Shown here one piece after another: positions 1 to 64,000 of a DNA stretch of 64,000 nucleotides (positions within the stretch are counted from its first letter, which is position 1; every line of letters starts with the position of its first letter). Position numbers and translations under genes: made by a program. This DNA comes from Saprospiraceae bacterium (GTDB taxonomy: Bacteria; Bacteroidota; Bacteroidia; Chitinophagales; Saprospiraceae). The DNA is taken from the NCBI GenBank assembly GCA_020629035.1, contig JAHDEC010000005.1:62001-126000 (forward strand). The letters run 5' to 3'. Below the pieces are notes generated by a model, which saw only the letters and a list, made by a program, of their open reading frames with translations, did no database searches and was not told where the DNA came from.

Positions 1-2418
1 TTGAAAATCAGCCCATTTAGAACCTATCGTTCTTACTTTTTCTTTATCTTCTCCTCGAATGGCTAAATATGTTTTATCTAACTTCTCCTTGTCATCTACA
101 TAAAGTGAAACTAGGACATAATCATCATTCAAAGATTTCCTAACTGCTGGATCTACCCATATGTGTTCTTCTGTTTTACGACAGTTTACACATCCATAAC
201 CAGTAAAGTCTACAAACATTGGTTTGTTTACTTCTTTTGCATAAGCTAAACCTTCATAATAATCTTTAAAGCAATCTATATTATTAGCACATTTTGTAAA
301 TGACGGATATCTAGCTTTTATGTCTTTATTTACATCTGGCCCAGCTAAAAAGAAATTGTAGGTTGCGGGTGGTGCAAGTCCTGAAGTTATTGCAGGTGTA
401 TGATATGATTTAACTTCTTCATTATACCTAAAACCTAGAGCAAGGTAAATCGTAACTGCAATACTTAATAAGGCAAATATCCAACGAACCGGCGTCATTT
501 TAGCTTTTGGAGGATCGTGTGGAAATCTAATAAATCCTAATAAATATAGACTCATTGCAATACCTATTAAAACCCATAGTCCCAAGAATAACTCATATCG
601 TAACCATCCCCAATGGCTTGTCATATCAGCCACTGATAAGAATTTAAGTGCTAATGCTAATTCCAAGAAACCCAGCACCACCTTTACTGAAGTCATCCAT
701 GACCCAGATCTTGGTAATGAATTTAACCAGCTAGGAAAAGCGGCAAATAGACCAAACGGAATCGCTAAAGCCGTAGAAAAACCAAGCATTACTGCAGCAG
801 GCCCTAAATAACTACCTGAAGAAGCTACTTGAACGATCGCTGTACCAATCAAAGGTCCAGTGCACGAAAAAGATACTATGGCTAAAGTTGCTGCCATAAA
901 AAAGGTCCCAAGCAAACCTCCCTTATCTGCCATGGCATCCGTTTTAGTAGACCAGGAACTAGGCAAGGCTATTTCAAAGTAGCCGAAAAAGGATATAGCA
1001 AAAGCAACAAATATGACAAAGAATAAAACGTTTGCTATCGAACTTACTGAAAGTTTATTCAAGGCTTCAGGTCCTAGTAAGGTTGTAACAGCTAATCCCA
1101 ACCCAACAAAGATGACAATAATGGACAAACCATAAATCAATCCATTAACCCATCCTTTTTTGTTATTCCCTTTTGTAAAAAAACTTACCGTAATTGGAAT
1201 CATTGGGAAAATACATGGTAGCAAAATGGCTAAAAGCCCCCCTAAAAATCCACCGATAAAGATACCCCAAAGACCTTCTGACTTCTTTACTTGTGCTTCT
1301 CCACAGCTGCCTAATGGTTTTTCATGAGTTTCTTGGATTATGGAAATATTTTGATCTAAAATATTGCCTTTTATATTGGCTCCTGCGACTGCTGTATTTT
1401 TGTTTTTTCTATTAGTTGGATCGTATGCTTCTCCAGTTTTAGGGTCAAACATAAAGTCTACATCTTTTGGAGGAAGACAACGTTCCTTATCGCAAGTCAT
1501 GTAGGTTAAGTAACCCTTTATAGGTCCATCACCCGCTTTTACTTTTTGTGTAATACTAAAGTCTTCATCTCCAAGGAACTTAATCACATTTACATTATCA
1601 AATAAGGCATCTGGACCTTCTTTTTTATGTCCTTTTTCAATGGATGTACCTTCTAAACTTGCCCCACTTAATTCTTCATATTCTATCGTTGTAGGTACTG
1701 GACCATCATCACTAGTAAACTGAGAATAAACGGTCCACTCATCATCAATAGCTGCTGTATAGATGAGATTATACATCCCATCACCTAAGTCATCCATTTT
1801 AAAATCCCAGCTAACGGGATTTAAAATACCTTTCTTCTTTTTTGCCTTTGCTGGTTTGCTATCTTGGTCCACTCCAGATACTCCGGAAATGCTCGATATA
1901 TTACTTGATTGAGCTGCTTTTGCTGATTCGCTTGTCTTTGCTTCATTGTTAGCACTCGCTCCTCCCAATTGAAAGCTAAAATCCACATCTTTTGGTGGTA
2001 GACATCTAGCAGCATCACAGGTCATAAAAGTTAAATAACCTGATATACTTGTGGGTCCTCCATCTGTCTTCACATTTTGCCTTATCACATATGGTTTATC
2101 GTCTAAAAACTTGATAACATTGGTGTCAAAAAGTTTATCGAATCCTTCCTTTTTATGACCTGTTTCTTTAGATTCTCCTTCTAAGGTTGCGCCTCCCATT
2201 TCCTCATACTCGATATAGGTAGGGACAGGACCATCATCTCCTGTAAATTGGGAGTATACTGTCCAAGTTTTCTCCATATTGGCTGTAAAAACAAGCACAT
2301 ATTCTGTGTCGGAAACTTTCTCCGTACCAAAACTCCAATCTACTGGATCAAGTACTTGAGAAAAAGAAGAAAATACAAATAGAATTTGTAAAATAAATGT
2401 AAAAAGGAAAGATCGCAT
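1..2418 (-). CDS. dsbD: DsbD-type thiol:disulfide interchange protein, partial (C-terminus beyond window)
   Basis: An inner-membrane protein that, by family, carries reducing equivalents from cytoplasmic thioredoxin to periplasmic thiols. The reading frame is open for 806 codons from the ATG at 2416-2418 to the window edge. Visible in order: a signal peptide (residues 1-21); two tandem copies of the DsbD N-terminal domain, each ending in an MTCxxxRCLPPK motif (near residues 130 and 310); a Lys-rich linker between them; a CcdA-like membrane region from about residue 383 with the conserved cysteines in LPCIFPM and SCTGPL; and a C-terminal thioredoxin domain with CVNC at residues 743-746. Only the last residues are missing. 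Most DsbD proteins have one N-terminal domain, so the duplication is unusual. The next gene upstream on the same strand encodes a third copy alone. Function from family knowledge; architecture read directly. Confidence 0.93.
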   Translation of the reverse strand, partial: MRSFLFTFILQILFVFSSFSQVLDPVDWSFGTEKVSDTEYVLVFTANMEKTWTVYSQFTGDDGPVPTYIEYEEMGGATLEGESKETGHKKEGFDKLFDTNVIKFLDDKPYVIRQNVKTDGGPTSISGYLTFMTCDAARCLPPKDVDFSFQLGGASANNEAKTSESAKAAQSSNISSISGVSGVDQDSKPAKAKKKKGILNPVSWDFKMDDLGDGMYNLIYTAAIDDEWTVYSQFTSDDGPVPTTIEYEELSGASLEGTSIEKGHKKEGPDALFDNVNVIKFLGDEDFSITQKVKAGDGPIKGYLTYMTCDKERCLPPKDVDFMFDPKTGEAYDPTNRKNKNTAVAGANIKGNILDQNISIIQETHEKPLGSCGEAQVKKSEGLWGIFIGGFLGGLLAILLPCIFPMIPITVSFFTKGNNKKGWVNGLIYGLSIIVIFVGLGLAVTTLLGPEALNKLSVSSIANVLFFVIFVAFAISFFGYFEIALPSSWSTKTDAMADKGGLLGTFFMAATLAIVSFSCTGPLIGTAIVQVASSGSYLGPAAVMLGFSTALAIPFGLFAAFPSWLNSLPRSGSWMTSVKVVLGFLELALALKFLSVADMTSHWGWLRYELFLGLWVLIGIAMSLYLLGFIRFPHDPPKAKMTPVRWIFALLSIAVTIYLALGFRYNEEVKSYHTPAITSGLAPPATYNFFLAGPDVNKDIKARYPSFTKCANNIDCFKDYYEGLAYAKEVNKPMFVDFTGYGCVNCRKTEEHIWVDPAVRKSLNDDYVLVSLYVDDKEKLDKTYLAIRGEDKEKVRTIGSKWADFQ

Positions 2419-2480
2419 ATCAAGTTATTTTAAGGCTCAACGAAGCTAAAAACAATTACAAAGAAATGGGTAAATAGTGT

Positions 2481-2927
2481 TTATATTTTTGTCTGCAACA
2501 TTACCTCTTTAGGAGGTAAACACCTATCGCCAGAACAAGTCATAAAAACAACACTCGCATGAATATCCGCAGTAGACCCAAGTAGCTTTACTTTTTGGAT
2601 CAATGATACTTCAGTGTCAAATTTTGACACATTCAATTCAAACAGTTCACTATAAGCTGTGTGGGGTTCTTTTGATTCTATGTAATCCTCCACTAACTCA
2701 AATGCTTCTGAATCTGCAAAAGAATAAGAAGTAGGAATAGGTCCATCAGCTTCTGTTTCTCTTGAGTAAATCACCCAATCTTCATCAATACTTGCTGTCG
2801 CAATGACATTATAAATAGAAGATTCTTCGGTAGGCTCAACGCTTAGGGTCCATGCAACCGGGTCTAAGTTCTGTCCAAATGATATATAGCATAAAAAACA
2901 CAAGACCGTAGTATATATAAACTTCAT
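2481..2927 (-). CDS. Stand-alone DsbD N-terminal-domain-like exported protein
   Basis: A 148-residue exported protein with a signal peptide (about residues 1-18, cleaved near ISFGQ). The rest is one copy of the DsbD periplasmic sensor domain. It shares LDPVAW near the mature N-terminus, the DGPIPTSY segment and the C-terminal MTCSGDRCLPPKEV motif with both repeats of the DsbD protein 62 bp downstream, and probably forms an operon with it. The two cysteines of the last motif could exchange disulfides with the DsbD thioredoxin domain or with client proteins. A role as periplasmic electron acceptor is inference; the homology to the neighbour is plain in the sequence. Confidence 0.8.
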   Translation of the reverse strand: MKFIYTTVLCFLCYISFGQNLDPVAWTLSVEPTEESSIYNVIATASIDEDWVIYSRETEADGPIPTSYSFADSEAFELVEDYIESKEPHTAYSELFELNVSKFDTEVSLIQKVKLLGSTADIHASVVFMTCSGDRCLPPKEVMLQTKI

Positions 2928-3012
2928 AGGATTACTGATTAAGAGTTTAAAATTAAAGCAGTTTTTCTTGCAATACCTTTTTGGAAGTTGAGTTTAAATT
3001 AATCTTAACGGC

Positions 3013-3711
3013 TTAGTTAAGATATGCTAACAAAGATTCAAAGAGTTTTTTGCCTTGTGTATTACCCAAGGCCTCTTCTGAAGCTCGTTCAGGATGTGGC
3101 ATCATACCAAACACATTACGCTGTTTATTCATAATGCCTGCTATAGATTGTACTGAACCATTTACATTCACTGATTCAGCCTTGTTTCCATCTTTGTCAC
3201 AGTATCTAAATAAAACCTGATCATGATCATTTAGGCTTTTTATGGTGTCGTCATCTGCAAAATACCTACCATCTGCATGAGCAATTGGTATTTTAATCAC
3301 TTCTTCTTTTTGCAATTTATTCGTTATAGCTGAGTTGGATGTTTCAGTTTTGAGATACACATTTTGGCAGATAAACTTTTGGTCTTTATTTCTTAGGAGG
3401 ACACCTGGTAGTAACTGTGCTTCCGTTAACACTTGGAAACCATTACAAATGCCAAATACAAATCCACCCTGATTTGCAAATTTTGTTACCTCTTGCATTA
3501 CTGGAGAGTATCTCGCTATGGCACCTGATCTTAAATAATCTCCATAAGAAAATCCTCCTGGAACAACAATGCAATCCAACTTACCATATGATGATAAATC
3601 TGATTCTTTGTGCCAAATTTTATGGGTGTCACAAGCCATGACTTGACCCATTACGTGCATCATATCGTCATCACAATTTGAACCTGGAAAAACAACAACA
3701 CCTACATTCAT
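3013..3711 (-). CDS. purQ: Phosphoribosylformylglycinamidine synthase subunit I (glutaminase)
   Basis: Glutamine amidotransferase subunit of FGAM synthase, the fourth step of de novo purine synthesis; it releases ammonia from glutamine for the PurL subunit. The 232-residue class I amidotransferase fold is complete: GSNCDDD near the N-terminus, nucleophile Cys89 in FGICNGFQ, and His206/Glu208 in the MPHPE motif. The separate PurQ implies a small-type PurL and PurS elsewhere, since neither is in this window. The start lies 2 bp from the stop of the membrane protein gene on its lower-coordinate upstream side of translation order (3714), and the two genes are tightly packed on the same strand. 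Assignment is secure. Confidence 0.96.
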   Translation of the reverse strand: MNVGVVVFPGSNCDDDMMHVMGQVMACDTHKIWHKESDLSSYGKLDCIVVPGGFSYGDYLRSGAIARYSPVMQEVTKFANQGGFVFGICNGFQVLTEAQLLPGVLLRNKDQKFICQNVYLKTETSNSAITNKLQKEEVIKIPIAHADGRYFADDDTIKSLNDHDQVLFRYCDKDGNKAESVNVNGSVQSIAGIMNKQRNVFGMMPHPERASEEALGNTQGKKLFESLLAYLN

Positions 3712-3713
3712 AA

Positions 3714-4715
3714 TTAAAATAAACTTGAAAAATTGAATGGATAAAAACTAAAATGATGATTAAGAATCAAAGCTAAGCAAACGAAATGTAAAATTTCATA
3801 TATAAACTTATTCTTTGATGTCAAATACATCATGGTAACAAAAACACTAGTACTCAAAGCAAGTACTGTTATACTTGATGGTTCAATCAAACAAACCATT
3901 AATGTAGCAAGGATGCATAGTGCTTGCCACTGAAATAAAATAGATATCTTCTTTCTCGCTGCAAGTCCCTTCTTTTTTATAAACTCATTGAAAAAAAGAA
4001 GAAAAATCAATTGTATTGCAATAACCAATGCAAAACCAATCCAATCAAATGTTTTCCAATTTAAAAAATCGAACATGATAGATAGGTTAGCAAACCACTG
4101 CTCACTAAAAAAGAAACTTAGCTTTTCAAGCCAAAATAAATAACTTCCTAGGATAACAAATACCGATAAAAATGCCAATAAATATTGAAAGATAGACCTA
4201 AAACTAATCGACCTTAATCCATTAATGGCACTGATAGATAGTATCACTAATAAAGTATAAGGGAAATACAGCACCCCTGCAATCGCCGTAAAAAATCCCG
4301 CCAAACTAAGTGGAATCGAGGGCTTAGGATGCTTGTTTAAATTGAATAACTGTTGCAGGCCTATAATCAAAAAGGTGTTTGCAAATAAGATGGAAAACAT
4401 ATCTAGCTGGCTAAGAAATATAGAGCAAATAAACGCATAAACCATTCCCGGAATTTGTGTTAACTCCCTAGATAAGCGGTTTTTAATAACCATTCTATTA
4501 ATAAGCAACGCATGTCCAAAAATCAATAGAGACGAAAAAATATATAAGCTCCAAGGGTGGTTGATAAGTGCATGGAAACCATCATATATAAAGTGAGGAC
4601 AAGCAACGACTTGTGGCTCATGCGGACCAATCACCATATAAACCCTAATTAATAAAATATAGGGCAACAGCAATAAGCTGTTAATAAATAAATTTTTTCT
4701 AAATAAGAAAATCAA
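3714..4715 (-). CDS. Polytopic membrane protein, DUF6427-like
   Basis: A 333-residue very hydrophobic protein with roughly ten predicted membrane helices separated by short basic loops. No catalytic motif is visible. It resembles in length and character the Bacteroidota DUF6427 membrane proteins, which often sit beside purine genes, and here purQ follows 2 bp downstream on the same strand. This is a tentative family call from size and context. The protein is transcribed ahead of purQ, so the pair probably share a transcript. Confidence 0.6.
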   Translation of the reverse strand: MIFLFRKNLFINSLLLLPYILLIRVYMVIGPHEPQVVACPHFIYDGFHALINHPWSLYIFSSLLIFGHALLINRMVIKNRLSRELTQIPGMVYAFICSIFLSQLDMFSILFANTFLIIGLQQLFNLNKHPKPSIPLSLAGFFTAIAGVLYFPYTLLVILSISAINGLRSISFRSIFQYLLAFLSVFVILGSYLFWLEKLSFFFSEQWFANLSIMFDFLNWKTFDWIGFALVIAIQLIFLLFFNEFIKKKGLAARKKISILFQWQALCILATLMVCLIEPSSITVLALSTSVFVTMMYLTSKNKFIYEILHFVCLALILNHHFSFYPFNFSSLF

Positions 4716-4855
4716 AGTTGAAACTTATGCATACAAAATTAGGAAAAATTTATACTCTCATATAGTCAATCCTTGGGGACCTAGTTAATCATGGTCAAGA
4801 CATTGAACCGCCAAAACAAAACCTTCTTATTAGATGTTAATGCTTTGTATAGTGT

Positions 4856-4863
4856 TACATTTG
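4856..4863 (+). promoter_or_regulatory. Candidate -7 box upstream of polyprenyl synthase gene
   Basis: TACATTTG matches the Bacteroidota -7 consensus TAnnTTTG exactly. It ends only 6 bp before the ATG at 4870, so a transcript starting there would be nearly leaderless. No convincing -33 TTG is found at the usual spacing. Pattern match only. Confidence 0.35.
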
Positions 4864-4869
4864 TAAATC

Positions 4870-5844
4870 ATGAATGCAAGCCTAAAGGATATTAAATCTC
4901 CTATCGCTGAAGAACTCGTAATCTTTGAAAAGCACTTCAAAGAAAGTATGAATTCACACATCCCTCTTTTAAATAAAATAACCTACTACATTGTTAAAAG
5001 AAAGGGAAAGCAAATTAGGCCATTATTCGTTTTTCTGACGGCTAAAATGCTGGGTGAGGTGGAGCATAAAGCTCACATTGCTGCTTCCCTGATCGAACTA
5101 CTTCATACAGCCACTTTGGTCCATGATGATGTCGTAGATGATGCTCATTTGAGGCGCGGATTTTTCTCTATCAATGCTTTATGGAAAAATAAAATTGCCG
5201 TTCTCGTAGGTGATTATCTTCTGTCTAGAGGTTTACTTCTCGCGATTGATCATGACCATTTTGACCTACTAAAAATTCTCTCTACTTCTGTAAAAAAAAT
5301 GAGTGAAGGGGAAATTTTACAGATGGAAAAAGCGAGAAAACTCGACATCGATGAGTCAGTATACTTTGAAATTATCAATAATAAAACGGCCTCACTGATT
5401 GCTGCTTCTTGCTCTTCTGGTGCTGCGGCTGTGACTGATGATGCGGATATCCAACAAAAGTTATGGGAATTTGGAGAATGTATAGGGATGGCCTTCCAAA
5501 TTAAAGATGATTTGTTTGATTATGGTGACCACTCAATCGGTAAGCCAAAAGGTATCGACATCAAGGAGAAGAAAATGACTTTACCTCTGATATATACCTT
5601 AAACAATCTACCAACTGCTAAACGTCGATATGTGATTAACACCATAAAACGACATTCTACTAAACCCAAAAAGGTGCGTGAAATTATAGCCTTAGTCAAA
5701 GAAACCGGCGGTTTAGAATACGCAGACAAAGTTATGCGCGAATACCATCAAAAAGCGATAGCTATGCTCGATGAGTTTCCTCAAAATGTGGCTAATGAAT
5801 CTCTGCGAAATTTAATTGATTTTGTAATCAATAGAACGAAATAA
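4870..5844 (+). CDS. ispB: Polyprenyl diphosphate synthase (trans-isoprenyl, octaprenyl/heptaprenyl type)
   Basis: Condenses isopentenyl diphosphate with allylic diphosphates to make the long prenyl chain, most likely the menaquinone side chain. The 324-residue protein has both Asp-rich motifs: DDVVD at residues 86-90 (first aspartate-rich motif, followed by RRG) and DDLFD at 213-217, plus the conserved KGKQIRP at the N-terminus. Length is normal for the family. The ATG at 4870 fits the usual start of the family. It is divergent from the purQ pair and convergent with murA, whose stop is the next base after this gene. The symbol is by similarity; chain length cannot be read with confidence. 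Confidence 0.92.
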   Translation: MNASLKDIKSPIAEELVIFEKHFKESMNSHIPLLNKITYYIVKRKGKQIRPLFVFLTAKMLGEVEHKAHIAASLIELLHTATLVHDDVVDDAHLRRGFFSINALWKNKIAVLVGDYLLSRGLLLAIDHDHFDLLKILSTSVKKMSEGEILQMEKARKLDIDESVYFEIINNKTASLIAASCSSGAAAVTDDADIQQKLWEFGECIGMAFQIKDDLFDYGDHSIGKPKGIDIKEKKMTLPLIYTLNNLPTAKRRYVINTIKRHSTKPKKVREIIALVKETGGLEYADKVMREYHQKAIAMLDEFPQNVANESLRNLIDFVINRTK

Positions 5845-7161
5845 CTACTGCTCTATCCGTTGAATATTAGCTCCTAAAGCATTTAATCTTCCATCAATGT
5901 TTTCATATCCTCTATCGATTTGAGAAATATTATGAATGGTCGAATTTCCTTTAGCAGATAAAGCTGCAATCAATAAAGAAACTCCTGCCCTAATGTCCGG
6001 CGAACTCATAGAAATACCTCTTAATGGAAATGTCCTATCCAAACCAATAACAGTGGCTCTATGAGGGTCGCAAAGTATGATTTGCGCTCCCATTTCGATC
6101 AATTTATCCACAAAGAACAACCTTGATTCAAACATTTTCTGATGAACCAAAATACTTCCTTTTGCTTGGATAGCAGTCACGAGTAAAATACTTATTAAAT
6201 CTGGCGTAAAACCAGGCCAAGGAGCATCGTAGACTGTCAATATAGAACCATCAATAAAGTTCTGAATTTCATAATGTTCTTGGGCAGGAATATGAATATC
6301 GTCTCCATTAAAATTCATTTGAATGCCCAGCTTTTGAAAAGTGGCTGGGATGATTCCTAATGAAGGCAATTGTACATTCTTTATCGTTAAATCTGAACCC
6401 GTCATAGCTGCCAGACCGATAAAGCTTCCTATCTCAATCATATCAGGCAAAATAGTGTGATTTGTGCCTTCTAAACGATCTACTCCGTGAACAGTTAATA
6501 AATTAGACCCAACACCTTCGATCTTTGCTCCCATACCAATCAGCATTTTGCTCAATTGCTGTAAATAGGGTTCGCAAGCTGCATTGTATATTTTAGTAGT
6601 TCCCTCGGCATGAGTAGCCGCCATTAATACATTAGCTGTACCGGTGACCGAAATTTCTTCCATGTGGATGAAGGTTCCTTTTAAGTTGTCACCATCCAAG
6701 TAATATTTGTCATCCTCGGTGTTGTATTTAAAGTCCGCACCTAGTTTTTGGAAACCAATAAAGTGGGTATCTAATCTTCTTCTTCCTATTTTATCTCCTC
6801 CTGGTTTTGGTAAAAATGCTTTACCAAAACGAGCCAATAAAGGACCAAGAAGCATTACAGAACCTCTAATTTTCTGTGCTTCTTTTTGATAAGCAGGTGA
6901 TGCTAAGTAATCTAGGTCAATATTAGCAGCATTAAAGCTGTATGCATTGGGACCTAGCGATTCGACTTCTACACCTAAGCCTTTGAGCAATTGTATTAAT
7001 CTTCTTACATCTAAAATATTAGGGATGTTATTTATAACTACTTTTTGATCCGTCAATAAGACCGCAGAAATAACCTGTAAGGCTTCATTCTTCGCACCTT
7101 GTGGAGTTATTTCTCCATGTAATTTTGCGTTTCCTTCAACTAAAAAAGACTGTGCACTCAT
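5845..7161 (-). CDS. murA: UDP-N-acetylglucosamine 1-carboxyvinyltransferase
   Basis: First committed step of peptidoglycan synthesis: transfers enolpyruvate from PEP to UDP-GlcNAc in the cytoplasm. At 438 residues it is full length, with the catalytic Lys in QGAKNEAL (Lys24) and the flexible active-site loop around residues 118-131. In that loop the residue equivalent to E. coli Cys115 is Asp123 (PGGDKIGRR). An Asp here is known from mycobacterial and chlamydial MurA and gives intrinsic fosfomycin insensitivity, so the same is expected here. It is the last gene of a minus-strand cluster including glmS; a terminator-like hairpin lies just ahead of its ATG. Confidence 0.97.
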   Translation of the reverse strand: MSAQSFLVEGNAKLHGEITPQGAKNEALQVISAVLLTDQKVVINNIPNILDVRRLIQLLKGLGVEVESLGPNAYSFNAANIDLDYLASPAYQKEAQKIRGSVMLLGPLLARFGKAFLPKPGGDKIGRRRLDTHFIGFQKLGADFKYNTEDDKYYLDGDNLKGTFIHMEEISVTGTANVLMAATHAEGTTKIYNAACEPYLQQLSKMLIGMGAKIEGVGSNLLTVHGVDRLEGTNHTILPDMIEIGSFIGLAAMTGSDLTIKNVQLPSLGIIPATFQKLGIQMNFNGDDIHIPAQEHYEIQNFIDGSILTVYDAPWPGFTPDLISILLVTAIQAKGSILVHQKMFESRLFFVDKLIEMGAQIILCDPHRATVIGLDRTFPLRGISMSSPDIRAGVSLLIAALSAKGNSTIHNISQIDRGYENIDGRLNALGANIQRIEQ

Positions 7162-7179
7162 ATTTAAGTTTATGGCATT

Positions 7180-7207
7180 AAAAAAGGGATAGAAATTCTA
7201 TCCCTCA
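7180..7207 (-). terminator. Rho-independent terminator/attenuator-like hairpin between DUF4290 gene and murA
   Basis: Read on the minus strand: stem AGGGATAG, loop AATTT, stem CTATCCCT, then a T-tract. It follows the DUF4290 stop by about 30 bp and ends about 20 bp before the murA ATG, leaving little room for a separate promoter. Confidence 0.6.
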
Positions 7208-7235
7208 AATATATTAAATAAATTTATAATATGTA

Positions 7236-7880
7236 TTATCTTCTCTTTCTGTTATTATTTCTGTGCCTACCTCTATTGTTATTACTTTTAGCGTGATGTT
7301 TATTACTTGGCTTTCTTCGTTTTTCGATAGAGTCTAATAATCCATCAAGCGACACATTCTCCGCAATCACGATTGTACCTTCGGATATTTTCTTCAAATC
7401 TGCCTTTATAATCTCATCGTTTACATAATGCTCTCGATTCCAGTTTTTATAGGCCATTTTCATAAACGATCCTATAACCTTATAATAAGCTAAACGTTTA
7501 GGTTCTTCCTCGATAGCATTAGCCTTTTCAATCATGGATTTTAAATAACTACCATAATGTCTAAAGGTGCTATTTCTCTTAGGATAGCTAACAATATCTG
7601 GCTTTAAATCATCCTCTTCAGGTGTAGGTCTTACACCAGAAGGTGTTTCTACATCTAGATCGTAATTTGCGATTCGAAAGATATGCTTCCAAATTTTATC
7701 TCTATACTCTAGCAAATTCTTATGCTGCGGATGCATTTGGATCATAAGATTTGCAATGGTATTTACTTCCAATTGTCTTTGCTCTTTATCTTCAATACCT
7801 TTTGCGTGATTAATCAAATTTTGAACATGTCTTCCGTATTCTGGTATGATTAAATTTTCTCTCTGACTATTATATATCAT
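7236..7880 (-). CDS. DUF4290 family protein
   Basis: A 214-residue cytoplasmic protein of the Bacteroidota-restricted DUF4290 family, recognised from the N-terminal segment around YNSQRENLIIPEYGRHVQNL. The body is charged and helical; the last 25 residues are a basic Arg/Asn/His-rich tail (KHHAKSNNNRGRHRNNNRKRR region) of the kind that often binds RNA or other polyanions. No enzymatic motif is visible. The family is commonly encoded next to murA, as here, and sits between glmS and murA on one strand. A link to envelope synthesis is inferred from context only. Confidence 0.85.
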   Translation of the reverse strand: MIYNSQRENLIIPEYGRHVQNLINHAKGIEDKEQRQLEVNTIANLMIQMHPQHKNLLEYRDKIWKHIFRIANYDLDVETPSGVRPTPEEDDLKPDIVSYPKRNSTFRHYGSYLKSMIEKANAIEEEPKRLAYYKVIGSFMKMAYKNWNREHYVNDEIIKADLKKISEGTIVIAENVSLDGLLDSIEKRRKPSNKHHAKSNNNRGRHRNNNRKRR

Positions 7881-7901
7881 AATGTACTTGTAATATGCTG
7901 T

Positions 7902-9740
7902 TTATTCAACGGTTACCGATTTTGCTAAATTCCTTGGTTGGTCTACATTGCAATCCCTCATGACTGCAATATGATAAGCCAACATCTGAAGTGGAATCAC
8001 TGATAATAAAGGTGATAAAGGATCTTCAGTCGTTGGTACTTCGATAACAAAGTCCGCTAAGGCTTTTATAGCTGTATCTCCTTCGGTTACCACTGCAATG
8101 ATAATACCTTTTCTCGCTTTTACCTCTTCAATGTTGCTCACAACTTTATCGTAATACCTTTTATTTGTAGCTATTACTACAATGGGCATATGCATATCGA
8201 TCAAGGCAATCGGTCCATGTTTCATCTCGGCTGCTGGATATCCTTCAGCATGGATATATGAAATCTCTTTTAATTTCAAAGCTCCTTCAAGAGCAACTGG
8301 GAAATTATAACCTCTACCAAGGTAGAGAGAATTATTGGCATCTTTTATTTCGCTTGCAATGTATTTAATATGATCATCAACTTTTAAAATCCTTTCTACT
8401 TTGGCAGGAATGGATTCTAATTCTGTTAATAGCTGGCGGTAGTATCCTTGGGATATCATTCCTTTTTCATAGCCAAGTATGATCGCCATTAAACTTAATA
8501 CGGTTAATTGACTTGTAAATGCTTTTGTTGAGGCTACTCCAATTTCTGGACCGGCGTGAATGTAAGAGCCAGCATGAGTTTCTCTCGCAATCGAGGAACC
8601 TACCACATTTACAATTCCATATATTAAGGCTCCACGATCTTTGGCCATTTTTATAGCTGCCAGTGTATCGGCTGTTTCGCCTGATTGTGATAGGGCAATA
8701 ATAAAATCGTTTGTTTTTATTATTGGGTTTCTATATCTAAATTCAGAAGCGTACTCAACTTCAGTGGGTATTCTGGCTAACTCCTCAAATAGATATTCTG
8801 CAATCAATGCTGAATGCCATGAAGTTCCACATGCGGTCAAGATGATACGATCAGCTTGTTTAATCCGGTTCATATACTCAGCCATCCCACCTAGTTTAGC
8901 CCATCCTTCGGCCGCATTTATTCGGCCTCTCATTGACTCAGCTATCGTGATAGGTTGCTGGTAAATTTCTTTAAGCATAAAGTGCTCAAAACCTGCTTTT
9001 TCTATGCTTTCAAGTTTTAGGTCGATGTGCTCTATCGGGTTTTCGGTTACTTCGTTTTCAAGGTTTACAATCGAGTAAGTTCCATCATCACAAAGTGTGA
9101 TTACTTCATCTTCTTTTATATAAATAACTTTATCTGTATACTTTACTATAGGTGTAGCATCGGAAGCTAGAAAAAGTTCGTTCTCTCCTACTCCACAAAC
9201 TAAAGGACTAGAGTTTTTTGCACCAATAATTTTATCTGGTTCTTTTGCATCAATGACCACAATCGCATAAGCTCCTACAACCATGTTTAAGGATTGTCTT
9301 ACGGCTTCTCCTATGGTCAAATTTCTAGATTTTTGTACCTCTTCAATAAGGTTTACCAAAACTTCTGTATCCGTTTCTGAAGTGAAGGAGTAACCTAAAT
9401 CCATCAAGGCAGCCTTTAAACTGGCATAGTTCTCAATAATGCCATTGTGGATTAATACAATATCTCCGCTATTAGATGTGTGTGGATGTGCATTTACATC
9501 GTTAGGTGGTCCGTGGGTTGCCCATCTTGTGTGTCCAAACCCAACGGTTCCTTGTAGATCTTCTCCTTCTATTATTTTTTCAAGTTCAAGTACTTTACCT
9601 TGTTTTTTGAAGGTTTTTATTTTATCGTGGTAAATAGAAATTCCAGCACTATCATAACCACGATATTCTAGTCTTTTCAGACCTTCCATTATTATCGGAC
9701 TTGCTTGTCTTTCTCCGATATAAGCAACAATTCCACACAT
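7902..9740 (-). CDS. glmS: Glutamine--fructose-6-phosphate aminotransferase (isomerizing)
   Basis: Makes glucosamine-6-phosphate from fructose-6-phosphate and glutamine, the entry to UDP-GlcNAc for peptidoglycan and lipid A. The 612-residue protein is complete: N-terminal nucleophile Cys2 in MCGIVAYIG, the class II amidotransferase motifs HTRWATHG and HNGIIENY, then two SIS isomerase domains with TACGTSWHS and SQSGETADT, ending in the canonical KSVTVE. It lies 21 bp upstream of the DUF4290 gene and 11 bp downstream of the DUF4270 gene, so one transcript is likely. No glmS ribozyme-like leader is possible here because the upstream gap is too short. Confidence 0.98.
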   Translation of the reverse strand: MCGIVAYIGERQASPIIMEGLKRLEYRGYDSAGISIYHDKIKTFKKQGKVLELEKIIEGEDLQGTVGFGHTRWATHGPPNDVNAHPHTSNSGDIVLIHNGIIENYASLKAALMDLGYSFTSETDTEVLVNLIEEVQKSRNLTIGEAVRQSLNMVVGAYAIVVIDAKEPDKIIGAKNSSPLVCGVGENELFLASDATPIVKYTDKVIYIKEDEVITLCDDGTYSIVNLENEVTENPIEHIDLKLESIEKAGFEHFMLKEIYQQPITIAESMRGRINAAEGWAKLGGMAEYMNRIKQADRIILTACGTSWHSALIAEYLFEELARIPTEVEYASEFRYRNPIIKTNDFIIALSQSGETADTLAAIKMAKDRGALIYGIVNVVGSSIARETHAGSYIHAGPEIGVASTKAFTSQLTVLSLMAIILGYEKGMISQGYYRQLLTELESIPAKVERILKVDDHIKYIASEIKDANNSLYLGRGYNFPVALEGALKLKEISYIHAEGYPAAEMKHGPIALIDMHMPIVVIATNKRYYDKVVSNIEEVKARKGIIIAVVTEGDTAIKALADFVIEVPTTEDPLSPLLSVIPLQMLAYHIAVMRDCNVDQPRNLAKSVTVE

Positions 9741-9751
9741 ACAAAAAAAGC

Positions 9752-11098
9752 TTAGGGTTCAGAAACTACGAGTTTTAGCTTGGCGCTATATATGCCTCCA
9801 TTATTTCCATGGAGTACTGTTCTTCTCGGTATTTCAAGGGGTTCTTCAGTTACAAGTTCTATGACAGTATTTTCAACACTACCGTTTTTTATCTTCACTG
9901 CGTGATCAGTTATTCTTAATTCGTATTTACGAATTTTATTACCCATATCATCAAGTGCCGTAGTTAAATTCCCCCCATAACCTGAAGCGCCTAAACTGGT
10001 TATATCAGAGATTACTACTTTATTTCCTTCATCATTTTCATAAATTGATAAAACACTAAATGAAGGAGGATATAGACTTAAATCATCGCCAAGATCTTGG
10101 TTAACAAAGAGCTCTAATTCAGCATAATTAATACCTTTCCCTTCAAAATCTTTAAGCTCAGCTAAATCTAAGCTGACAAAGGTACCTGCCATGGGCTGTA
10201 AAAATAGATTTTCATCTAAATTGTTTTCTATAGCATCTTCGACAATTGTTCCGCCAAAATCATGGGTGATATGGCTATGTTTGAATGCTGCGAGGAAATA
10301 ATCATAGAACAAAGAATCTCCATCTTGTTGGTAATAAACTCTAAGTCTTGCGTCTGTAGTAGCAGAGCTTAAACTATTAATACTCAATCCCAATAAAGAA
10401 GACGCATCTGATTCGCTGGTTAAAACCAAGCCTTTGATATTTGATTGGAACAGTGAGTCTGTAGACACATTTGATGTATCGAGAAACTGATTAGCAAAAC
10501 TATCATCTAATCGAATTCTTACCTGGGGAATATCCATAAAGGTTGAATCCAAGGTAGGATTATAAACAAATACCGAATCATCGTAACTGATAACTTGATC
10601 GATTTCTCCTATAAAATTACTTTCATAATTTGTAATCTCTACATTCGTATAGAATGTGTCCATTCTAGCACTAATATCGATTTCATGCATAGGATCATCA
10701 AGCTGATACACCTTTACATTGTGCCTTGCATTTAAATCACCATAAGCTGACAAACTATCTAGCGGCAGAATTAAAATCATAGAATCTAGTGAAGCATTGT
10801 CAAAATTCGGAATATTCAATATGTTTGGACACAACACAAGTTTTTGAGTGGTTTCTCCAAAAATTGGATCATTCAAAGTACCAATTCTATGGTTAGAAGG
10901 ACTGCTTATTAATACTCCGTTGGAGGCAAATGTCCGTAAAGAATCCGAATATTGGTTGGTAAATACTAAATCTAGTGTATCTGTAAAAGAAATGCCAATG
11001 TTGTCCTCACCTAGTAGAATAGAACCTATGCCTGATTCTCTATCGCATGACATAAACGAAACTACCAATAATAGAATAAAATAATAGCTATACTTCAT
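9752..11098 (-). CDS. DUF4270 lipoprotein
   Basis: A 448-residue exported lipoprotein: hydrophobic signal followed by a lipobox-like VSFMSC (Cys18). The mature part is rich in beta-strand-forming, Ser/Asp/Asn-rich sequence with a conserved opening GIGSILLGEDNIGISFTDT, typical of the Bacteroidota DUF4270 family. No catalytic residues are evident. Its gene is 17 bp downstream of the GT5-like gene and 11 bp upstream of glmS, an arrangement common in the phylum. Location is presumably the outer membrane; function is not known. Confidence 0.85.
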   Translation of the reverse strand: MKYSYYFILLLVVSFMSCDRESGIGSILLGEDNIGISFTDTLDLVFTNQYSDSLRTFASNGVLISSPSNHRIGTLNDPIFGETTQKLVLCPNILNIPNFDNASLDSMILILPLDSLSAYGDLNARHNVKVYQLDDPMHEIDISARMDTFYTNVEITNYESNFIGEIDQVISYDDSVFVYNPTLDSTFMDIPQVRIRLDDSFANQFLDTSNVSTDSLFQSNIKGLVLTSESDASSLLGLSINSLSSATTDARLRVYYQQDGDSLFYDYFLAAFKHSHITHDFGGTIVEDAIENNLDENLFLQPMAGTFVSLDLAELKDFEGKGINYAELELFVNQDLGDDLSLYPPSFSVLSIYENDEGNKVVISDITSLGASGYGGNLTTALDDMGNKIRKYELRITDHAVKIKNGSVENTVIELVTEEPLEIPRRTVLHGNNGGIYSAKLKLVVSEP

Positions 11099-11115
11099 TT
11101 GATTTGGAAGGTGTT

Positions 11116-11925
11116 TTATTCCTCTAACAATGATTTATAAAATTCAACATTGTCAACAGGAAGGGTTTCATCACTAGAATATTCCATGACAGGTTTATCC
11201 AGTTTTCCGATGGCTTCAGCAATATCACTATCTAGCTCCTCATCTCCTTTGACTACCGCATCCGCATGTACTAACGCACCTAAGTGCAATCGTATTTTGT
11301 CGTCCTTTTTATAAATCTCCAATTCTTCTCTTTCAATGCCATTAATAGTTGCTAACTCTAATAGTTTATCATTAAAATGTCCTTCGTAAGAATCATTGTA
11401 AGCTGTATAAACACATTTACTTTCAGCAAAAATGGCTTCGTTTTTATACACAGTCTTTAAGTAGGTTGGGATAAAGCTTGTCATCCATCCATGGCAGTGA
11501 ATAACATCTGGCGGCCAACCAAATTTCTTTACCGTTTCTAGAATTCCTTTACAAAAGAATACCATACGCTCTTGATTATCCTCAAATGGTTTTTCATCAG
11601 CATCATTAAAAATGAATTTGCGTTTGAAAAATTCTTCATTATCCAGAAAATAAACTTGCATTCTGGCACCTGGTAAAGAAGCAACTTTAATGATTAATGG
11701 ATAATCTTCATCATCAACAATGATATTCATCCCAGATAATCTTACTACTTCATGCAGTCTGTGTCTTCTTTCATTTATAGTACCATACTTAGGCATTAGT
11801 ACCCTCACTTCCATTCCACCACTCTGTACCTTTTGGGGTAAACTTCTCACTAAAGCAGAGATTTTACTAATCTCTGTGTAAGGGTTCATCTCTTGAGATA
11901 CGATTAATACTCGTTTCTTAGTCAT
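11116..11925 (-). CDS. Glycogen/starch synthase N-terminal-domain protein (GT5-like, lacks second domain)
   Basis: A 269-residue protein matching the N-terminal Rossmann-like half of glycogen synthases: an RVLIVSQEMNPYTEISKI start in place of the usual EVAPFAKTGGL, then the DVIHCHGWMTSF segment that corresponds to the conserved DVVHAHDW. The C-terminal nucleotide-sugar-binding domain of GT-B enzymes, about 200 residues, is absent and the protein stops cleanly, so it cannot be a complete ADP-glucose glycogen synthase. This short form is recurrent in Bacteroidota and sits upstream of DUF4270 and glmS. It may bind a sugar nucleotide or act in regulation; that is inference. Confidence 0.82.
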   Translation of the reverse strand: MTKKRVLIVSQEMNPYTEISKISALVRSLPQKVQSGGMEVRVLMPKYGTINERRHRLHEVVRLSGMNIIVDDEDYPLIIKVASLPGARMQVYFLDNEEFFKRKFIFNDADEKPFEDNQERMVFFCKGILETVKKFGWPPDVIHCHGWMTSFIPTYLKTVYKNEAIFAESKCVYTAYNDSYEGHFNDKLLELATINGIEREELEIYKKDDKIRLHLGALVHADAVVKGDEELDSDIAEAIGKLDKPVMEYSSDETLPVDNVEFYKSLLEE

Positions 11926-12033
11926 AAATTTTCTTTAACCTCCTCGAAAATTGGAGTGCAAAGATAATAAAAATTTAGGCAATTTTGTTCATGGGGTAAA
12001 CAAGCCAACTATATGACAATCAATAATATATGT

Positions 12034-13443
12034 TTATCCAGCCACTCCTGACATGAGATATGCACAAACTAAGGCACCAATGGTTCCAATTGCATAACCT
12101 AAAACAGCCATTAAAACACCTACTGGCGCAAGAGAAGGACTGAAGGCTGAAGCCACCACAGGAGCTGATGCGGCGCCTCCAATATTTGCCTGACTACCCA
12201 CCGCCACAAAGAAAAACGGAGCTTTAATAAGTTTAGCTACTAATAACAACAAGGTCACATGAACAAGCATCCAAGTGATACCGATAAAGAACAAGCCTAA
12301 ATTGTTTGCTACCTCATTTAAATTCATTTTCATACCTATGGTCGCAACCAAAAAATAGATAAAAATAGAACCCCATGTGGATGCTCCAACGCCATCTAGT
12401 TTTCTAAATCTAGTAAATGATAAGATTAAACCGACCGTTGTAGAAATAACAATTAGCCAAAAGAAATGAGAGGTTAAACTATTTAGACCGACTTTATTCA
12501 GTGCTTCAGCATTGCTCTTCATTAAAGGAGTCATTACATCTGCTCCCCAGTGAGATAAAGCAACACCTCCAAAAGCCACTGCCATTAAAACAAACAACTT
12601 GGTAGTCGTAGGTTTAGTTTCTACACTTGCTCGGTAATTAGCTACTCGTTGTTCTAAATCATCAATGGCTGAGGCATCAGCCTTAAGCCACTTGTCTATC
12701 TTCGTTTTAATATTTGCTCCGTAAAGCAGGAAACCCATCCAAATATTAGCTACCACAACATCCACTATTATCATGGTTCCGAACAAATTATCATCCACCT
12801 CAAAGATCTCCTTCATGGCTGTCTGATTCGCACCTCCACCAATCCAACTACCAGCTACTGTTGATAATCCGCGCCATATCATATCAGGATCATCGCCTAG
12901 AATTCCAGGAGCCACATATTTACTAACTAAAAGCGCTATTGGCCCTCCAATAATAATCCCTAAGGTCGCTGTTCCAAACATAATTAATGCTTTAGGACCT
13001 AGGTTTAAAACACCTTTCATGTCTATGCTAAGGCATAATAATATCAGGGATGCTGGTAATAAATATCTTGAGGCAATGTAATATAAACTGGAGTGACCTT
13101 GGGCCGCCTTATATTCTGCAGCAGGTACACCACTTTCTGATAAAAAAGCAGTAATTCCATCGAAACTTAAGCCAGATGGTAGTGTTAAATTATACGCATT
13201 CAGTATATCCGTTAATCCATCTGTATACCAATGCGAAGCGATCAAGTTGAGTGGCCAATGTAAAATGGCAGGCAAAAAATAACACAACAACAAGGCAGGT
13301 ACTATTCTATAAAACTTCTGCCAGCCTTCCGTTTTTAATGAAGAAGTATGGAAAATTAGGGCCAACAAAATGATTAAGATACCTAGGGTAATCGCATCAT
13401 TTGTGAAAAAGGGTTTAACAGCCAAAAAAGAGAATAGATTCAT
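12034..13443 (-). CDS. DUF819 family membrane transporter-like protein
   Basis: A 469-residue integral membrane protein with about twelve hydrophobic segments and Gly/Ala-rich re-entrant-like stretches (WIGGGANQTAM and SQANIGGAASAPVVASAF). These match the DUF819 (YjcL) family, which has a duplicated fold related to sodium-dependent carboxylate or amino-acid exchangers. The substrate is unknown. It is a single gene, 45 bp downstream of RNase R on the same strand. Confidence 0.85.
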   Translation of the reverse strand: MNLFSFLAVKPFFTNDAITLGILIILLALIFHTSSLKTEGWQKFYRIVPALLLCYFLPAILHWPLNLIASHWYTDGLTDILNAYNLTLPSGLSFDGITAFLSESGVPAAEYKAAQGHSSLYYIASRYLLPASLILLCLSIDMKGVLNLGPKALIMFGTATLGIIIGGPIALLVSKYVAPGILGDDPDMIWRGLSTVAGSWIGGGANQTAMKEIFEVDDNLFGTMIIVDVVVANIWMGFLLYGANIKTKIDKWLKADASAIDDLEQRVANYRASVETKPTTTKLFVLMAVAFGGVALSHWGADVMTPLMKSNAEALNKVGLNSLTSHFFWLIVISTTVGLILSFTRFRKLDGVGASTWGSIFIYFLVATIGMKMNLNEVANNLGLFFIGITWMLVHVTLLLLVAKLIKAPFFFVAVGSQANIGGAASAPVVASAFSPSLAPVGVLMAVLGYAIGTIGALVCAYLMSGVAG

Positions 13444-13488
13444 ACTTGTTGTTTAATATGAAGCCTAATATATAAAAAATGGATTGGT

Positions 13489-15648
13489 CTATTCTACAAT
13501 TCTAAATTCCAATTGCTTATCCTCTAAGTTTACTTCCACCAGTTTAACCTTTACCGTATCCCCAAATTTTATAACATCTCCAGTAGCTCGTCCTCGTAGT
13601 TTGTATTTAGTATCGACAAACTGAAAATCATCGTATAAAGAGATGAGCGGCACAAAACCCTCGGCCTTAGTTTCAATGACTTCAACAAACAAACCTCGTT
13701 CGATCATGCCAGAAATAACGGCATCGAATGTTTCGTTTAATCGCGAAGCCATAAACTCTACTTGCTTGTACTTTATGGATTCTCTTTCTGCTTCCTGAGC
13801 CTTCTTTTCTTGACCCGAAATGTGCTTACATTTAACTTCTAAACTTTCTTTATTGACTCTGGTTTCCTGCTTTAGATTAGCGTAAAGTATTCGGTGAACA
13901 AGCACATCTGCATAACGCCTAATCGGCGAAGTAAAATGAGCATAGAAAGGAAAAGCTAATCCGAAATGTCCAATGTTGTTACTTGTATAAACAGCCTTGG
14001 CCATACACCTTATAGCCAGCGGTTCGAGTAGTTTTAAGGCAGGGTTATTCTTAACTTCTTTGTGCAATCTATTAATCGAGTCTTTCGCTTGAGCCGGTGT
14101 TTGGTATTTAAAATTAAAATCTAGTTCTTTGGCAAAAAGAGCTACTTCTGCTAATCTTTCCAAGTCCGGTGTATCATGCACACGGTAAACAAAAGGCACT
14201 TCTTTGGTTTCTCGATCACCAATATATTTAGCTACTTCTCTATTTGCAAGCAACATAAAATCTTCGATTAGCAAATGAGCATCCTTTCGCTCCTTCACAA
14301 ATAAGCCTATCGGCTTGCCTTTAGCATCAAGCTTAAATTTAATTTCCTCAGAATCAAAATTTACTGCACCATCTTTAAACTTCTTTTTACGAAGCTTATA
14401 AGCGATAGTATTTAGCATTTTTAATTCTTCAGCATGATCCCCTTCTCCGCTTTCTAATACTTCTTGGGCTTCCATATAGGTAAATCTTCTATCCGAATGG
14501 ATGACTCCCTTTCCAAACCACCTACGCTTGATTTCTTTTTGCTTGTTAAAAGTAAAAACGGCGGAAAAACTTAGTCGATCTACATGAGGATTTAAAGAAC
14601 ACAGATTATTAGATAGTTTCTCTGGCAACATGGGGATGCACCGATCTACTAGATAAACTGATGTTGATCTCCTCAGGGCTTCTTTGTCCAATGCCGTGTT
14701 TTCTCGGACATAATGACTCACGTCAGCAATATGGACTCCTATTTCCAGATCTCCATTTTCTAATACTTCATACGAAATAGCGTCATCAAAATCTTTGGCT
14801 GTATCTGGATCTATGGTGAATGTCAATATTTCTCTAAAATCTCTGCGATCCTCATAGTCGCTGATCTGTAATTCATCCGGAATATGCTTCAGTTCACTAT
14901 TTACATCATCTGGAAAGAAAGAATCGAATCCATTCATGCTCAGAATAGATTGCATGGTAATCTCATTTACATTATCTGGTGGAATTACTTCTTTTACTTT
15001 TCCCCAGATAGTCTTATTCTGGGCATTTCCCCAATTCACCACATCCACCACCACGATATCTCCATCTTTAGCTTTAGCGGTATCTGACGGATTAACCATT
15101 ACTGCCAGTGGTACTTTAGTATTCATTACATCTACCAGTGCATAACGTTTTTGGAAATATATTTTTCCTACTACAGAGCTAATCGAGCGCTTCTTTATGA
15201 CTCGAACCTTTGCTTCTCCTCGTCTTCGGTTTTTAGGGAAAACAGCAGATACTTCTACGGTATCACCATTCATGGCACCTCTCAGGTGCTTTCCAGGTAT
15301 ATATAAATCTTGTTCTAAACCATCAACAACAAGAAAGGCTGAGCCATTTCTTGCCATATCGATGCGTCCAGTATATGTGTGACTTGGTAATTTTTCAAAA
15401 CCTTCTGAAGCTACCGATTTATTTACTCTATATTTTCCATCCTTTACAAAAATGATTTTTTGTTCTTTTTCTAGGAGTGAAAGTGCATGTTTAATTGAAT
15501 CTGCACTATTACCTGTTCGTAGTTTTCCTGCTATTTGCTTGGCGTTTAATCTTTTTTTAGGCATTCGCAAAAACAGCTTAAGGATGCTGTTTTTTAATGC
15601 ACCGGAACTTACTTTTTTGGATTTGACTTTTTTTCTTCTTTTAGCCAT
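13489..15648 (-). CDS. rnr: Ribonuclease R
   Basis: A 3'-5' exoribonuclease that degrades structured RNA and takes part in rRNA quality control. The 719-residue protein has a basic N-terminus, a winged-helix domain (about residues 20-75), two OB cold-shock domains, the RNB catalytic domain with the Asp cluster in DPDTAKDFDDAIS and the DRCIPMLPEKLSNNLCSL segment, and a C-terminal S1 domain. The Lys-rich tail of enterobacterial enzymes is missing, ending FRIVE. The start at 15648 overlaps the upstream unknown gene by 40 bp, suggesting translational coupling. Confidence 0.96.
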   Translation of the reverse strand: MAKRRKKVKSKKVSSGALKNSILKLFLRMPKKRLNAKQIAGKLRTGNSADSIKHALSLLEKEQKIIFVKDGKYRVNKSVASEGFEKLPSHTYTGRIDMARNGSAFLVVDGLEQDLYIPGKHLRGAMNGDTVEVSAVFPKNRRRGEAKVRVIKKRSISSVVGKIYFQKRYALVDVMNTKVPLAVMVNPSDTAKAKDGDIVVVDVVNWGNAQNKTIWGKVKEVIPPDNVNEITMQSILSMNGFDSFFPDDVNSELKHIPDELQISDYEDRRDFREILTFTIDPDTAKDFDDAISYEVLENGDLEIGVHIADVSHYVRENTALDKEALRRSTSVYLVDRCIPMLPEKLSNNLCSLNPHVDRLSFSAVFTFNKQKEIKRRWFGKGVIHSDRRFTYMEAQEVLESGEGDHAEELKMLNTIAYKLRKKKFKDGAVNFDSEEIKFKLDAKGKPIGLFVKERKDAHLLIEDFMLLANREVAKYIGDRETKEVPFVYRVHDTPDLERLAEVALFAKELDFNFKYQTPAQAKDSINRLHKEVKNNPALKLLEPLAIRCMAKAVYTSNNIGHFGLAFPFYAHFTSPIRRYADVLVHRILYANLKQETRVNKESLEVKCKHISGQEKKAQEAERESIKYKQVEFMASRLNETFDAVISGMIERGLFVEVIETKAEGFVPLISLYDDFQFVDTKYKLRGRATGDVIKFGDTVKVKLVEVNLEDKQLEFRIVE

Positions 15649-16157
15649 GTTAAGGGGTTATCTTCTTTTTGAGAAATGATCTCACCAGAAGGTAGGATTT
15701 CCATATAATATCCTTGACTTTCTAATGGATTAAATGATTGAGTATTTTCTTCTCCTGTAATAATTTGAATGGTTAGGTCTTGTTCAATGTTGGCCACTGA
15801 TCGCAACACTACTTCTCCATCAGAAACAGTTCCTGCAATTACTTTCTGCGATATGGTTAGTTCTGTTTTTGGATCTACCGTTACTAGAATAAATGAGTGG
15901 TTTAATAGTCCTGCTTGCCAATATACTAAAGCAATAAATTGCTCTTGTCTTGGTAAAGCAAAACAAGGGACAAATTCCGTAAATTCATCAATTTTCGCAC
16001 CCCATGGAATGAAGTAATTTTTTAGTGCTTCTGGAGGCAATACTTTGTTTCTCCGACTAATTTCTTTAATAGAGTCGTTTGATACGGTTAGTGGAGGTAT
16101 AACTTCTGGAAAAAAGGATAAAAAATCTTGAAAATTGAGTGCTTGTACTTTATTCAT
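15609..16157 (-). CDS. Hypothetical protein upstream of RNase R
   Basis: A 182-residue soluble protein that I do not recognise. There is no signal peptide or membrane segment. The N-terminus has a helical FQDFLSFFPEVIPPLTVS segment, followed by beta-rich sequence (FIALVYWQAGLLNHSFILVTV), and the C-terminus is charged, ending KEEKKSNPKK. The 3' end overlaps rnr by 40 bp in another frame, so the two genes are probably co-translated. The frame is open with ordinary codon use, which supports a real gene. A link to RNA turnover is only suggested by context. Confidence 0.7.
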   Translation of the reverse strand: MNKVQALNFQDFLSFFPEVIPPLTVSNDSIKEISRRNKVLPPEALKNYFIPWGAKIDEFTEFVPCFALPRQEQFIALVYWQAGLLNHSFILVTVDPKTELTISQKVIAGTVSDGEVVLRSVANIEQDLTIQIITGEENTQSFNPLESQGYYMEILPSGEIISQKEDNPLTWLKEEKKSNPKK

Positions 16158-16261
16158 CTCTTAAAATTAGCGCAAAGGTACTGCATATTTCTTCTATTCT
16201 CAACACTCGAAATACACAAACGAAAGAAAGCAATGATGAGTTCAAAAAATCACTAAAAAAA

Positions 16262-18160
<1,899 letters not shown>

Positions 18161-18347
18161 GTCTTAAATATACACTAAGCCTCCGAAATTTGGTGAATGA
18201 TGGAATTCAAAATCTATATTCAAACAATCCTTTGAAGGCTTTACATTACGCTTACTTTTGGTAAATTAGCTCATGATTTATTCGTTAGAATGATTCTAAA
18301 TAGTTTGCTAAACCTGATCGAAACCCAGTTAAAGTAAGCGCTTTTTC

Positions 18348-18355
18348 TATTTTTG
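18348..18355 (+). promoter_or_regulatory. Candidate -7 box of the sdhCAB operon
   Basis: TATTTTTG fits TAnnTTTG exactly, 25 bp before the sdhC ATG at 18381. No clear -33 TTG is found at the expected distance. The remaining acs-sdhC intergenic sequence (18161-18347) shows no obvious structure. Confidence 0.35.
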
Positions 18356-18380
18356 GAATAACAAGAAAAGTAAGATTAAT

Positions 18381-19067
18381 ATGAAATGGATCGTACAATT
18401 TTTTACATCCAGCATTGGTAAAAAGATTATAATGAGCCTAACTGGTTTGTTTCTAATCAGTTTCCTATTTGTACACTTAATAGGTAATTTACAATTGTTA
18501 GCCAATGATGGAGGAGAGTCATTTAATACCTATGCCTATTTTATGACCCAAAACCCATTGATAAAAACTATATCTTATGGCCTGTACTTTTTTATCGTAC
18601 TACATGCGATTCAGGGCTTAATGATAGCCGCAACAAATAGATCTGCCAAAGGATATAAGTATTCGAAAAAAACCAAAGAAAATGCTAGTTGGTCTTCTAA
18701 AAACATGGCCATGCTTGGGATTTTAGTGTTGGCTTTTTTATGCATACATATGGGCGATTTTTGGTTTAAAATGAAGTTTGGTTCATTACCTATGAAAAGC
18801 TATGCAGGGTTTGATGCTGAGGTGACTGACTTATTTGGTAGAGTAATGATAGCTTTCCAAGAATGGTATATCGTACTTATTTATCTGATAGGCTTACTGG
18901 CTTTGTATTTTCATTTATCACATGGATTCCAGAGTGCTTTCCAAACCTTAGGCTTGAATCATAAAAAATATACACCTATTATCAAAGGAGTAGGTACTCT
19001 ATATTCTTTAGTTGTTTCTATCGGATTCGCAATAATCCCACTTTACATCTACATAAATAGTTTATAA
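18381..19067 (+). CDS. sdhC: Succinate dehydrogenase cytochrome b subunit
   Basis: Membrane anchor of succinate dehydrogenase (complex II), holding heme b and passing electrons to menaquinone. The 228-residue protein shows five hydrophobic helices, with His residues in helix positions such as [25 protein letters not shown] and [11 protein letters not shown] that fit the diheme type B cytochrome found in Bacteroidota and Epsilonproteobacteria. It is the first gene of sdhCAB; the sdhA start follows 1 bp after its stop. A single membrane subunit, with no sdhD, agrees with the type B enzyme. Confidence 0.93.
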
Positions 19068-19068
19068 A

Positions 19069-21072
19069 ATGGCTGGAATAGAATTAAAATCTAACGTTCC
19101 TGCGGGAGAACTAAAACAAAAATGGAGTGATTTTAAAGGGACTATGAACTTAGTCGCTCCCAATAATAAACGAAGAATAGAGGTCATCGTTGTAGGTACT
19201 GGTTTAGCAGGTGCTTCTGCAGCAGCAACTCTTGGAGAATTAGGTTATCAGGTAAAAGCATTTACCTTCCATGATAGTCCTAGAAGAGCACATAGTATCG
19301 CCGCGCAAGGTGGAATTAATGCCGCCAAAAACTATCAAAATGATGGTGATAGCACCTATCGTTTATTTTATGACACTATTAAAGGTGGAGATTATAGATC
19401 TAGGGAAGCAAACGTTTATCGGCTAGCAGAAGTTAGTGCTGATATTATCGACCAGTGTGTAGCTCAGGGAGTTCCATTTGCGAGAGAATACGGTGGCTTA
19501 TTAGCCAATAGATCGTTTGGTGGTGTCCAAGTATCTAGAACTTTTTATGCAAGAGGTCAAACTGGACAACAATTATTAATAGGTGCCTACCAAGCACTAT
19601 CAAGACAAATATCAACTGGACAAGTAAGCATGTACAACCGACATGAAATGCTTGACTTAGTAAAAATTGATGGCAAAGCTCGTGGTATCATTACTCGAAA
19701 TTTACTAACAGGTAAACTAGAAAAACATGCTGCTCACTGTGTGGTTTTAGCAACAGGTGGGTATGGAAATGTATTCTACCTTTCTACTAATGCCATGGGA
19801 TCTAATGTAAGTGCTGCATGGAGAAGTGTCAAAAGAGGAGCTTTAATGGCGAATCCTTGTTTTACTCAGATACACCCAACCTGCATACCAGTATCAGGAG
19901 ATTATCAGTCCAAATTGACTTTAATGTCAGAGTCATTAAGAAATGACGGAAGAGTTTGGGTGCCTATATCTCAAGAGGATGCGGCGGCTATTCGAGAAGG
20001 CAGAAAGAAAGGAAATGATATCGCCGAAGATGACAGAGACTATTACTTGGAAAGAAGATATCCCGCATTCGGAAACTTAGTACCAAGAGATGTTGCATCA
20101 AGAGCTGCCAAAGTAGCTTGTGATGGAGGTAATGGAGTGGCTCCTACGGGTCTTGCTGTATTCTTAGATTTTGCTAGCGCCATTGAACGATACGGAAAAG
20201 CAGCAGCTCATTCTAAAAACATGACCAATCCTTCTGCAGCAGAAATAACTGCTATGGGTAAGGAAGTTGTCGAAGGCAAGTATGGTAACTTATTCGAAAT
20301 GTATGAAAAGATTACGGGTGAAAATCCGTATGAAAATCCAATGAAAATATATCCAGCTGTCCATTATACAATGGGTGGATTATGGGTGGATTATAACCTT
20401 CAAACAAATGTGCCAGGATTATTTGCTTTAGGAGAAGCTAATTTCTCGGATCATGGTGCAAATCGATTAGGAGCAAGTGCCTTGATGCAGGGTTTAGCGG
20501 ATGGTTATTTCGTTATACCTTACACAATCGGCCAATTTTTATCTCACGAAATTAGAACACCAAATATTTCTACTGATGCACCAGAATTTGCCGAAGTAGA
20601 AAAGAATGTTCAAGATCGTTTAGACCAATTAATTGCTATTAAAGGAAATCAATCCGTGGAAAGTTTCCACCGTCGCTTAGGTAAAATAATGTGGGAATAT
20701 TGTGGTATGTCACGAAATGCAGATGGTCTGAAGAAAGGTCGTCAAATGATCCGTGAATTACGGGAAGAGTTTTATAAAGATGTCTTTATTCCTGGTGAAG
20801 TGGCTGAATTTAACCCAGAATTAGAAAAAGCAACTAAAGTGGCAGATTTCTTAGAATTGGGTGAAGTGATGATGTGTGATGCACTGGACAGAAATGAATC
20901 TTGTGGAGGACACTTTAGAGAAGAATATAAATCTGAAGAAGGCGAAGCTCAAAGAAACGACAAGGATTATACTTATGTTTCTGCTTGGGAATGGAATGAA
21001 ACAGAACCAATCCTTCACAAAGAAGAGCTTGAGTTTAAGAATGTAGAATTAAAAACTCGTTCTTACAAATAA
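19069..21072 (+). CDS. sdhA: Succinate dehydrogenase/fumarate reductase flavoprotein subunit
   Basis: Catalytic subunit of complex II, oxidising succinate to fumarate with covalently bound FAD. The 667-residue protein has the dinucleotide-binding [15 protein letters not shown], the flavinylation motif [15 protein letters not shown] (His is the FAD-linking residue), the substrate-binding HPTCIPVSG region and the [21 protein letters not shown] motif. Longer than the E. coli subunit, as usual in the type B group. Middle gene of the sdhCAB operon. Confidence 0.97.
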
Positions 21073-21113
21073 AAACAATTGTTAACGATTAGTAGAAGCA
21101 TAAAGCTGAGCAT

Positions 21114-21860
21114 ATGAAACTAACATTAAAAATCTGGAGACAAAAGGGAGCTGACAAGAAAGGTCAACTTGAAAGTTATAACGTAGAAGCGTCTGAGCAT
21201 ATGTCATTTTTAGAAATGATGGATGTTTTAAATGAAGAACTTATTTCTAAAAAAGAAGAGCCAGTTGCTTTCGAACATGATTGTCGAGAAGGTATTTGTG
21301 GTACTTGTAATTTAGTGATTAATGGCCGTCCTCACGGTCCTCAGCAAGGCACTACCACTTGTCAGTTACATATGCGTCATTTTAAGGATGGAGATACCAT
21401 TACGGTAGAACCATGGAGAGCTAAGGCTTTTCCAGTTATTAAAGACTTAGTTGTCGATCGTTCTAGTTTTGATCGTATCATACAAGCAGGTGGTTATGTT
21501 TCTGTAAATACAGGTCAAGCGCCCGATGGTAATGCGATTCCAATCGAAAAAGATACTGCATTATCCGCTTTTGATGCTGCTGCATGCATTGGTTGTGGTG
21601 CTTGTGTGGCGGCCTGTCCAAATGGTTCTGCTATGTTATTTACTTCTGCCAAGGTGGCTCATTTAGGTAAGCTACCACAAGGTCAGGTGGAACATGCTGC
21701 AAGATCCAAGTCAATGGTAGATCAAATGGATACTGAAGGATTTGGAAACTGCTCTAATACAGGTGCATGTGAAGTAGAATGTCCGAAAGAAATCTCTATT
21801 AACAACATTGCTATGCTTAATAGATCTTATTTATCTTCCATTTTCGGGTCAAACAAGTAG
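21114..21860 (+). CDS. sdhB: Succinate dehydrogenase/fumarate reductase iron-sulfur subunit
   Basis: Electron-transfer subunit of complex II. The 248-residue protein shows the plant-type ferredoxin ligands in [10 protein letters not shown] plus the fourth Cys in TTCQLH for the [2Fe-2S] centre, then the cluster motifs [12 protein letters not shown] and [12 protein letters not shown] for the [4Fe-4S] and [3Fe-4S] centres. It follows sdhA by 41 bp and closes the operon. With fumC at the other end of the window, two consecutive TCA-cycle enzymes are encoded here. Confidence 0.97.
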
Positions 21861-21989
21861 GTTTCTCTTAAACAAATTGTTGGTTTTCAGCATTTTGTGC
21901 TTGTTTTTTGTTTGCCAATGTTGTACAAATATTGATTTTTGTAGCATTTCAATAACTTCGGATTGACTATTTTTATAAAAAAATTGGTC

Positions 21990-22583
21990 ATGCGTTTAGC
22001 TTTACTATTGGTTATACTTCTTTTTCCAACACTTATTTATTGCCAACTGGAATCCAATATCATATTCATTTCATCAGAAGGAATGGATGTGCAGGTAAAT
22101 TCCGTTTCAGTCCTTGGTGATAATCAAGAAAGTATAGATATTTCTAGCTGTATTCCTACTGGTGCTTTAATACCTGATATGAATTGTGTGGTTGATTCTT
22201 ATCCTGAAATTGAAAACTTCACCATTGTCGCAGACAAAGCGGACAATTTTCTAAATGGGGTTTCTACCCTAGATATTGTACTAATTAATAGGCATATAGT
22301 CACTTCCGATAAGTTAGATTTTTCCAATTTAATTCCTGCTGATATAAATCAAGATAATAAAATCAATGTCTTAGATTTTATTGAATTGAGAAGATTAATA
22401 TTAGGTATAGATCCAAATATACCTGCGGGTTCTTGGAGATTCTTAAAAGAGGAAATTGCCGAGGAATCCGATTTATTTGAGACAGATAATTTTGCCTTGA
22501 CATTTAATCGATCAGAATTTCCAATCGACAATATTAGGGTGTTGGTTCTTAAAAGTGGAGATGTAAACAATAGTGCATTTTAA
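21990..22583 (+). CDS. Small secreted protein with dockerin-like module
   Basis: From the ATG at 21990 the product is 197 residues with a clear signal peptide (MRLALLLVILLFPTLIYC). An upstream in-frame TTG at 21963 would add nine residues, which is less likely. The middle carries a dockerin type I-like pair: a degenerate first repeat in GVSTLDIVLINRHI and a well-formed calcium-loop repeat in ADINQDNKINVLDFIELRR. The C-terminus ends at KSGDVNNSAF, a signature that in large Saprospiria surface proteins is usually followed by more domains. There is no T9SS tail, so this may be a trimmed relative of such proteins. It lies 2.2 kb from a gene encoding cohesin-like domains. Confidence 0.7.
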   Translation: MRLALLLVILLFPTLIYCQLESNIIFISSEGMDVQVNSVSVLGDNQESIDISSCIPTGALIPDMNCVVDSYPEIENFTIVADKADNFLNGVSTLDIVLINRHIVTSDKLDFSNLIPADINQDNKINVLDFIELRRLILGIDPNIPAGSWRFLKEEIAEESDLFETDNFALTFNRSEFPIDNIRVLVLKSGDVNNSAF

Positions 22584-22590
22584 TCCTAGA

Positions 22591-23988
22591 TTAAACTAGC
22601 TTTTCAAGAAACCACTTCTTTTCCGTAAGTATCGATTCTGCCTTTATACGCTCTATTAATTGCCTTTTCTTTGCATCATCGAAAGGTTTTAATCGAACCA
22701 ATTTTTTAAAATAAGAGATAACATTCTTGTAGTTCGTTTTGTGATATCCTAGGACTTTGCTCCTTATAATATACATTTCCATACTATCTAAGTGCGAGTC
22801 CAGAATGGTGCGCTCGTCCATATCAAAATAAATCTTGGCTTGAAGTGTTTTTGCTGCTAAGTTTATTAGATGGTCTTTAAAATCAGCATTAATGATATTT
22901 TCCAGTGCATTATCAAGGTCCCCAGTATGATAGTTTATCAATGCCTTATTAAAGTGAAAAGCACTTTTTCTTTCTCCACTAAATAAATAACTCTCAAACT
23001 TATCAGTCAATTCGCTAGCCTTATCAAACTCTCCAACCCTAATAGCCATCATGACCATATTTCGATAAGTAAATCTCGATAGCTTTCCTTGGATAAAAAG
23101 CACCTTTGACTCTATCGCTCGTTCATAAATATCAATGCCTTTTTTGCCAAACTCCATTTCACCCGAGTTAAGTCTACGGATACAATAATTGAGGGCAAAA
23201 TAGAATAAAGACCTACGCTCTTCTGGCTCGAATATTCCACTGAAGTCATTAAGTAGTTGGTTGTATTTTTCAAAATATTCGACTTGGTGGTGATGCTTGA
23301 GCATTAAATAACAGTGAAAATAAATCGAGATTCGCGGATCAGCTAAGGTGCTAGCTTTTTGTGCAATTACTTCCAGCATTTGGTCGATCCCGATATCCAA
23401 GTCTGTTTTATAAATATTCTTATGAGTAAGTCCATAACAAGCAAACCTTAATTTTTGCTGGTAATATGCCTGATCTGTAAGATCAAGCAGGTTTTGGAAA
23501 TTAAAGACCTTACTTCTTTTTTGTAGTGATTCGAATTGGTACTGGTCAAAACCCATTTGTATTTCTTCCTGTATGGTATGGTTAAATGGAGTCTCTTTTT
23601 GTCTTTTCAGCACACTACTGTAGCTTGCTTGAAAATGTTTTTCCAAGCCATTTTGCTGGTATATTGTTAAAAGCTTGAGGTTATTTTTGTTTTTATGTTG
23701 TTCTAAATCAAGTTCGCGAAACAATAAAAAGCGTTCTAAAGCTTTATAAAGTTGTGAAACGATTAACCTAAGTTTTTGATCATTATATTTAAGTGAAGGA
23801 AAGGTAAATTGAAAAGCTTCTTCCTTAATGATAGAAGCTTCCGATTCCGTTTTGCGTACAAGAAAGCTAAAGAGACGACTTGCTTCTTCAGACACTTTTA
23901 TGAGACTAGTATTCGACAATTCTTCAAATTGACGAATATCCTTTTTAGAAAGATGCTGAATTAAAAGAAAGACTTTTGTTTTATTCAT
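22591..23988 (-). CDS. Helical-repeat hypothetical protein
   Basis: A 465-residue cytoplasmic protein, almost entirely alpha-helical and rich in Lys, Leu, Phe and Tyr, with no signal peptide and no catalytic motif. The spacing of aromatic and Ala residues (for example in AFHFNKALINYHTGDLDNALEN) looks like degenerate TPR units in the C-terminal half; the N-terminal part is a helical cap beginning KVFLLIQHLSKKDIRQFEEL. I do not recognise a named family. It is convergent with the dockerin-like gene and divergent from the T9SS gene at 24145. Confidence 0.65.
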   Translation of the reverse strand: MNKTKVFLLIQHLSKKDIRQFEELSNTSLIKVSEEASRLFSFLVRKTESEASIIKEEAFQFTFPSLKYNDQKLRLIVSQLYKALERFLLFRELDLEQHKNKNNLKLLTIYQQNGLEKHFQASYSSVLKRQKETPFNHTIQEEIQMGFDQYQFESLQKRSKVFNFQNLLDLTDQAYYQQKLRFACYGLTHKNIYKTDLDIGIDQMLEVIAQKASTLADPRISIYFHCYLMLKHHHQVEYFEKYNQLLNDFSGIFEPEERRSLFYFALNYCIRRLNSGEMEFGKKGIDIYERAIESKVLFIQGKLSRFTYRNMVMMAIRVGEFDKASELTDKFESYLFSGERKSAFHFNKALINYHTGDLDNALENIINADFKDHLINLAAKTLQAKIYFDMDERTILDSHLDSMEMYIIRSKVLGYHKTNYKNVISYFKKLVRLKPFDDAKKRQLIERIKAESILTEKKWFLEKLV

Positions 23989-24144
23989 TACATTAAATTA
24001 TCGTAAGTCATTGTTAATCAAACGAATGATGTGGATGTTTTGTGTTTAAACTTAATACAAAAGTATAATATTGTCGTTTTTATTAGTGCTTTTTTGCTCC
24101 ATATTTGAGGTATGAACATATTTCGAGTCCTTAAATCATTTATT

Positions 24145-26760
24145 ATGAAACAATTTTTGCTGATTATCTTTTCACTTTGTTGCTTGTCCCAAATAAGCTC
24201 ACAAACTGAGTGTACCGATACCATATTCTTTCGTTTTGAGCAAGAAGTGATAGAAGATTTTTTGTTTGTACATTTTGTGGCCAACGAAGACATGAGTGAT
24301 GTTGCTGCATTACAAGGTGGTATAAATTTTACGGTTCAGAAATTACAATATTTTGGCGTCGAGTCAGATTTTTTACCTCCTCCTTTTTCTCCAGGTAATG
24401 TCAGTAATATGGGAGATTTACTAACTTTTCTTTGGTTTGATAACACAGGTGTTAGTCCCATTGAAATTAATGAAGGTGACACTCTTTTTAGTTTGCAATT
24501 TCTAGCTATTGCAGATGGATTTGTTGAATTTTCTATGGAAAATGATTTCATAGATAATGTCATTTCTACTAGTTCATCAAGCTTTTGTATTGATGCTATT
24601 TATCATAGTTTTACCGTTGTTGCACCTGAAAATGATTGTGTAAAACTTACTTTCGAAAATCAGTCTGACCAGACCAACATTTTAGTAGATATGATTGCGG
24701 AAGATTTTGATAACATTGTTTCTATTCAATTTTCCATACGCTACGATCCTACCGTTTTGGCATTCGACACTATGATTTCTGATAATTTAACAGAATTTGG
24801 AATAGCTAATTACTCAAATAATACCCCAGGAATTATTACGATATCCTACTCGCTTGGAAGTACCTTGCCATGGTCTTTAGTTGATGGAAGTTCTTTTGCT
24901 CAAATCGCATTTGAAGCTTTAGACAATGTCACGAGTGATATTTATATCGATAGTAACCCTTTAGTCATAGAGGTAATTGATGAGAATTTCGAAGAACGTT
25001 GTTTACAAACGAGTTCTTTAGGTGTGGTAGCGGAAGGTGCCTACATACACGGTCATGTGTTTTTTGATGAAAATGAAAATTGTATAGATGATAATGAAGT
25101 GACGCTGCCGTATCGTACCATACAATTTGACGACGGAAATAATATCTACTTAACAAATAGTAGATCAGATGGTACTTTCGGAAAATTAATTCCAGAAGGA
25201 TCTTATGCAGTAAGCATATTGTCTGATGATGAACTGTGGACGAGTGAGTGTAATAGTGCACAAACTCCAAATCTTGTAATTGGTGACTCCTATGAAGTAG
25301 AGATTGTCTCACAAGCAGCTGTTTATTGTCAGCAGTATTCAGTAGGAGTTTCTACTCCTTTCTTAAGACGTTGTTTTGACAACACATATTATGTGGATTT
25401 TTGCAACATTGGCACACTCTATGAAGACAATGTATATGTAGAAGTGGTGTTGGACGATGATTTAAGTTTTGTGAGTACTGGTCATGACAACTATGATATC
25501 AATGGCCAAAACATAACATTCTACCTAGACCCTCTATCAATTGGAGCTTGTGGTTCTTTAAGTTTTGTAGCATACTTAGATTGTGATAACACAGTTTTAG
25601 GACAAACACATTGTGTGGAAGCAACTATATTTCCTAATGAGCCCTGCATTGGTACACTTGATGGTAATTGGTCTTTAGCCAGTCTTGATATTGAATCCGA
25701 ATGTAGCTCAGATGAAGTAATATTTAGGATTAAAAATACTGGAAATGGAGATATGAATGAGGTGCAGGAATTTATCGTCATTGAAGACGATGTTATGAGA
25801 CCTGTAACTGATGATGAGGTGGAACTCGATGCCAATGGTGAGCGTGTTGTTAGCTTTCCAGCTAATGGATCGACTTATCGTTTAAGTATTCCGCAGGTGC
25901 CTTTTCATCCTGGATTTTCGCAGCCCACTTTAGCTTATGAAGGTTGTGGAGCAAATGAGCAAGGAGCTATAAGTTTAGGTTTTGTAACCATGTTTTCTGA
26001 AGATGATGAAAACCAATTTGTAGATATAGATTGTCAGGAAAGTATTGGTTCCTATGATCCAAATGATAAAAACGCTTCACCCAAAGGCTACCGAGACTTA
26101 CACCAAATTAAAGCAAATACAAACTTAGAATACACGATTAGATTCCAGAATACAGGAACAGATACAGCTTTTAATATTTTTATAATTGACACCATTTCGA
26201 ATAATCTAGATTTATCCAGTCTTAAGCCACTGGTTGCGAGTCATCCATTCGAATATACCATTAGCGAAGATCGAACCGTTTTGTTTGAATTTAATGACAT
26301 ACAATTACTAGATAGTACAAGCAATGAAGCAGCATCACATGGGTTTGTCCGATTCAATATAGCACAAGTTCCAGACCTAGAACCGGGTACATTCATTTTT
26401 AATGAAGCGGATATTTATTTCGATTTTAATGATCCCATTAGAACAAATCTTGTGGACCACATGATTGAAATAGATTTTATTGAAGTTATTACAGGCAACG
26501 CAGACCTCTTTATAGATGACTTTTCCGTAAAAACATTCCCGAACCCGTGTGATGCAAGCTTTGTTTTAGAAACCAGTCTTTTAGATGATAAGGCCTTAGC
26601 CTTGAAAATCAGAAACATTACTGGTCAAGAAGTACTGCAAACGAGACTTACTGACACTAGCCAATTAATTGATGTGAATCACTTAGCAAGAGGAATATAT
26701 ATCGGTCAAATTGTCGATGAAAACAAGGCCATTGCTAGCTTCAAAATAAATATCCAATAA
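24145..26760 (+). CDS. Large secreted protein: cohesin-like domains, DUF7619-like domain, T9SS type A sorting domain
   Basis: I place the start at the ATG at 24145 because the signal peptide begins there (MKQFLLIIFSLCCLSQISSQ); an upstream ATG at 24112 would add 11 charged residues in front. The 871-residue product has two N-terminal cohesin-like beta domains (about residues 22-165 and 175-310, the second with IQFSIRYDPTVLAFDT), an HGHVFFDENENCIDD segment typical of SdrD/Cna-B-like inserts, middle beta repeats, the conserved SIGSYDPNDKNASPKGY block of the DUF7619 type, and a C-terminal Por sorting domain (FPNPCDASFVLE ... GIYIGQI). It would be exported by T9SS and surface-anchored or released. 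Ligand unknown. Confidence 0.85.
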   Translation: MKQFLLIIFSLCCLSQISSQTECTDTIFFRFEQEVIEDFLFVHFVANEDMSDVAALQGGINFTVQKLQYFGVESDFLPPPFSPGNVSNMGDLLTFLWFDNTGVSPIEINEGDTLFSLQFLAIADGFVEFSMENDFIDNVISTSSSSFCIDAIYHSFTVVAPENDCVKLTFENQSDQTNILVDMIAEDFDNIVSIQFSIRYDPTVLAFDTMISDNLTEFGIANYSNNTPGIITISYSLGSTLPWSLVDGSSFAQIAFEALDNVTSDIYIDSNPLVIEVIDENFEERCLQTSSLGVVAEGAYIHGHVFFDENENCIDDNEVTLPYRTIQFDDGNNIYLTNSRSDGTFGKLIPEGSYAVSILSDDELWTSECNSAQTPNLVIGDSYEVEIVSQAAVYCQQYSVGVSTPFLRRCFDNTYYVDFCNIGTLYEDNVYVEVVLDDDLSFVSTGHDNYDINGQNITFYLDPLSIGACGSLSFVAYLDCDNTVLGQTHCVEATIFPNEPCIGTLDGNWSLASLDIESECSSDEVIFRIKNTGNGDMNEVQEFIVIEDDVMRPVTDDEVELDANGERVVSFPANGSTYRLSIPQVPFHPGFSQPTLAYEGCGANEQGAISLGFVTMFSEDDENQFVDIDCQESIGSYDPNDKNASPKGYRDLHQIKANTNLEYTIRFQNTGTDTAFNIFIIDTISNNLDLSSLKPLVASHPFEYTISEDRTVLFEFNDIQLLDSTSNEAASHGFVRFNIAQVPDLEPGTFIFNEADIYFDFNDPIRTNLVDHMIEIDFIEVITGNADLFIDDFSVKTFPNPCDASFVLETSLLDDKALALKIRNITGQEVLQTRLTDTSQLIDVNHLARGIYIGQIVDENKAIASFKINIQ

Positions 26761-26791
26761 GATTAACAGTTTAATTTCCATAAGTTTTCAT

Positions 26792-26822
26792 GGCTGCCGA
26801 CCCGTTCATCGGCAGCCTTTTT
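26792..26822 (+). terminator. Rho-independent terminator after the T9SS protein gene
   Basis: Perfect 9-bp stem GGCTGCCGA / TCGGCAGCC with an 8-nt loop, followed by TTTTTATA. GC-rich against an AT-rich background; 31 bp after the stop codon. Confidence 0.85.
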
Positions 26823-26914
26823 ATATTTCTAAAGCAGCGAAATACTAAAAGATGTGTCTTTCTAAATACACAAGGCTTATCTATTATCCTTATTAATTAT
26901 TATATCTTGAGACC

Positions 26915-27559
26915 ATGTTTCGTATGAAAGCTTTCTGGTTAGTTGTAATTTGTTTCTTTTGTTTTAAAGTTGAGGCCCAATTTAATTATGGTGTTAAAAC
27001 GGCGCTAACCCTTTCATTTGCAAAAACGGAAAATCTATTATTTGACGATCCTTTTGACTATTTACTCTACGAAGTGATGTTTGAAGAGGAAGACGTCTCT
27101 CCTACTTTTGGAATTTTTGCGACTCTCAAAGAAGATAATCTCTACATTCAATCAGAAGCGCTTTACCGTAATATTAGTTCTAATTTTAGTTACATCATCT
27201 GGGAAACCAATCCACCTAGAGCCAATGCTGAAACAAAAACAACGCATTTTATTGCTGTACCTGTTACTGGTGGTGTCCAAGTTGATAGATTTAAATTTGG
27301 TGTAGGACCCGTGTTTTCATTTATCCTTACAGAAAATGAAATTTTTCGAGAATTTAAGCATTTTGAGGAGCGAAGAGAGTGGTTGGAAGCTGGCTTTGCG
27401 TTTAATGTAGGTGTCCAATTGCTTAGATTAAGCTTAGATTTTCGCTATGAACTACATTTTAATCGAGTTGCTGATTATTTTGTTTTTAACCAACTACAAG
27501 CCGGATTTGGACAAAGTCCAGCGTATCTGAGCATCGGTTTAGGATATGCCTTTAGATAG
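26915..27559 (+). CDS. Outer-membrane beta-barrel-like protein
   Basis: A 214-residue exported protein. A signal peptide (MFRMKAFWLVVICFFCFKVEAQ, or from the Met at residue 4) precedes FNYGVKTALTLSF, the opening typical of small Bacteroidota beta-barrels ('porin family'/PorT-like). The remainder alternates hydrophobic and polar residues, and it ends with aromatic LGYAFR, consistent with a C-terminal barrel strand. It has its own intergenic region after the terminator at 26792. No specific substrate can be named. Convergent with, and overlapping by 8 bp, the transglutaminase-like gene. Confidence 0.7.
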   Translation: MFRMKAFWLVVICFFCFKVEAQFNYGVKTALTLSFAKTENLLFDDPFDYLLYEVMFEEEDVSPTFGIFATLKEDNLYIQSEALYRNISSNFSYIIWETNPPRANAETKTTHFIAVPVTGGVQVDRFKFGVGPVFSFILTENEIFREFKHFEERREWLEAGFAFNVGVQLLRLSLDFRYELHFNRVADYFVFNQLQAGFGQSPAYLSIGLGYAFR

Positions 27560-28139
27560 CTTGTTTACTGGCAAATTTGCGAATGCAAGCCTCTCTTAAA
27601 TCCCAAATTTCAGCTAAAGTGTAATTTATTTTTTCTTCCCTTAACCATGCATCAATAAAAGCTCGGTGGTTTTCTTTTTTCTTTGGTCCAATGTCGCTTA
27701 TGGATATCTCAGCTTGAGCCAATATTTCATCTTCACTCAATGCAAAAGACTTTCCGGGAAAGGTGAGATCATGTATTTCTCCTTCAATGAGTAAATAACA
27801 ATGTGACTCTGGTATATATGCTAATCCTGTATGATTTAGAATTTCACCGACACCAGGTGTATTGTCTTCCTTCATTTCATACATGCAATTGACTAAAACT
27901 ACATGGTTTATTGCATTTTCCTCGGCAACCTTCTTAATAAAAGCATGTTTGGTGCTGCAGGTTCCTTTTCCATAGTCTAATAATTGGTTCAAGGAGTATT
28001 CAGTCTTAAATCTACCGTACGGCAAGTTATGCACATGATTAATTAACTGCTTAAAGCGAAAAATTGCATGCTTGTGGCAGCTCTGACTAAAAGCTCCATC
28101 CTCAGCAGCGATTAACTGGTCAATGACCCGTTTACTCAT
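27552..28139 (-). CDS. Transglutaminase-like cysteine protein
   Basis: With the start at the ATG at 28139 (MSKRVIDQL) the product is 195 residues and soluble. It carries the arrangement of a transglutaminase-like fold: Cys in GKGTCSTKHAF, His in ILNHTGLAYI and Asp in GEIHDLTFPG, in the right order and spacing for a Cys-His-Asp triad. Enzymatic activity is inferred. The start overlaps the 3' end of the upstream beta-barrel gene by 8 bp, suggesting coupled translation. A longer reading with a start at 28169 exists but would run further into that gene and adds an unconvincing N-terminus. Confidence 0.6.
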   Translation of the reverse strand: MSKRVIDQLIAAEDGAFSQSCHKHAIFRFKQLINHVHNLPYGRFKTEYSLNQLLDYGKGTCSTKHAFIKKVAEENAINHVVLVNCMYEMKEDNTPGVGEILNHTGLAYIPESHCYLLIEGEIHDLTFPGKSFALSEDEILAQAEISISDIGPKKKENHRAFIDAWLREEKINYTLAEIWDLREACIRKFASKQAI

Positions 28140-28839
28140 AAATAACTTTTCGCAAAAACTTAACCGCAAAACTCACTTCGAAAGACACGTTTCTAATTTT
28201 ATTAGCACGTATGATTTGAGGCTGTCCTGTCCATGGGTTCGTAGTTGTTAAATCAAAGTATTGATCATATTGTGGAGAGAGGTCTGGTTGTAAAGAAAAC
28301 TCAATAAAAGGTTGTACAAATTCTCGTCTATCAAATAAAATCCCACCGCAGATATTTATTCCGTACATAAACTTTCTCACAAATTGATCTAGCGGATAAA
28401 AGTTAGCCGATGCTGTACCTAAAAACTCTTCCAAGTTTGTGAATAAGGTATATTCAGCTCGCACACCTACCCCATAAAAATAATTAGGGTATGATTTACT
28501 AAGTCCTTTTACAGGACTCTTTACACCTAAGATCAATGAAAGATTATTAAAACTATAACCTTGCGTAAAAGAATTTAAATTCAAGGTATTAATAAAACGA
28601 ATAGAGCTACCTCTAGTATGATAACCTAGCTGAGTATAAAAGCTTCCTTTATTTTCTGGACTATAAGACTCGATAAAAATATCAGCATGAATATTTAACA
28701 GAGGTCTTCTATTAGAATAGGCTTGCCACTTTTGTGTACCGATTGTTAGACCACCTTTAGGACCAAAATAAAAGCTTTGTGAAGCTAAATCTAAACTTGA
28801 AAAGGAAAATAAAATGAGAACAAAACAAAGCTTTTTCAT
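28132..28839 (-). CDS. Outer-membrane beta-barrel protein (PorT-like)
   Basis: A 235-residue exported protein: signal peptide MKKLCFVLILFSFSSLDLASQ, then SFYFGPKGGLTIG, the hallmark opening of small Bacteroidota outer-membrane barrels. It alternates strands and ends near FEVSFAVKFLRK. It lacks any enzymatic motif. The downstream transglutaminase-like gene overlaps its last codons. The upstream glucosaminidase gene ends at 28867 on the same strand, 27 bp away, so all three may be one operon. A structural or transport role in the outer membrane is inferred. Confidence 0.65.
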   Translation of the reverse strand: MKKLCFVLILFSFSSLDLASQSFYFGPKGGLTIGTQKWQAYSNRRPLLNIHADIFIESYSPENKGSFYTQLGYHTRGSSIRFINTLNLNSFTQGYSFNNLSLILGVKSPVKGLSKSYPNYFYGVGVRAEYTLFTNLEEFLGTASANFYPLDQFVRKFMYGINICGGILFDRREFVQPFIEFSLQPDLSPQYDQYFDLTTTNPWTGQPQIIRANKIRNVSFEVSFAVKFLRKVIYE

Positions 28840-28866
28840 ACTCTATGTTTTGTGTAAAAATACTAC

Positions 28867-29799
28867 TTAAAATACAAATTCGCTATCCGCTGATTTAGCT
28901 GGGTCAAAATACTTTGGTCTTTTACCCATTCTAATAAAGCCAGTGATTTGAATTTTTTCACCTACCATTGGCTGAGTGCCTGTGGGCATTCTATTCTTTA
29001 TATAGAGGTTTGTTAAATTCACTTCATAAGCTGCAGCAATGGCTTCCATTGATTCTCCTTCTTTTACGAAATGAATATCGCCATAACGTTGCTTCCTAAA
29101 CCTAGTATCAAATTGGTTTTCCGTTTCCTTTAAAGTAAAAGCTGGTGGAGGGGTTGATTCCTCCACCTGTTCAGTTATCATTTCGGTTTCTGTGGAAATT
29201 GAACTACGTCGTTTAGTAGGTTCTTCTTTGTCCAGATAAACTAATTCACCATTTCTGATAATTATAGGATCATCAAAAATGTGTAATTGATAATCTTCAA
29301 TAATCTGAATTAATTTTTCTGCATATTTTTTATCGGTGGCATAGCCAGACCTTAAGAGGCCGTATGCCCAAGATTTATAATCAGTTCGAGGAATATCAAA
29401 TAGTAAACCGTATCGATATTCTTTTTTAGGGTCCATTAAAAAATCAGTGTGTGCTCGGTAAGAGGTTTTTGCTGACCTGTATGATCTGAAGCAACTTTTC
29501 TTATGATTTCCGTTTTTGTCGTACTCATCATCAAATAAATCATAAGTTCCTCCTTCCCACTGTGAACCACACTTTACACCAAAGTGATTATTTGCTGTCA
29601 CAGCCAGTTTACTTCTTCCCCAATTGGACTCTAACATTCCTTGAGCCAACTTTATACTGGCAGGAATATTACTTCTTTCCATCTCTTCTATAGCAGTAGC
29701 TGAGTATTCATCTATATATTTATAGATAAAATCTTTGTTAGTGGTGGAACCAAAAACAAAAAAAACCATTAAATAGAATATAGATAGATTGCTACTCAT
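28867..29799 (-). CDS. Glucosaminidase domain protein with LysM (peptidoglycan hydrolase)
   Basis: A 310-residue exported cell-wall hydrolase. After a hydrophobic N-terminus there is a glucosaminidase (FlgJ/LytG-like) domain with the catalytic Glu in SIKLAQGMLESNWGRSKLA and the conserved NNHFGVKC, extending to about residue 165. A Ser/Thr/Glu-rich linker follows, then one LysM domain (about 235-285, HFVKEGESMEAIAAAYEV). It would cleave the glycan strand between GlcNAc and MurNAc. Divergent from the DUF937 gene across an AT-rich 95-bp gap. Confidence 0.88.
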   Translation of the reverse strand: MSSNLSIFYLMVFFVFGSTTNKDFIYKYIDEYSATAIEEMERSNIPASIKLAQGMLESNWGRSKLAVTANNHFGVKCGSQWEGGTYDLFDDEYDKNGNHKKSCFRSYRSAKTSYRAHTDFLMDPKKEYRYGLLFDIPRTDYKSWAYGLLRSGYATDKKYAEKLIQIIEDYQLHIFDDPIIIRNGELVYLDKEEPTKRRSSISTETEMITEQVEESTPPPAFTLKETENQFDTRFRKQRYGDIHFVKEGESMEAIAAAYEVNLTNLYIKNRMPTGTQPMVGEKIQITGFIRMGKRPKYFDPAKSADSEFVF

Positions 29800-29822
29800 A
29801 GCTTAAATAGTAATTAACACAA

Positions 29823-29848
29823 ACATATTAAATATTTTTATAATATGT
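29823..29848. promoter_or_regulatory. Inverted repeat in the divergent glucosaminidase/DUF937 promoter region
   Basis: ACATATTA and TAATATGT form a perfect 8-bp inverted repeat with a 10-nt spacer, centred between two divergent genes. It could be an operator, but the region is extremely AT-rich and chance is a real possibility. Confidence 0.25.
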
Positions 29849-29894
29849 AACTTTTTATAAATGTTTTTTTTATAACATCAATCAAATAATTTAA

Positions 29895-30506
29895 ATGACA
29901 AACTTTATGGACCTGTTACAAGGTCAACTTACAGACTCTGTTTTAGATAATTTAGGTAAACAATTTGGTGGAGCTCCGAAAGAGCAAACAGCGACTGCCG
30001 CTAACTTAGCTATGTCTACATTAATGAATGCCTTAGCCAACAATACTAAAAGCCAATCCTCATTAGATGGCTTACTAGGTGCCTTATCCAATGATCATGA
30101 CGGTAGTGCTTTAGACAATATTTCTGATTTATTATCTGGTAACAGTTCTGGTAGATCTTCTGATGGCATGGGAATCCTGAGTCACTTGCTTGGTGGAAAC
30201 AATATATTTAATGTAGTCGAAATGTTATCGAAATCAAGTGGAATGAACAGAAACAATTCCATGAACATGCTTATGAAAATGGCTCCGGTGGTTTTAAATG
30301 TTTTAGGAAAACAAAAAAGACAACAAAACTTAGATGCTCCCGGTTTAGCTCAGTTTCTGCAAGGGTCAGTCCAACAACAGAGTCAACAACACGCCCAATC
30401 TCAGAGTCTAATCACTCGAATCCTAGATAAAGATGGTGATGGAAGCGCTATGGACGAAATCGCTTCAATGGGAATGAAGATGCTTGGTAATATGTTTAGA
30501 AAGTAA
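29895..30506 (+). CDS. DUF937 domain protein
   Basis: A 203-residue soluble, Gly/Ser/Gln/Asn-rich protein with the DUF937 pattern: an N-terminal MDLLQGQLTDSVLDNLGKQFG helix followed by repeated low-complexity helices (SSLDGLLGALSND, MGILSHLLGG) and a C-terminal helix ending MLGNMFRK. The sequence DKDGDGSAMDEIASM resembles a single EF-hand-like loop. The family (YidB-like) has no settled function. A strong hairpin follows the stop. Confidence 0.8.
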   Translation: MTNFMDLLQGQLTDSVLDNLGKQFGGAPKEQTATAANLAMSTLMNALANNTKSQSSLDGLLGALSNDHDGSALDNISDLLSGNSSGRSSDGMGILSHLLGGNNIFNVVEMLSKSSGMNRNNSMNMLMKMAPVVLNVLGKQKRQQNLDAPGLAQFLQGSVQQQSQQHAQSQSLITRILDKDGDGSAMDEIASMGMKMLGNMFRK

Positions 30507-30514
30507 ATCTTTAC

Positions 30515-30550
30515 ATAGAAAAGGTCTTCGATGGGAGACCTTTTCTATCT
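30515..30550 (+). terminator. Hairpin terminator after the DUF937 gene
   Basis: Perfect 13-bp stem ATAGAAAAGGTCT / AGACCTTTTCTAT with an 8-nt loop, 8 bp after the stop codon. The T-run is contained in the stem rather than after it, so strength is uncertain. Its presence argues against a start at 30531 for the next gene. Confidence 0.7.
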
Positions 30551-30611
30551 TATTTATCATCTTGTCGTGTTTACTTATGCTTTATCAGTCAACAAGCTTT
30601 ATTTTTATTTA

Positions 30612-31601
30612 ATGAAGAAATGTATTTTACTCCTTTGCTCGATTGTCTGTTTATTGTGCGCATGTAATTCAGATACAAAACCAGAGACAAATAATCAAGC
30701 TTCTAATGACCTGGGATTATCAAAACTAATCAAGCAAAACCCTGATGATCCTAGTTTACTAATAGATAGATCAGCTGTTTATGCAAAAGAAGGAGCTTAT
30801 CGTGCGGCTATCGATGATGTGCAACAAGCTATGAACTTAGATTCTAATAATGTTAGCTACTATCATATACTTTCTAATTATTACATGGATTATTTAAAAT
30901 CACGAGAGGCAATAGAAATCCTAAATAAAGCCAATGAAAAATTTCCAGATGACATAACCACCCTGTTAAAGCTATCTGAAAATCATCTGATTCTGAAAAA
31001 TTACGAACAATCCATGTTAGCAGCTAACAAAGTGCTAAACATAGATCCGCAACATCCAGAAGGATTTTTTATGTTAGGTATGAATTTTAGAGATGCAGGA
31101 GACACTAATCGAGCTATTAATTCATTTCAAGAAGCAACAGAAATAGAACCTGATTTATATGACGCCTGGATTATACTTGGTCAATTATATGAAGATCTTG
31201 GAAAAGATATCGCACTTAAATATTACGAAAGCGCCATTGAAATAGATCCAAAAAATGTTAATGGATGGCATTCAAAGGCATTTTATTTACAGAATAATAA
31301 TCAAGTAGACGAAGCACTAGAAATTTATAGGCAAATAAATTTAATAGACAAACAATTTCCTCAAGCTTATCTCAATGCAGGGATTTTGTATTTAGAAAAA
31401 GATTCATTAGAACAAGCTTATGACCAGTTTAATATATTAGTAAACACCAACCCTATCAATTATTATGGCTTCTATTATCGAGGAATCACTAACGAACTGA
31501 TGAATCGTATTGACCTCGCTAAAGAAGATTATGAGACCTGTTTGAGAATTCAGCCTGCATTTACAAAAGCACAAGCAGCATTAAATGCGCTGAATAGTTA
31601 A
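30612..31601 (+). CDS. TPR-repeat lipoprotein
   Basis: The start is at the ATG at 30612, which gives a lipoprotein signal (MKKCILLLCSIVCLLCACNSD, lipobox LCAC). A longer reading from 30531 would begin inside the upstream terminator. The 329-residue product is an array of about eight tetratricopeptide repeats, with typical units such as PEGFFMLGMNFRDAGDTNRA and DAWIILGQLYEDLG. It is a protein-interaction scaffold anchored in the periplasm or outer membrane. The partner is unknown. Monocistronic by context. Confidence 0.83.
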   Translation: MKKCILLLCSIVCLLCACNSDTKPETNNQASNDLGLSKLIKQNPDDPSLLIDRSAVYAKEGAYRAAIDDVQQAMNLDSNNVSYYHILSNYYMDYLKSREAIEILNKANEKFPDDITTLLKLSENHLILKNYEQSMLAANKVLNIDPQHPEGFFMLGMNFRDAGDTNRAINSFQEATEIEPDLYDAWIILGQLYEDLGKDIALKYYESAIEIDPKNVNGWHSKAFYLQNNNQVDEALEIYRQINLIDKQFPQAYLNAGILYLEKDSLEQAYDQFNILVNTNPINYYGFYYRGITNELMNRIDLAKEDYETCLRIQPAFTKAQAALNALNS

Positions 31602-31663
31602 TGTCTATTCAAGATTGAAAATCATCTTTATCTTTATCATTCAAATAAAATAAATATAGAATT

Positions 31664-31864
31664 ATGGCAGTAATGAAAGTTATCGAAGTTTTAAGCAATT
31701 CCACTAAAAGTTGGGAAGATGCAACAGCTAAAGGAGTAGCAAGAGCTTCAAAGTCTGTAAAAAATGTAAAATCGGCGTTTGTACAAAGCCAAAGCGTGGT
31801 TTGCAAAAACGGTAAAGTAACAGAATACCGTGTAAACTTAAAAATTAGTTTCGAAGTCAAATAA
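31664..31864 (+). CDS. Dodecin family protein
   Basis: A 66-residue protein of the dodecin family, small beta-alpha-beta-beta proteins that assemble as dodecamers and bind flavin or CoA. It shows MAVMKVIEVLSNSTKSWEDA, the helix KGVARASKSVKNVKS, NGKVTEYRVNLKISFEV and normal length. Aligned with classical bacterial dodecins, the Trp that stacks on the flavin is a Ser and the conserved Gln before the last strand is an Arg, so flavin binding is doubtful. A strong terminator follows 18 bp after the stop; the gene is probably transcribed alone. Confidence 0.9.
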   Translation: MAVMKVIEVLSNSTKSWEDATAKGVARASKSVKNVKSAFVQSQSVVCKNGKVTEYRVNLKISFEVK

Positions 31865-31881
31865 ATTTGACTTATTTATAG

Positions 31882-31919
31882 AAAAAAGAGCTTATTGTTA
31901 AAATAAGCTCTTTTTTTTT
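31882..31919 (+). terminator. Rho-independent terminator after the dodecin gene
   Basis: Stem GAGCTTATT / AATAAGCTC with a 5-nt loop, flanked by A6 and T9 runs that extend the stem. It could work in both directions. Confidence 0.9.
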
Positions 31920-32194
31920 GCGCTAAACTTGAAATATTTTAACAATTCCCCAATCTACCCAAATTCAGTTAAGAAAAAATTATCATGTATTATGGTGTGA
32001 ACCTTAAGTCATTAGGAAAGAACATAATAAAAGAAATAATATATTTACCTTAATTTCAATAAGTAATACATGAAAAATATTTCTATATGATTGAAATTTT
32101 TATTTGTTTTTTTTCAAATAATAGTAGATTTATTAGAATCTAATTTCATTATATTTGGCATCGAAACGTTATCCCTACTAACAGTAAAGAACGT
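31920..32194. other. Intergenic stretch before the TPR gene
   Basis: With the terminator before it, this makes a 330-bp gap without a gene. It is very AT-rich. Apart from a TAnnTTTG box at 32150-32157 I see no open frame, RNA-like structure or repeat. Confidence 0.5.
32150..32157 (+). promoter_or_regulatory. Candidate -7 box upstream of the TPR gene at 32195
   Basis: TATATTTG matches TAnnTTTG, 37 bp before the ATG. No clear -33 TTG. Pattern match only. Confidence 0.3.
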
Positions 32195-33616
32195 ATGAAC
32201 CAAAGGACTAAACCCAACAATCTAATTGTTAGTCTTGTTTCTCAGTTTGAACACAATTACTCTAACGGTAATTTAGAATTTATATCCGAGAAGAACCTGA
32301 CTGAATTGATTCATTACTATGAATCAGAATTGATGTATAGAAAAGCTATTGAGGTTATCAATATCGCTATCCAACAATACAATTATAACGCGGATTTTTT
32401 AGTTGCAAAAGCACGAATCCACCTGAAAATGGCTGATTTTTCTCAAGCATTCCACTACCTAGAGAAAGCTGAGAAAATTGCACCATTTGATACAGATATA
32501 CAAATTTTAAAAGCTAAAGTTCTTGCCTCTACTGAAGAGTCTGATCAAGCTTTATCCATCATTGAAGATTTAAAACTTTCTTGCAGCAACTGGGAGTTAG
32601 TTGAAGTATATCTTTGTGAAGCTTTCATTCACGAAACGCTTCATGATTTTGATTCAATGTATTTTTCATTGACTCATGCCTTAAGAAAAGATACCAAAAA
32701 CGAGGAAGCCCTAGAAAGAATTTGGTTAGCTGTAGAGCTATCAAAAAGATACATTGATAGTATAAGATTACATGACCAATTATTAAATAAGAATCCTTAT
32801 TCACACTTAGCATGGTTTAATTTAGGTCATGCTTATGCTTGTATTGGAGAATACGAACATGCCATCGACGCACTAGAATATTCATTTATTGTGGACCACG
32901 AGTTCAATAATGGATATATGGATTGTGCCGATATCTGCATGCAAATATCTAAATACAAAAAAGCACTAGAGGTATTCTTAGAAGCAGAGAAAATCTTTGG
33001 TTTTGACGAAGAGCTTTCTTTGAAAATTGCAGAGTGCCAATATTTATTAGATGATACAAGTTCAGCTAAAGTTAATTTGCTGAAATCCATTAAAATGGAT
33101 CCTTATAGTGATGAGGCTTATCACATTTTAGCAAAATGCTATGCTAAGGAAGAAAAATGGAATCATGCTATTAAGGCATTTCACAAAGCCATTGCCATCG
33201 ATGATGGAATCGAAGAATATTACCTAGGTATAGGTCAGGCTTATCATCAGTTAGGTTCTTTTGACAAAGCCGAACAGCTGCTCAAGGTTGCTACACAAAT
33301 AGCACCTGAAGAAAGTCAATACTGGACTGGCTACCTTTCTTTTTTGATTAAAACACGTCAAATTGAAAAAGCGCTAGACGTAATAGAAAATGAAGCAGCT
33401 GATGCTACATTTGGAGCAGATATTCTTTATTGTCAATTTGTGGCCCTTCACCTAACTGGGTCTTTTGATCACGCGGTTAAAGTTTTAGAGGAAGCTTTAA
33501 TGGAAGATATCGATCAGCACTCATTGATTTTCGAATTAGAGCCTGAATTAAAACTGAACAAACAAATTAATTCTATCATCAACTACTATATGATCGAGTT
33601 GATGGACACAGAATAA
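32195..33616 (+). CDS. Cytoplasmic TPR-repeat protein
   Basis: A 473-residue protein without signal peptide, built from about eleven TPR units (for example HLAWFNLGHAYACIGEYEHA and EEYYLGIGQAYHQLGSFDKA). There is no catalytic domain. This is a protein-interaction scaffold of unknown partner. The N-terminal 40 residues (KPNNLIVSLVSQFEHNY) are a non-TPR cap. It is flanked by a terminator after 33671, and probably transcribed alone. Confidence 0.85.
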   Translation: MNQRTKPNNLIVSLVSQFEHNYSNGNLEFISEKNLTELIHYYESELMYRKAIEVINIAIQQYNYNADFLVAKARIHLKMADFSQAFHYLEKAEKIAPFDTDIQILKAKVLASTEESDQALSIIEDLKLSCSNWELVEVYLCEAFIHETLHDFDSMYFSLTHALRKDTKNEEALERIWLAVELSKRYIDSIRLHDQLLNKNPYSHLAWFNLGHAYACIGEYEHAIDALEYSFIVDHEFNNGYMDCADICMQISKYKKALEVFLEAEKIFGFDEELSLKIAECQYLLDDTSSAKVNLLKSIKMDPYSDEAYHILAKCYAKEEKWNHAIKAFHKAIAIDDGIEEYYLGIGQAYHQLGSFDKAEQLLKVATQIAPEESQYWTGYLSFLIKTRQIEKALDVIENEAADATFGADILYCQFVALHLTGSFDHAVKVLEEALMEDIDQHSLIFELEPELKLNKQINSIINYYMIELMDTE

Positions 33617-33670
33617 TAGGATATAATCTGGACATTGAAGGTCCAGGCATACTCAATCTCAATAATCTCA

Positions 33671-33705
33671 TGAGCAATGTAATTCTACATTGCTCATTTT
33701 TTTTT
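33671..33705 (+). terminator. Rho-independent terminator after the TPR gene
   Basis: Perfect 11-bp stem TGAGCAATGTA / TACATTGCTCA, 4-nt loop ATTC, then nine T residues. Textbook form. Confidence 0.93.
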
Positions 33706-33839
33706 GTCCGTTTATCTAACTAATCAAATCGTTGGTAGAGAAAAAAGATGTTTTCTTCTGTTGACTGTAACTTCTTGCCCACCAGAATAGTATTCTCATC
33801 AAACGACACTAACAAACATTATTTATCATCAAAAATTAA

Positions 33840-34178
33840 ATGACTATGAATTTTCAAAAAAATGTATTGAGCGTATTATTAGTATTATTAGTTTCAGTTT
33901 CTACGATGACAGCAAGTTCAGACCCTAAAGTTGCACCATCTTGGAAATCACAAATTGCAAACTATTTAGCAGATTTAAATCTTAATGAGCACACAGACAT
34001 TAAATCGGTAAAAATCGATTTTATCATTATAGATGGAGGAGAAATAGTAGTGCTTTCTACTAGTGAAAAGGCATTGGAAACCACTATTAAAGAAAGACTA
34101 AACTATAAAGTTATTGCTGAAGATACATTTGAAAAATATACCAAGTATACACTTCCTATCGTATTTGATATGAAATAA
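33840..34178 (+). CDS. Small exported hypothetical protein
   Basis: A 112-residue protein with a signal peptide of about 25 residues (MTMNFQKNVLSVLLVLLVSVSTMTASS; the ATG at 33846 is an alternative start). The mature part, about 85 residues, has a helix (WKSQIANYLADLNL) followed by three predicted strands, one with IKSVKIDFIIIDGGEIVVLST. No cysteine and no known motif. I do not recognise the family. It is bracketed by terminators, so it is a single transcription unit. Confidence 0.65.
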   Translation: MTMNFQKNVLSVLLVLLVSVSTMTASSDPKVAPSWKSQIANYLADLNLNEHTDIKSVKIDFIIIDGGEIVVLSTSEKALETTIKERLNYKVIAEDTFEKYTKYTLPIVFDMK

Positions 34179-34206
34179 TACTTTCGAAATAACAGACACC
34201 CAATTA

Positions 34207-34241
34207 AACCTGGTCATCATTCATTGATCAGGTTTTTTTTT
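34207..34241 (+). terminator. Rho-independent terminator after the small exported protein gene
   Basis: Stem AACCTGGTCA / TGATCAGGTT (one G-U pair), 8-nt loop, T-run. Its end touches the glyS stop codon of the converging gene. Confidence 0.85.
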
Positions 34242-35775
34242 ATTCAAAAAGTGAATGCATGCTACACTTTTCAACAACAATGCCCCGCACTTCTTCCATT
34301 TTTATCCTTTGCTGATCTAGACTATCTCTTTCTCTAATGGTTACGGTATTATCCTCTAGTGTTTGGTGATCCACCGTAATACAAAATGGGGTACCGATTG
34401 CGTCTTGTCTTCTATATCTTTTTCCAATGGCGTCCTTCTCATCATACTGCGCATTCACATCAAATTTGACCTGATTGTATAAGTCTTTTGATGCTTTTAC
34501 AAGTGCTTCGTTATTTTTTAACAAAGGTAAAATAGCGCATTTTACAGGGGCCAATGCTGGGTGAAATTTCATGACAGTTCTCGTACTTGTACCGCCTTTT
34601 GCGTCAGGTACTTCTTCCTCCTGTAAGGCTAGGCTCACCTGTGCTAAAAACATACGATCACATCCTATAGATGTTTCTACTACATAAGGCACGTAGTTTT
34701 CATTTAACTCCGGGTCAAAATATTGTAATTTTTTTCCAGACAATTCTTGGTGCTGATTTAAATCAAAATCTGTTCTAGAATGTATTCCTTCTAATTCTCT
34801 AAATCCAAAAGGAAATTCAAATTCTATATCTGATGCAGCATTTGCATAATGAGCTAATTTTTCATGGTCGTGAAACCTTAATTTATTTTCAGGAACACCT
34901 AAGGCTTTATGCCAGTTTAATCGAGTAGCTTTCCATTGCTCATACCATTCCATTTCTGTGCCCGGTCTAACAAAAAACTGCATCTCCATTTGTTCGAATT
35001 CTTTCATTCTGAATATAAATTGTCTAGCCACAATCTCATTTCGAAATGCTTTCCCTATCTGAGCAATCCCAAAAGGTACTTTTTGTCTAGAAGTTTTCTG
35101 AACATTCAAAAAGTTGACAAAAATTCCTTGAGCTGTTTCTGGCCTTAAATACAATTTGCCTTCTTCCCCAGATATGTTTCCTAACTGGGTAGAAAACATC
35201 AAATTAAACTGCCTAACATCTGTCCAGTTCTTCGATCCACTAGCTGGGCAAGCAATTTCTAATTCCTCAATTAAAGCCTTTACATCTTCTAGGTTTTCAT
35301 CCGTAAGGCTTTGATTCATTCTCCCTAGAATTCCATCTATTTTTTGTTGTCGATCGATAATTCGTTGATTCGTAGCACGAAATTGACCCTCATCAAAATC
35401 ATCACCAAAACGCTTCCTTGCTTTTTCTACGTCCTTTCTAATTTTATTATCAATCTTCTCACAATATCCTTCAATTAATTGATCAGCACGATATCTCTTC
35501 TTCGAATCTTTGTTATCTATTAACGGATCATTAAACGCATCGACATGTCCTGAAGCCTTCCAAACCTTCGGATGCATAAAGATGGAGGCGTCTAAACCTA
35601 CTATATTTTCATGCATTTGAACCATACTTTTCCACCAGTATGATTTTATATTATTCTTTAACTCTACACCATAAGGTCCATAATCATAGGTAGCTGCTAA
35701 GCCATCATATATTTCACTTGACTGGTAAATAAAAGCATATTCCTTACAATGAGCGATTACATTCTTAAAATCCAT
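34240..35775 (-). CDS. glyS: Glycine--tRNA ligase (alpha2 type)
   Basis: Charges tRNA-Gly. The 511-residue protein is the single-chain eukaryote-like class II enzyme, not the alpha/beta bacterial form. It has class II motifs: motif 2-like region FGIAQIGKAFRNE and motif 3 in VVETSIGCDRMFLA, the early YDYGPYGVELKNN block, and a C-terminal anticodon-binding domain beginning near FHPALAPVKCAILPL. Length is normal for the family. Single gene, convergent with the small exported protein. Confidence 0.96.
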   Translation of the reverse strand: MDFKNVIAHCKEYAFIYQSSEIYDGLAATYDYGPYGVELKNNIKSYWWKSMVQMHENIVGLDASIFMHPKVWKASGHVDAFNDPLIDNKDSKKRYRADQLIEGYCEKIDNKIRKDVEKARKRFGDDFDEGQFRATNQRIIDRQQKIDGILGRMNQSLTDENLEDVKALIEELEIACPASGSKNWTDVRQFNLMFSTQLGNISGEEGKLYLRPETAQGIFVNFLNVQKTSRQKVPFGIAQIGKAFRNEIVARQFIFRMKEFEQMEMQFFVRPGTEMEWYEQWKATRLNWHKALGVPENKLRFHDHEKLAHYANAASDIEFEFPFGFRELEGIHSRTDFDLNQHQELSGKKLQYFDPELNENYVPYVVETSIGCDRMFLAQVSLALQEEEVPDAKGGTSTRTVMKFHPALAPVKCAILPLLKNNEALVKASKDLYNQVKFDVNAQYDEKDAIGKRYRRQDAIGTPFCITVDHQTLEDNTVTIRERDSLDQQRIKMEEVRGIVVEKCSMHSLFE

Positions 35776-35861
35776 GATCGTTTAAATTATGCCACAAAAA
35801 TACCATTTTTCTTCACAGAGCTATATTCATTTATAGACTCGATAAAGATTGATATTTAAAG

Positions 35862-35869
35862 TAAATTTG
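35862..35869 (+). promoter_or_regulatory. Candidate -7 box of the acyltransferase operon
   Basis: TAAATTTG matches TAnnTTTG exactly, 15 bp before the proposed TTG start at 35885. No clear -33 element. Confidence 0.35.
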
Positions 35870-35884
35870 CAGTTCAAATAATGA

Positions 35885-36748
35885 TTGAAAACTTTGATTG
35901 CAAAATATTCAGTAGACGTCATAAAACCCAATTGGCCAAAGTGGAAAATTAAATTCTTTGATTTCTTTTTGCTAAATTTTTCTTTACTAAAAGTAAAACG
36001 AATCAATCGTTTAATTGAAAACAACATGCCACTGGAAGGTGCACCATTTATCCAAGCTTGTTGCGACGAACTTGAAATAAAAGTGGAAGCTATTAATTGG
36101 GAATCAATCCCCAAAGATGGGCCTTTGACCATTGCAGCAAACCACCCTGGTGGAGCAGATGTAATGGCTTTGATAGCCGCCATAGGTAAACAGCGCGGAG
36201 ACATGTCTGTACTTGCTAATTCATTAGTATGCGTAAATCCAGTAAAGGATATTGTTATACCTGTTGACAAGTTGACTCCAAATAAAAACAAAGTAAACTT
36301 TAATCAAATAGACGATGCCTACGAGACAGGAAGAGCTGTCGTGTTTTTTGCTGCCGGGATGAACTCTAGGCCTGATGAAACAGGTAAACTAGTGGATCGA
36401 AACTGGAGGCCTACTTTTTTGCAGTATGCTATGAAGTATAAAACTCCTGTGGTCCTTATGCATATAAACAAGGGAAATTCGCCACTATTTTTTAAGGTAG
36501 CCAACTTCAGATCGAGATTTAAATCCCTAGCAAAAGTGCCATTGGAAAACATCTTCCAACTACGCGAATTTGTCAAAGCAAAGGGTGATATTAAAGTGCA
36601 ATTTTCTAACCCTGTAGATTACGAGAGCATAAATAATCAACTAGAAGGGACCACAAAAAAGGAGTTTCGGAAACTAGCAGACCAAATGAAAGCGTTTGTC
36701 TATGAGATGAACCCAACGAATGTAAATTTTAAAATCACTGAATCATGA
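35885..36748 (+). CDS. Lysophospholipid acyltransferase-family protein (possible amino-acid-lipid O-acyltransferase)
   Basis: A 287-residue O-acyltransferase of the PlsC type. The catalytic HX4D motif is present as NHPGGADVMAL (residues about 86-92) and the region around VFFAAGMNSRPDETG fits motif III. The first in-frame ATG is too far in, at NNMPLEG, so translation must start at the TTG at 35885, directly after an in-frame TGA; the nearby ATG at 35881 is in another frame and closes quickly. The GNAT N-acyltransferase gene follows with a 4-bp overlap. Such pairs make N-acyl/O-acyl amino-acid lipids (GlsA/GlsB for glycine lipids, OlsA/OlsB for ornithine lipids). That role is inferred from the pair. 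Confidence 0.8.
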   Translation: MKTLIAKYSVDVIKPNWPKWKIKFFDFFLLNFSLLKVKRINRLIENNMPLEGAPFIQACCDELEIKVEAINWESIPKDGPLTIAANHPGGADVMALIAAIGKQRGDMSVLANSLVCVNPVKDIVIPVDKLTPNKNKVNFNQIDDAYETGRAVVFFAAGMNSRPDETGKLVDRNWRPTFLQYAMKYKTPVVLMHINKGNSPLFFKVANFRSRFKSLAKVPLENIFQLREFVKAKGDIKVQFSNPVDYESINNQLEGTTKKEFRKLADQMKAFVYEMNPTNVNFKITES

Positions 36749-37770
36749 AACATGTATTAGTCAGTGATCCTTTAATTGATGTTAAAAAGGAGGACTATTT
36801 TAACCAGGAGAAATCCTTGTACTCAGCTGTCCCGATTTTCCCTTTACTTAGTGAGGAAGATATTGCGAAAGCACTAACTAGCATAGTCGATATGCCCTCG
36901 GTAAAAGCAGAAATTAAAGCTTTAAAAGCGGAAGGTAGTCACACCATTCCAGATACAGAATACATCATCTGCCTAACAGATTGGCACAGTTATCCTCAGC
37001 TAATTTCGATGCTAACTGTCATTAGAGAATGGGCTTTTAGAAAAGATGGTGGAGGTGTAGGACGAAATGACTATGATGATTTTGACAAATTAGCAATCAC
37101 CAAACAACTTATCATTATTAATCCTAATGCTGAATCTCTGATCGATACTATCATTGGAGGTTATAGATATTTAATTCATGAAGGAGCATCTTATGAGCAA
37201 GGACCCATGGGTGACCATTTTGAATTCTCAGCATCCTTCAAGGAAGGTATTTGGTCGGAACTGGGTAGATCCTTTATTAATCCATACTATCAGCAAAGAG
37301 CCACTCGACAATCTTTTGATTATGTCTTGCATGGATTAGGGTATATATACGCTAGAAACCAGCAAATTCAGGGTTATTTTGGTAAGGTTACTTTGTACAA
37401 TATTTACGAGAGACAAAAAGCGGATACCTTCTTTACAGCTGTAGCCAAAGAATATTGGGCAAGTTCCGATAAGATGTGGATTAATCCAGCGGAGCGTTTG
37501 CAAGAAGGGAGTCTTACTGATGAACAAAAAGCCATGCTAGATCGCGATATTTTTAAAGGTATGTTTTACCTGCTCAGAAAAGAATATCAAATAAATCTTG
37601 TTCCTATAATGGCCATTTATAATAGAATGACGAGCCTTGATAAGATGTATTACTTTGGCGCTTTTAGACATGACGCTTTTGGTAAAAGCACAGAAGTGGG
37701 AATGGGTATAAGTATTAAAGATATACGTGAGGTCATTATGGATAAATTTGTAGGACCCTATTTAAGCTAG
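36745..37770 (+). CDS. GNAT-family N-acyltransferase (amino-acid-lipid synthesis candidate)
   Basis: A 341-residue protein of the hemolysin-like/OlsB GNAT group, the enzymes that transfer a 3-hydroxy fatty acid from acyl carrier protein to the amine of ornithine or glycine. Supporting features are the IIGGYRYL core, the FEFSASFK strand, and the ELGRSFINPYYQQ segment that resembles the ELGRSCV motif of OlsB-like proteins. It overlaps the acyltransferase gene by 4 bp (ATGA), so the two are translationally coupled. Glycine versus ornithine specificity cannot be read from sequence. Confidence 0.8.
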   Translation: MKHVLVSDPLIDVKKEDYFNQEKSLYSAVPIFPLLSEEDIAKALTSIVDMPSVKAEIKALKAEGSHTIPDTEYIICLTDWHSYPQLISMLTVIREWAFRKDGGGVGRNDYDDFDKLAITKQLIIINPNAESLIDTIIGGYRYLIHEGASYEQGPMGDHFEFSASFKEGIWSELGRSFINPYYQQRATRQSFDYVLHGLGYIYARNQQIQGYFGKVTLYNIYERQKADTFFTAVAKEYWASSDKMWINPAERLQEGSLTDEQKAMLDRDIFKGMFYLLRKEYQINLVPIMAIYNRMTSLDKMYYFGAFRHDAFGKSTEVGMGISIKDIREVIMDKFVGPYLS

Positions 37771-37789
37771 CTTTAGTTACCTTTATACT

Positions 37790-39049
37790 ATGGGAATTTT
37801 CTTAGGTATTTTCTTTTTCTTACTACTTTCCGCCTTTTTTTCAGGCTCAGAAATTGCCTTTGTAACCGCTAACAAGCTAGGTGTAGCAATGGGTAAAGAA
37901 GGTGGATCTAGAAGCGGAAAGATCTTATCGACCTTTTACCAGCGACCAAAAGCATTTATTAGCACCATGTTAGTTGGAAATAATATAGCCTTAGTTGCTT
38001 TTACCTATTTCATGACCATGTTTTTGGAAAAACTATTTCCAGGACTGTTACCCTTTCCCATCCTTGCCCTACTGGTATTTACCATAATCATTACCATTAT
38101 TGTATTAATCTTCGGCGAATTTATGCCCAAGACTTTCTTTAGAATGTACGCTAATAACGTACTCCTCTTTTTAGCATTACCACTTTTTTTCTTTAAGCAA
38201 ATTTTAGCAGCACCAACCTGGTTAATGAACACCTTATCCAATTTGTTGCTCAAGATTTGTAAAGTTCCAGTGGAACAGGGAGATTATGCATTATCCAAAA
38301 TCGATGTGCAAGAGTACTTTGAGGAACAAATTTCTGAAGTACAATTGGATATTGACAAAGAGATCTTGACAAACGCGCTAAACTTGAGTGAACTACATGT
38401 GAGAGATGCTATGGTCCCTAGGACTGAAATTGTATCCTTTGATATTCATGATCCTCAAGAAGAATTAATCGAATTGATTAAGCAAACTAAGTTGTCTAGA
38501 ATCATCCTTATTGATGATGAGATAGAAAATGTAGTAGGATATATTCACCATCAGCAACTATTAGCGAGACCAAAGTCACTCAAGAAAATCGCTATTGAAA
38601 TACCCTTTGTTCCTGAAGCCATGAACTTGCAGGACCTGCTCATGAAATTTATAAAATCTAAAACTAGTATCGCTTGTGTTGTGGATGAATATGGTAGTCT
38701 AGGTGGAATTATTACCCTTGAAGATATCGTAGAAGAAATATTCGGAGATATCGAAGATGAATTCGATGATGAAGGTGTTTTAGAGCAAGCAATCAATGAT
38801 ACTGAGTTCGTTTTTTCAGGAAGAATCGAAATCGACTACATCAATGAAAAATATGAAAACATAAATATTCCAGAAGGAGATTACCAAACCCTAGCCGGAT
38901 TTATGGTAATGACATCCGGTACTATTCCTGTCGTTGAAGAAGAAATAACCATTGAAAATTATAGATTACAAGCCCTGCAAGTATCTGATAAAAAAGTAGA
39001 AATTATCCGCTTAGTTGTCTTAGATGAAGAAGATCCAAAACAACTTTAG
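37790..39049 (+). CDS. CNNM/CorC-type membrane protein with CBS pair (GldE-like)
   Basis: A 419-residue protein: N-terminal DUF21/CNNM membrane domain of four hydrophobic segments (about residues 1-175), with FSGSEIAFVTANKL; a CBS pair (about 200-330, with DAMVPRTEIVSFD and SLGGIITLEDIVEEIFGDIEDE); and a C-terminal CorC_HlyC transporter-associated domain. By family it is a magnesium/cobalt-related transporter; in gliding Bacteroidota such a protein is called GldE. The usual gldE neighbours are not present here, so I leave the symbol blank. It starts 19 bp after the GNAT gene. Confidence 0.86.
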   Translation: MGIFLGIFFFLLLSAFFSGSEIAFVTANKLGVAMGKEGGSRSGKILSTFYQRPKAFISTMLVGNNIALVAFTYFMTMFLEKLFPGLLPFPILALLVFTIIITIIVLIFGEFMPKTFFRMYANNVLLFLALPLFFFKQILAAPTWLMNTLSNLLLKICKVPVEQGDYALSKIDVQEYFEEQISEVQLDIDKEILTNALNLSELHVRDAMVPRTEIVSFDIHDPQEELIELIKQTKLSRIILIDDEIENVVGYIHHQQLLARPKSLKKIAIEIPFVPEAMNLQDLLMKFIKSKTSIACVVDEYGSLGGIITLEDIVEEIFGDIEDEFDDEGVLEQAINDTEFVFSGRIEIDYINEKYENINIPEGDYQTLAGFMVMTSGTIPVVEEEITIENYRLQALQVSDKKVEIIRLVVLDEEDPKQL

Positions 39050-39055
39050 GAGACT

Positions 39056-42000
39056 TTATTCTATCTTAATAAAGCTTGCCGCTAAATTTTCACCTTGCTC
39101 CGTAATGGCATTAATCACATAATGGCCAGGATATAAATCTTGAATGTCAATAGTATTCATGTCGCCAATGGGCAATCCAGCAATAACCATCTGTCCTTGG
39201 TTATTGTAGACTTTAGCACTCACTAAATCCGCAGTACTTCTTAATTGTAGCTTATTATTAACCGGATTGGGAAACACTTCTAGGTCTACTGTCTCAGCTA
39301 CGAGCGATTCCGTAGAAACAACACTTTCAAGGACTAAATTATCCAGCAGAATAACATCATATTCCAAAGCAGAATTATCTAAGAAATCATTACCCGTACG
39401 AGTATAAAATTCTAGAATTAACTCTCCTTGAAAATCAGCTGGAATATCATAGCTATAACTAATTAATGCTCCTTCCTCTTGTCCAAAGATATACTCTTCC
39501 CAGTCGGTTGATCCTTTGAAACTAAGTTTTAAAGCAGTTCCTTCAAGCATTATTTCAGAATCATCATTTACAAATTGAATCATATCAAATGATAATCTAT
39601 AACTTCCTTTATCTCTTAAATCAACACAGGTTTTTAGCGTGGCCATAACACCACTAAAATTGATTTCTCCGCTAAAAACATCTTCAATATTTGCACAAGG
39701 AGCACCAAAAGGAAACAAGGTGTAATTAGTTATGGATAACCAACTTTCGCCCTGATAATCATACAAACTTTGTGAGCCAAAATTTTCAAAAACAATTTGA
39801 TCATTCAAATCACTAAAATCAGTAAATGAATTGAGATAGTCATCTTCTATAAGGGCATCAGATTCAAATATTCCAAAAGTTGAAAAATTATTGCTTTCAT
39901 CAGCCTCTTCGTAATTTACTTTGCATGTATATGAGTTAGTTCCTCCACCAGGATAATCAAAATTAAAACTTGTCGAAAAACTGCTACTGAAATTAATATC
40001 TGAGGCTAATTCTATGGTTCGTTCATGGATCTTGCTACCATTAGCATCTTCGACAACAACATCAACCATCGTCCCAGCAGCAATTACATCACAGCCTTGA
40101 TTATAAAAAATCACATTCAAGCTTACTTCTTCTGGAAAACAACCAAGCTGATCTGCATATGCATTTATAAAGAGATCAGCCTCTTGCGTAGCAGCATTAA
40201 ATATGCCAATGTAATTATAGTCATTAAAAAAATTGTCGTCGTTTCCACTCAGGTTAATATCTATAAACAGATTTTCCCCTCCTATTAAAAAAACAAACTC
40301 ATCTAACGGGTAACTAACTGTTTCACCAGGTAATAATGGAACATCAACCTCTATTGTAAAACTTTCGAAATCATTGTTTACTGTAATAATCCTTGGATCT
40401 TCAGCTGTATAAGGAACACTACCTTCATTAGTCACGATAACCTCAAATGGATAATAATCATCAAAAATACAGACATAATCAAAATTTGTAGATTGAGAAA
40501 TACCCAAATCAGCAAAGTCCTCAGCTCCTCCACCATACGGTAATCCGACAGCCTTCCAAGCTTCGAGCATATTCAAATATTCATCAGAACTAGCCCCATA
40601 AATTTCTTCCGCCGCTAATAAACTCACCTCATAATATTCAGGATAATTAGAGTTCTCTGCCAAATAATCTCGCTCACATTTAAACACTATCTGAGATGCC
40701 GCATCCATACCTAAGGCATTAATCTCATAATTTTCTCCATTCTGATTTACGCCAGACTCCCCTTCCACCATTAAATAAAACCAATGATTTCCCACTGAAC
40801 TGTTTGTATGAACACCCGCTCCATCAACCCATAAATCACCTTTATAAAAATCAGGATTTCCTTGTACCGTAGGTTCATCCATCTGTCTCAATGGCACAGC
40901 TAATTCAGTAAGCAAAAAATCTCCACCTATAATCCAAGTAAAATTATCAGGTCGCTCATTCCATTCTAAAACTTTTCCAAAAATGTCACTCATGCTTTCA
41001 TTTATCGCTCCAGACTCACCGGCATAAATTAAATTAGACGTGGCTTGCGTGATACCATGCATAAATTCATGGCCGACAACATCCAAGGTTGTTAATGGAC
41101 CATAATTACAATCACCATTTCCGAAATACGCATAATTGCCATCCCAGAAAGCATTTAAAAAATTACCCGCGGGGTCATCTACATAAACCACAGAATTCAT
41201 AGAACTTCCTTCTCCGTTAACTCCAGCCCACCCAAATTTTTCTAGCATTATATCATAAAACTTCTCGGTACAAAAATGAGCATCGAAGGCAACTTCACCG
41301 TTCTTCTCATTACTGTAATCCCAGTAATTATCTTCATCTTCGAACAAACTAAAATCAGAGTTAAACGTGGTTATCCCATCACCACGTGTATCATCTGTTA
41401 AAACAAATTTGTCTGGACTCAGTGAGTCCACAACAATCTCTTGAACACCATAATAGCGCGACACGCCAGTACCAGTAACACTAACGCCCTGTAGCATAGA
41501 TAATTGAAATACTAAATGACCCGTTTTAGCATCTATAAAATACTGCTGCTTGTCATAGGGCTTAAAACTTTGTATCTCCACCGAATAAACTAATACTTGC
41601 TTACTTGAGATTTTTGGGTAATTGTTGTCTATAATCATTAAGCTGGGATCTGGATATTTATCAGGATCTTGCTCCCAAGCTAATGTTCCATGATCACTAT
41701 ATCCGACAGCTGCTTGCACAGCTTCTTCTTTTGTCAATGTAGGGTTAACATCTAAATCTAGCATGGGCAAATAACTACCATTGGATGCATAGACATAATC
41801 ATCTTTTTCGTGCAATAGATAGTTCATTCCGAATACCGGAACTTCTTTATAATACTGTCTGAATTTCCTATGGGTTGCTTTTCCCGGTGTGGTATTTACC
41901 TTATACTCAAGGAAAGTATCATCTTCGGATAAGCCCATAGCCTCTCCATGAAATTCGAAAAAATTGGAAGCATTTACGGCTTCATTTTCATACTTTTTAA

Positions 42001-42109
42001 ATCTAAATTGTTGGGATAATGCGGTCTTGGATAAACTTGGATTTTGACCAAAAACAACATTGGTAAAAAAGAAAAATAGAAGTACAAATGGAAAAAGTCT
42101 TGCTAACAT
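39056..42109 (-). CDS. M4 (thermolysin-like) metallopeptidase with T9SS type A sorting domain
   Basis: A secreted zinc protease. The ATG at 42109 gives a signal peptide (MLARLFPFVLLFFFFTNVVFGQ); a start ten residues further upstream is possible but less natural. The 1017-residue protein has an FTP/PepSY propeptide (about 25-200), an M4 catalytic domain with zinc ligands in GHEFMHGIT (near residues 345-351) and the downstream Glu in GAINESMSD, a C-terminal M4 helical domain, then adhesion-like beta domains and a Por sorting domain (FPNPVNNKLQLRS). Convergent with the CorC-like gene, 6 bp apart. Confidence 0.95.
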   Translation of the reverse strand: MLARLFPFVLLFFFFTNVVFGQNPSLSKTALSQQFRFKKYENEAVNASNFFEFHGEAMGLSEDDTFLEYKVNTTPGKATHRKFRQYYKEVPVFGMNYLLHEKDDYVYASNGSYLPMLDLDVNPTLTKEEAVQAAVGYSDHGTLAWEQDPDKYPDPSLMIIDNNYPKISSKQVLVYSVEIQSFKPYDKQQYFIDAKTGHLVFQLSMLQGVSVTGTGVSRYYGVQEIVVDSLSPDKFVLTDDTRGDGITTFNSDFSLFEDEDNYWDYSNEKNGEVAFDAHFCTEKFYDIMLEKFGWAGVNGEGSSMNSVVYVDDPAGNFLNAFWDGNYAYFGNGDCNYGPLTTLDVVGHEFMHGITQATSNLIYAGESGAINESMSDIFGKVLEWNERPDNFTWIIGGDFLLTELAVPLRQMDEPTVQGNPDFYKGDLWVDGAGVHTNSSVGNHWFYLMVEGESGVNQNGENYEINALGMDAASQIVFKCERDYLAENSNYPEYYEVSLLAAEEIYGASSDEYLNMLEAWKAVGLPYGGGAEDFADLGISQSTNFDYVCIFDDYYPFEVIVTNEGSVPYTAEDPRIITVNNDFESFTIEVDVPLLPGETVSYPLDEFVFLIGGENLFIDINLSGNDDNFFNDYNYIGIFNAATQEADLFINAYADQLGCFPEEVSLNVIFYNQGCDVIAAGTMVDVVVEDANGSKIHERTIELASDINFSSSFSTSFNFDYPGGGTNSYTCKVNYEEADESNNFSTFGIFESDALIEDDYLNSFTDFSDLNDQIVFENFGSQSLYDYQGESWLSITNYTLFPFGAPCANIEDVFSGEINFSGVMATLKTCVDLRDKGSYRLSFDMIQFVNDDSEIMLEGTALKLSFKGSTDWEEYIFGQEEGALISYSYDIPADFQGELILEFYTRTGNDFLDNSALEYDVILLDNLVLESVVSTESLVAETVDLEVFPNPVNNKLQLRSTADLVSAKVYNNQGQMVIAGLPIGDMNTIDIQDLYPGHYVINAITEQGENLAASFIKIE

Positions 42110-42181
42110 AATGATAATTTTTCCTCTTAAAATAAGCAATTAATTATCTGCAACAAAACCTTTAGCACCTGCATTTATAAT

Positions 42182-43333
42182 TTAAACTACAAATAGGGAC
42201 GCCGAGATTTCATCTGCTATTAATTTTCCCTCGATACTCAGCGTATACATCTTGCCCCCGCAAACCACATGACCACTCTCGAGCCAAGCATCAAAAACAC
42301 CTCTATCCAATACAGCTCCAAGTCCTTTAAAGCGTTCCAAATCTTCAAAACTAATCCCCCATTGAGTACGAAGTCCTAACATCAAAAATTCATTAAATTG
42401 ATCGCTGATACTTAATTCTTCTCGTTCTACTGGGAGCTGTCCACGTTCTATCTGATCCATATACTTGGCATTGTTTGCTAGGTTCCAACTCCTTACTCCT
42501 TGGTAGTAAGAATGGGCTGATGGACCGAGTCCCAAATAACCTTTCCCTTTCCAGTAGGCACTATTGTGTCTGGACATATGACCCGGTTTGCAAAAATTCG
42601 AGATTTCATAGTGCTCATATCCTGCCTTTGTGAGTACCTCATTTCCTAAGACAAATTCCTTCATCGACAGCGCGTCATCGACCTTTTCTGCCTTACCTGT
42701 TTTTACTCGTTGATTTAATGCAGTCCCTTCCTCCACCGTCAAATTATAGCAAGCCACATGAGGAATCTCTGAGGTAACGATCCATTCTAGTTGGTTTTGC
42801 CAATATTGTTCTGCTTGATTAGGTATTCCAAAAATGAAATCTACTGAATAATTTTTAATACCTGCAGCCTTAATCAGCTCCATAGAATGCCTAACCTCCT
42901 CAGATTTATGCGCTCGATTCATCCAGCTTAAAACCTCATCATCTAAAGATTGTATGCCTAGCGATAGACGGTTCACACCCGCTTCCATCCATGCACTTAA
43001 TTTTGCTGCTGAAATATCATCCGGATTAGCTTCCAAAGTCAACTCTACATCCGTTTGTACATTGAAAGTGGATCGTATTTTCTTGACCATTAGCTCGATT
43101 TCTTTCCCGGCTAATAAAGAAGGTGTTCCTCCTCCAAAGTAAATACTTTGAATGGATGCATCATCAAAAAAACTAGCCTGTAAGTCAATCTCTTGCACAA
43201 TACTTTTTAGCATTCTCTCTTTATACTTGAGTGAAGTCGAAAAGTGAAAATTGCAATAATGGCAAGCTTGCTTACAAAATGGAATATGAATGTATATTCC
43301 TGCTTCGTTATTTAAGGGATTTGATTGATTCAT
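42182..43333 (-). CDS. hemW: Radical SAM heme chaperone HemW
   Basis: A radical SAM protein of the HemW type, formerly called oxygen-independent coproporphyrinogen III oxidase-like. It binds heme and a [4Fe-4S] cluster and inserts heme into respiratory enzymes. The ATG at 43333 gives a 383-residue product starting MNQSNPLNNEAGIYIHIPFC; the cluster motif is C20-x3-C24-x2-C27. Further motifs are YFGGGTPSLL, LTLEANPDD and RLSLGIQSLDD; the C-terminal winged-helix (HemN_C) region is present. A longer reading from 43432 would run through the start of the divergent outer-membrane gene and is rejected. Confidence 0.93.
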   Translation of the reverse strand: MNQSNPLNNEAGIYIHIPFCKQACHYCNFHFSTSLKYKERMLKSIVQEIDLQASFFDDASIQSIYFGGGTPSLLAGKEIELMVKKIRSTFNVQTDVELTLEANPDDISAAKLSAWMEAGVNRLSLGIQSLDDEVLSWMNRAHKSEEVRHSMELIKAAGIKNYSVDFIFGIPNQAEQYWQNQLEWIVTSEIPHVACYNLTVEEGTALNQRVKTGKAEKVDDALSMKEFVLGNEVLTKAGYEHYEISNFCKPGHMSRHNSAYWKGKGYLGLGPSAHSYYQGVRSWNLANNAKYMDQIERGQLPVEREELSISDQFNEFLMLGLRTQWGISFEDLERFKGLGAVLDRGVFDAWLESGHVVCGGKMYTLSIEGKLIADEISASLFVV

Positions 43334-43347
43334 TGTACCTTCAAAAA

Positions 43348-45123
43348 ATGTGGCTTTCTCAAAAGTACCAATTAAAAAAATACTGGCTTGTTGCCGGACT
43401 TTTTGTGATATTCCAATGCCACCTATCTGCACAATGGGCCTACAAAATTAATACTGAAGCAACTTACAAACCATTAAAAAAAGAAGGCAGTGTTAAGGAT
43501 AGTATAAGCTATTACAGCTTGGCCGAAGAGGCTAAAAACTTCCTATTCGATAAAGCTCATTATGAAGCAAATATTGATTCTATCTATTTCCAAAAGGATA
43601 CTTGTATCATAAATTTACATAGTGGCCCTGTTTACAATCCTGGTGGCTTATCCCTTGGTAACATTCCTGCTCCTTTGCTAGACCAACTAAAAATTAAGCC
43701 TAAAACCCTTAGTTCAGCATATCACCCGATTCGATCTGCCGAAACGCTCCAAAAAATTCTAGACTATTATAATAACAATGGCTATCCTTATGCCTCAGTA
43801 TATCTCGATAGCTTAGGTATTAAAGAATCCGCCATTTTAGGTGCCTGGCATGTAGAAACTGGAGACAAAATGTACTTTGACACGCTAGGCATAACTGGAA
43901 ATGCCCGAATTAGAAAACGATTTTTACACCAATTTTTTGAAATAGAGCCACTAGCACCTTTTGACCTTTCCAAAGTAAAAGCTATACCAGGCAAATTGGA
44001 GCAACTTGATTTTATGACCTTAAAATCTGCTCCTGAAATTTCCGTATTTAATAGTTGGGCTACCATAGAACTAGATTTAAAAGCAAAAAATACGAGCAAG
44101 TTTGATGTGATTTTTGGGATCATTCCTACGGATGAACTGGAAGAACAAAATTTGTTTTTATCCTTTGATATAAAAACTAAACTCGAAAATAAATTAGGTT
44201 TTGGTGAGGAATTTATCTTTTCATTCGAACGATTACGTCCTGAGCATCAAGAAATGATATTGGCCTATAATATGCTCTATCCATTCAATTTGCCATTAGG
44301 AATCGATGGATCTTTCGAATACTTTAGAAGATCATTAGAATACTACGAAATTAAATCCTCAGCTGGCATTATATTCCCGCTAGCAAACAACAATCAATTA
44401 AAACTATCAGGATTATTTGACCGAAGTAGATTAATCGAAATTGATACTAACCAACTTCTAATAACTAAGCGCTTACCAGACATCCTAGACGTTAAACTGG
44501 ATGGAATAGGATTAGCCGTAAACATAAATCAGACGGATTACTTAAATAATCCTTCAAGAGGCTTTTTTATCAATAGCTCATTAGGTGCTGGAGTACGTAC
44601 TATCCTAGAAAATAACACCATACAAAGCATTAACAACCAGTCCGTAGATTTTAGCAATAGCTATGACAGCTTGCAAACTAGTTCACTAAGCTTACAACTT
44701 GCCTTAAAAGCAGCCTACTTCCAAAGCATGACCAAACAAACAACCCTGATGGTGCAGTCAAACAGCGCCTACAAACTCATTCAAGGTAAAGCTGTACAAA
44801 ACGAATTATATAGACTAGGAGGAAACCAAAATTTACGAGGTTTTGACGAACAAGCATTCTTCAGTAAGGCCTTCTCCATATTAACTCTAGAATATCGTTT
44901 ATTGGCTGGAAAAAACACCTATTTCTCGCTCCCATTTATAGAACTTTCTACCTTTCAACTTATTGATGATACATGGAATCGAAGTATTGGAATTGGTGTA
45001 GGGATGGCATTCGAAACCAGAGCTGGACTTTTAAATTTGTCACTAGCAACCGGTAAATTAAATAGCGATCCTTTCGATCTAGCTAGACCTAAAGTTCATG
45101 TTGGATTTAACAGCTTATTTTAA
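43348..45123 (+). CDS. BamA/TamA-like outer-membrane protein
   Basis: With the ATG at 43348 the product is 591 residues with a signal-anchor-like N-terminus (LKKYWLVAGLFVIFQCHLSAQ). One or two POTRA-like domains follow (about 85-230), with GYPYASVYLDSLGI resembling the POTRA GYP motif, then a C-terminal Omp85 barrel (about 230-591) carrying LGGNQNLRGFDEQAF, the conserved RGF loop motif, and ending in Phe. It probably inserts or exports outer-membrane material, by family. Only 14 bp separate its ATG from that of hemW. Confidence 0.85.
   Translation: MWLSQKYQLKKYWLVAGLFVIFQCHLSAQWAYKINTEATYKPLKKEGSVKDSISYYSLAEEAKNFLFDKAHYEANIDSIYFQKDTCIINLHSGPVYNPGGLSLGNIPAPLLDQLKIKPKTLSSAYHPIRSAETLQKILDYYNNNGYPYASVYLDSLGIKESAILGAWHVETGDKMYFDTLGITGNARIRKRFLHQFFEIEPLAPFDLSKVKAIPGKLEQLDFMTLKSAPEISVFNSWATIELDLKAKNTSKFDVIFGIIPTDELEEQNLFLSFDIKTKLENKLGFGEEFIFSFERLRPEHQEMILAYNMLYPFNLPLGIDGSFEYFRRSLEYYEIKSSAGIIFPLANNNQLKLSGLFDRSRLIEIDTNQLLITKRLPDILDVKLDGIGLAVNINQTDYLNNPSRGFFINSSLGAGVRTILENNTIQSINNQSVDFSNSYDSLQTSSLSLQLALKAAYFQSMTKQTTLMVQSNSAYKLIQGKAVQNELYRLGGNQNLRGFDEQAFFSKAFSILTLEYRLLAGKNTYFSLPFIELSTFQLIDDTWNRSIGIGVGMAFETRAGLLNLSLATGKLNSDPFDLARPKVHVGFNSLF
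43360..43367 (-). promoter_or_regulatory. Candidate -7 box for hemW, inside the divergent gene
   Basis: Read on the minus strand, TACTTTTG matches TAnnTTTG, about 27 bp upstream of the hemW ATG and inside the first codons of the BamA-like gene. Confidence 0.3.
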
Positions 45124-46407
45124 GTCTAAGCCGTATTTTTTGAATAAATAACTTTGAAATAATCCTCTCGAAAAAAGAAAGACAAACAAGGCTATCCAAA
45201 TGGCATAAAGTGGCGAATAATCTTCCAATGCATAGTACAAACCTATATAAAGTATAAAAGCTAAAAACATCGAGTTTCTCATGGACTTGGAAGCTGTCAT
45301 CCCCACAAATATTCCATCCCAGATATAACATGCAAAGGCTATAATCGGCAACAAAACCACTAACCAGCGAAAAGATGATGCTAATGCCCAAACTTCTGTT
45401 TCCTTATTAAATATTTCTATGATTTCCTGATAAAACAAACCATACATTAAACTATAAACTAAGGCCAAGGCTAATCCCCAAAACATAGCATAGCGGATCG
45501 ATAACTTAACTTTAGCAACATCTTTGGCGCCAACATATTTTCCTACCATGCTTTCTGCCGCAAAAGCAAATCCATCAACACCATATGACATCCAATTAAT
45601 TAATTGGATTAAAATAACATTAACGGCTAAAAATAATGCGCCGTCTTTGGCTGATTGAGAATGAAAAAAGAAAAAGGCAGAAGCTAAAAATATGGTGCGC
45701 AAAAAGATATCTCGATTAATGTTTAGAAAGCGTAAAAAGTCTTCCTTGTTCCACAACCTTGACCACAACAAATGAGAAAAATAGTGCTTGTACCTTGTAA
45801 ATAAAAAGCCTAATGCTACCATCACACCTATGTATTGTGCAATCACGGTTCCCCAAGCTACTCCACGTAAGCCCATACCCAAATACTTTACTAGCAATAT
45901 GCTGATAAGTATATTGGAAACATTAACCGCCAGCGTCATTTTAAGGGGAGTAATCGCATCTTGCAAACCAAAATACCAGCCGCTAATGGCATAAATAAGT
46001 AAAGAAGCTGGAGCGGCAGCTAATCGGATATAAAAGTAAGCCTTAACTAACTCCTGTTGTTCGGAACCTATATTCATCGCCCACAGACTGCCATTGCAGA
46101 TAGGTACAGCAAATACGACTAAAATTAAAGCAATTCCTATGGCCGTTATACTGGCCCTCAGTAGTGTATCTAGTATTTTATTGGCTGATTGCTCGCCAAA
46201 AGCTTGAGCCGTTATACCGGTAGTTCCCATCCTCAAAAAGCCAAAATTCCAATACACAAAATTAAAGACCATAGCTCCAGCACCCACTGCACCTAAGTGT
46301 AAAGACGATAAATGACCCATTAATATCGTATCGACGGTCGATATAAGTGGGATGGAAATATTACTTAAAATATTAGGAATCGCTAGCCTTAAAATTTCTC
46401 TATTCAA
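45115..46407 (-). CDS. MATE family efflux transporter
   Basis: A 430-residue multidrug/toxin extrusion transporter of the DinF type, with about twelve membrane helices in two six-helix halves (start MNREILRLAIPNILSNISIPLISTVD). The TVDTILMGHLS segment and the mid-protein FRWLVVLLPIIAFACYIWDG helix fit the family. Substrate unknown. Its last 9 bp overlap the end of the BamA-like gene on the opposite strand. It is divergent from the Ddl gene across 89 bp. Confidence 0.92.
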   Translation of the reverse strand: MNREILRLAIPNILSNISIPLISTVDTILMGHLSSLHLGAVGAGAMVFNFVYWNFGFLRMGTTGITAQAFGEQSANKILDTLLRASITAIGIALILVVFAVPICNGSLWAMNIGSEQQELVKAYFYIRLAAAPASLLIYAISGWYFGLQDAITPLKMTLAVNVSNILISILLVKYLGMGLRGVAWGTVIAQYIGVMVALGFLFTRYKHYFSHLLWSRLWNKEDFLRFLNINRDIFLRTIFLASAFFFFHSQSAKDGALFLAVNVILIQLINWMSYGVDGFAFAAESMVGKYVGAKDVAKVKLSIRYAMFWGLALALVYSLMYGLFYQEIIEIFNKETEVWALASSFRWLVVLLPIIAFACYIWDGIFVGMTASKSMRNSMFLAFILYIGLYYALEDYSPLYAIWIALFVFLFSRGLFQSYLFKKYGLDLK

Positions 46408-46471
46408 GCTTCGTTTTTAAAACAGTTGCAAGCTAAATTGTAAAAATATACTTTAAACTTTCTTATAATAT

Positions 46472-46479
46472 TAATTTTG
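46472..46479 (+). promoter_or_regulatory. Candidate -7 box of the Ddl-PASTA-rhodanese operon
   Basis: TAATTTTG fits TAnnTTTG, 17 bp before the ATG at 46497. The nearest TTG upstream is too far away for a normal -33. Confidence 0.35.
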
Positions 46480-46496
46480 CCAATATTCGTGAAGCT

Positions 46497-49166
46497 ATGG
46501 ATAAAATAAGAGTTGGGATATTTTTTGGTGGACCCTCGAGAGAACGTGAAATATCGTTTGCAGGTGGTAGGACGGTTTATGACAATTTAGACAAAAGTCT
46601 TTATGAGCCAGTACCCATTTTTGTTGATTCCTTAGGTTCTTTTATTGAGTTAGATTGGAAGTATATCTATAAGGGAAGTATCCGTGATTTTTACCCTCCA
46701 GTGAATGCGATTCCTGCATCGGAAAATAATTTCCAAATTTATCTAGAGTCCATTCCTAATCTAGAGGATGTCCAATATCGTGAAATGATAAAAAGCGTTG
46801 GACGCCTTCTGGCCATCGAAGAATTAAAAAATAGCATCGATATAGCCTTTTTAGCCTTACATGGTGCAAAAGGGGAAGATGGTTCTATTCAGGGTCTATT
46901 GGATTTTTTAGATATTCCTTATACAGGCTCAGGAATTTTACCATCAGCCATAGGTATTAATAAATCGGTGCAAAAGGAATGGATGCCATTACTTGGCTTC
47001 GAATCTAAACCCAGCATTAGTATTCCTAGAGATGCAAATGATTATCACCGATTCTATAGCGAAACAAAAGAAAAAATAGGTTTTCCTTGTGTCATTCGTC
47101 CAGCGCACCAAGGATCTTCGATTGGTGTTTCTATCTTACGAGAAGATGATTATGATAGCTTTTCATTACTTATCGATAAAGCATTTTTTAGAGAAACCAT
47201 TAAGCTGGGAGATTGGAATACGCTCGAAGCAGCAGCTAAAGTAGCCGAAATACGAAGGATTACTGATATTCGAGAAAGTGTAGGTTTGCCATTGCTGATT
47301 AATGGAGAAACCATTTATCATCCAGAGGAATTATTACAGTTGCTAAACTCTTCGAACGAAGCTGAGCTGATACTGGAAGGATTAGATAGTGAGACAGAAG
47401 TATTAATCGAAGGCTTTATAGATGGAAAAGAATTTTCTTGCATTGTCATTAGAGACGAAGCGGGGAAATCTGTAGCCTTGCCACCTACAGAAATCATGAA
47501 AGGTCAAGAAGTATATGATTACCGCAGTAAGTACATGCCTGGGCTTTCTCGTAAAAAAACACCTATAGATCTAGCTTTAGACACGATTCAAAGTATACAA
47601 GCTAAATGTGTTTCACTTTTCGAAGCGTTTAGATTTCATACCTATGCAAGGATAGATGGATTTTATGATCATGAAGGCAAAGTGTACCTAAATGATCCGA
47701 ATACGACCTCTGGCATGTTGCCTTCCTCTTTCTTCTTCCATCAAGCCGCCGAAGTAGGTTGGAACCCTTCACAGTTCTTAAACTTTATTATTCGTAATTC
47801 AGTAGCCGAACGATTGAGAGCATCTACTATTCCACATAAATACAGCAAGCTGTTGCAACGAATCGACCAAGGTCTGGACGATCAAAAAAACGCAGCGGCT
47901 GTCAAGCAAAAAGTAGGCATCGTATTGGGTGGATATTCGTTCGAACGACATATATCTGTAGAGAGTGGTAGAAACGTATACGAAAAACTTGCTTCTTCCT
48001 CTAAATACGAAGCCATCCCCATCTTTCTAGCAGCAAATGGTAATGATTTTGATTTGTACCAAATACCTATACATCTCTTGTTAAAGGATAATGCGGACGA
48101 TATCAGAGATAATATTCTGAATTTCAAAAAACATAGTATTACCGAAAATCTAAAAGAACAATCGGCCACGCTAATAGAAAAATATCGTTCGGATTATACC
48201 GTCCTTGAACCACAAAAACTAGATAAAAACACGCTTAATAAGTATGTCGATCTAGTATTTATTGCGCTTCATGGTAGACCAGGAGAAGACGGTACTTTAC
48301 AAAAATTACTTGTTCAACAAAAAATTCCATTTAATGGTAGTATGCCGCACTCTGCAAATATTACCATCAATAAGTTTGACACGCTACAAAAACTAAAAGA
48401 ACATGGATTCAAGGTAACCAAACAACATGTTTACCATAAAGATGATTATGTAGCAGATCCACATAAAATGATGGCTGAACTCAACCATAGTTTTATGTAC
48501 CCATTTATCTTAAAACCATTAGATGATGGATGCAGCTCTGCCGTTAAGCTTATCAAAAACGATATCCAGCTGGCAGCCTATTTAGATACCATGTTTAGAA
48601 CTGAACTTGACATTGATCCTCAAAAAGCAAAAATCCTAGATTTAAAACCAAAGGAAGAATTTCCTAGAAAAAGAGAAGTCTTAGCAGAAGCTTTAATTCA
48701 GGCAAATGGCGCGCAAAAATTTTTAGAGATAACAGGTGGAATGATAACCCACCACAAAGGCGGTAATATAGAATATGAGATGTTTCACCCATCCGAAGCA
48801 CTTGCTGGTAGTGAAATACTAAGTCTAGAGGAAAAGTTTTTAGCAGGCGAAGGACAGAATATCACGCCTGCACGATTTGCTATTGGAAACATAGATTACA
48901 ATAAAGTGGCAGATCAGGTACGTTCTGATTTAAAGCGTGCGGCAAAAATATTGGAAGTAGACGGTTATTGTAGAATAGACGCTTTTGTTCGAATCTTTGA
49001 TGAAAATAACATTGAAACCATTATCATTGAGATTAATTCACTGCCCGGCATGACTCCAGCAACAGCAATTTTTCATCAATCGGCATTGAATAATTACAAA
49101 CCGTTTAATTTTATAGATCAGATACTGACATACGGAGTAGAAAGAAATTCAATCACTAAGACATAA
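46497..49166 (+). CDS. ddl: Tandem (double-length) D-alanine--D-alanine ligase
   Basis: An ATP-grasp ligase making D-Ala-D-Ala for peptidoglycan, here as two fused Ddl-like modules in 889 residues; ordinary Ddl has 300-370. Module 1 (about 1-455) keeps Glu16 in SREREIS, the GSSIGVS loop near 206 and the omega-loop YDYRSKY near 340, but its metal site reads LNDPNTTSGM (Glu to Asp). Module 2 (about 470-889) starts with VGIVLGGYSFERHIS and keeps the intact metal site CRIDAF ... IEINSLPGM, but has GCSSAV in place of the serine loop and no omega-loop tyrosine motif. So each half is degenerate in different parts. It is followed by a PASTA gene after 4 bp. Confidence 0.88.
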   Translation: MDKIRVGIFFGGPSREREISFAGGRTVYDNLDKSLYEPVPIFVDSLGSFIELDWKYIYKGSIRDFYPPVNAIPASENNFQIYLESIPNLEDVQYREMIKSVGRLLAIEELKNSIDIAFLALHGAKGEDGSIQGLLDFLDIPYTGSGILPSAIGINKSVQKEWMPLLGFESKPSISIPRDANDYHRFYSETKEKIGFPCVIRPAHQGSSIGVSILREDDYDSFSLLIDKAFFRETIKLGDWNTLEAAAKVAEIRRITDIRESVGLPLLINGETIYHPEELLQLLNSSNEAELILEGLDSETEVLIEGFIDGKEFSCIVIRDEAGKSVALPPTEIMKGQEVYDYRSKYMPGLSRKKTPIDLALDTIQSIQAKCVSLFEAFRFHTYARIDGFYDHEGKVYLNDPNTTSGMLPSSFFFHQAAEVGWNPSQFLNFIIRNSVAERLRASTIPHKYSKLLQRIDQGLDDQKNAAAVKQKVGIVLGGYSFERHISVESGRNVYEKLASSSKYEAIPIFLAANGNDFDLYQIPIHLLLKDNADDIRDNILNFKKHSITENLKEQSATLIEKYRSDYTVLEPQKLDKNTLNKYVDLVFIALHGRPGEDGTLQKLLVQQKIPFNGSMPHSANITINKFDTLQKLKEHGFKVTKQHVYHKDDYVADPHKMMAELNHSFMYPFILKPLDDGCSSAVKLIKNDIQLAAYLDTMFRTELDIDPQKAKILDLKPKEEFPRKREVLAEALIQANGAQKFLEITGGMITHHKGGNIEYEMFHPSEALAGSEILSLEEKFLAGEGQNITPARFAIGNIDYNKVADQVRSDLKRAAKILEVDGYCRIDAFVRIFDENNIETIIIEINSLPGMTPATAIFHQSALNNYKPFNFIDQILTYGVERNSITKT

Positions 49167-49170
49167 TATC

Positions 49171-49959
49171 TTGAGTTTTAAACAATTTATAAAGCACCTA
49201 TTAATCATAGCACTGATTCTAGTAATTATCTTTTTAGGTTTAAACTTCTGGCTTAAAAGTTATACTAATCATGGACAGCAGCTTGTTTTGCCAGATTATG
49301 TAGGTAAACACATTACCGAAGCCACAGAGGATGCAAAAGAAAAAAGCTTCGAAATTATTGTTAACGATTCGATCCATATAGTTGGAAAACCCGGAGGAAT
49401 TGTAACACGACAAAATCCCAAAAAAGATGCTAAGGTTAAAGAAAACCGTAAAGTTTACGTAACCATCACCAAATTTGATGCAGATGTGATCGAAGTAGGT
49501 AGTCTAGGAGTCATGTATGGTCAAGATTATGAAAGCAAAAAACGTGAACTTTCCTACGTCGAAATTGGTAGTAAAATAAAAAGTAGGAAATATGATCCAG
49601 GAGAACCGGATCACATCTTAGAGGTTTGGTACAAAGGTGAACCAATCATCACTAAAAATGTAGAGAAAAGAAAAGTGGCTATAGATAAGGGTGATACACT
49701 CTCTTTTGTCATTAGTCAGCGTGGAGGTGGAGAAACAGGCGTGCCTAATTTAGTTTGCAACACTTTTGCAGCAGCTCAGTTTATTTTAGAGTCAAGTCAA
49801 TTAAAGTTAGGTGATGTCAAAGAAGTAGGACCCGTTTCTGATATTAACTCAGCTTATATAATCGAACAATATCCAAGTCCTGAAACGGTACAAACAGTGC
49901 CTATGGGAAGGATGTTTAACTTAACTATTCAACAAGAAAAACCACAAGATTGTCAGTAA
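49171..49959 (+). CDS. PASTA-domain membrane protein
   Basis: A 262-residue protein with one N-terminal membrane helix (residues 8-27) and PASTA repeats outside: about residues 37-105 (LVLPDYVGKHITEATEDAKEK ... VYVTIT), a middle degenerate repeat, and 190-255 (GVPNLVCNTFAAAQFILESSQLKLG). PASTA domains bind peptidoglycan stem peptides. There is no kinase or transpeptidase part. Translation begins at TTG at 49171 because no ATG is available nearby. It starts 4 bp after the tandem Ddl gene; this order is common in Bacteroidota. Confidence 0.85.
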   Translation: MSFKQFIKHLLIIALILVIIFLGLNFWLKSYTNHGQQLVLPDYVGKHITEATEDAKEKSFEIIVNDSIHIVGKPGGIVTRQNPKKDAKVKENRKVYVTITKFDADVIEVGSLGVMYGQDYESKKRELSYVEIGSKIKSRKYDPGEPDHILEVWYKGEPIITKNVEKRKVAIDKGDTLSFVISQRGGGETGVPNLVCNTFAAAQFILESSQLKLGDVKEVGPVSDINSAYIIEQYPSPETVQTVPMGRMFNLTIQQEKPQDCQ

Positions 49960-50267
49960 TGAATGATATAGACGTATTAGAACTCAAACAAAAAATAGAT
50001 CGTGGAGATGACTTTTTATTCCTAGATGTCAGAGAAGTTCACGAATATGAGCAATTTAATTTAAACGCAAAATTAATCCCCTTAGGAAATCTAATGAGTC
50101 AATTAGATGAGCTGGAAGATTATAAAGAAAAAGAAGTAATTGTACATTGTAGATCTGGCGCTAGAAGTGGAAATGCAAAGCAACTTATGATGCAATCTGG
50201 CTTCAAAAATGTGCGTAATGTGCTGGGTGGAGTTTTGGCCTGGCAAGACCAAATAATAAAATCTTAA
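49959..50267 (+). CDS. Rhodanese-like domain protein
   Basis: A 102-residue single rhodanese domain with the active-site Cys in VIVHCRSGARSGNA and the early FLFLDVREVHEYEQF motif. The start is the ATG at 49959, which shares one base with the TAA of the PASTA gene, so the genes are coupled. It probably carries sulfane sulfur; the acceptor is unknown. Other rhodanese proteins of this length are soluble sulfurtransferases. Confidence 0.88.
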   Translation: MNDIDVLELKQKIDRGDDFLFLDVREVHEYEQFNLNAKLIPLGNLMSQLDELEDYKEKEVIVHCRSGARSGNAKQLMMQSGFKNVRNVLGGVLAWQDQIIKS

Positions 50268-50358
50268 ATTTTTCTTAACAAATAGTGTGACCTATCCATA
50301 TTATCTAGTCTTAACATTATAACTGATTTTTTGACTAATTAAAATAATATAGGTTAAT

Positions 50359-51516
50359 ATGGATTTTTTAACTCAAGGAATGGAGTCCTTATCCTCCAGA
50401 TTCGGTACTGTTTTACCAAACGTACTTTCAGCTTTATTACTACTAATTGTAGGTTTATTTATTGCGGGAGCATTAAGAAGATTGACTGCTAAGGCACTAA
50501 GAAGCAGTGGCTTAGACAGTAGATTTAGTTCTTCTTCTTTTTCAATGTCTAAAACTATAAGTAAACTAGTTTATTACTTAATCGTTGTTTTTGTTCTTTT
50601 AGCAGTTTTAAATATGATGGGTATAAGCAATGCTTTAGCTCCATTACAAAACATGTTAAACGAAATAACTGGATTTATTCCTAACATCTTCGCGGCTGGT
50701 ATTATCGGTTTCGTAGGATATACTTTAGCAAACATCGCTAAAGAAGCTATGGGATTCGTTTCTGGTCATGTTGAAAAATACACAGACAAATATGGATTTA
50801 GCAAAGATTTTGACTTAACAGGTTTAATCAAGCAAATCGTGTTTGTAATCGTTTTCTTCCCAATCTTATTAGTAGCATTAGATACATTAAACATGAAAAT
50901 GATATCTGATCCAGCTAAAAACATGTTGACATCACTATTTGATGCTATTCCAAACATTATTGCTGCGGGTATCATCTTAGGTGTATTCTACATTGTAGGA
51001 AAATTTGTAGTAGGTATTGTAAAAGAATTATTAGTAAATCTAAACATAGACAAGCATGCTGCAACTATGGGGATAGGTTCTATGACCAATGGTTCATCAC
51101 TTGCAAACATCGTTGCTAATGGTTTATATGCATTTATCATGGTATTCGGTTTGATGACAGCTGTAGATAAATTAGGATTTACACAGTTAACTGATATATT
51201 AAATACAATTGTAGGAATGGCTGGAAATATTCTTTTCGGTGGATTGATTCTTTTAATAGGTAATAAACTATCTCAATTAGTTAGTGATTACTTTAAGAAA
51301 TCTGATTCTCCTGCTATGGCTTCGATTGCTAGATTTGCAACTTTAGGATTATTCCTTGCTATGTCATTAAAGTATATGGGCTTAGCAGACGATATCGTTA
51401 ACCTTGCTTTTGGTTTAACGCTTGGTGCTGTAGCTGTAGCCTTCGCTTTATCTTTCGGACTTGGTGGAAGAGAAGCTGCTGGAAAGCAAATGAGCAAGTT
51501 CATGGACAAGTTCTAA
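50359..51516 (+). CDS. TM-helix-repeat protein related to mechanosensitive channels
   Basis: A 385-residue membrane protein made of about four copies of the conserved TM-helix module (near residues 18-55, 103-140, 192-230 and 285-320, each with an LPN/IPN-like start then AAGII-type helix). A final helix ends in ALSFGLGGREAAGK, which matches the pore-helix end of MscS channels. The cytoplasmic beta domain of MscS is absent; the protein ends 20 residues later. Some databases call such proteins mechanosensitive channel family (CmpX-like). Gating by tension is inferred. A strong terminator follows. Confidence 0.8.
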   Translation: MDFLTQGMESLSSRFGTVLPNVLSALLLLIVGLFIAGALRRLTAKALRSSGLDSRFSSSSFSMSKTISKLVYYLIVVFVLLAVLNMMGISNALAPLQNMLNEITGFIPNIFAAGIIGFVGYTLANIAKEAMGFVSGHVEKYTDKYGFSKDFDLTGLIKQIVFVIVFFPILLVALDTLNMKMISDPAKNMLTSLFDAIPNIIAAGIILGVFYIVGKFVVGIVKELLVNLNIDKHAATMGIGSMTNGSSLANIVANGLYAFIMVFGLMTAVDKLGFTQLTDILNTIVGMAGNILFGGLILLIGNKLSQLVSDYFKKSDSPAMASIARFATLGLFLAMSLKYMGLADDIVNLAFGLTLGAVAVAFALSFGLGGREAAGKQMSKFMDKF

Positions 51517-51540
51517 GAACACACTTCATATATATAAAAA

Positions 51541-51572
51541 GAAAGCCTACTCATTTTGAGTGGGCTTTTTTT
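51541..51572 (+). terminator. Rho-independent terminator after the channel-like gene
   Basis: Stem AAGCCTACTCA / TGAGTGGGCTT (one G-U pair), 3-nt loop, T7 tract. Confidence 0.92.
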
Positions 51573-51680
51573 ATGGTTCAATGCTGTTTTCATTTTTTGA
51601 AGAAACCCGAAGACCTTAGGCATTTTTAGCCTAAGTATTTGTACCATTATGTTTTTCAATGTTGATTTCAAAAGGAACAG

Positions 51681-52262
51681 ATGGATATAAGTGACATACT
51701 AAAAACCATAGAGAAAAAATACAGCCCGATTTCTGCCGAATGCTTTCAAGCCCTACTTCAGGTTATGGAAGTAAACACTTATAGTAAAGGAGAAATTATT
51801 GTTCGAGAAGGACAATATGCTAGCAAAGCATATCTAATTCTCCAAGGAAGTGCTAGAGCTTATTACCTACATAATGGAAAAGATATTTCTGATTGGTTTG
51901 CCTTCGAACACGAATTTATTAGTTCTATCGTGAGCTTCTTTGATGGGAAACCAAGCCCACATTACATTGAAGCCCTTGATAATTCTTTAATAGCCACCAT
52001 CACAAAAGAATCCATAAATCAACTATCAAATGAGTACCATGAATTTGAACGATTAATAAGGCATGTGGTTACAGATACTATGCTCAAACAAAGACAAAGA
52101 ATATCATCTATACTTTTTCACACAGCTGAAGAACGATATAGACAAATAGAATTAATTCATCCCGGAGTAAATCAGAAAGTGGCCCTCAAACACATTGCTT
52201 CATACCTTGGAATAACCATGGAAACCCTTAGTAGAGTAAGAAAAAATATTTCCGGAAATTGA
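51681..52262 (+). CDS. Crp/Fnr family transcriptional regulator
   Basis: A 193-residue regulator: N-terminal cyclic-nucleotide-binding-like beta barrel (about 20-120, KGEIIVREGQYASKAYLILQGSA) and C-terminal helix-turn-helix (about 155-190, ALKHIASYLGITMETLSRVRK). The cysteines needed for an Fe-S cluster as in Fnr are not present, and the cAMP-binding Arg/Ser pattern is not clear, so the ligand is unknown. The oxidoreductase gene starts 56 bp downstream and may be its target or share its transcript. Confidence 0.88.
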   Translation: MDISDILKTIEKKYSPISAECFQALLQVMEVNTYSKGEIIVREGQYASKAYLILQGSARAYYLHNGKDISDWFAFEHEFISSIVSFFDGKPSPHYIEALDNSLIATITKESINQLSNEYHEFERLIRHVVTDTMLKQRQRISSILFHTAEERYRQIELIHPGVNQKVALKHIASYLGITMETLSRVRKNISGN

Positions 52263-52318
52263 TCTATATCAATTGTTTTATTCCTTTTCTTTAAAACCTT
52301 TGTGATAAAGAAAAGCAC

Positions 52319-52897
52319 ATGAAAAATATACTGCTAATTAATGGCCACCCAGATCCAGAAAGCTATAATTGCGCACTGGCCAATGCCTATGTTAAAGGAG
52401 CAAATAATTCAACCGCTAAGCTTCAAACTATCCAGATAAACAAGCTAGATTTTAATCCTAATCTCCAATTTGGCTATCGTAAACGGACTGAACTGGAACC
52501 CGACTTATTAGATGCTCAGCAAAAACTGCTCTGGGCTGATCACATCGTATGGATTTATCCAGTCTGGTGGGGCTCAGTTCCGGCTATTTTGAAAGGATTT
52601 ATAGACCGCGTATTTCTTCCTGGTTTTGCCTTTAAAAAACGTGAAGGATCTGTATGGTGGGACAAGTATTTTATCGGAAAAACATCAAGAATAATCTGTA
52701 CACTTGATCAACCAACTTGGTACTATCGAATCATCAATAGAGCGCCAAGTCATCATGCTATGAAAAAGCTAACCATGAATTTTATTGGCGTAAAATCAGT
52801 AAAAATAACCAGCATTGGACCCTTAAGACTATCCAAGGAGTCATTCAGAAAAAAGTGGTTAACGAAAATAGAAGCTTTAGGAAAGGCCAATAAATAA
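52319..52897 (+). CDS. NAD(P)H-dependent flavodoxin-fold oxidoreductase
   Basis: A 192-residue flavoprotein of the NQO1/MdaB/KefF family with ILLINGHPDPESYN at the N-terminus (FMN/FAD phosphate site), the central VWIYPVWWGSVPAILKGFID motif, and the FLPGFAF segment conserved in NAD(P)H quinone reductases. It likely reduces quinones by two electrons, protecting against electrophiles. It may be co-regulated with the Crp/Fnr gene ahead of it. Confidence 0.88.
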   Translation: MKNILLINGHPDPESYNCALANAYVKGANNSTAKLQTIQINKLDFNPNLQFGYRKRTELEPDLLDAQQKLLWADHIVWIYPVWWGSVPAILKGFIDRVFLPGFAFKKREGSVWWDKYFIGKTSRIICTLDQPTWYYRIINRAPSHHAMKKLTMNFIGVKSVKITSIGPLRLSKESFRKKWLTKIEALGKANK

Positions 52898-52957
52898 TAA
52901 ATCGATGATTAAACATTTCTGAGTGCTATGCAGAAATAGTCGCTTTTGCCTAGCTGA

Positions 52958-53541
52958 AAAATAGACCTTCGCAGCTATTTAAAAATAACAAACTGTTTAG
53001 CAGTTGATTTATTGGGAGACATTATGATCACTCAGACTGAAGTAACCTGTTATGAAGATAGAGCGTATCAGTTATCATCGAAGGATCGCCCAACATAGAT
53101 GGACCTTATACACCTCTTGTCAATCGATCAGTTAATATTATTCCTGGTTTGGCGGCAGTGCCGATTGTCAATTCTGTAGACAGTATTGAAGCTAGGTTTG
53201 TAAGAATTACTGTTACTGGAGCAGATGTCTACACAGGTACATGGGTAAGTCTTACTGAATTAAGAGTATTTGGTGAAGGTGAGCAAACCTATTCTAGTGT
53301 AAACGATACAGCTAAGAAAAATGTAAAAATATCTCCTAATCCTGCTACTGCTGAAATAACCATAGAAAGTGAGGAAGTATACGATTTAGTATCGGTTTAT
53401 GATCAGTCTGGAAGAAAATTAATCCAAAGCCCAATAAAGCACTTAGTAACACTTGATGTAAGTGAACTTCAATCAGGTATTTACATAGTAAGGCTTGAGG
53501 GCAACTACAAACCACATGTTTTAAAGTTTGTAAAGCTTTAA
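52958..53541 (+). pseudogene. Frameshifted remnant of a discoidin (F5/8C)-domain T9SS protein
   Basis: Frame A (52958-53071) reads LAVDLLGDIMITQTEVTCYE then DRAYQ; frame B continues IIEGSPNIDGPYTPLVNRS, then RFVRITVTGADVYTGTWVS, a discoidin-type ending, and a Por sorting domain (ISPNPATAEITIES ... GIYIVRL) to the stop at 53541. One base inserted near 53072 would join AYQ-F-IIEGS into a continuous domain, so a 1-bp deletion is evident. The 5' end is also lost: frame A opens only after a TGA at 52955, and no signal peptide or catalytic domain precedes it. The longest intact frame, 130 residues from a TTG at 53149, could still be translated but would not be exported. Probably a decayed glycan-binding or glycosidase protein. 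Confidence 0.75.
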
Positions 53542-53551
53542 ATATTTAGCC

Positions 53552-53593
53552 AAAAAAGAGTGAATAGAAGATTTCTATTCACTCTTTTTTTTT
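53552..53593. terminator. Bidirectional terminator between the remnant gene and dcd
   Basis: Perfect 12-bp stem GAGTGAATAGAA / TTCTATTCACTC, 3-nt loop, A6 on the left and T9 on the right. It serves both converging genes and overlaps the dcd stop. Confidence 0.92.
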
Positions 53594-54128
53594 ACCACTT
53601 ATTCATCCACATCATCGACTCTACCGGGCGAGTTACTTTTTCGACATATTTAGCGCCTACTTTCTTATTGTAAAATTGGTCCACATCACCATCAATCTTA
53701 AAATATATAAGTTGACCAATAGGCATATTCTTGTATATTCTTACGGGCTGTACACATGATATTTCCAACGTCCAAGTATTGCAAAAGCCTACATCACCTT
53801 TTCCCGCAGTCGCATGGATATCAATTCCTAATCTACCAATACTCGATTTACCTTCTAAAAATGGTACCGAATTATGGGTTTCTGTATATTCCAATGTTAC
53901 TCCTAGATATAAAATACCGGGCTGTATAACATAGCCTTCATCTGGGATTTCGAAATACTCGATTTGATTATGTTTCTTAGCGTCCAAGGTCTTATTTCTA
54001 TAAGTAGCTAAGGTTTTTCCTAGATGCACATCGTAGGAGTTAGTTCCTAAACATTTTCGATCGTAAGGCTCGATAACAATTTGCTTGTCTTCGATACTTT
54101 TTAATATTTGTTGGTCGGTCAGTATCAT
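53592..54128 (-). CDS. dcd: dCTP deaminase
   Basis: Deaminates dCTP to dUTP, supplying dUMP for thymidylate synthesis. The 178-residue protein has the trimeric dUTPase-like fold with GKSSIGRLGIDIHATAGKGD and the catalytic Glu in WTLEIS; the Arg/Ser motif of the nucleotide pocket lies in the same stretch. Length is normal. It is divergent from the phosphopantetheinyl transferase gene with 29 bp between starts. Confidence 0.93.
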   Translation of the reverse strand: MILTDQQILKSIEDKQIVIEPYDRKCLGTNSYDVHLGKTLATYRNKTLDAKKHNQIEYFEIPDEGYVIQPGILYLGVTLEYTETHNSVPFLEGKSSIGRLGIDIHATAGKGDVGFCNTWTLEISCVQPVRIYKNMPIGQLIYFKIDGDVDQFYNKKVGAKYVEKVTRPVESMMWMNKW

Positions 54129-54157
54129 GGCTTCGTGATATCGCTTAAATTTACAGG

Positions 54158-54787
54158 ATGACTTTTGATTTCAAAAAAATATTTGAAGATCACTCATTCG
54201 TGGCTGTTATGCATACGGATGAAGATTGGCAAAAGTACATAGATGCTTTGAATCTAAGTCAAAATGAACGGGAAGTTCTCCACACCATGAAAGACTTCCG
54301 GAAAAAAGAATGGTTAAGTGCACGAATGGCCTTTCTGCTGATGTTAGGTAAAGCACCCATTTTTATAAAAGACGAATTCGGAAAGCCATGGCTAAAAGAC
54401 GATAATCACTACATCTCAATCTCCCACTCCCTTAATAAGGTAGCAATCATCTACCACTCTAAAAGAGTTGGTATTGACATTCAGCAGCGACAGGACAAAA
54501 TTTTAAAATTAGCGCCCAAATTTATTTTGCCAACAGAAATTGAAGCCCTCAAATCAGAAGAAAAATTAGATTGCTTTCATTATTATTGGGGCGCTAAAGA
54601 AAGTCTTTTCAAGGCATATGGAGAGAAAAAAGTAGACTTTAAAAAACATCTTAAAGTTGATAAAATGAACCCCAAAACCTTACAAGCTGTCCAAGCCAGC
54701 ATACATAAGGAAAACTATACTGGACAATATAATGTCCATTTTGAATCGTTAAATGAATACTATTTAGCTTATGTCATTGAACAATAA
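54158..54787 (+). CDS. 4'-phosphopantetheinyl transferase superfamily protein
   Basis: Transfers phosphopantetheine from CoA to a carrier protein. The 209-residue Sfp-like protein has the N-terminal half with YISISHSLNKVAII, the Mg-binding Asp in VGIDIQ, and the second motif WGAKESLFKAYG with the Glu and Lys of the superfamily. Whether the target is fatty-acid ACP or a secondary-metabolite carrier cannot be told; no synthase lies nearby. The next gene overlaps its 3' end by 17 bp. Confidence 0.9.
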   Translation: MTFDFKKIFEDHSFVAVMHTDEDWQKYIDALNLSQNEREVLHTMKDFRKKEWLSARMAFLLMLGKAPIFIKDEFGKPWLKDDNHYISISHSLNKVAIIYHSKRVGIDIQQRQDKILKLAPKFILPTEIEALKSEEKLDCFHYYWGAKESLFKAYGEKKVDFKKHLKVDKMNPKTLQAVQASIHKENYTGQYNVHFESLNEYYLAYVIEQ

Positions 54788-55220
54788 AATAATATTTCTA
54801 CTATTGGCTATTAGTTTACTTTTTGCTTCATGTAAGGCTGACAAAACTGCTGCAGCTAATGCTGCGAGCGAGGTAGAAATGACAGATCAGGTACCCTCAT
54901 CTTTTATGATGTTTTATGATCAATTCCATAGAGATAGTACTTTTCAAATGAATCGTATCTCATTTCCACTTCCCAGTCAAGCAGACAATACTCCCTGGCT
55001 TAAAGAAAACTGGTCATTGCACAGGCCGTTTAATAATCTAGGAGACGAATACTTGCGAAGTTTTGCTAATTTTTCAGGAATTATAACTGAGCGCATTATC
55101 CATAAAAGTGGTTTGTTCGAAATGAATAGAAGATTCGCTGAGTTAGGTGGTCATTGGCACTTAATTCATTACTCCGTAAAACAAGAGCAAGGAGAATGGA
55201 AAAATGACACAATTAATTAA
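54771..55220 (+). CDS. DUF4348-like lipoprotein
   Basis: A 149-residue lipoprotein with signal MSLNNKIIFLLLAISLLFASC (lipobox FASC). The mature domain has FYDQFHRDSTFQMNRISFPL, very like the Bacteroidota DUF4348 pattern in which a DST.Q..R..FPLP block follows a helix. Shorter than typical family members, mostly at the C-terminus. Function unknown. It overlaps the phosphopantetheinyl transferase gene by 17 bp and is convergent with hldD, overlapping it by 4 bp. Confidence 0.65.
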   Translation: MSLNNKIIFLLLAISLLFASCKADKTAAANAASEVEMTDQVPSSFMMFYDQFHRDSTFQMNRISFPLPSQADNTPWLKENWSLHRPFNNLGDEYLRSFANFSGIITERIIHKSGLFEMNRRFAELGGHWHLIHYSVKQEQGEWKNDTIN

Positions 55221-56182
55221 TAATATCTTTCTTTCATCAAATATTCTTGGACATAATCCTCAATTCCAGATTCCAAACTGTAGGCTGCTCCTGCATAATT
55301 ACTAGCAGTTAATTTAGTCATATCTGCTTGTGTGTAATACTGATATTTATCGCGTATATCCTCAGGTGTGTCGATAAAGTCGATATCAGGGGCTAAGCCC
55401 ATAGCGCTAAAAGTTGATGCAGCTAAATCGTAAAATGTTCGGGCTTTTCCAGTGCCAATGTTGTATAATCCATGCTCAGCTTTTCCTTCCATTAGATGTG
55501 TGCACATGTCTACCACATCCTTTACATAAACAAAATCCCTTTGTTGCTCACCATCAGCATAACCTTCTTTATGAGATCTAAAAAGTGACATTTTACCTCT
55601 TTTCTTAATCTGATGATAAGTATGAAAAATCACTGAAGCCATCCGCCCTTTGTGAAATTCATTAGGACCATAAACATTAAAAAATTTTAATCCGTACCAG
55701 TAAGGTGGCGTATCTTTTTGTTGCAAAGCCCATTGGTCAAAATCATTTTTAGAATCACCATAAGGATTTAATGGCTTAAAAGAACTCACCAACTCATGAT
55801 CATCCTTAAAGCCAAGAGCACCATCACCATAGGTTGCTGCACTGGATGCGTATATTAAAGGGATCTGATAACGATAACATCGATGCCAAACTGCCTTGCT
55901 GTAATTTAGATTTAGTTCGTTAAAAAGGGAAACACTCATTTCTGCAGTATCCGTTCTGGCACCTAAGTGATACACTAAATCTACGTCCATGTGATGCTGG
56001 TCTAACCAGTCACCAAAAATGGTTCGATTGACTTTGGAAATGTATTGCTTTTGTTCAATGTTGCCCAACTTGTCTAATCGAGAAAAATCATCGACTAACA
56101 CTAAATCATCAAAACCCAGTGCATTTAATTTACTGCATAAGGCTGAAGCTATAAATCCGGCTGCTCCTGTAACGACTATCAT
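55217..56182 (-). CDS. hldD: ADP-glyceromanno-heptose 6-epimerase
   Basis: Converts ADP-D-glycero-D-manno-heptose to the L-glycero form used in lipopolysaccharide inner core. The 321-residue short-chain dehydrogenase-like enzyme has the nucleotide motif VTGAAGFIAS, the Asp-rich VLVDDFSRLDK segment, the Ser motif YASSAATYG, and the catalytic Tyr/Lys in NPYGDSKNDFD. The gene begins at the base next to the gcvP stop, so it is cotranscribed with gcvP. Note also the CBS/glyco context is absent; this is a lone heptose gene here. Confidence 0.92.
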   Translation of the reverse strand: MIVVTGAAGFIASALCSKLNALGFDDLVLVDDFSRLDKLGNIEQKQYISKVNRTIFGDWLDQHHMDVDLVYHLGARTDTAEMSVSLFNELNLNYSKAVWHRCYRYQIPLIYASSAATYGDGALGFKDDHELVSSFKPLNPYGDSKNDFDQWALQQKDTPPYWYGLKFFNVYGPNEFHKGRMASVIFHTYHQIKKRGKMSLFRSHKEGYADGEQQRDFVYVKDVVDMCTHLMEGKAEHGLYNIGTGKARTFYDLAASTFSAMGLAPDIDFIDTPEDIRDKYQYYTQADMTKLTASNYAGAAYSLESGIEDYVQEYLMKERYY

Positions 56183-59029
56183 CTATTGGTAAGACTCAAC
56201 AGATGGACAAGTACAAATTAAGTTTCTATCTCCATAAGCATTATCGATTCTTGCTACCGTCGGCCAGAATTTTCTACCCTGCTTCAAATAGTCGAGCGGA
56301 TAGGCTGCTTTTTGTCGAGAATATGGATAATTCCAATCGTCTGCCGCCACACGATGTAAGGTATGTGGTGCATTGTGTAGGACATTATTATCCTGTGGAT
56401 AATCACCACTAATAATTTCTTCAATTTCCGCTTTGATACCTAACATCGCCTGAATAAACATGTCAATTTCCTCAAGATTCTCGCTCTCAGTCGGTTCTAT
56501 CATAATGGTTCCTGCTACCGGAAAACTCAAGGTCGGAGCATGAAAACCATAATCGATAAGTCGCTTTGCCACATCTTCCGCAGTAATGCCAAATGCTTTA
56601 TAAGGCCTTAAGTCAATGATTAATTCGTGAGCACACATGCCGTCCTCTCCGGTATATAAAGTCTCGTAAGAACCATCCAAACAAGATTTAATATAATTTG
56701 CATTTAGTAGAGCAATAGCAGTTGATTGCTTTAGACCATCTGGCCCAAGCATACGTATGTAAGCATAAGAAATAAGCAAAATACTAGCACTACCATTAGG
56801 CGCTGCCGAAATGGCATCTATCGCTTTGTCGCCACCTACATTTTCATAAACATGACCTGGCAGAAATGGCGCTAATTTATCATTAACACAAATCGGTCCC
56901 ATGCCCGGTCCACCGCCACCGTGTGGTATAGCAAAGGTTTTGTGTAGATTAAGATGACATACATCCGCTCCAATAGCTCCTGGTGAAGTATAACCTACCT
57001 GCGCATTCATATTTGCGCCATCCATGTAGACTAAACCACCATAATCATGAACAATATCACAAATTTCTTTAACAGCAGACTCAAACACTCCATGCGTAGA
57101 TGGATAGGTAATCATTAATGCCGCTAAATTATCCTTATGTTCTTCAGCTCTTGCTTTCAAATCTGCCACATCGATATTTCCTTTCTCATCACATTGGACA
57201 ACCACCACTTTCATACCACACATAACTCCACTAGCAGGATTAGTACCATGGGCTGAAGAAGGTATAAGTACTACCTTTCGATCATCGTTTCGATCTAAAT
57301 GATAAGCTCGAATACTCATCAGTCCTGCATATTCTCCTTGTGCTCCTGAATTTGGCTGCAATGAACAAGCCGTAAAGCCAGTGATGTCGCACAAATATGC
57401 TCTTAGCTCAGTAAACATCTGCTGATAACCTGCTGCCTGATCTAGAGGAACAAATGGATGTATCTGACTAAACCCATCCCAACTAAGGGGCATAAGCTGA
57501 GTCGCCGCATTCAGTTTCATGGTACAAGAACCCAATGGAATCATGGAGTGTACTAATGACAAATCCTTATTTTCTAAGGACTTTATATATCGCATGATCG
57601 ATGTTTCAGTCCGATACTTTTTAAAGACCTCATTATCACAAAAGCTAGTGGTTCGAACTAGTTCAACTGGTAATTTTCCTACCTCTGTGAAGTCTGGTTT
57701 AATCCCTAAAACTTCACAAATAACCTCTAAGTCCTCAAGGTGTGTTGTCTCATCTAGACTGATACTGATAAAATCTTCGCCATAAAAGAAGTTTACCTTT
57801 TGTTCGATAGCTCTTGCTCTTATGGCATCTTGTTGCATGCCTTCTATGTGGAAAGTTACTGTGTCAAACATGGTACTATTGTCCACAACAAAACCATCAT
57901 TGGTTAAACCCTGGCTAAGGGCCTTAGTCAGTGAATGAATGGTATTTGCAATCGCCAACAAGCCCTCTTTACCATGGTAGACAGCATACATTCCCGCCAT
58001 ATTGGCGAGTAGAGCCTGCGCTGTGCAAATGTTAGATGTTGCTTTTTCTCGCTTAATATGTTGTTCCCGAGTTTGCAGTGCCATTCTTAGAGCTGGATGT
58101 TCGTCCGCATCTTGAGAAACTCCTATGATTCTGCCTGGTATTTGTCGCTTAAATTTTTCGTGCGTTGCAAAATATCCAGCATGAGGTCCTCCATAACCCA
58201 ATGGTATACCAAAACGTTGTGTAGTGCCGACCACAACATCCGCTCCCCACTCTCCTGGTGGTTTAAGTAAGGATAAGGCCATTAAATCAGCGGCAACACA
58301 TAAAAAGATCTCTTTAGATTCTAGTTCTATGGAATAAGCTCTATAGTCTTCCACACTTCCCTTGGCATTGGGAAACTGTAAAAAGGAAGCAAAAAATGTA
58401 GTTCCATCTAAAGGCGTTTCGTCCCATTTACCTACAACTATTTCGATATTTAAAGGGGCTGCGCGTGTTTCTAAAATGTTTTTAGTTTGCTCGAAAACTC
58501 CTTCATCTACAAAACACTTATTTATGGAGGCACCTTTGTTTCGCTTATTTTTTTGGTAGTACAACATGGCCATAGCCTCCGCCGCCGCGGTACCTTCATC
58601 TAACAGTGATGCGTTAGCTAAAGGCATCCCAGTAAGATCCGAAACTACCGTTTGAAAGTTTAATAAACTTTCTAATCTACCCTGTGCTATTTCTGCTTGA
58701 TATGGAGTGTATTGTGTATACCATCCTGGATTTTCCAAGATATTTCGAAGAATCACAGAAGGTGTAATTGTGTTATAATACCCTTGACCGATGTATGACT
58801 TAAAAACACTATTCTTTGCTGCTAAGGATTTTATGTGATTTAGATATTCATACTCAGACATAGCCGCTGGAACATCCAATGATTTCTCAGATCTTATGTT
58901 TTTAGGAACTGTTTTATCTACTAATTCTTCTATACTTTTTGCTCCTATTTTAGACAACATTGTAGCAGTATCATCTCCATGCACTCCTATGTGCCTTTTG
59001 TCGAACGATCCAGTTTGGTTCTGTTTCAT
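56183..59029 (-). CDS. gcvP: Glycine dehydrogenase (decarboxylating), P-protein
   Basis: PLP enzyme of the glycine cleavage system: decarboxylates glycine and passes the aminomethyl group to the lipoyl H-protein. The 948-residue single-chain form is complete, with HIGVHGDDTATML at the start, the first-half GYYNTITP, the duplicated C-half and the PLP lysine in HLNLHKTFAIPHGGG (near residue 695), followed by GPGMGPI. The T and H proteins are not in this window. hldD follows with no gap. About 166 bp of non-coding sequence separate it from the FAH-family gene; I see no terminator there. Confidence 0.97.
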   Translation of the reverse strand: MKQNQTGSFDKRHIGVHGDDTATMLSKIGAKSIEELVDKTVPKNIRSEKSLDVPAAMSEYEYLNHIKSLAAKNSVFKSYIGQGYYNTITPSVILRNILENPGWYTQYTPYQAEIAQGRLESLLNFQTVVSDLTGMPLANASLLDEGTAAAEAMAMLYYQKNKRNKGASINKCFVDEGVFEQTKNILETRAAPLNIEIVVGKWDETPLDGTTFFASFLQFPNAKGSVEDYRAYSIELESKEIFLCVAADLMALSLLKPPGEWGADVVVGTTQRFGIPLGYGGPHAGYFATHEKFKRQIPGRIIGVSQDADEHPALRMALQTREQHIKREKATSNICTAQALLANMAGMYAVYHGKEGLLAIANTIHSLTKALSQGLTNDGFVVDNSTMFDTVTFHIEGMQQDAIRARAIEQKVNFFYGEDFISISLDETTHLEDLEVICEVLGIKPDFTEVGKLPVELVRTTSFCDNEVFKKYRTETSIMRYIKSLENKDLSLVHSMIPLGSCTMKLNAATQLMPLSWDGFSQIHPFVPLDQAAGYQQMFTELRAYLCDITGFTACSLQPNSGAQGEYAGLMSIRAYHLDRNDDRKVVLIPSSAHGTNPASGVMCGMKVVVVQCDEKGNIDVADLKARAEEHKDNLAALMITYPSTHGVFESAVKEICDIVHDYGGLVYMDGANMNAQVGYTSPGAIGADVCHLNLHKTFAIPHGGGGPGMGPICVNDKLAPFLPGHVYENVGGDKAIDAISAAPNGSASILLISYAYIRMLGPDGLKQSTAIALLNANYIKSCLDGSYETLYTGEDGMCAHELIIDLRPYKAFGITAEDVAKRLIDYGFHAPTLSFPVAGTIMIEPTESENLEEIDMFIQAMLGIKAEIEEIISGDYPQDNNVLHNAPHTLHRVAADDWNYPYSRQKAAYPLDYLKQGRKFWPTVARIDNAYGDRNLICTCPSVESYQ

Positions 59030-59195
59030 TGTAAGCTGATTATTAGACTGACAAAATAAGTTATTCTTATAATAATAGTGAAGCTATTTAAGAGATAATT
59101 GTTCACCATTATATGTGGAAAAATAAATTTATAATGGCTTGATAGTGAGAAGCACAGAAATAAAAACCTGTAATTGACTGATTATAAACCCTTTC

Positions 59196-59798
59196 CTATT
59201 TAATATAGAAATCAAAAAGTGTTTGGCCTTGCAATGTTCCAACTAAATGATCTCCTATAGATACTGGACCTACACCTGCAGGAGTGCCGGTATAGATTAA
59301 ATCACCTTGTTGCAAGGTAAAGAATTTAGAAATATGGACGATCAGGGTGTCAAAATTGAAAATCATATCCTGCGAAGATCCATCTTGAACTAATACATCA
59401 TTTTTAAATAACTGGAATTTGATATTTTCTTCAGTAGGTAAGTTTACAAATGAGCTAAGTGCAGCTGAATTATCAAATCCTTTAGCTATTTCCCAAGGGT
59501 GTCCTTTTTCCTTAAGCTTTGATTGTAAATCCCTTGCGGTAAAATCAATCCCTAGAGCTATAGATTCGTAGTAATCTTTTGTAAAAGCTGGCTGGATGTA
59601 TTTTCCGTTCTTTTTTATTTTTAAAACTAACTCCAATTCATAGTGAACATCCTCGGAAAATTCAGGTATGTAGAATGGATCGTTGTTTCTTAGTAAAGCA
59701 GTAGGTGGTTTCATAAACACTAGCGGTTGCTTTGGAACCTGGTTGTTCAGTTCCTTGGCATGGTCTACGTAATTTCTCCCAATGCAGAAAATTTTCAT
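59196..59798 (-). CDS. Fumarylacetoacetate hydrolase family protein (FAHD1-like)
   Basis: A 200-residue hydrolase of the FAH fold, resembling the short acylpyruvase/oxaloacetate decarboxylase type. It starts MKIFCIGRNYVDHAKEL and has the metal ligands in HYELELVLKI (Glu-x-Glu) and the Asp in IDFTARDLQ, then KGFDNSAAL and IYTGTPAGVGPV. Likely substrate is acylpyruvate or oxaloacetate, by family. The gene lies 3 bp downstream of trpS, in the same transcription direction. Confidence 0.88.
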   Translation of the reverse strand: MKIFCIGRNYVDHAKELNNQVPKQPLVFMKPPTALLRNNDPFYIPEFSEDVHYELELVLKIKKNGKYIQPAFTKDYYESIALGIDFTARDLQSKLKEKGHPWEIAKGFDNSAALSSFVNLPTEENIKFQLFKNDVLVQDGSSQDMIFNFDTLIVHISKFFTLQQGDLIYTGTPAGVGPVSIGDHLVGTLQGQTLFDFYIK

Positions 59799-59801
59799 GG
59801 C

Positions 59802-60803
59802 TTAGAATTTCACGTTTAGCAAGCCGCATAAATCTTTTACTTCTCGGACAGTCTCTTGTGCTCTTTTTCGTATTTCAGCTGAGGACTGTTTAATCTGATA
59901 CTTGATTTCCTTTTTGTTAGCCTCTAAGTTTTTTCGATTTTCAACGAACTTTCGGTTGAGTTCCAGTAGGGCGTCAGCTGTGGCATCTTTTAGATCCACA
60001 TATTTTAATTGACCATTTGTGTGATCTTGCATTAAGGTATTATGCGTTTCGTCTTTACCACATGCTTTTAATAGTTCAAACAGGTTAGCTACACCTACAC
60101 TCATTTCACCTTCTGGAGTATCTCCCGTATCTGTCACGGCACTTCTAATTTGTTTTTTCAATCTTGCTTCTTCTGCAAACACGCTGATGTAGTGTTTTTC
60201 ACCAGCACTTTTGCTCATTTTTCTTGTGGGATCTGCAGTAGATTTTATTTTTGGCGTTTTTGTCAATAGTGTTTCAGGTAAAACAAAATACTCCTTTCCT
60301 ACTTGATTATTAAAGCGATTGGCGATTTCTCGGGTAAGCTCTAAATGCTGTTTTTGGTCCTCTCCCACTGGCACAAAATCCGCTTTATAAATAAGAATGT
60401 CTGCTGCTTGCAAAACGGGATAATCAAAAAGACCTACACTTATAAAACCAGCTGCTTTTTCTTGGCTGTTGTTGCTTTTATCTTTAAACTGAGTCATGTT
60501 TTCAACCCTTCCCATTGCCGCAAAGTTGTTAAATATCCATCCTAGCTCGGCGTGTTCTGGCACTAAAGATTGGATAAACAAATTCTCTGCTTTTACGCCG
60601 ACAGCCATTAGATTAAAAATCATGGCCCATGTATTTACCCTTAGTTTTTTAACATCATACGGCATGGTCATCGCGTGATAGTCCACCACTCCAAACATAC
60701 ATTGATAATCAGCTTGTAAGTCTACCCAGTTTTTACTGGCGCCGAAGTAATTGCCAAAATGCATATCTCCCGTAGGTTGTATACATGATAATACTCTCTT
60801 CAT
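59802..60803 (-). CDS. trpS: Tryptophan--tRNA ligase
   Basis: Charges tRNA-Trp. The 333-residue class I synthetase has the HIGH-like GDMHFGNYFGA, the GVVDYHAMT segment, the VGEDQKQHLELTREIA motif, and KMSKS within DPTRKMSKSAGEK. Length is normal. The downstream FAH-family gene starts 3 bp after its stop; ridA lies 15 bp upstream, so the three run together on the minus strand. Confidence 0.97.
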   Translation of the reverse strand: MKRVLSCIQPTGDMHFGNYFGASKNWVDLQADYQCMFGVVDYHAMTMPYDVKKLRVNTWAMIFNLMAVGVKAENLFIQSLVPEHAELGWIFNNFAAMGRVENMTQFKDKSNNSQEKAAGFISVGLFDYPVLQAADILIYKADFVPVGEDQKQHLELTREIANRFNNQVGKEYFVLPETLLTKTPKIKSTADPTRKMSKSAGEKHYISVFAEEARLKKQIRSAVTDTGDTPEGEMSVGVANLFELLKACGKDETHNTLMQDHTNGQLKYVDLKDATADALLELNRKFVENRKNLEANKKEIKYQIKQSSAEIRKRAQETVREVKDLCGLLNVKF

Positions 60804-60818
60804 TAGTTTTGGTTTTTA

Positions 60819-61202
60819 CTATTCGACAATAGCAATACAAGAAATCTCAACATTGACAAACTTAGGCAAGTTAGCCACTTCAACTAAAGCTCTGCAAGGT
60901 GCTGTATCGTCATTAAAATATTCACCATATACTGCATTAATTCTAGCATAGTCGTTCATATCAGAGACAAAGACTGAGCATTTTAAGACATTTTCAAAAT
61001 TAGTACCTGCCGCTTCTAAAACAGCACCAAGGTTTTTCATAACCTGATGAGTTTCTTCTTCTATGCTTCCCATTTTCATTTCTCCTGATGCAGGATCTAA
61101 AGCTATCTGTCCAGACACATATAATGTATCATTATGCAAAGTCGCCTGATTGTAAGGACCTATCGGAGCAGGTGCCTTATCAGTAAAGATTATTTTTTTC
61201 AT
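60819..61202 (-). CDS. ridA: RidA family reactive-intermediate deaminase
   Basis: Hydrolyses reactive enamine/imine intermediates such as 2-aminoacrylate. The 127-residue trimeric protein has TDKAPAPIGPYNQAT, YVSGQIALDP, and the catalytic Arg in APCRALVEVANLPK. Length and motifs are standard. It lies just upstream of trpS on the same strand and downstream of the rpmF terminator. Confidence 0.94.
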   Translation of the reverse strand: MKKIIFTDKAPAPIGPYNQATLHNDTLYVSGQIALDPASGEMKMGSIEEETHQVMKNLGAVLEAAGTNFENVLKCSVFVSDMNDYARINAVYGEYFNDDTAPCRALVEVANLPKFVNVEISCIAIVE

Positions 61203-61225
61203 AATATCAAAATCATGTATATAAA

Positions 61226-61264
61226 TAGAAAAAGCTCCTCTTCCAAGTAATTAGAAGGGAGCTT
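61226..61264 (-). terminator. Rho-independent terminator after rpmF
   Basis: On the minus strand: AAGCTCC ... GGAGCTT outer stem with an inner CTTC/GAAG extension, followed by a T-run. Located 28 bp after the rpmF stop. Confidence 0.85.
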
Positions 61265-61291
61265 CGGGTTTTATTCCTTTAGAAGTTCGAC

Positions 61292-61489
61292 TTAATCTTC
61301 GTCCTCTACGGCATATTCAACCACCATCTTCCCTTTATAGAAAAGATTACCTTCATGCCAGTATGCACGGTGGTATAAATGTGGCTCGCCAGTTGCTTTG
61401 CAAGTAAGTACGTGTGGTACTTCTGCTTTCTTGTGCGTTCTTCTTTTTCTCTTACGTTGCTTTGATATCCTACTCTTCGGATGTGCCAT
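61292..61489 (-). CDS. rpmF: 50S ribosomal protein bL32
   Basis: A 65-residue ribosomal protein with the conserved MAHPKSRISKQRKRKRRTHK start and the C-terminal HLYHRAYWHEG segment typical of Bacteroidota. The four zinc-binding cysteines of the zinc form are not present; only one Cys remains (LTCKATGEPH). It follows the DUF177 gene by 12 bp, the widespread yceD-rpmF pair. Confidence 0.96.
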   Translation of the reverse strand: MAHPKSRISKQRKRKRRTHKKAEVPHVLTCKATGEPHLYHRAYWHEGNLFYKGKMVVEYAVEDED

Positions 61490-61501
61490 AGCGTATGTTA
61501 T

Positions 61502-62026
61502 TTAGTTTTCAAACTTGATTTCCTTCAAAGAGTCCCATAGAGATCCTTTGTCGTCATCTTTTTCTTCAGTATTTAAATAGTCCAATGTTGTTTTATCACA
61601 AGGTTGCTCCTCCTCTTTCATATCCTCGCAATCGATGGTTTTCACAATGGGTACTTGTAGACATATAGATTCATACAAGTATTTTGCCACATTGAATTCA
61701 AAATCCCCAACTAGGATAAAAATTACATTGTCCACCATTTTTCGTTCTTCACCAACCTTAATCACAAAATGCTCTTCAGCACTCAAATCAAGACTGATAT
61801 CAGCCGTACATCGATCACAACTGGTCAGCATTTTACCCTCAATCGAATAAAATAAATCAAAATGTCCAGTCATTCGCTCGACTCTCACTTTCGCAAGAAA
61901 TTCGCCTTTATCAATGTCACCAAAATCAAAGGCAGAAAACACCTCTTCATCTAGTTTAAACTCAAAATTATGAGTTCCACCTTTCAACCCTTGGATGGGT
62001 ATTGAAAAATGTTTAAGCCGTTTCAT
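61502..62026 (-). CDS. DUF177 (YceD-like) protein, rRNA-associated partner of bL32
   Basis: A 174-residue DUF177 protein. It carries the CDRCTADISLDL motif (CxxC) and an acidic C-terminal tail ending in SLWDSLKEIKFEN, typical of the family. In plants and bacteria DUF177 proteins help 23S rRNA processing or large-subunit assembly. It is transcribed with rpmF as nearly everywhere. The symbol yceD is used for E. coli, but I leave it blank because the sequence is divergent. Confidence 0.9.
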   Translation of the reverse strand: MKRLKHFSIPIQGLKGGTHNFEFKLDEEVFSAFDFGDIDKGEFLAKVRVERMTGHFDLFYSIEGKMLTSCDRCTADISLDLSAEEHFVIKVGEERKMVDNVIFILVGDFEFNVAKYLYESICLQVPIVKTIDCEDMKEEEQPCDKTTLDYLNTEEKDDDKGSLWDSLKEIKFEN

Positions 62027-62129
62027 CTACAAAGAACTTTTAAATGGGCTGCAAAGATAAATTTATTTTTTTAGAAAAATCTATTCTTTTCTAAAAAATA
62101 CGGGGCTAGTAAGACCTTATTTGTATCGT

Positions 62130-62555
62130 CTAACCTTCGATTGCTTCTTTGTACAATATAGGTCTAGGGTATTCTTCCTTCAATGTTTCCTTAATTACAT
62201 CGAAAGCCGTAACTACTCCTTTAAGCTCATTTCGAAGGTTCACCACAGGAATTGTTTTAAATCGCTTGGACATAAATAATTCTGCAGCCGTACCTACTTT
62301 ATCTTTAGGTGTAATACGTAATACATTGGTGGTCATAACATCACCTACTTTTTTACTTTCATCGTAATCTTTAGAGTTATGGTGTTTCCATAAATCATAG
62401 CTGGTAATTAATCCCATCAATTTTCCATCATCTACAACCGGGACTTGCTGAACTTGGTTGCTAATCATTTTGCTTGAAACTTCAGAAAGTGTTTCATTGG
62501 AGTGAACGGTTAATGGATCCTTTGTCATGATTGCTCTTACTTCTTGGTTCATCAT
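62130..62555 (-). CDS. CBS-domain pair protein
   Basis: A 141-residue protein consisting of two CBS domains (about 1-60 and 70-135) and nothing else. Motifs are VRAIMTKDPLTVHSNETL, VVDDGKLMGLITSYDLW and VVNLRNELKGVVTAFDVI. It probably binds an adenosine nucleotide and regulates a partner. It is monocistronic by context. Confidence 0.9.
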   Translation of the reverse strand: MMNQEVRAIMTKDPLTVHSNETLSEVSSKMISNQVQQVPVVDDGKLMGLITSYDLWKHHNSKDYDESKKVGDVMTTNVLRITPKDKVGTAAELFMSKRFKTIPVVNLRNELKGVVTAFDVIKETLKEEYPRPILYKEAIEG

Positions 62556-62766
62556 AATAGATAGGTTTTATTGGTTATCTCTTTAATTTAACTAAAAAAC
62601 ACCGTTAAACCAAGCTTTAGCGCAACATTTCACCAATTAGACATCATTGTTTGAATCCATTTCTAGCTCTAAAAAAACAACATTGGCCAAAATCAAAAAT
62701 ATTCAAAGCGTCATTATTTCAATAATGAAAAATAAATTCCATCTTTGCACCATAAATAATTAAACT

Positions 62767-62871
62767 ATGGGCAGAGGAGATAGAAAAACTAAAAAAGGAA
62801 AGATCACAAAAGGATCTTACGGTAATTCTAGACCAAAACAGAACAAGGTAGAGAAAGCTAAAAAAGCTTAA
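62767..62871 (+). CDS. 30S ribosomal protein THX (bTHX)
   Basis: A 34-residue, very basic protein starting MGRGDRKTKKGKITKGSYG, matching the THX family (MGKGDRRTRRGKIxxGTYG) that binds in the head of the 30S subunit. The C-terminal part (NSRPKQNKVEKAKKA) is extended and Lys-rich. The stop abuts the fumC stop on the other strand. A -7-like box (CATCTTTG) lies upstream, imperfect. Confidence 0.9.
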   Translation: MGRGDRKTKKGKITKGSYGNSRPKQNKVEKAKKA

Positions 62872-64000
62872 TTACCCAATCATTTCTTCGGGTTTTACCC
62901 ACTCATCAAATTGGGCTTCCGTTAAATAGCCTAATTGTACAGCTGCATCTTTTAAGGTAGTCCCTTCTTTGTAGGCCTTTTTTGCTATTTCAGCAGCTTT
63001 ATCATATCCTATTTTTGTGTTCAATGCCGTAACCAGCATTAATGAGTTATTCAATAAATGAGTAATTCTCTCTTGATTAGGTTTTAATCCTGCAATGGCA
63101 TTTTTACTAAAGCTTAAGGCAGCATCCCCTATTAATCTTGAAGACATTAAAAAATTGTAAATCATCATAGGCTTGAAAACATTCAATTGGAAATGCCCAT
63201 TACTTCCACCCACATTAATCGCTACATCATTACCCATAACCTGAGCCATAGCCATAGTAAGTGCTTCTGATTGGGTAGGATTTACTTTACCAGGCATAAT
63301 CGAAGAACCTGGCTCGTTAGCAGGAATTGTGTATTCTCCAATGCCACATCTTGGACCAGAAGCAAGCATTCTAATATCATTACCAATTTTCATCAAGGAT
63401 ACAGCCACCGTTTTTAATGCGCCATGGGCTTCCACTATGGCATCGTGAGCAGCTAGTCCTTCAAATTTGTTTTCCCCAGTCCTAAACGGCAAACCACTAA
63501 TATCCGCAATTTCCTTTGCTACCATCACATCATAGCCTTTGGGTGTGTTTAAGCCAGTACCTACCGCAGTACCTCCCAAAGCAATTTCTGCTAGATGATC
63601 GAGCGTATTTTCTATCGCTTTAATTCCGTGGTTTAACTGGGAAACAAATCCAGAAAGCTCTTGACCCACTGTTAAGGGTGTTGCATCCATGAAGTGTGTT
63701 CTTCCAATTTTTACCACATCCTTATAGGCTTCTACCTTCTCAGCAAAAGTATCTCGAAGTGTTTTTAATCCTGGCAAACAAACATCAACTAAGGACTTAT
63801 AAGCTGATATATGCATGGCTGTAGGAAAGGTATCATTTGATGACTGTGATTTATTTACATCGTCATTGGGGTGCATTGATTTTTTTTCATCCAATAGCGA
63901 ACCGCCATTTAAAACATGAGCTCTGTTAGCTATCACTTCATTTACATTCATATTGGATTGGGTTCCAGAACCAGTCTGCCACACTACCAAAGGAAACTGA
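62872..64000 (-). CDS. fumC: Fumarate hydratase class II, partial (N-terminus beyond window)
   Basis: Hydrates fumarate to malate in the TCA cycle. The frame is open to the window edge and reads [18 protein letters not shown] at the visible N-terminus, the family's conserved motif, so about 90 residues of N-terminus are missing. Visible are the [16 protein letters not shown] segment, the signature [13 protein letters not shown] with the catalytic Ser, and the C-terminal helical domain. The PGKVNP signature is shared with the aspartase/argininosuccinate lyase superfamily, but the overall match is to fumarase C. The substrate link to sdhCAB is direct: succinate dehydrogenase makes its substrate. 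Confidence 0.96.

What the first reader, a model, noticed from the sequence alone, without database searches (positions are those of the whole stretch)
46497..49166. Tandem Ddl whose two modules are degenerate in complementary positions
Two Ddl-like ATP-grasp modules sit in one 889-residue chain. Module 1 keeps the serine loop (GSSIGVS) and omega-loop tyrosine (YDYRSKY) but its metal site reads LNDPNTTSGM. Module 2 keeps EINSLPGM but has GCSSAV and lacks the YDY-type loop. Normal Ddl is a homodimer of complete subunits, so this could be a pseudo-heterodimer in which one half does catalysis and the other regulates, or the halves could share substrates. It sits in an operon with a PASTA protein that may bind the product's stem peptide.
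Basis: partly seen in the sequence, partly recalled or inferred. Interest (0 to 1): 0.7.

Follow-up and report, generated by a model that had tools for sequence, protein, structure and literature searches.

The report
Two-module cell-wall dipeptide ligase
Many bacteria of one large group appear to make an essential cell-wall building block with a single double-headed enzyme instead of the usual one, and its second head carries active-site letters that elsewhere go with a different product.

Summary
The 889-residue tandem Ddl is real, not an assembly merger: 173 of 395 genomes drawn from its class hold a match, whole or partial. No other Ddl was found in its own genome. Tandem and ordinary single Ddl exclude each other: 173 tandem, 197 single, 0 both of 395. 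So the tandem most likely is the housekeeping D-Ala-D-Ala ligase.

The halves are not degenerate. In 76 of 76 intact tandems, module 1 keeps Ser150, Tyr216, Arg255, Asp257 and Asn272 (DdlB numbers) with Asp at 270. Module 2 keeps the catalytic and metal residues checked but has Cys150 and Phe216. Phe there marks D-Ala-D-Lac ligases of lactic acid bacteria (PMC5996685). Two genomes carry only module 1 plus a module-2 stub, so module 1 is probably the essential half.

Some relatives fuse the gene to the neighbouring membrane PASTA protein. In 10 of 11 genomes of the family that also hit a single Ddl, the tandem has lost catalytic residues yet stays open and fused to PASTA, which suggests a second, non-catalytic role. 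Module 2's product is unknown; nothing was assayed.

The parts
46497..49166 (+). Tandem Ddl gene, 889 aa
   Evidence: Open frame; AlphaFold2 model pLDDT 87.1, pTM 0.86
46497..47837 (+). Module 1 (residues 1-447), probable D-Ala-D-Ala ligase
   Evidence: Pfam PF01820 91.3 bits and PF07478 107.2 bits; best solved match T. thermophilus Ddl 6u1d_B, Z 38.4, 323 residues, 2.0 A; without module 2's catalytic half in G299 and G347
47904..49163 (+). Module 2 (residues 470-889), Ddl-like module with Cys150/Phe216
   Evidence: Pfam PF01820 82.9 and PF07478 55.0 bits; best solved match LmDdl2 D-Ala:D-Lac ligase 1ehi_A, Z 38.6, 340 residues, 2.7 A; next, an ordinary Ddl (3tqt_A), Z 37.4
47097..47099 (+). 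Arg201 of module 1, at DdlB Lys144 (Lys in 47 of 76 tandems)
47115..47120 (+). Ser207-Ser208 of module 1, serine loop (DdlB Ser150-Ser151), kept
47529..47534 (+). Lys345-Tyr346 of module 1, omega loop (DdlB Lys215-Tyr216), kept
47694..47702 (+). Asp400-Pro-Asn402 of module 1, metal site (DdlB Glu270...Asn272)
48531..48533 (+). Cys679 of module 2, at DdlB Ser150
   Evidence: 76 of 76 intact tandems
48834..48839 (+). Lys780-Phe781 of module 2, omega loop (DdlB Lys215-Tyr216)
   Evidence: 76 of 76 intact tandems
49029..49037 (+). Glu845-Ile-Asn847 of module 2, metal site, canonical
49171..49959 (+). PASTA protein, 262 aa: N-terminal membrane segment (about 49198-49254), then PASTA domains
   Evidence: PF03793 51.3 bits, 2 stretches; hydropathy 2.94; starts 4 bases after the ligase stop; fused to the ligase in some relatives

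Best explanation
This is the housekeeping D-alanine--D-alanine ligase of its host, in a two-module form that replaces the ordinary single Ddl in much of its class. Module 1 is the D-Ala-D-Ala site: its substrate residues are canonical and its metal site uses Asp-x-Asn. Module 2 is a second, catalytically competent ATP-grasp site whose substrate side is rebuilt (Glu15-Cys150-Phe216 in place of Glu-Ser-Tyr), so it probably has another acceptor or another kinetic duty, not a dead regulatory role. The ligase works with the membrane PASTA protein encoded next to it. In some relatives the two are one chain: Ddl-Ddl, membrane helix, PASTA, with the ligase inferred to face the cytoplasm and PASTA the periplasm, as in PASTA kinases. 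Shown by comparison: sole Ddl found in this genome, mutual exclusion, residue fixation, module-1-only genomes, fusions, decay beside a second Ddl. Inferred: activity of each module, module 2's product, topology, and what PASTA senses.
For: Own genome: no other Ddl found; the five other PF07478 hits are two biotin carboxylases, a cyanophycin synthetase, PurD and PurK. Class draw: 173 tandem, 197 single, 0 both, 25 neither, of 395. Family draw: 123 tandem, 122 single, 11 both, 14 neither, of 248. Fixed residues: 76 of 76, 2 of 2 (G603, G604), and (15 chosen distant rows) Tyr216 and Asp270 in 13 of 13 module-1 rows, Cys150 and Phe216 in 12 of 12 module-2 rows, two of them copies in one genome. 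Module 1 without module 2's ATP-grasp half: G299 (561-codon frame) and G347 (581). Equal constraint on both modules. Decay of catalytic residues in 10 of the 11 family genomes with both, all 10 fused to PASTA. PASTA: 9 fused, 42 adjacent, of 80 unique loci. Phe for Tyr at this site separates depsipeptide from dipeptide ligases (PMC5996685, passages).
Against: No activity was measured. Module 1 has Asp where Ddls have Glu: 27 of 27 single Ddls compared here have Glu, and PMC6899670 gives 98-100% for its ATP-site set including Glu275 (passages), so module 1 could be weak. Module 2's catalytic half is absent in two genomes and its residues are lost in several with a second Ddl, which speaks against an indispensable second product. 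G299, one of the two module-1-only genomes, also has a 328-aa Ddl-like ATP-grasp protein of unknown function (58.5 bits in PF07478, no Ddl N-terminal domain); three of G347's other PF07478 hits were judged by frame length only. 24 of 80 unique tandem loci have room downstream but no detected PASTA gene. Exclusion counts are not phylogenetically independent.
Confidence: 0.6

Rival explanations
1. Both modules make D-Ala-D-Ala. The substitutions in module 2 change kinetics, pH or metabolite response rather than the product, so the tandem is one cooperative two-site Ddl.
For: Both modules lose catalytic residues once a single Ddl is present, and not in one order: in G022 and G611 module 1 is hit harder, in G547 module 2. 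That fits two parts of one job.
Against: Phe216 and Cys150 are fixed in 76 of 76, and Phe at this site separates depsipeptide from dipeptide ligases in lactic acid bacteria (PMC5996685, passages). Module 1 seems enough in G299 and G347.
Confidence: 0.35
2. Module 2 makes a second precursor end, such as D-Ala-D-lactate or D-Ala with another D-acid, giving the cell two stem-peptide termini.
For: Natural Tyr216->Phe plus loss of its partner Ser150 (partnership recalled), with the catalytic residues tested intact. Highest-ranked structural match of module 2 is the Leuconostoc D-Ala-D-Lac ligase 1ehi, Z 38.6, but an ordinary Ddl follows at Z 37.4.
Against: No D-lactate supply or matching downstream enzyme was looked for. 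Module 2 falls far below NCBIfam's D-Ala-D-Lac cut-off (70.2 against 550). Cys150 is not a recalled feature of lactic-type ligases. Module 2 decays or is absent in some lineages.
Confidence: 0.3
3. Module 2 is a non-catalytic regulatory or structural half that binds ATP or D-Ala and controls module 1.
For: Tandems with lost catalytic residues, fused to PASTA, exist; in G610 versus G657 their modules show dN/dS 0.026 and 0.021, so the fold has a use without catalysis.
Against: In the 76 intact tandems module 2 keeps Lys97, Lys144, Glu180, Glu187, Lys215, Arg255, Asp257, Glu270 and Asn272 without exception. A purely regulatory half need not.
Confidence: 0.2
4. An assembly or sequencing artefact merging two ddl genes.
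For: The two modules are separately recognisable Ddl modules.
Against: Matches in 173 of 395 genomes of the class draw and the whole chain in the closed genome CP012155.1; orthologous modules stand in the same order with the same fixed residues.
Confidence: 0.01

Closest known systems
[quoted passage not shown] Pfam PF01820 + PF07478; E. coli DdlB)
   Same: Fold and nearly all catalytic residues in each module; inferred housekeeping role
   Different: Two modules in one chain; Asp for Glu270 in module 1; Cys150 and Phe216 in module 2; long insert before the Glu180 strand in module 1; two positions of the usual dimer face changed in module 2
D-Ala-D-Lac ligase of lactic acid bacteria (Leuconostoc LmDdl2, 1ehi)
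   Same: Phe at the Tyr216 position of module 2; highest-ranked structural match of module 2
   Different: Only one half of a tandem; Cys150 as well; product unknown; different phylum
MurC-Ddl fusion of Chlamydia (recalled; search listing only)
   Same: Ddl fused to another wall-precursor enzyme
   Different: Here the partner is a second Ddl module and, in some relatives, a membrane PASTA part
PASTA receptor kinases (PknB, PrkC, Stk1)
   Same: In fused relatives: an enzyme part, one membrane segment, then PASTA repeats
   Different: A wall-precursor ligase, or its catalytically decayed form, in place of a kinase

Membership tests
Ddl (D-alanine--D-alanine ligase) | N-terminal and ATP-grasp Ddl domains above curated cut-offs | tested here: met
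   Both modules pass PF01820 and PF07478. NCBIfam TIGR01205 is passed by the whole chain (338.4 vs 245.65) but by neither module alone (211.0, 134.0)
Ddl (D-alanine--D-alanine ligase) | Canonical catalytic residues | tested here: inconclusive
   Module 1: all positions checked except Glu270->Asp, Leu282->Phe and, in part, Lys144->Arg. Module 2: all except Ser150->Cys, Tyr216->Phe, Ser281->Thr, Leu282->Cys/Ala/Val. 76 rows
Ddl (D-alanine--D-alanine ligase) | Sole provider of D-Ala-D-Ala in the genome | tested here: met
   Own genome, as far as PF07478 reaches (assembly 96% complete); 0 of 395 with both in the class draw
Ddl (D-alanine--D-alanine ligase) | Makes D-Ala-D-Ala in vitro | not testable with these tools
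   No assay possible
D-Ala-D-Lac ligase of lactic acid type (module 2) | Phe at the DdlB Tyr216 position | tested here: met
   76 of 76; meaning of Phe/Tyr from PMC5996685 (passages)
D-Ala-D-Lac ligase of lactic acid type (module 2) | NCBIfam D_ala_D_lac models above cut-off | tested here: not met
   Module 2 scores 70.2 against a cut-off of 550 (NF000206); it also fails the general Ddl cut-off alone
D-Ala-D-Lac ligase of lactic acid type (module 2) | Uses D-lactate | not testable with these tools
   No assay; no D-lactate genes looked for
PASTA receptor (linked protein) | PASTA domains behind a membrane segment | tested here: met
   PF03793 51.3 bits, 2 stretches; hydropathy peak 2.94
PASTA receptor (linked protein) | Binds muropeptide or lipid II | not testable with these tools
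   Known for PknB (abstract, PMC6428115)

The most novel reading that the evidence does not exclude
A two-product wall-precursor ligase under direct envelope control. Module 1 makes D-Ala-D-Ala, and module 2, a natural Phe216/Cys150 site, makes a second D-Ala-D-X end. The tandem body also serves as the cytoplasmic half of a PASTA receptor, a ligase counterpart of PASTA kinases, and it survives as a catalytically dead receptor after a normal Ddl takes over synthesis.
Probability: 0.22. Interest if true: 0.85.

Novelty: new variant of a known kind. Interest (0 to 1): 0.62.

Why it matters
Ddl is an essential enzyme and an antibiotic target (D-cycloserine; abstract of PMC5717164). If this reading is right, a large part of one bacterial class makes D-Ala-D-Ala with a two-site enzyme whose second site carries the residue that elsewhere decides dipeptide versus depsipeptide, and whose activity may be tied physically to a wall-sensing membrane protein. 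The PASTA-fused tandems that lost their catalytic residues give a natural way to separate a sensing role from a catalytic one.

Tried and rejected
Rejected: assembly merger. Rejected: loss of the metal site in module 1 and absence of the omega loop in module 2. Rejected: a second normal ddl in this genome; the five other PF07478 hits are AccC twice, cyanophycin synthetase, PurD and PurK. Weakly disfavoured: pseudo-homodimer through the usual face. Not settled: whether the modules arose by internal duplication. In the quick tree (15 of 28 tandems, 27 singles, DdlB) each module family is one side of a branch at 100, and modules 1+2 stand together against the rest with support only 69.

Led nowhere: paper searches for a described tandem Ddl or Ddl-PASTA protein listed none; the library lacks most subscription journals, and's 175 papers only 20 were listed. 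PMC4814524 (passages) concerns thermophile Ddls and vancomycin, not tandems. PMC5717164 and PMC6268094 were seen as passages and only cite the Y216F work. The dN/dS comparison was mostly saturated; only G610 versus G657 has low dS in all parts, and there is no unsaturated intact pair as a control. Decayed pairs at higher dS gave larger ratios: G022/G611 0.139 and 0.143, G033/G547 0.122 (module 1), 0.241 (module 2) and 0.153 (PASTA). A D-lactate or VanX co-occurrence test was considered and not run as too unspecific.

Rows dropped: L037, L038 (partial tandems) and L066 (masked single); L093 (truncated frame) and six duplicates, leaving 79 rows, 76 counted as intact and three from genomes with a single Ddl shown apart. 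The genomes behind the named records were not searched for a single Ddl. One search used 15 chosen rows of the loci fetched. L165 (second, stop-containing tandem-like copy in G474) was fetched and not analysed further.
Full report
OBSERVATION. The frame 46497-49166 (+) is open and codes for 889 residues. Both halves pass Pfam's curated cut-offs for the N-terminal and ATP-grasp Ddl domains. The whole chain passes NCBIfam's Ddl model (338.4 bits against 245.65), but neither half does alone (211.0 and 134.0). The next gene, 49171-49959, starts four bases after the ligase stop and codes for a protein with one strongly hydrophobic segment followed by PASTA domains. Then comes a rhodanese-like gene (49950-50267).

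WHAT THE RESIDUES SAY. I aligned 28 full tandems from relatives, 27 single Ddls from relatives and E. coli DdlB fetched from K-12, then 79 unique tandems (six duplicates and one truncated row dropped). These are mostly the best-scoring matches, so closer relatives are over-represented. DdlB numbers are used; residue roles are recalled or from PMC6899670. Three of the 79 come from genomes known to carry a single Ddl; the genomes of the records were not checked for one. In the other 76, module 1 has Glu15, His63, Lys97, Ser150, Ser151, Glu180, Glu187, Lys215, Tyr216, Arg255, Asp257, Asn272, Gly276 and Ser281 in every row, Asp at 270 in every row, and Lys or Arg at 144 (47 and 29). Module 2 has Glu15, His63, Lys97, Lys144, Ser151, Glu180, Glu187, Lys215, Arg255, Asp257, Glu270, Asn272 and Gly276 in every row, but Cys at 150, Phe at 216 and Thr at 281 in every row. 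The 27 singles all have Ser150, Tyr216 and Glu270. Fifteen chosen more distant rows agree: Tyr216 and Asp270 in 13 of 13 module-1 rows, Cys150 and Phe216 in 12 of 12 module-2 rows; five of the 13 have Thr for Ser151 in module 1. The omega loop said to be missing from module 2 is there: SLEEKFLAGEGQN, with invariant Lys, Phe, Leu, Ala, Gly and Asn positions. It is also the least confident stretch of the structure model. The two modules are equally conserved: mean pairwise identity 0.574 and 0.578, invariant columns 97 of 443 and 87 of 412.

WHAT IT REPLACES. In its own genome (96% complete) no other Ddl was found: the five other PF07478 hits are two biotin carboxylases, a cyanophycin synthetase, PurD and PurK. 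In a draw of 395 genomes of the class, 173 have a tandem match at E <= 1e-100 and 197 a single Ddl at PF07478 E <= 1e-35; none has both and 25 have neither at these cut-offs. The tandem count includes matches cut by contig ends and one shortened form (G299). In a draw of 248 genomes of the window's own family, 123 have the tandem (E <= 1e-30), 122 a single, 11 both and 14 neither. Relatives are not independent, so the Fisher values (2.5e-85 and 8.7e-41) only describe the tables. A phylum draw of 296 genomes gave 6 matches at E <= 1e-60, all in members of the same class; the answer does not show how many of the 296 lie outside the class. Names: G handles bear none. A contig of the same length as that of same-genus genome G001 is titled Saprospiraceae bacterium, and the closed genome of Bacteroidetes bacterium UKL13-3 carries the tandem. 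I therefore take the family for Saprospiraceae and the class for Bacteroidia; that step is inference.

NATURAL EXPERIMENTS. (a) Two genomes of another family of the class, G299 and G347 (the latter a single 7.03 Mb contig), carry module 1 followed by only the N-terminal lobe of module 2 (open frames of 561 and 581 codons), with the module-1 residues in place. Their other PF07478 hits: G347 has PurK and three hits in frames of 448, 524 and 1180 codons, judged carboxylases by length alone; G299 has PurK, RimK and carbamoyl-phosphate synthase, two frames of 450 and 501 codons judged by length, and a 328-aa Ddl-like ATP-grasp protein of unknown function without a Ddl N-terminal domain (58.5 bits). 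G033, which has an intact tandem, has a protein that looks similar (L101; by eye). This points to module 1 as the essential site, most clearly in G347. (b) In 10 of the 11 family genomes with both hits, the tandem has lost catalytic residues. G022 and G611 are hit hardest in module 1, G547 in module 2; G003, G020, G538, G610, G657, G647 and G578 in both. The eleventh, G603, has an intact tandem, and its 'single' is an atypical protein without the serine loop, beside another ATP-grasp-like gene. G547 is in the same genus as G033, which has an intact tandem and no single; on the tree G547 sits beside G033 with a branch of 0.74 against 0.10, and well-supported branches force at least two changes between intact and decayed, though the tree warns of long branches. 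(c) All 10 decayed tandems are one open frame with the membrane segment and PASTA part. Between G610 and G657 these modules show dN/dS 0.026 and 0.021 at dS 0.29 and 0.21, so the protein is still under selection without its chemistry. This is one pair of close species; other pairs had higher dS, with ratios up to 0.24, and no intact pair was unsaturated.

PASTA LINK. Of 80 unique tandem loci, 9 are fused to PASTA (three of them the decayed ones), 42 have it adjacent downstream (gap under 600), 2 farther on, 24 have room but no detected PASTA, and 3 have no room. In all 9 fused proteins the strongest hydrophobic segment lies between the ligase and PASTA parts. PASTA genes also lie near single ddl genes in 4 of 18 stretches looked at: directly downstream in G055 and G073, divergent in G044 and G123. 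The link is therefore not peculiar to the tandem. In PASTA kinases the outer part binds peptidoglycan fragments or lipid II (PMC6428115, abstract; PMC5786024, abstract in search listing).

STRUCTURE. AlphaFold2 on 55 tandem sequences gave mean pLDDT 87.1 and pTM 0.86, weakest at module 2's omega loop. VIA-align ranks the Leuconostoc D-Ala-D-Lac ligase 1ehi first for module 2 (Z 38.6, 340 residues, 2.7 A; the next is an ordinary Ddl at Z 37.4) and T. thermophilus Ddl 6u1d for module 1 (Z 38.4, 323 residues, 2.0 A). This ranking is weak support only. Of five positions of the usual Ddl dimer face (PMC6899670, passages; my mapping to DdlB), Gly74 is kept in 68 of 76 module 1 and 1 of 76 module 2, Ala/Ser92 in 67 and 26 of 76; the other three do not separate the modules.

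MECHANISM. Most likely module 1 makes D-Ala-D-Ala, and module 2 is a second competent ATP-grasp site with a changed substrate side. In lactic acid bacteria Phe rather than Tyr at this position goes with D-Ala-D-Lac synthesis, and changing it to Tyr shifts activity (PMC5996685, passages). That Tyr216 and Ser150 are partners is recalled, not from a call. Against a vital second product: module 2 is partly deleted in two genomes and decays beside a single Ddl in several. I put about 0.3 on a different product, 0.35 on two sites for the same product, 0.2 on a regulatory half; these do not exclude the PASTA coupling.

VERDICT. The general claim, a class-wide two-module housekeeping Ddl often linked to PASTA, is well supported by comparison (0.6 for the whole explanation; higher for the replacement alone). 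I found no description of it in the papers searched, which do not cover most subscription journals. It is a new variant of a known kind.

Noticed in passing
L160 (G603:C526), ORFs near 715-2699: An atypical Ddl-like ATP-grasp without the serine loop lies directly beside a second ATP-grasp-like gene in a genome with an intact tandem; possibly a peptide-ligase pair.
   Followed up: partly
L198 (G299:C1), L101 (G033:C10), L100 (G025:C24): Other Ddl-like ATP-grasp proteins (328-400 aa) outside the housekeeping type in tandem-type genomes; the one in G299 has no Ddl N-terminal domain.
   Followed up: partly
L165 (G474:C311): A second tandem-like copy, 33% identical with an in-frame stop, in a genome that also has a full-length tandem in a long, apparently PASTA-fused frame.
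   Followed up: no
L195 (G245), residues about 476-506 of the 1007-codon frame: About 30 extra residues inside module 1 next to the metal-site strand, while the checked residues are kept.
   Followed up: no
L007 (G000:C61): The window's genome encodes a cyanophycin synthetase (TIGR02068, 1228.8 bits).
   Followed up: no
window 46497-47900, residues about 230-300: Module 1 carries an insert of roughly 70-80 residues between the serine loop and the Glu180 strand that DdlB and the aligned singles lack; its role is unknown.
   Followed up: no
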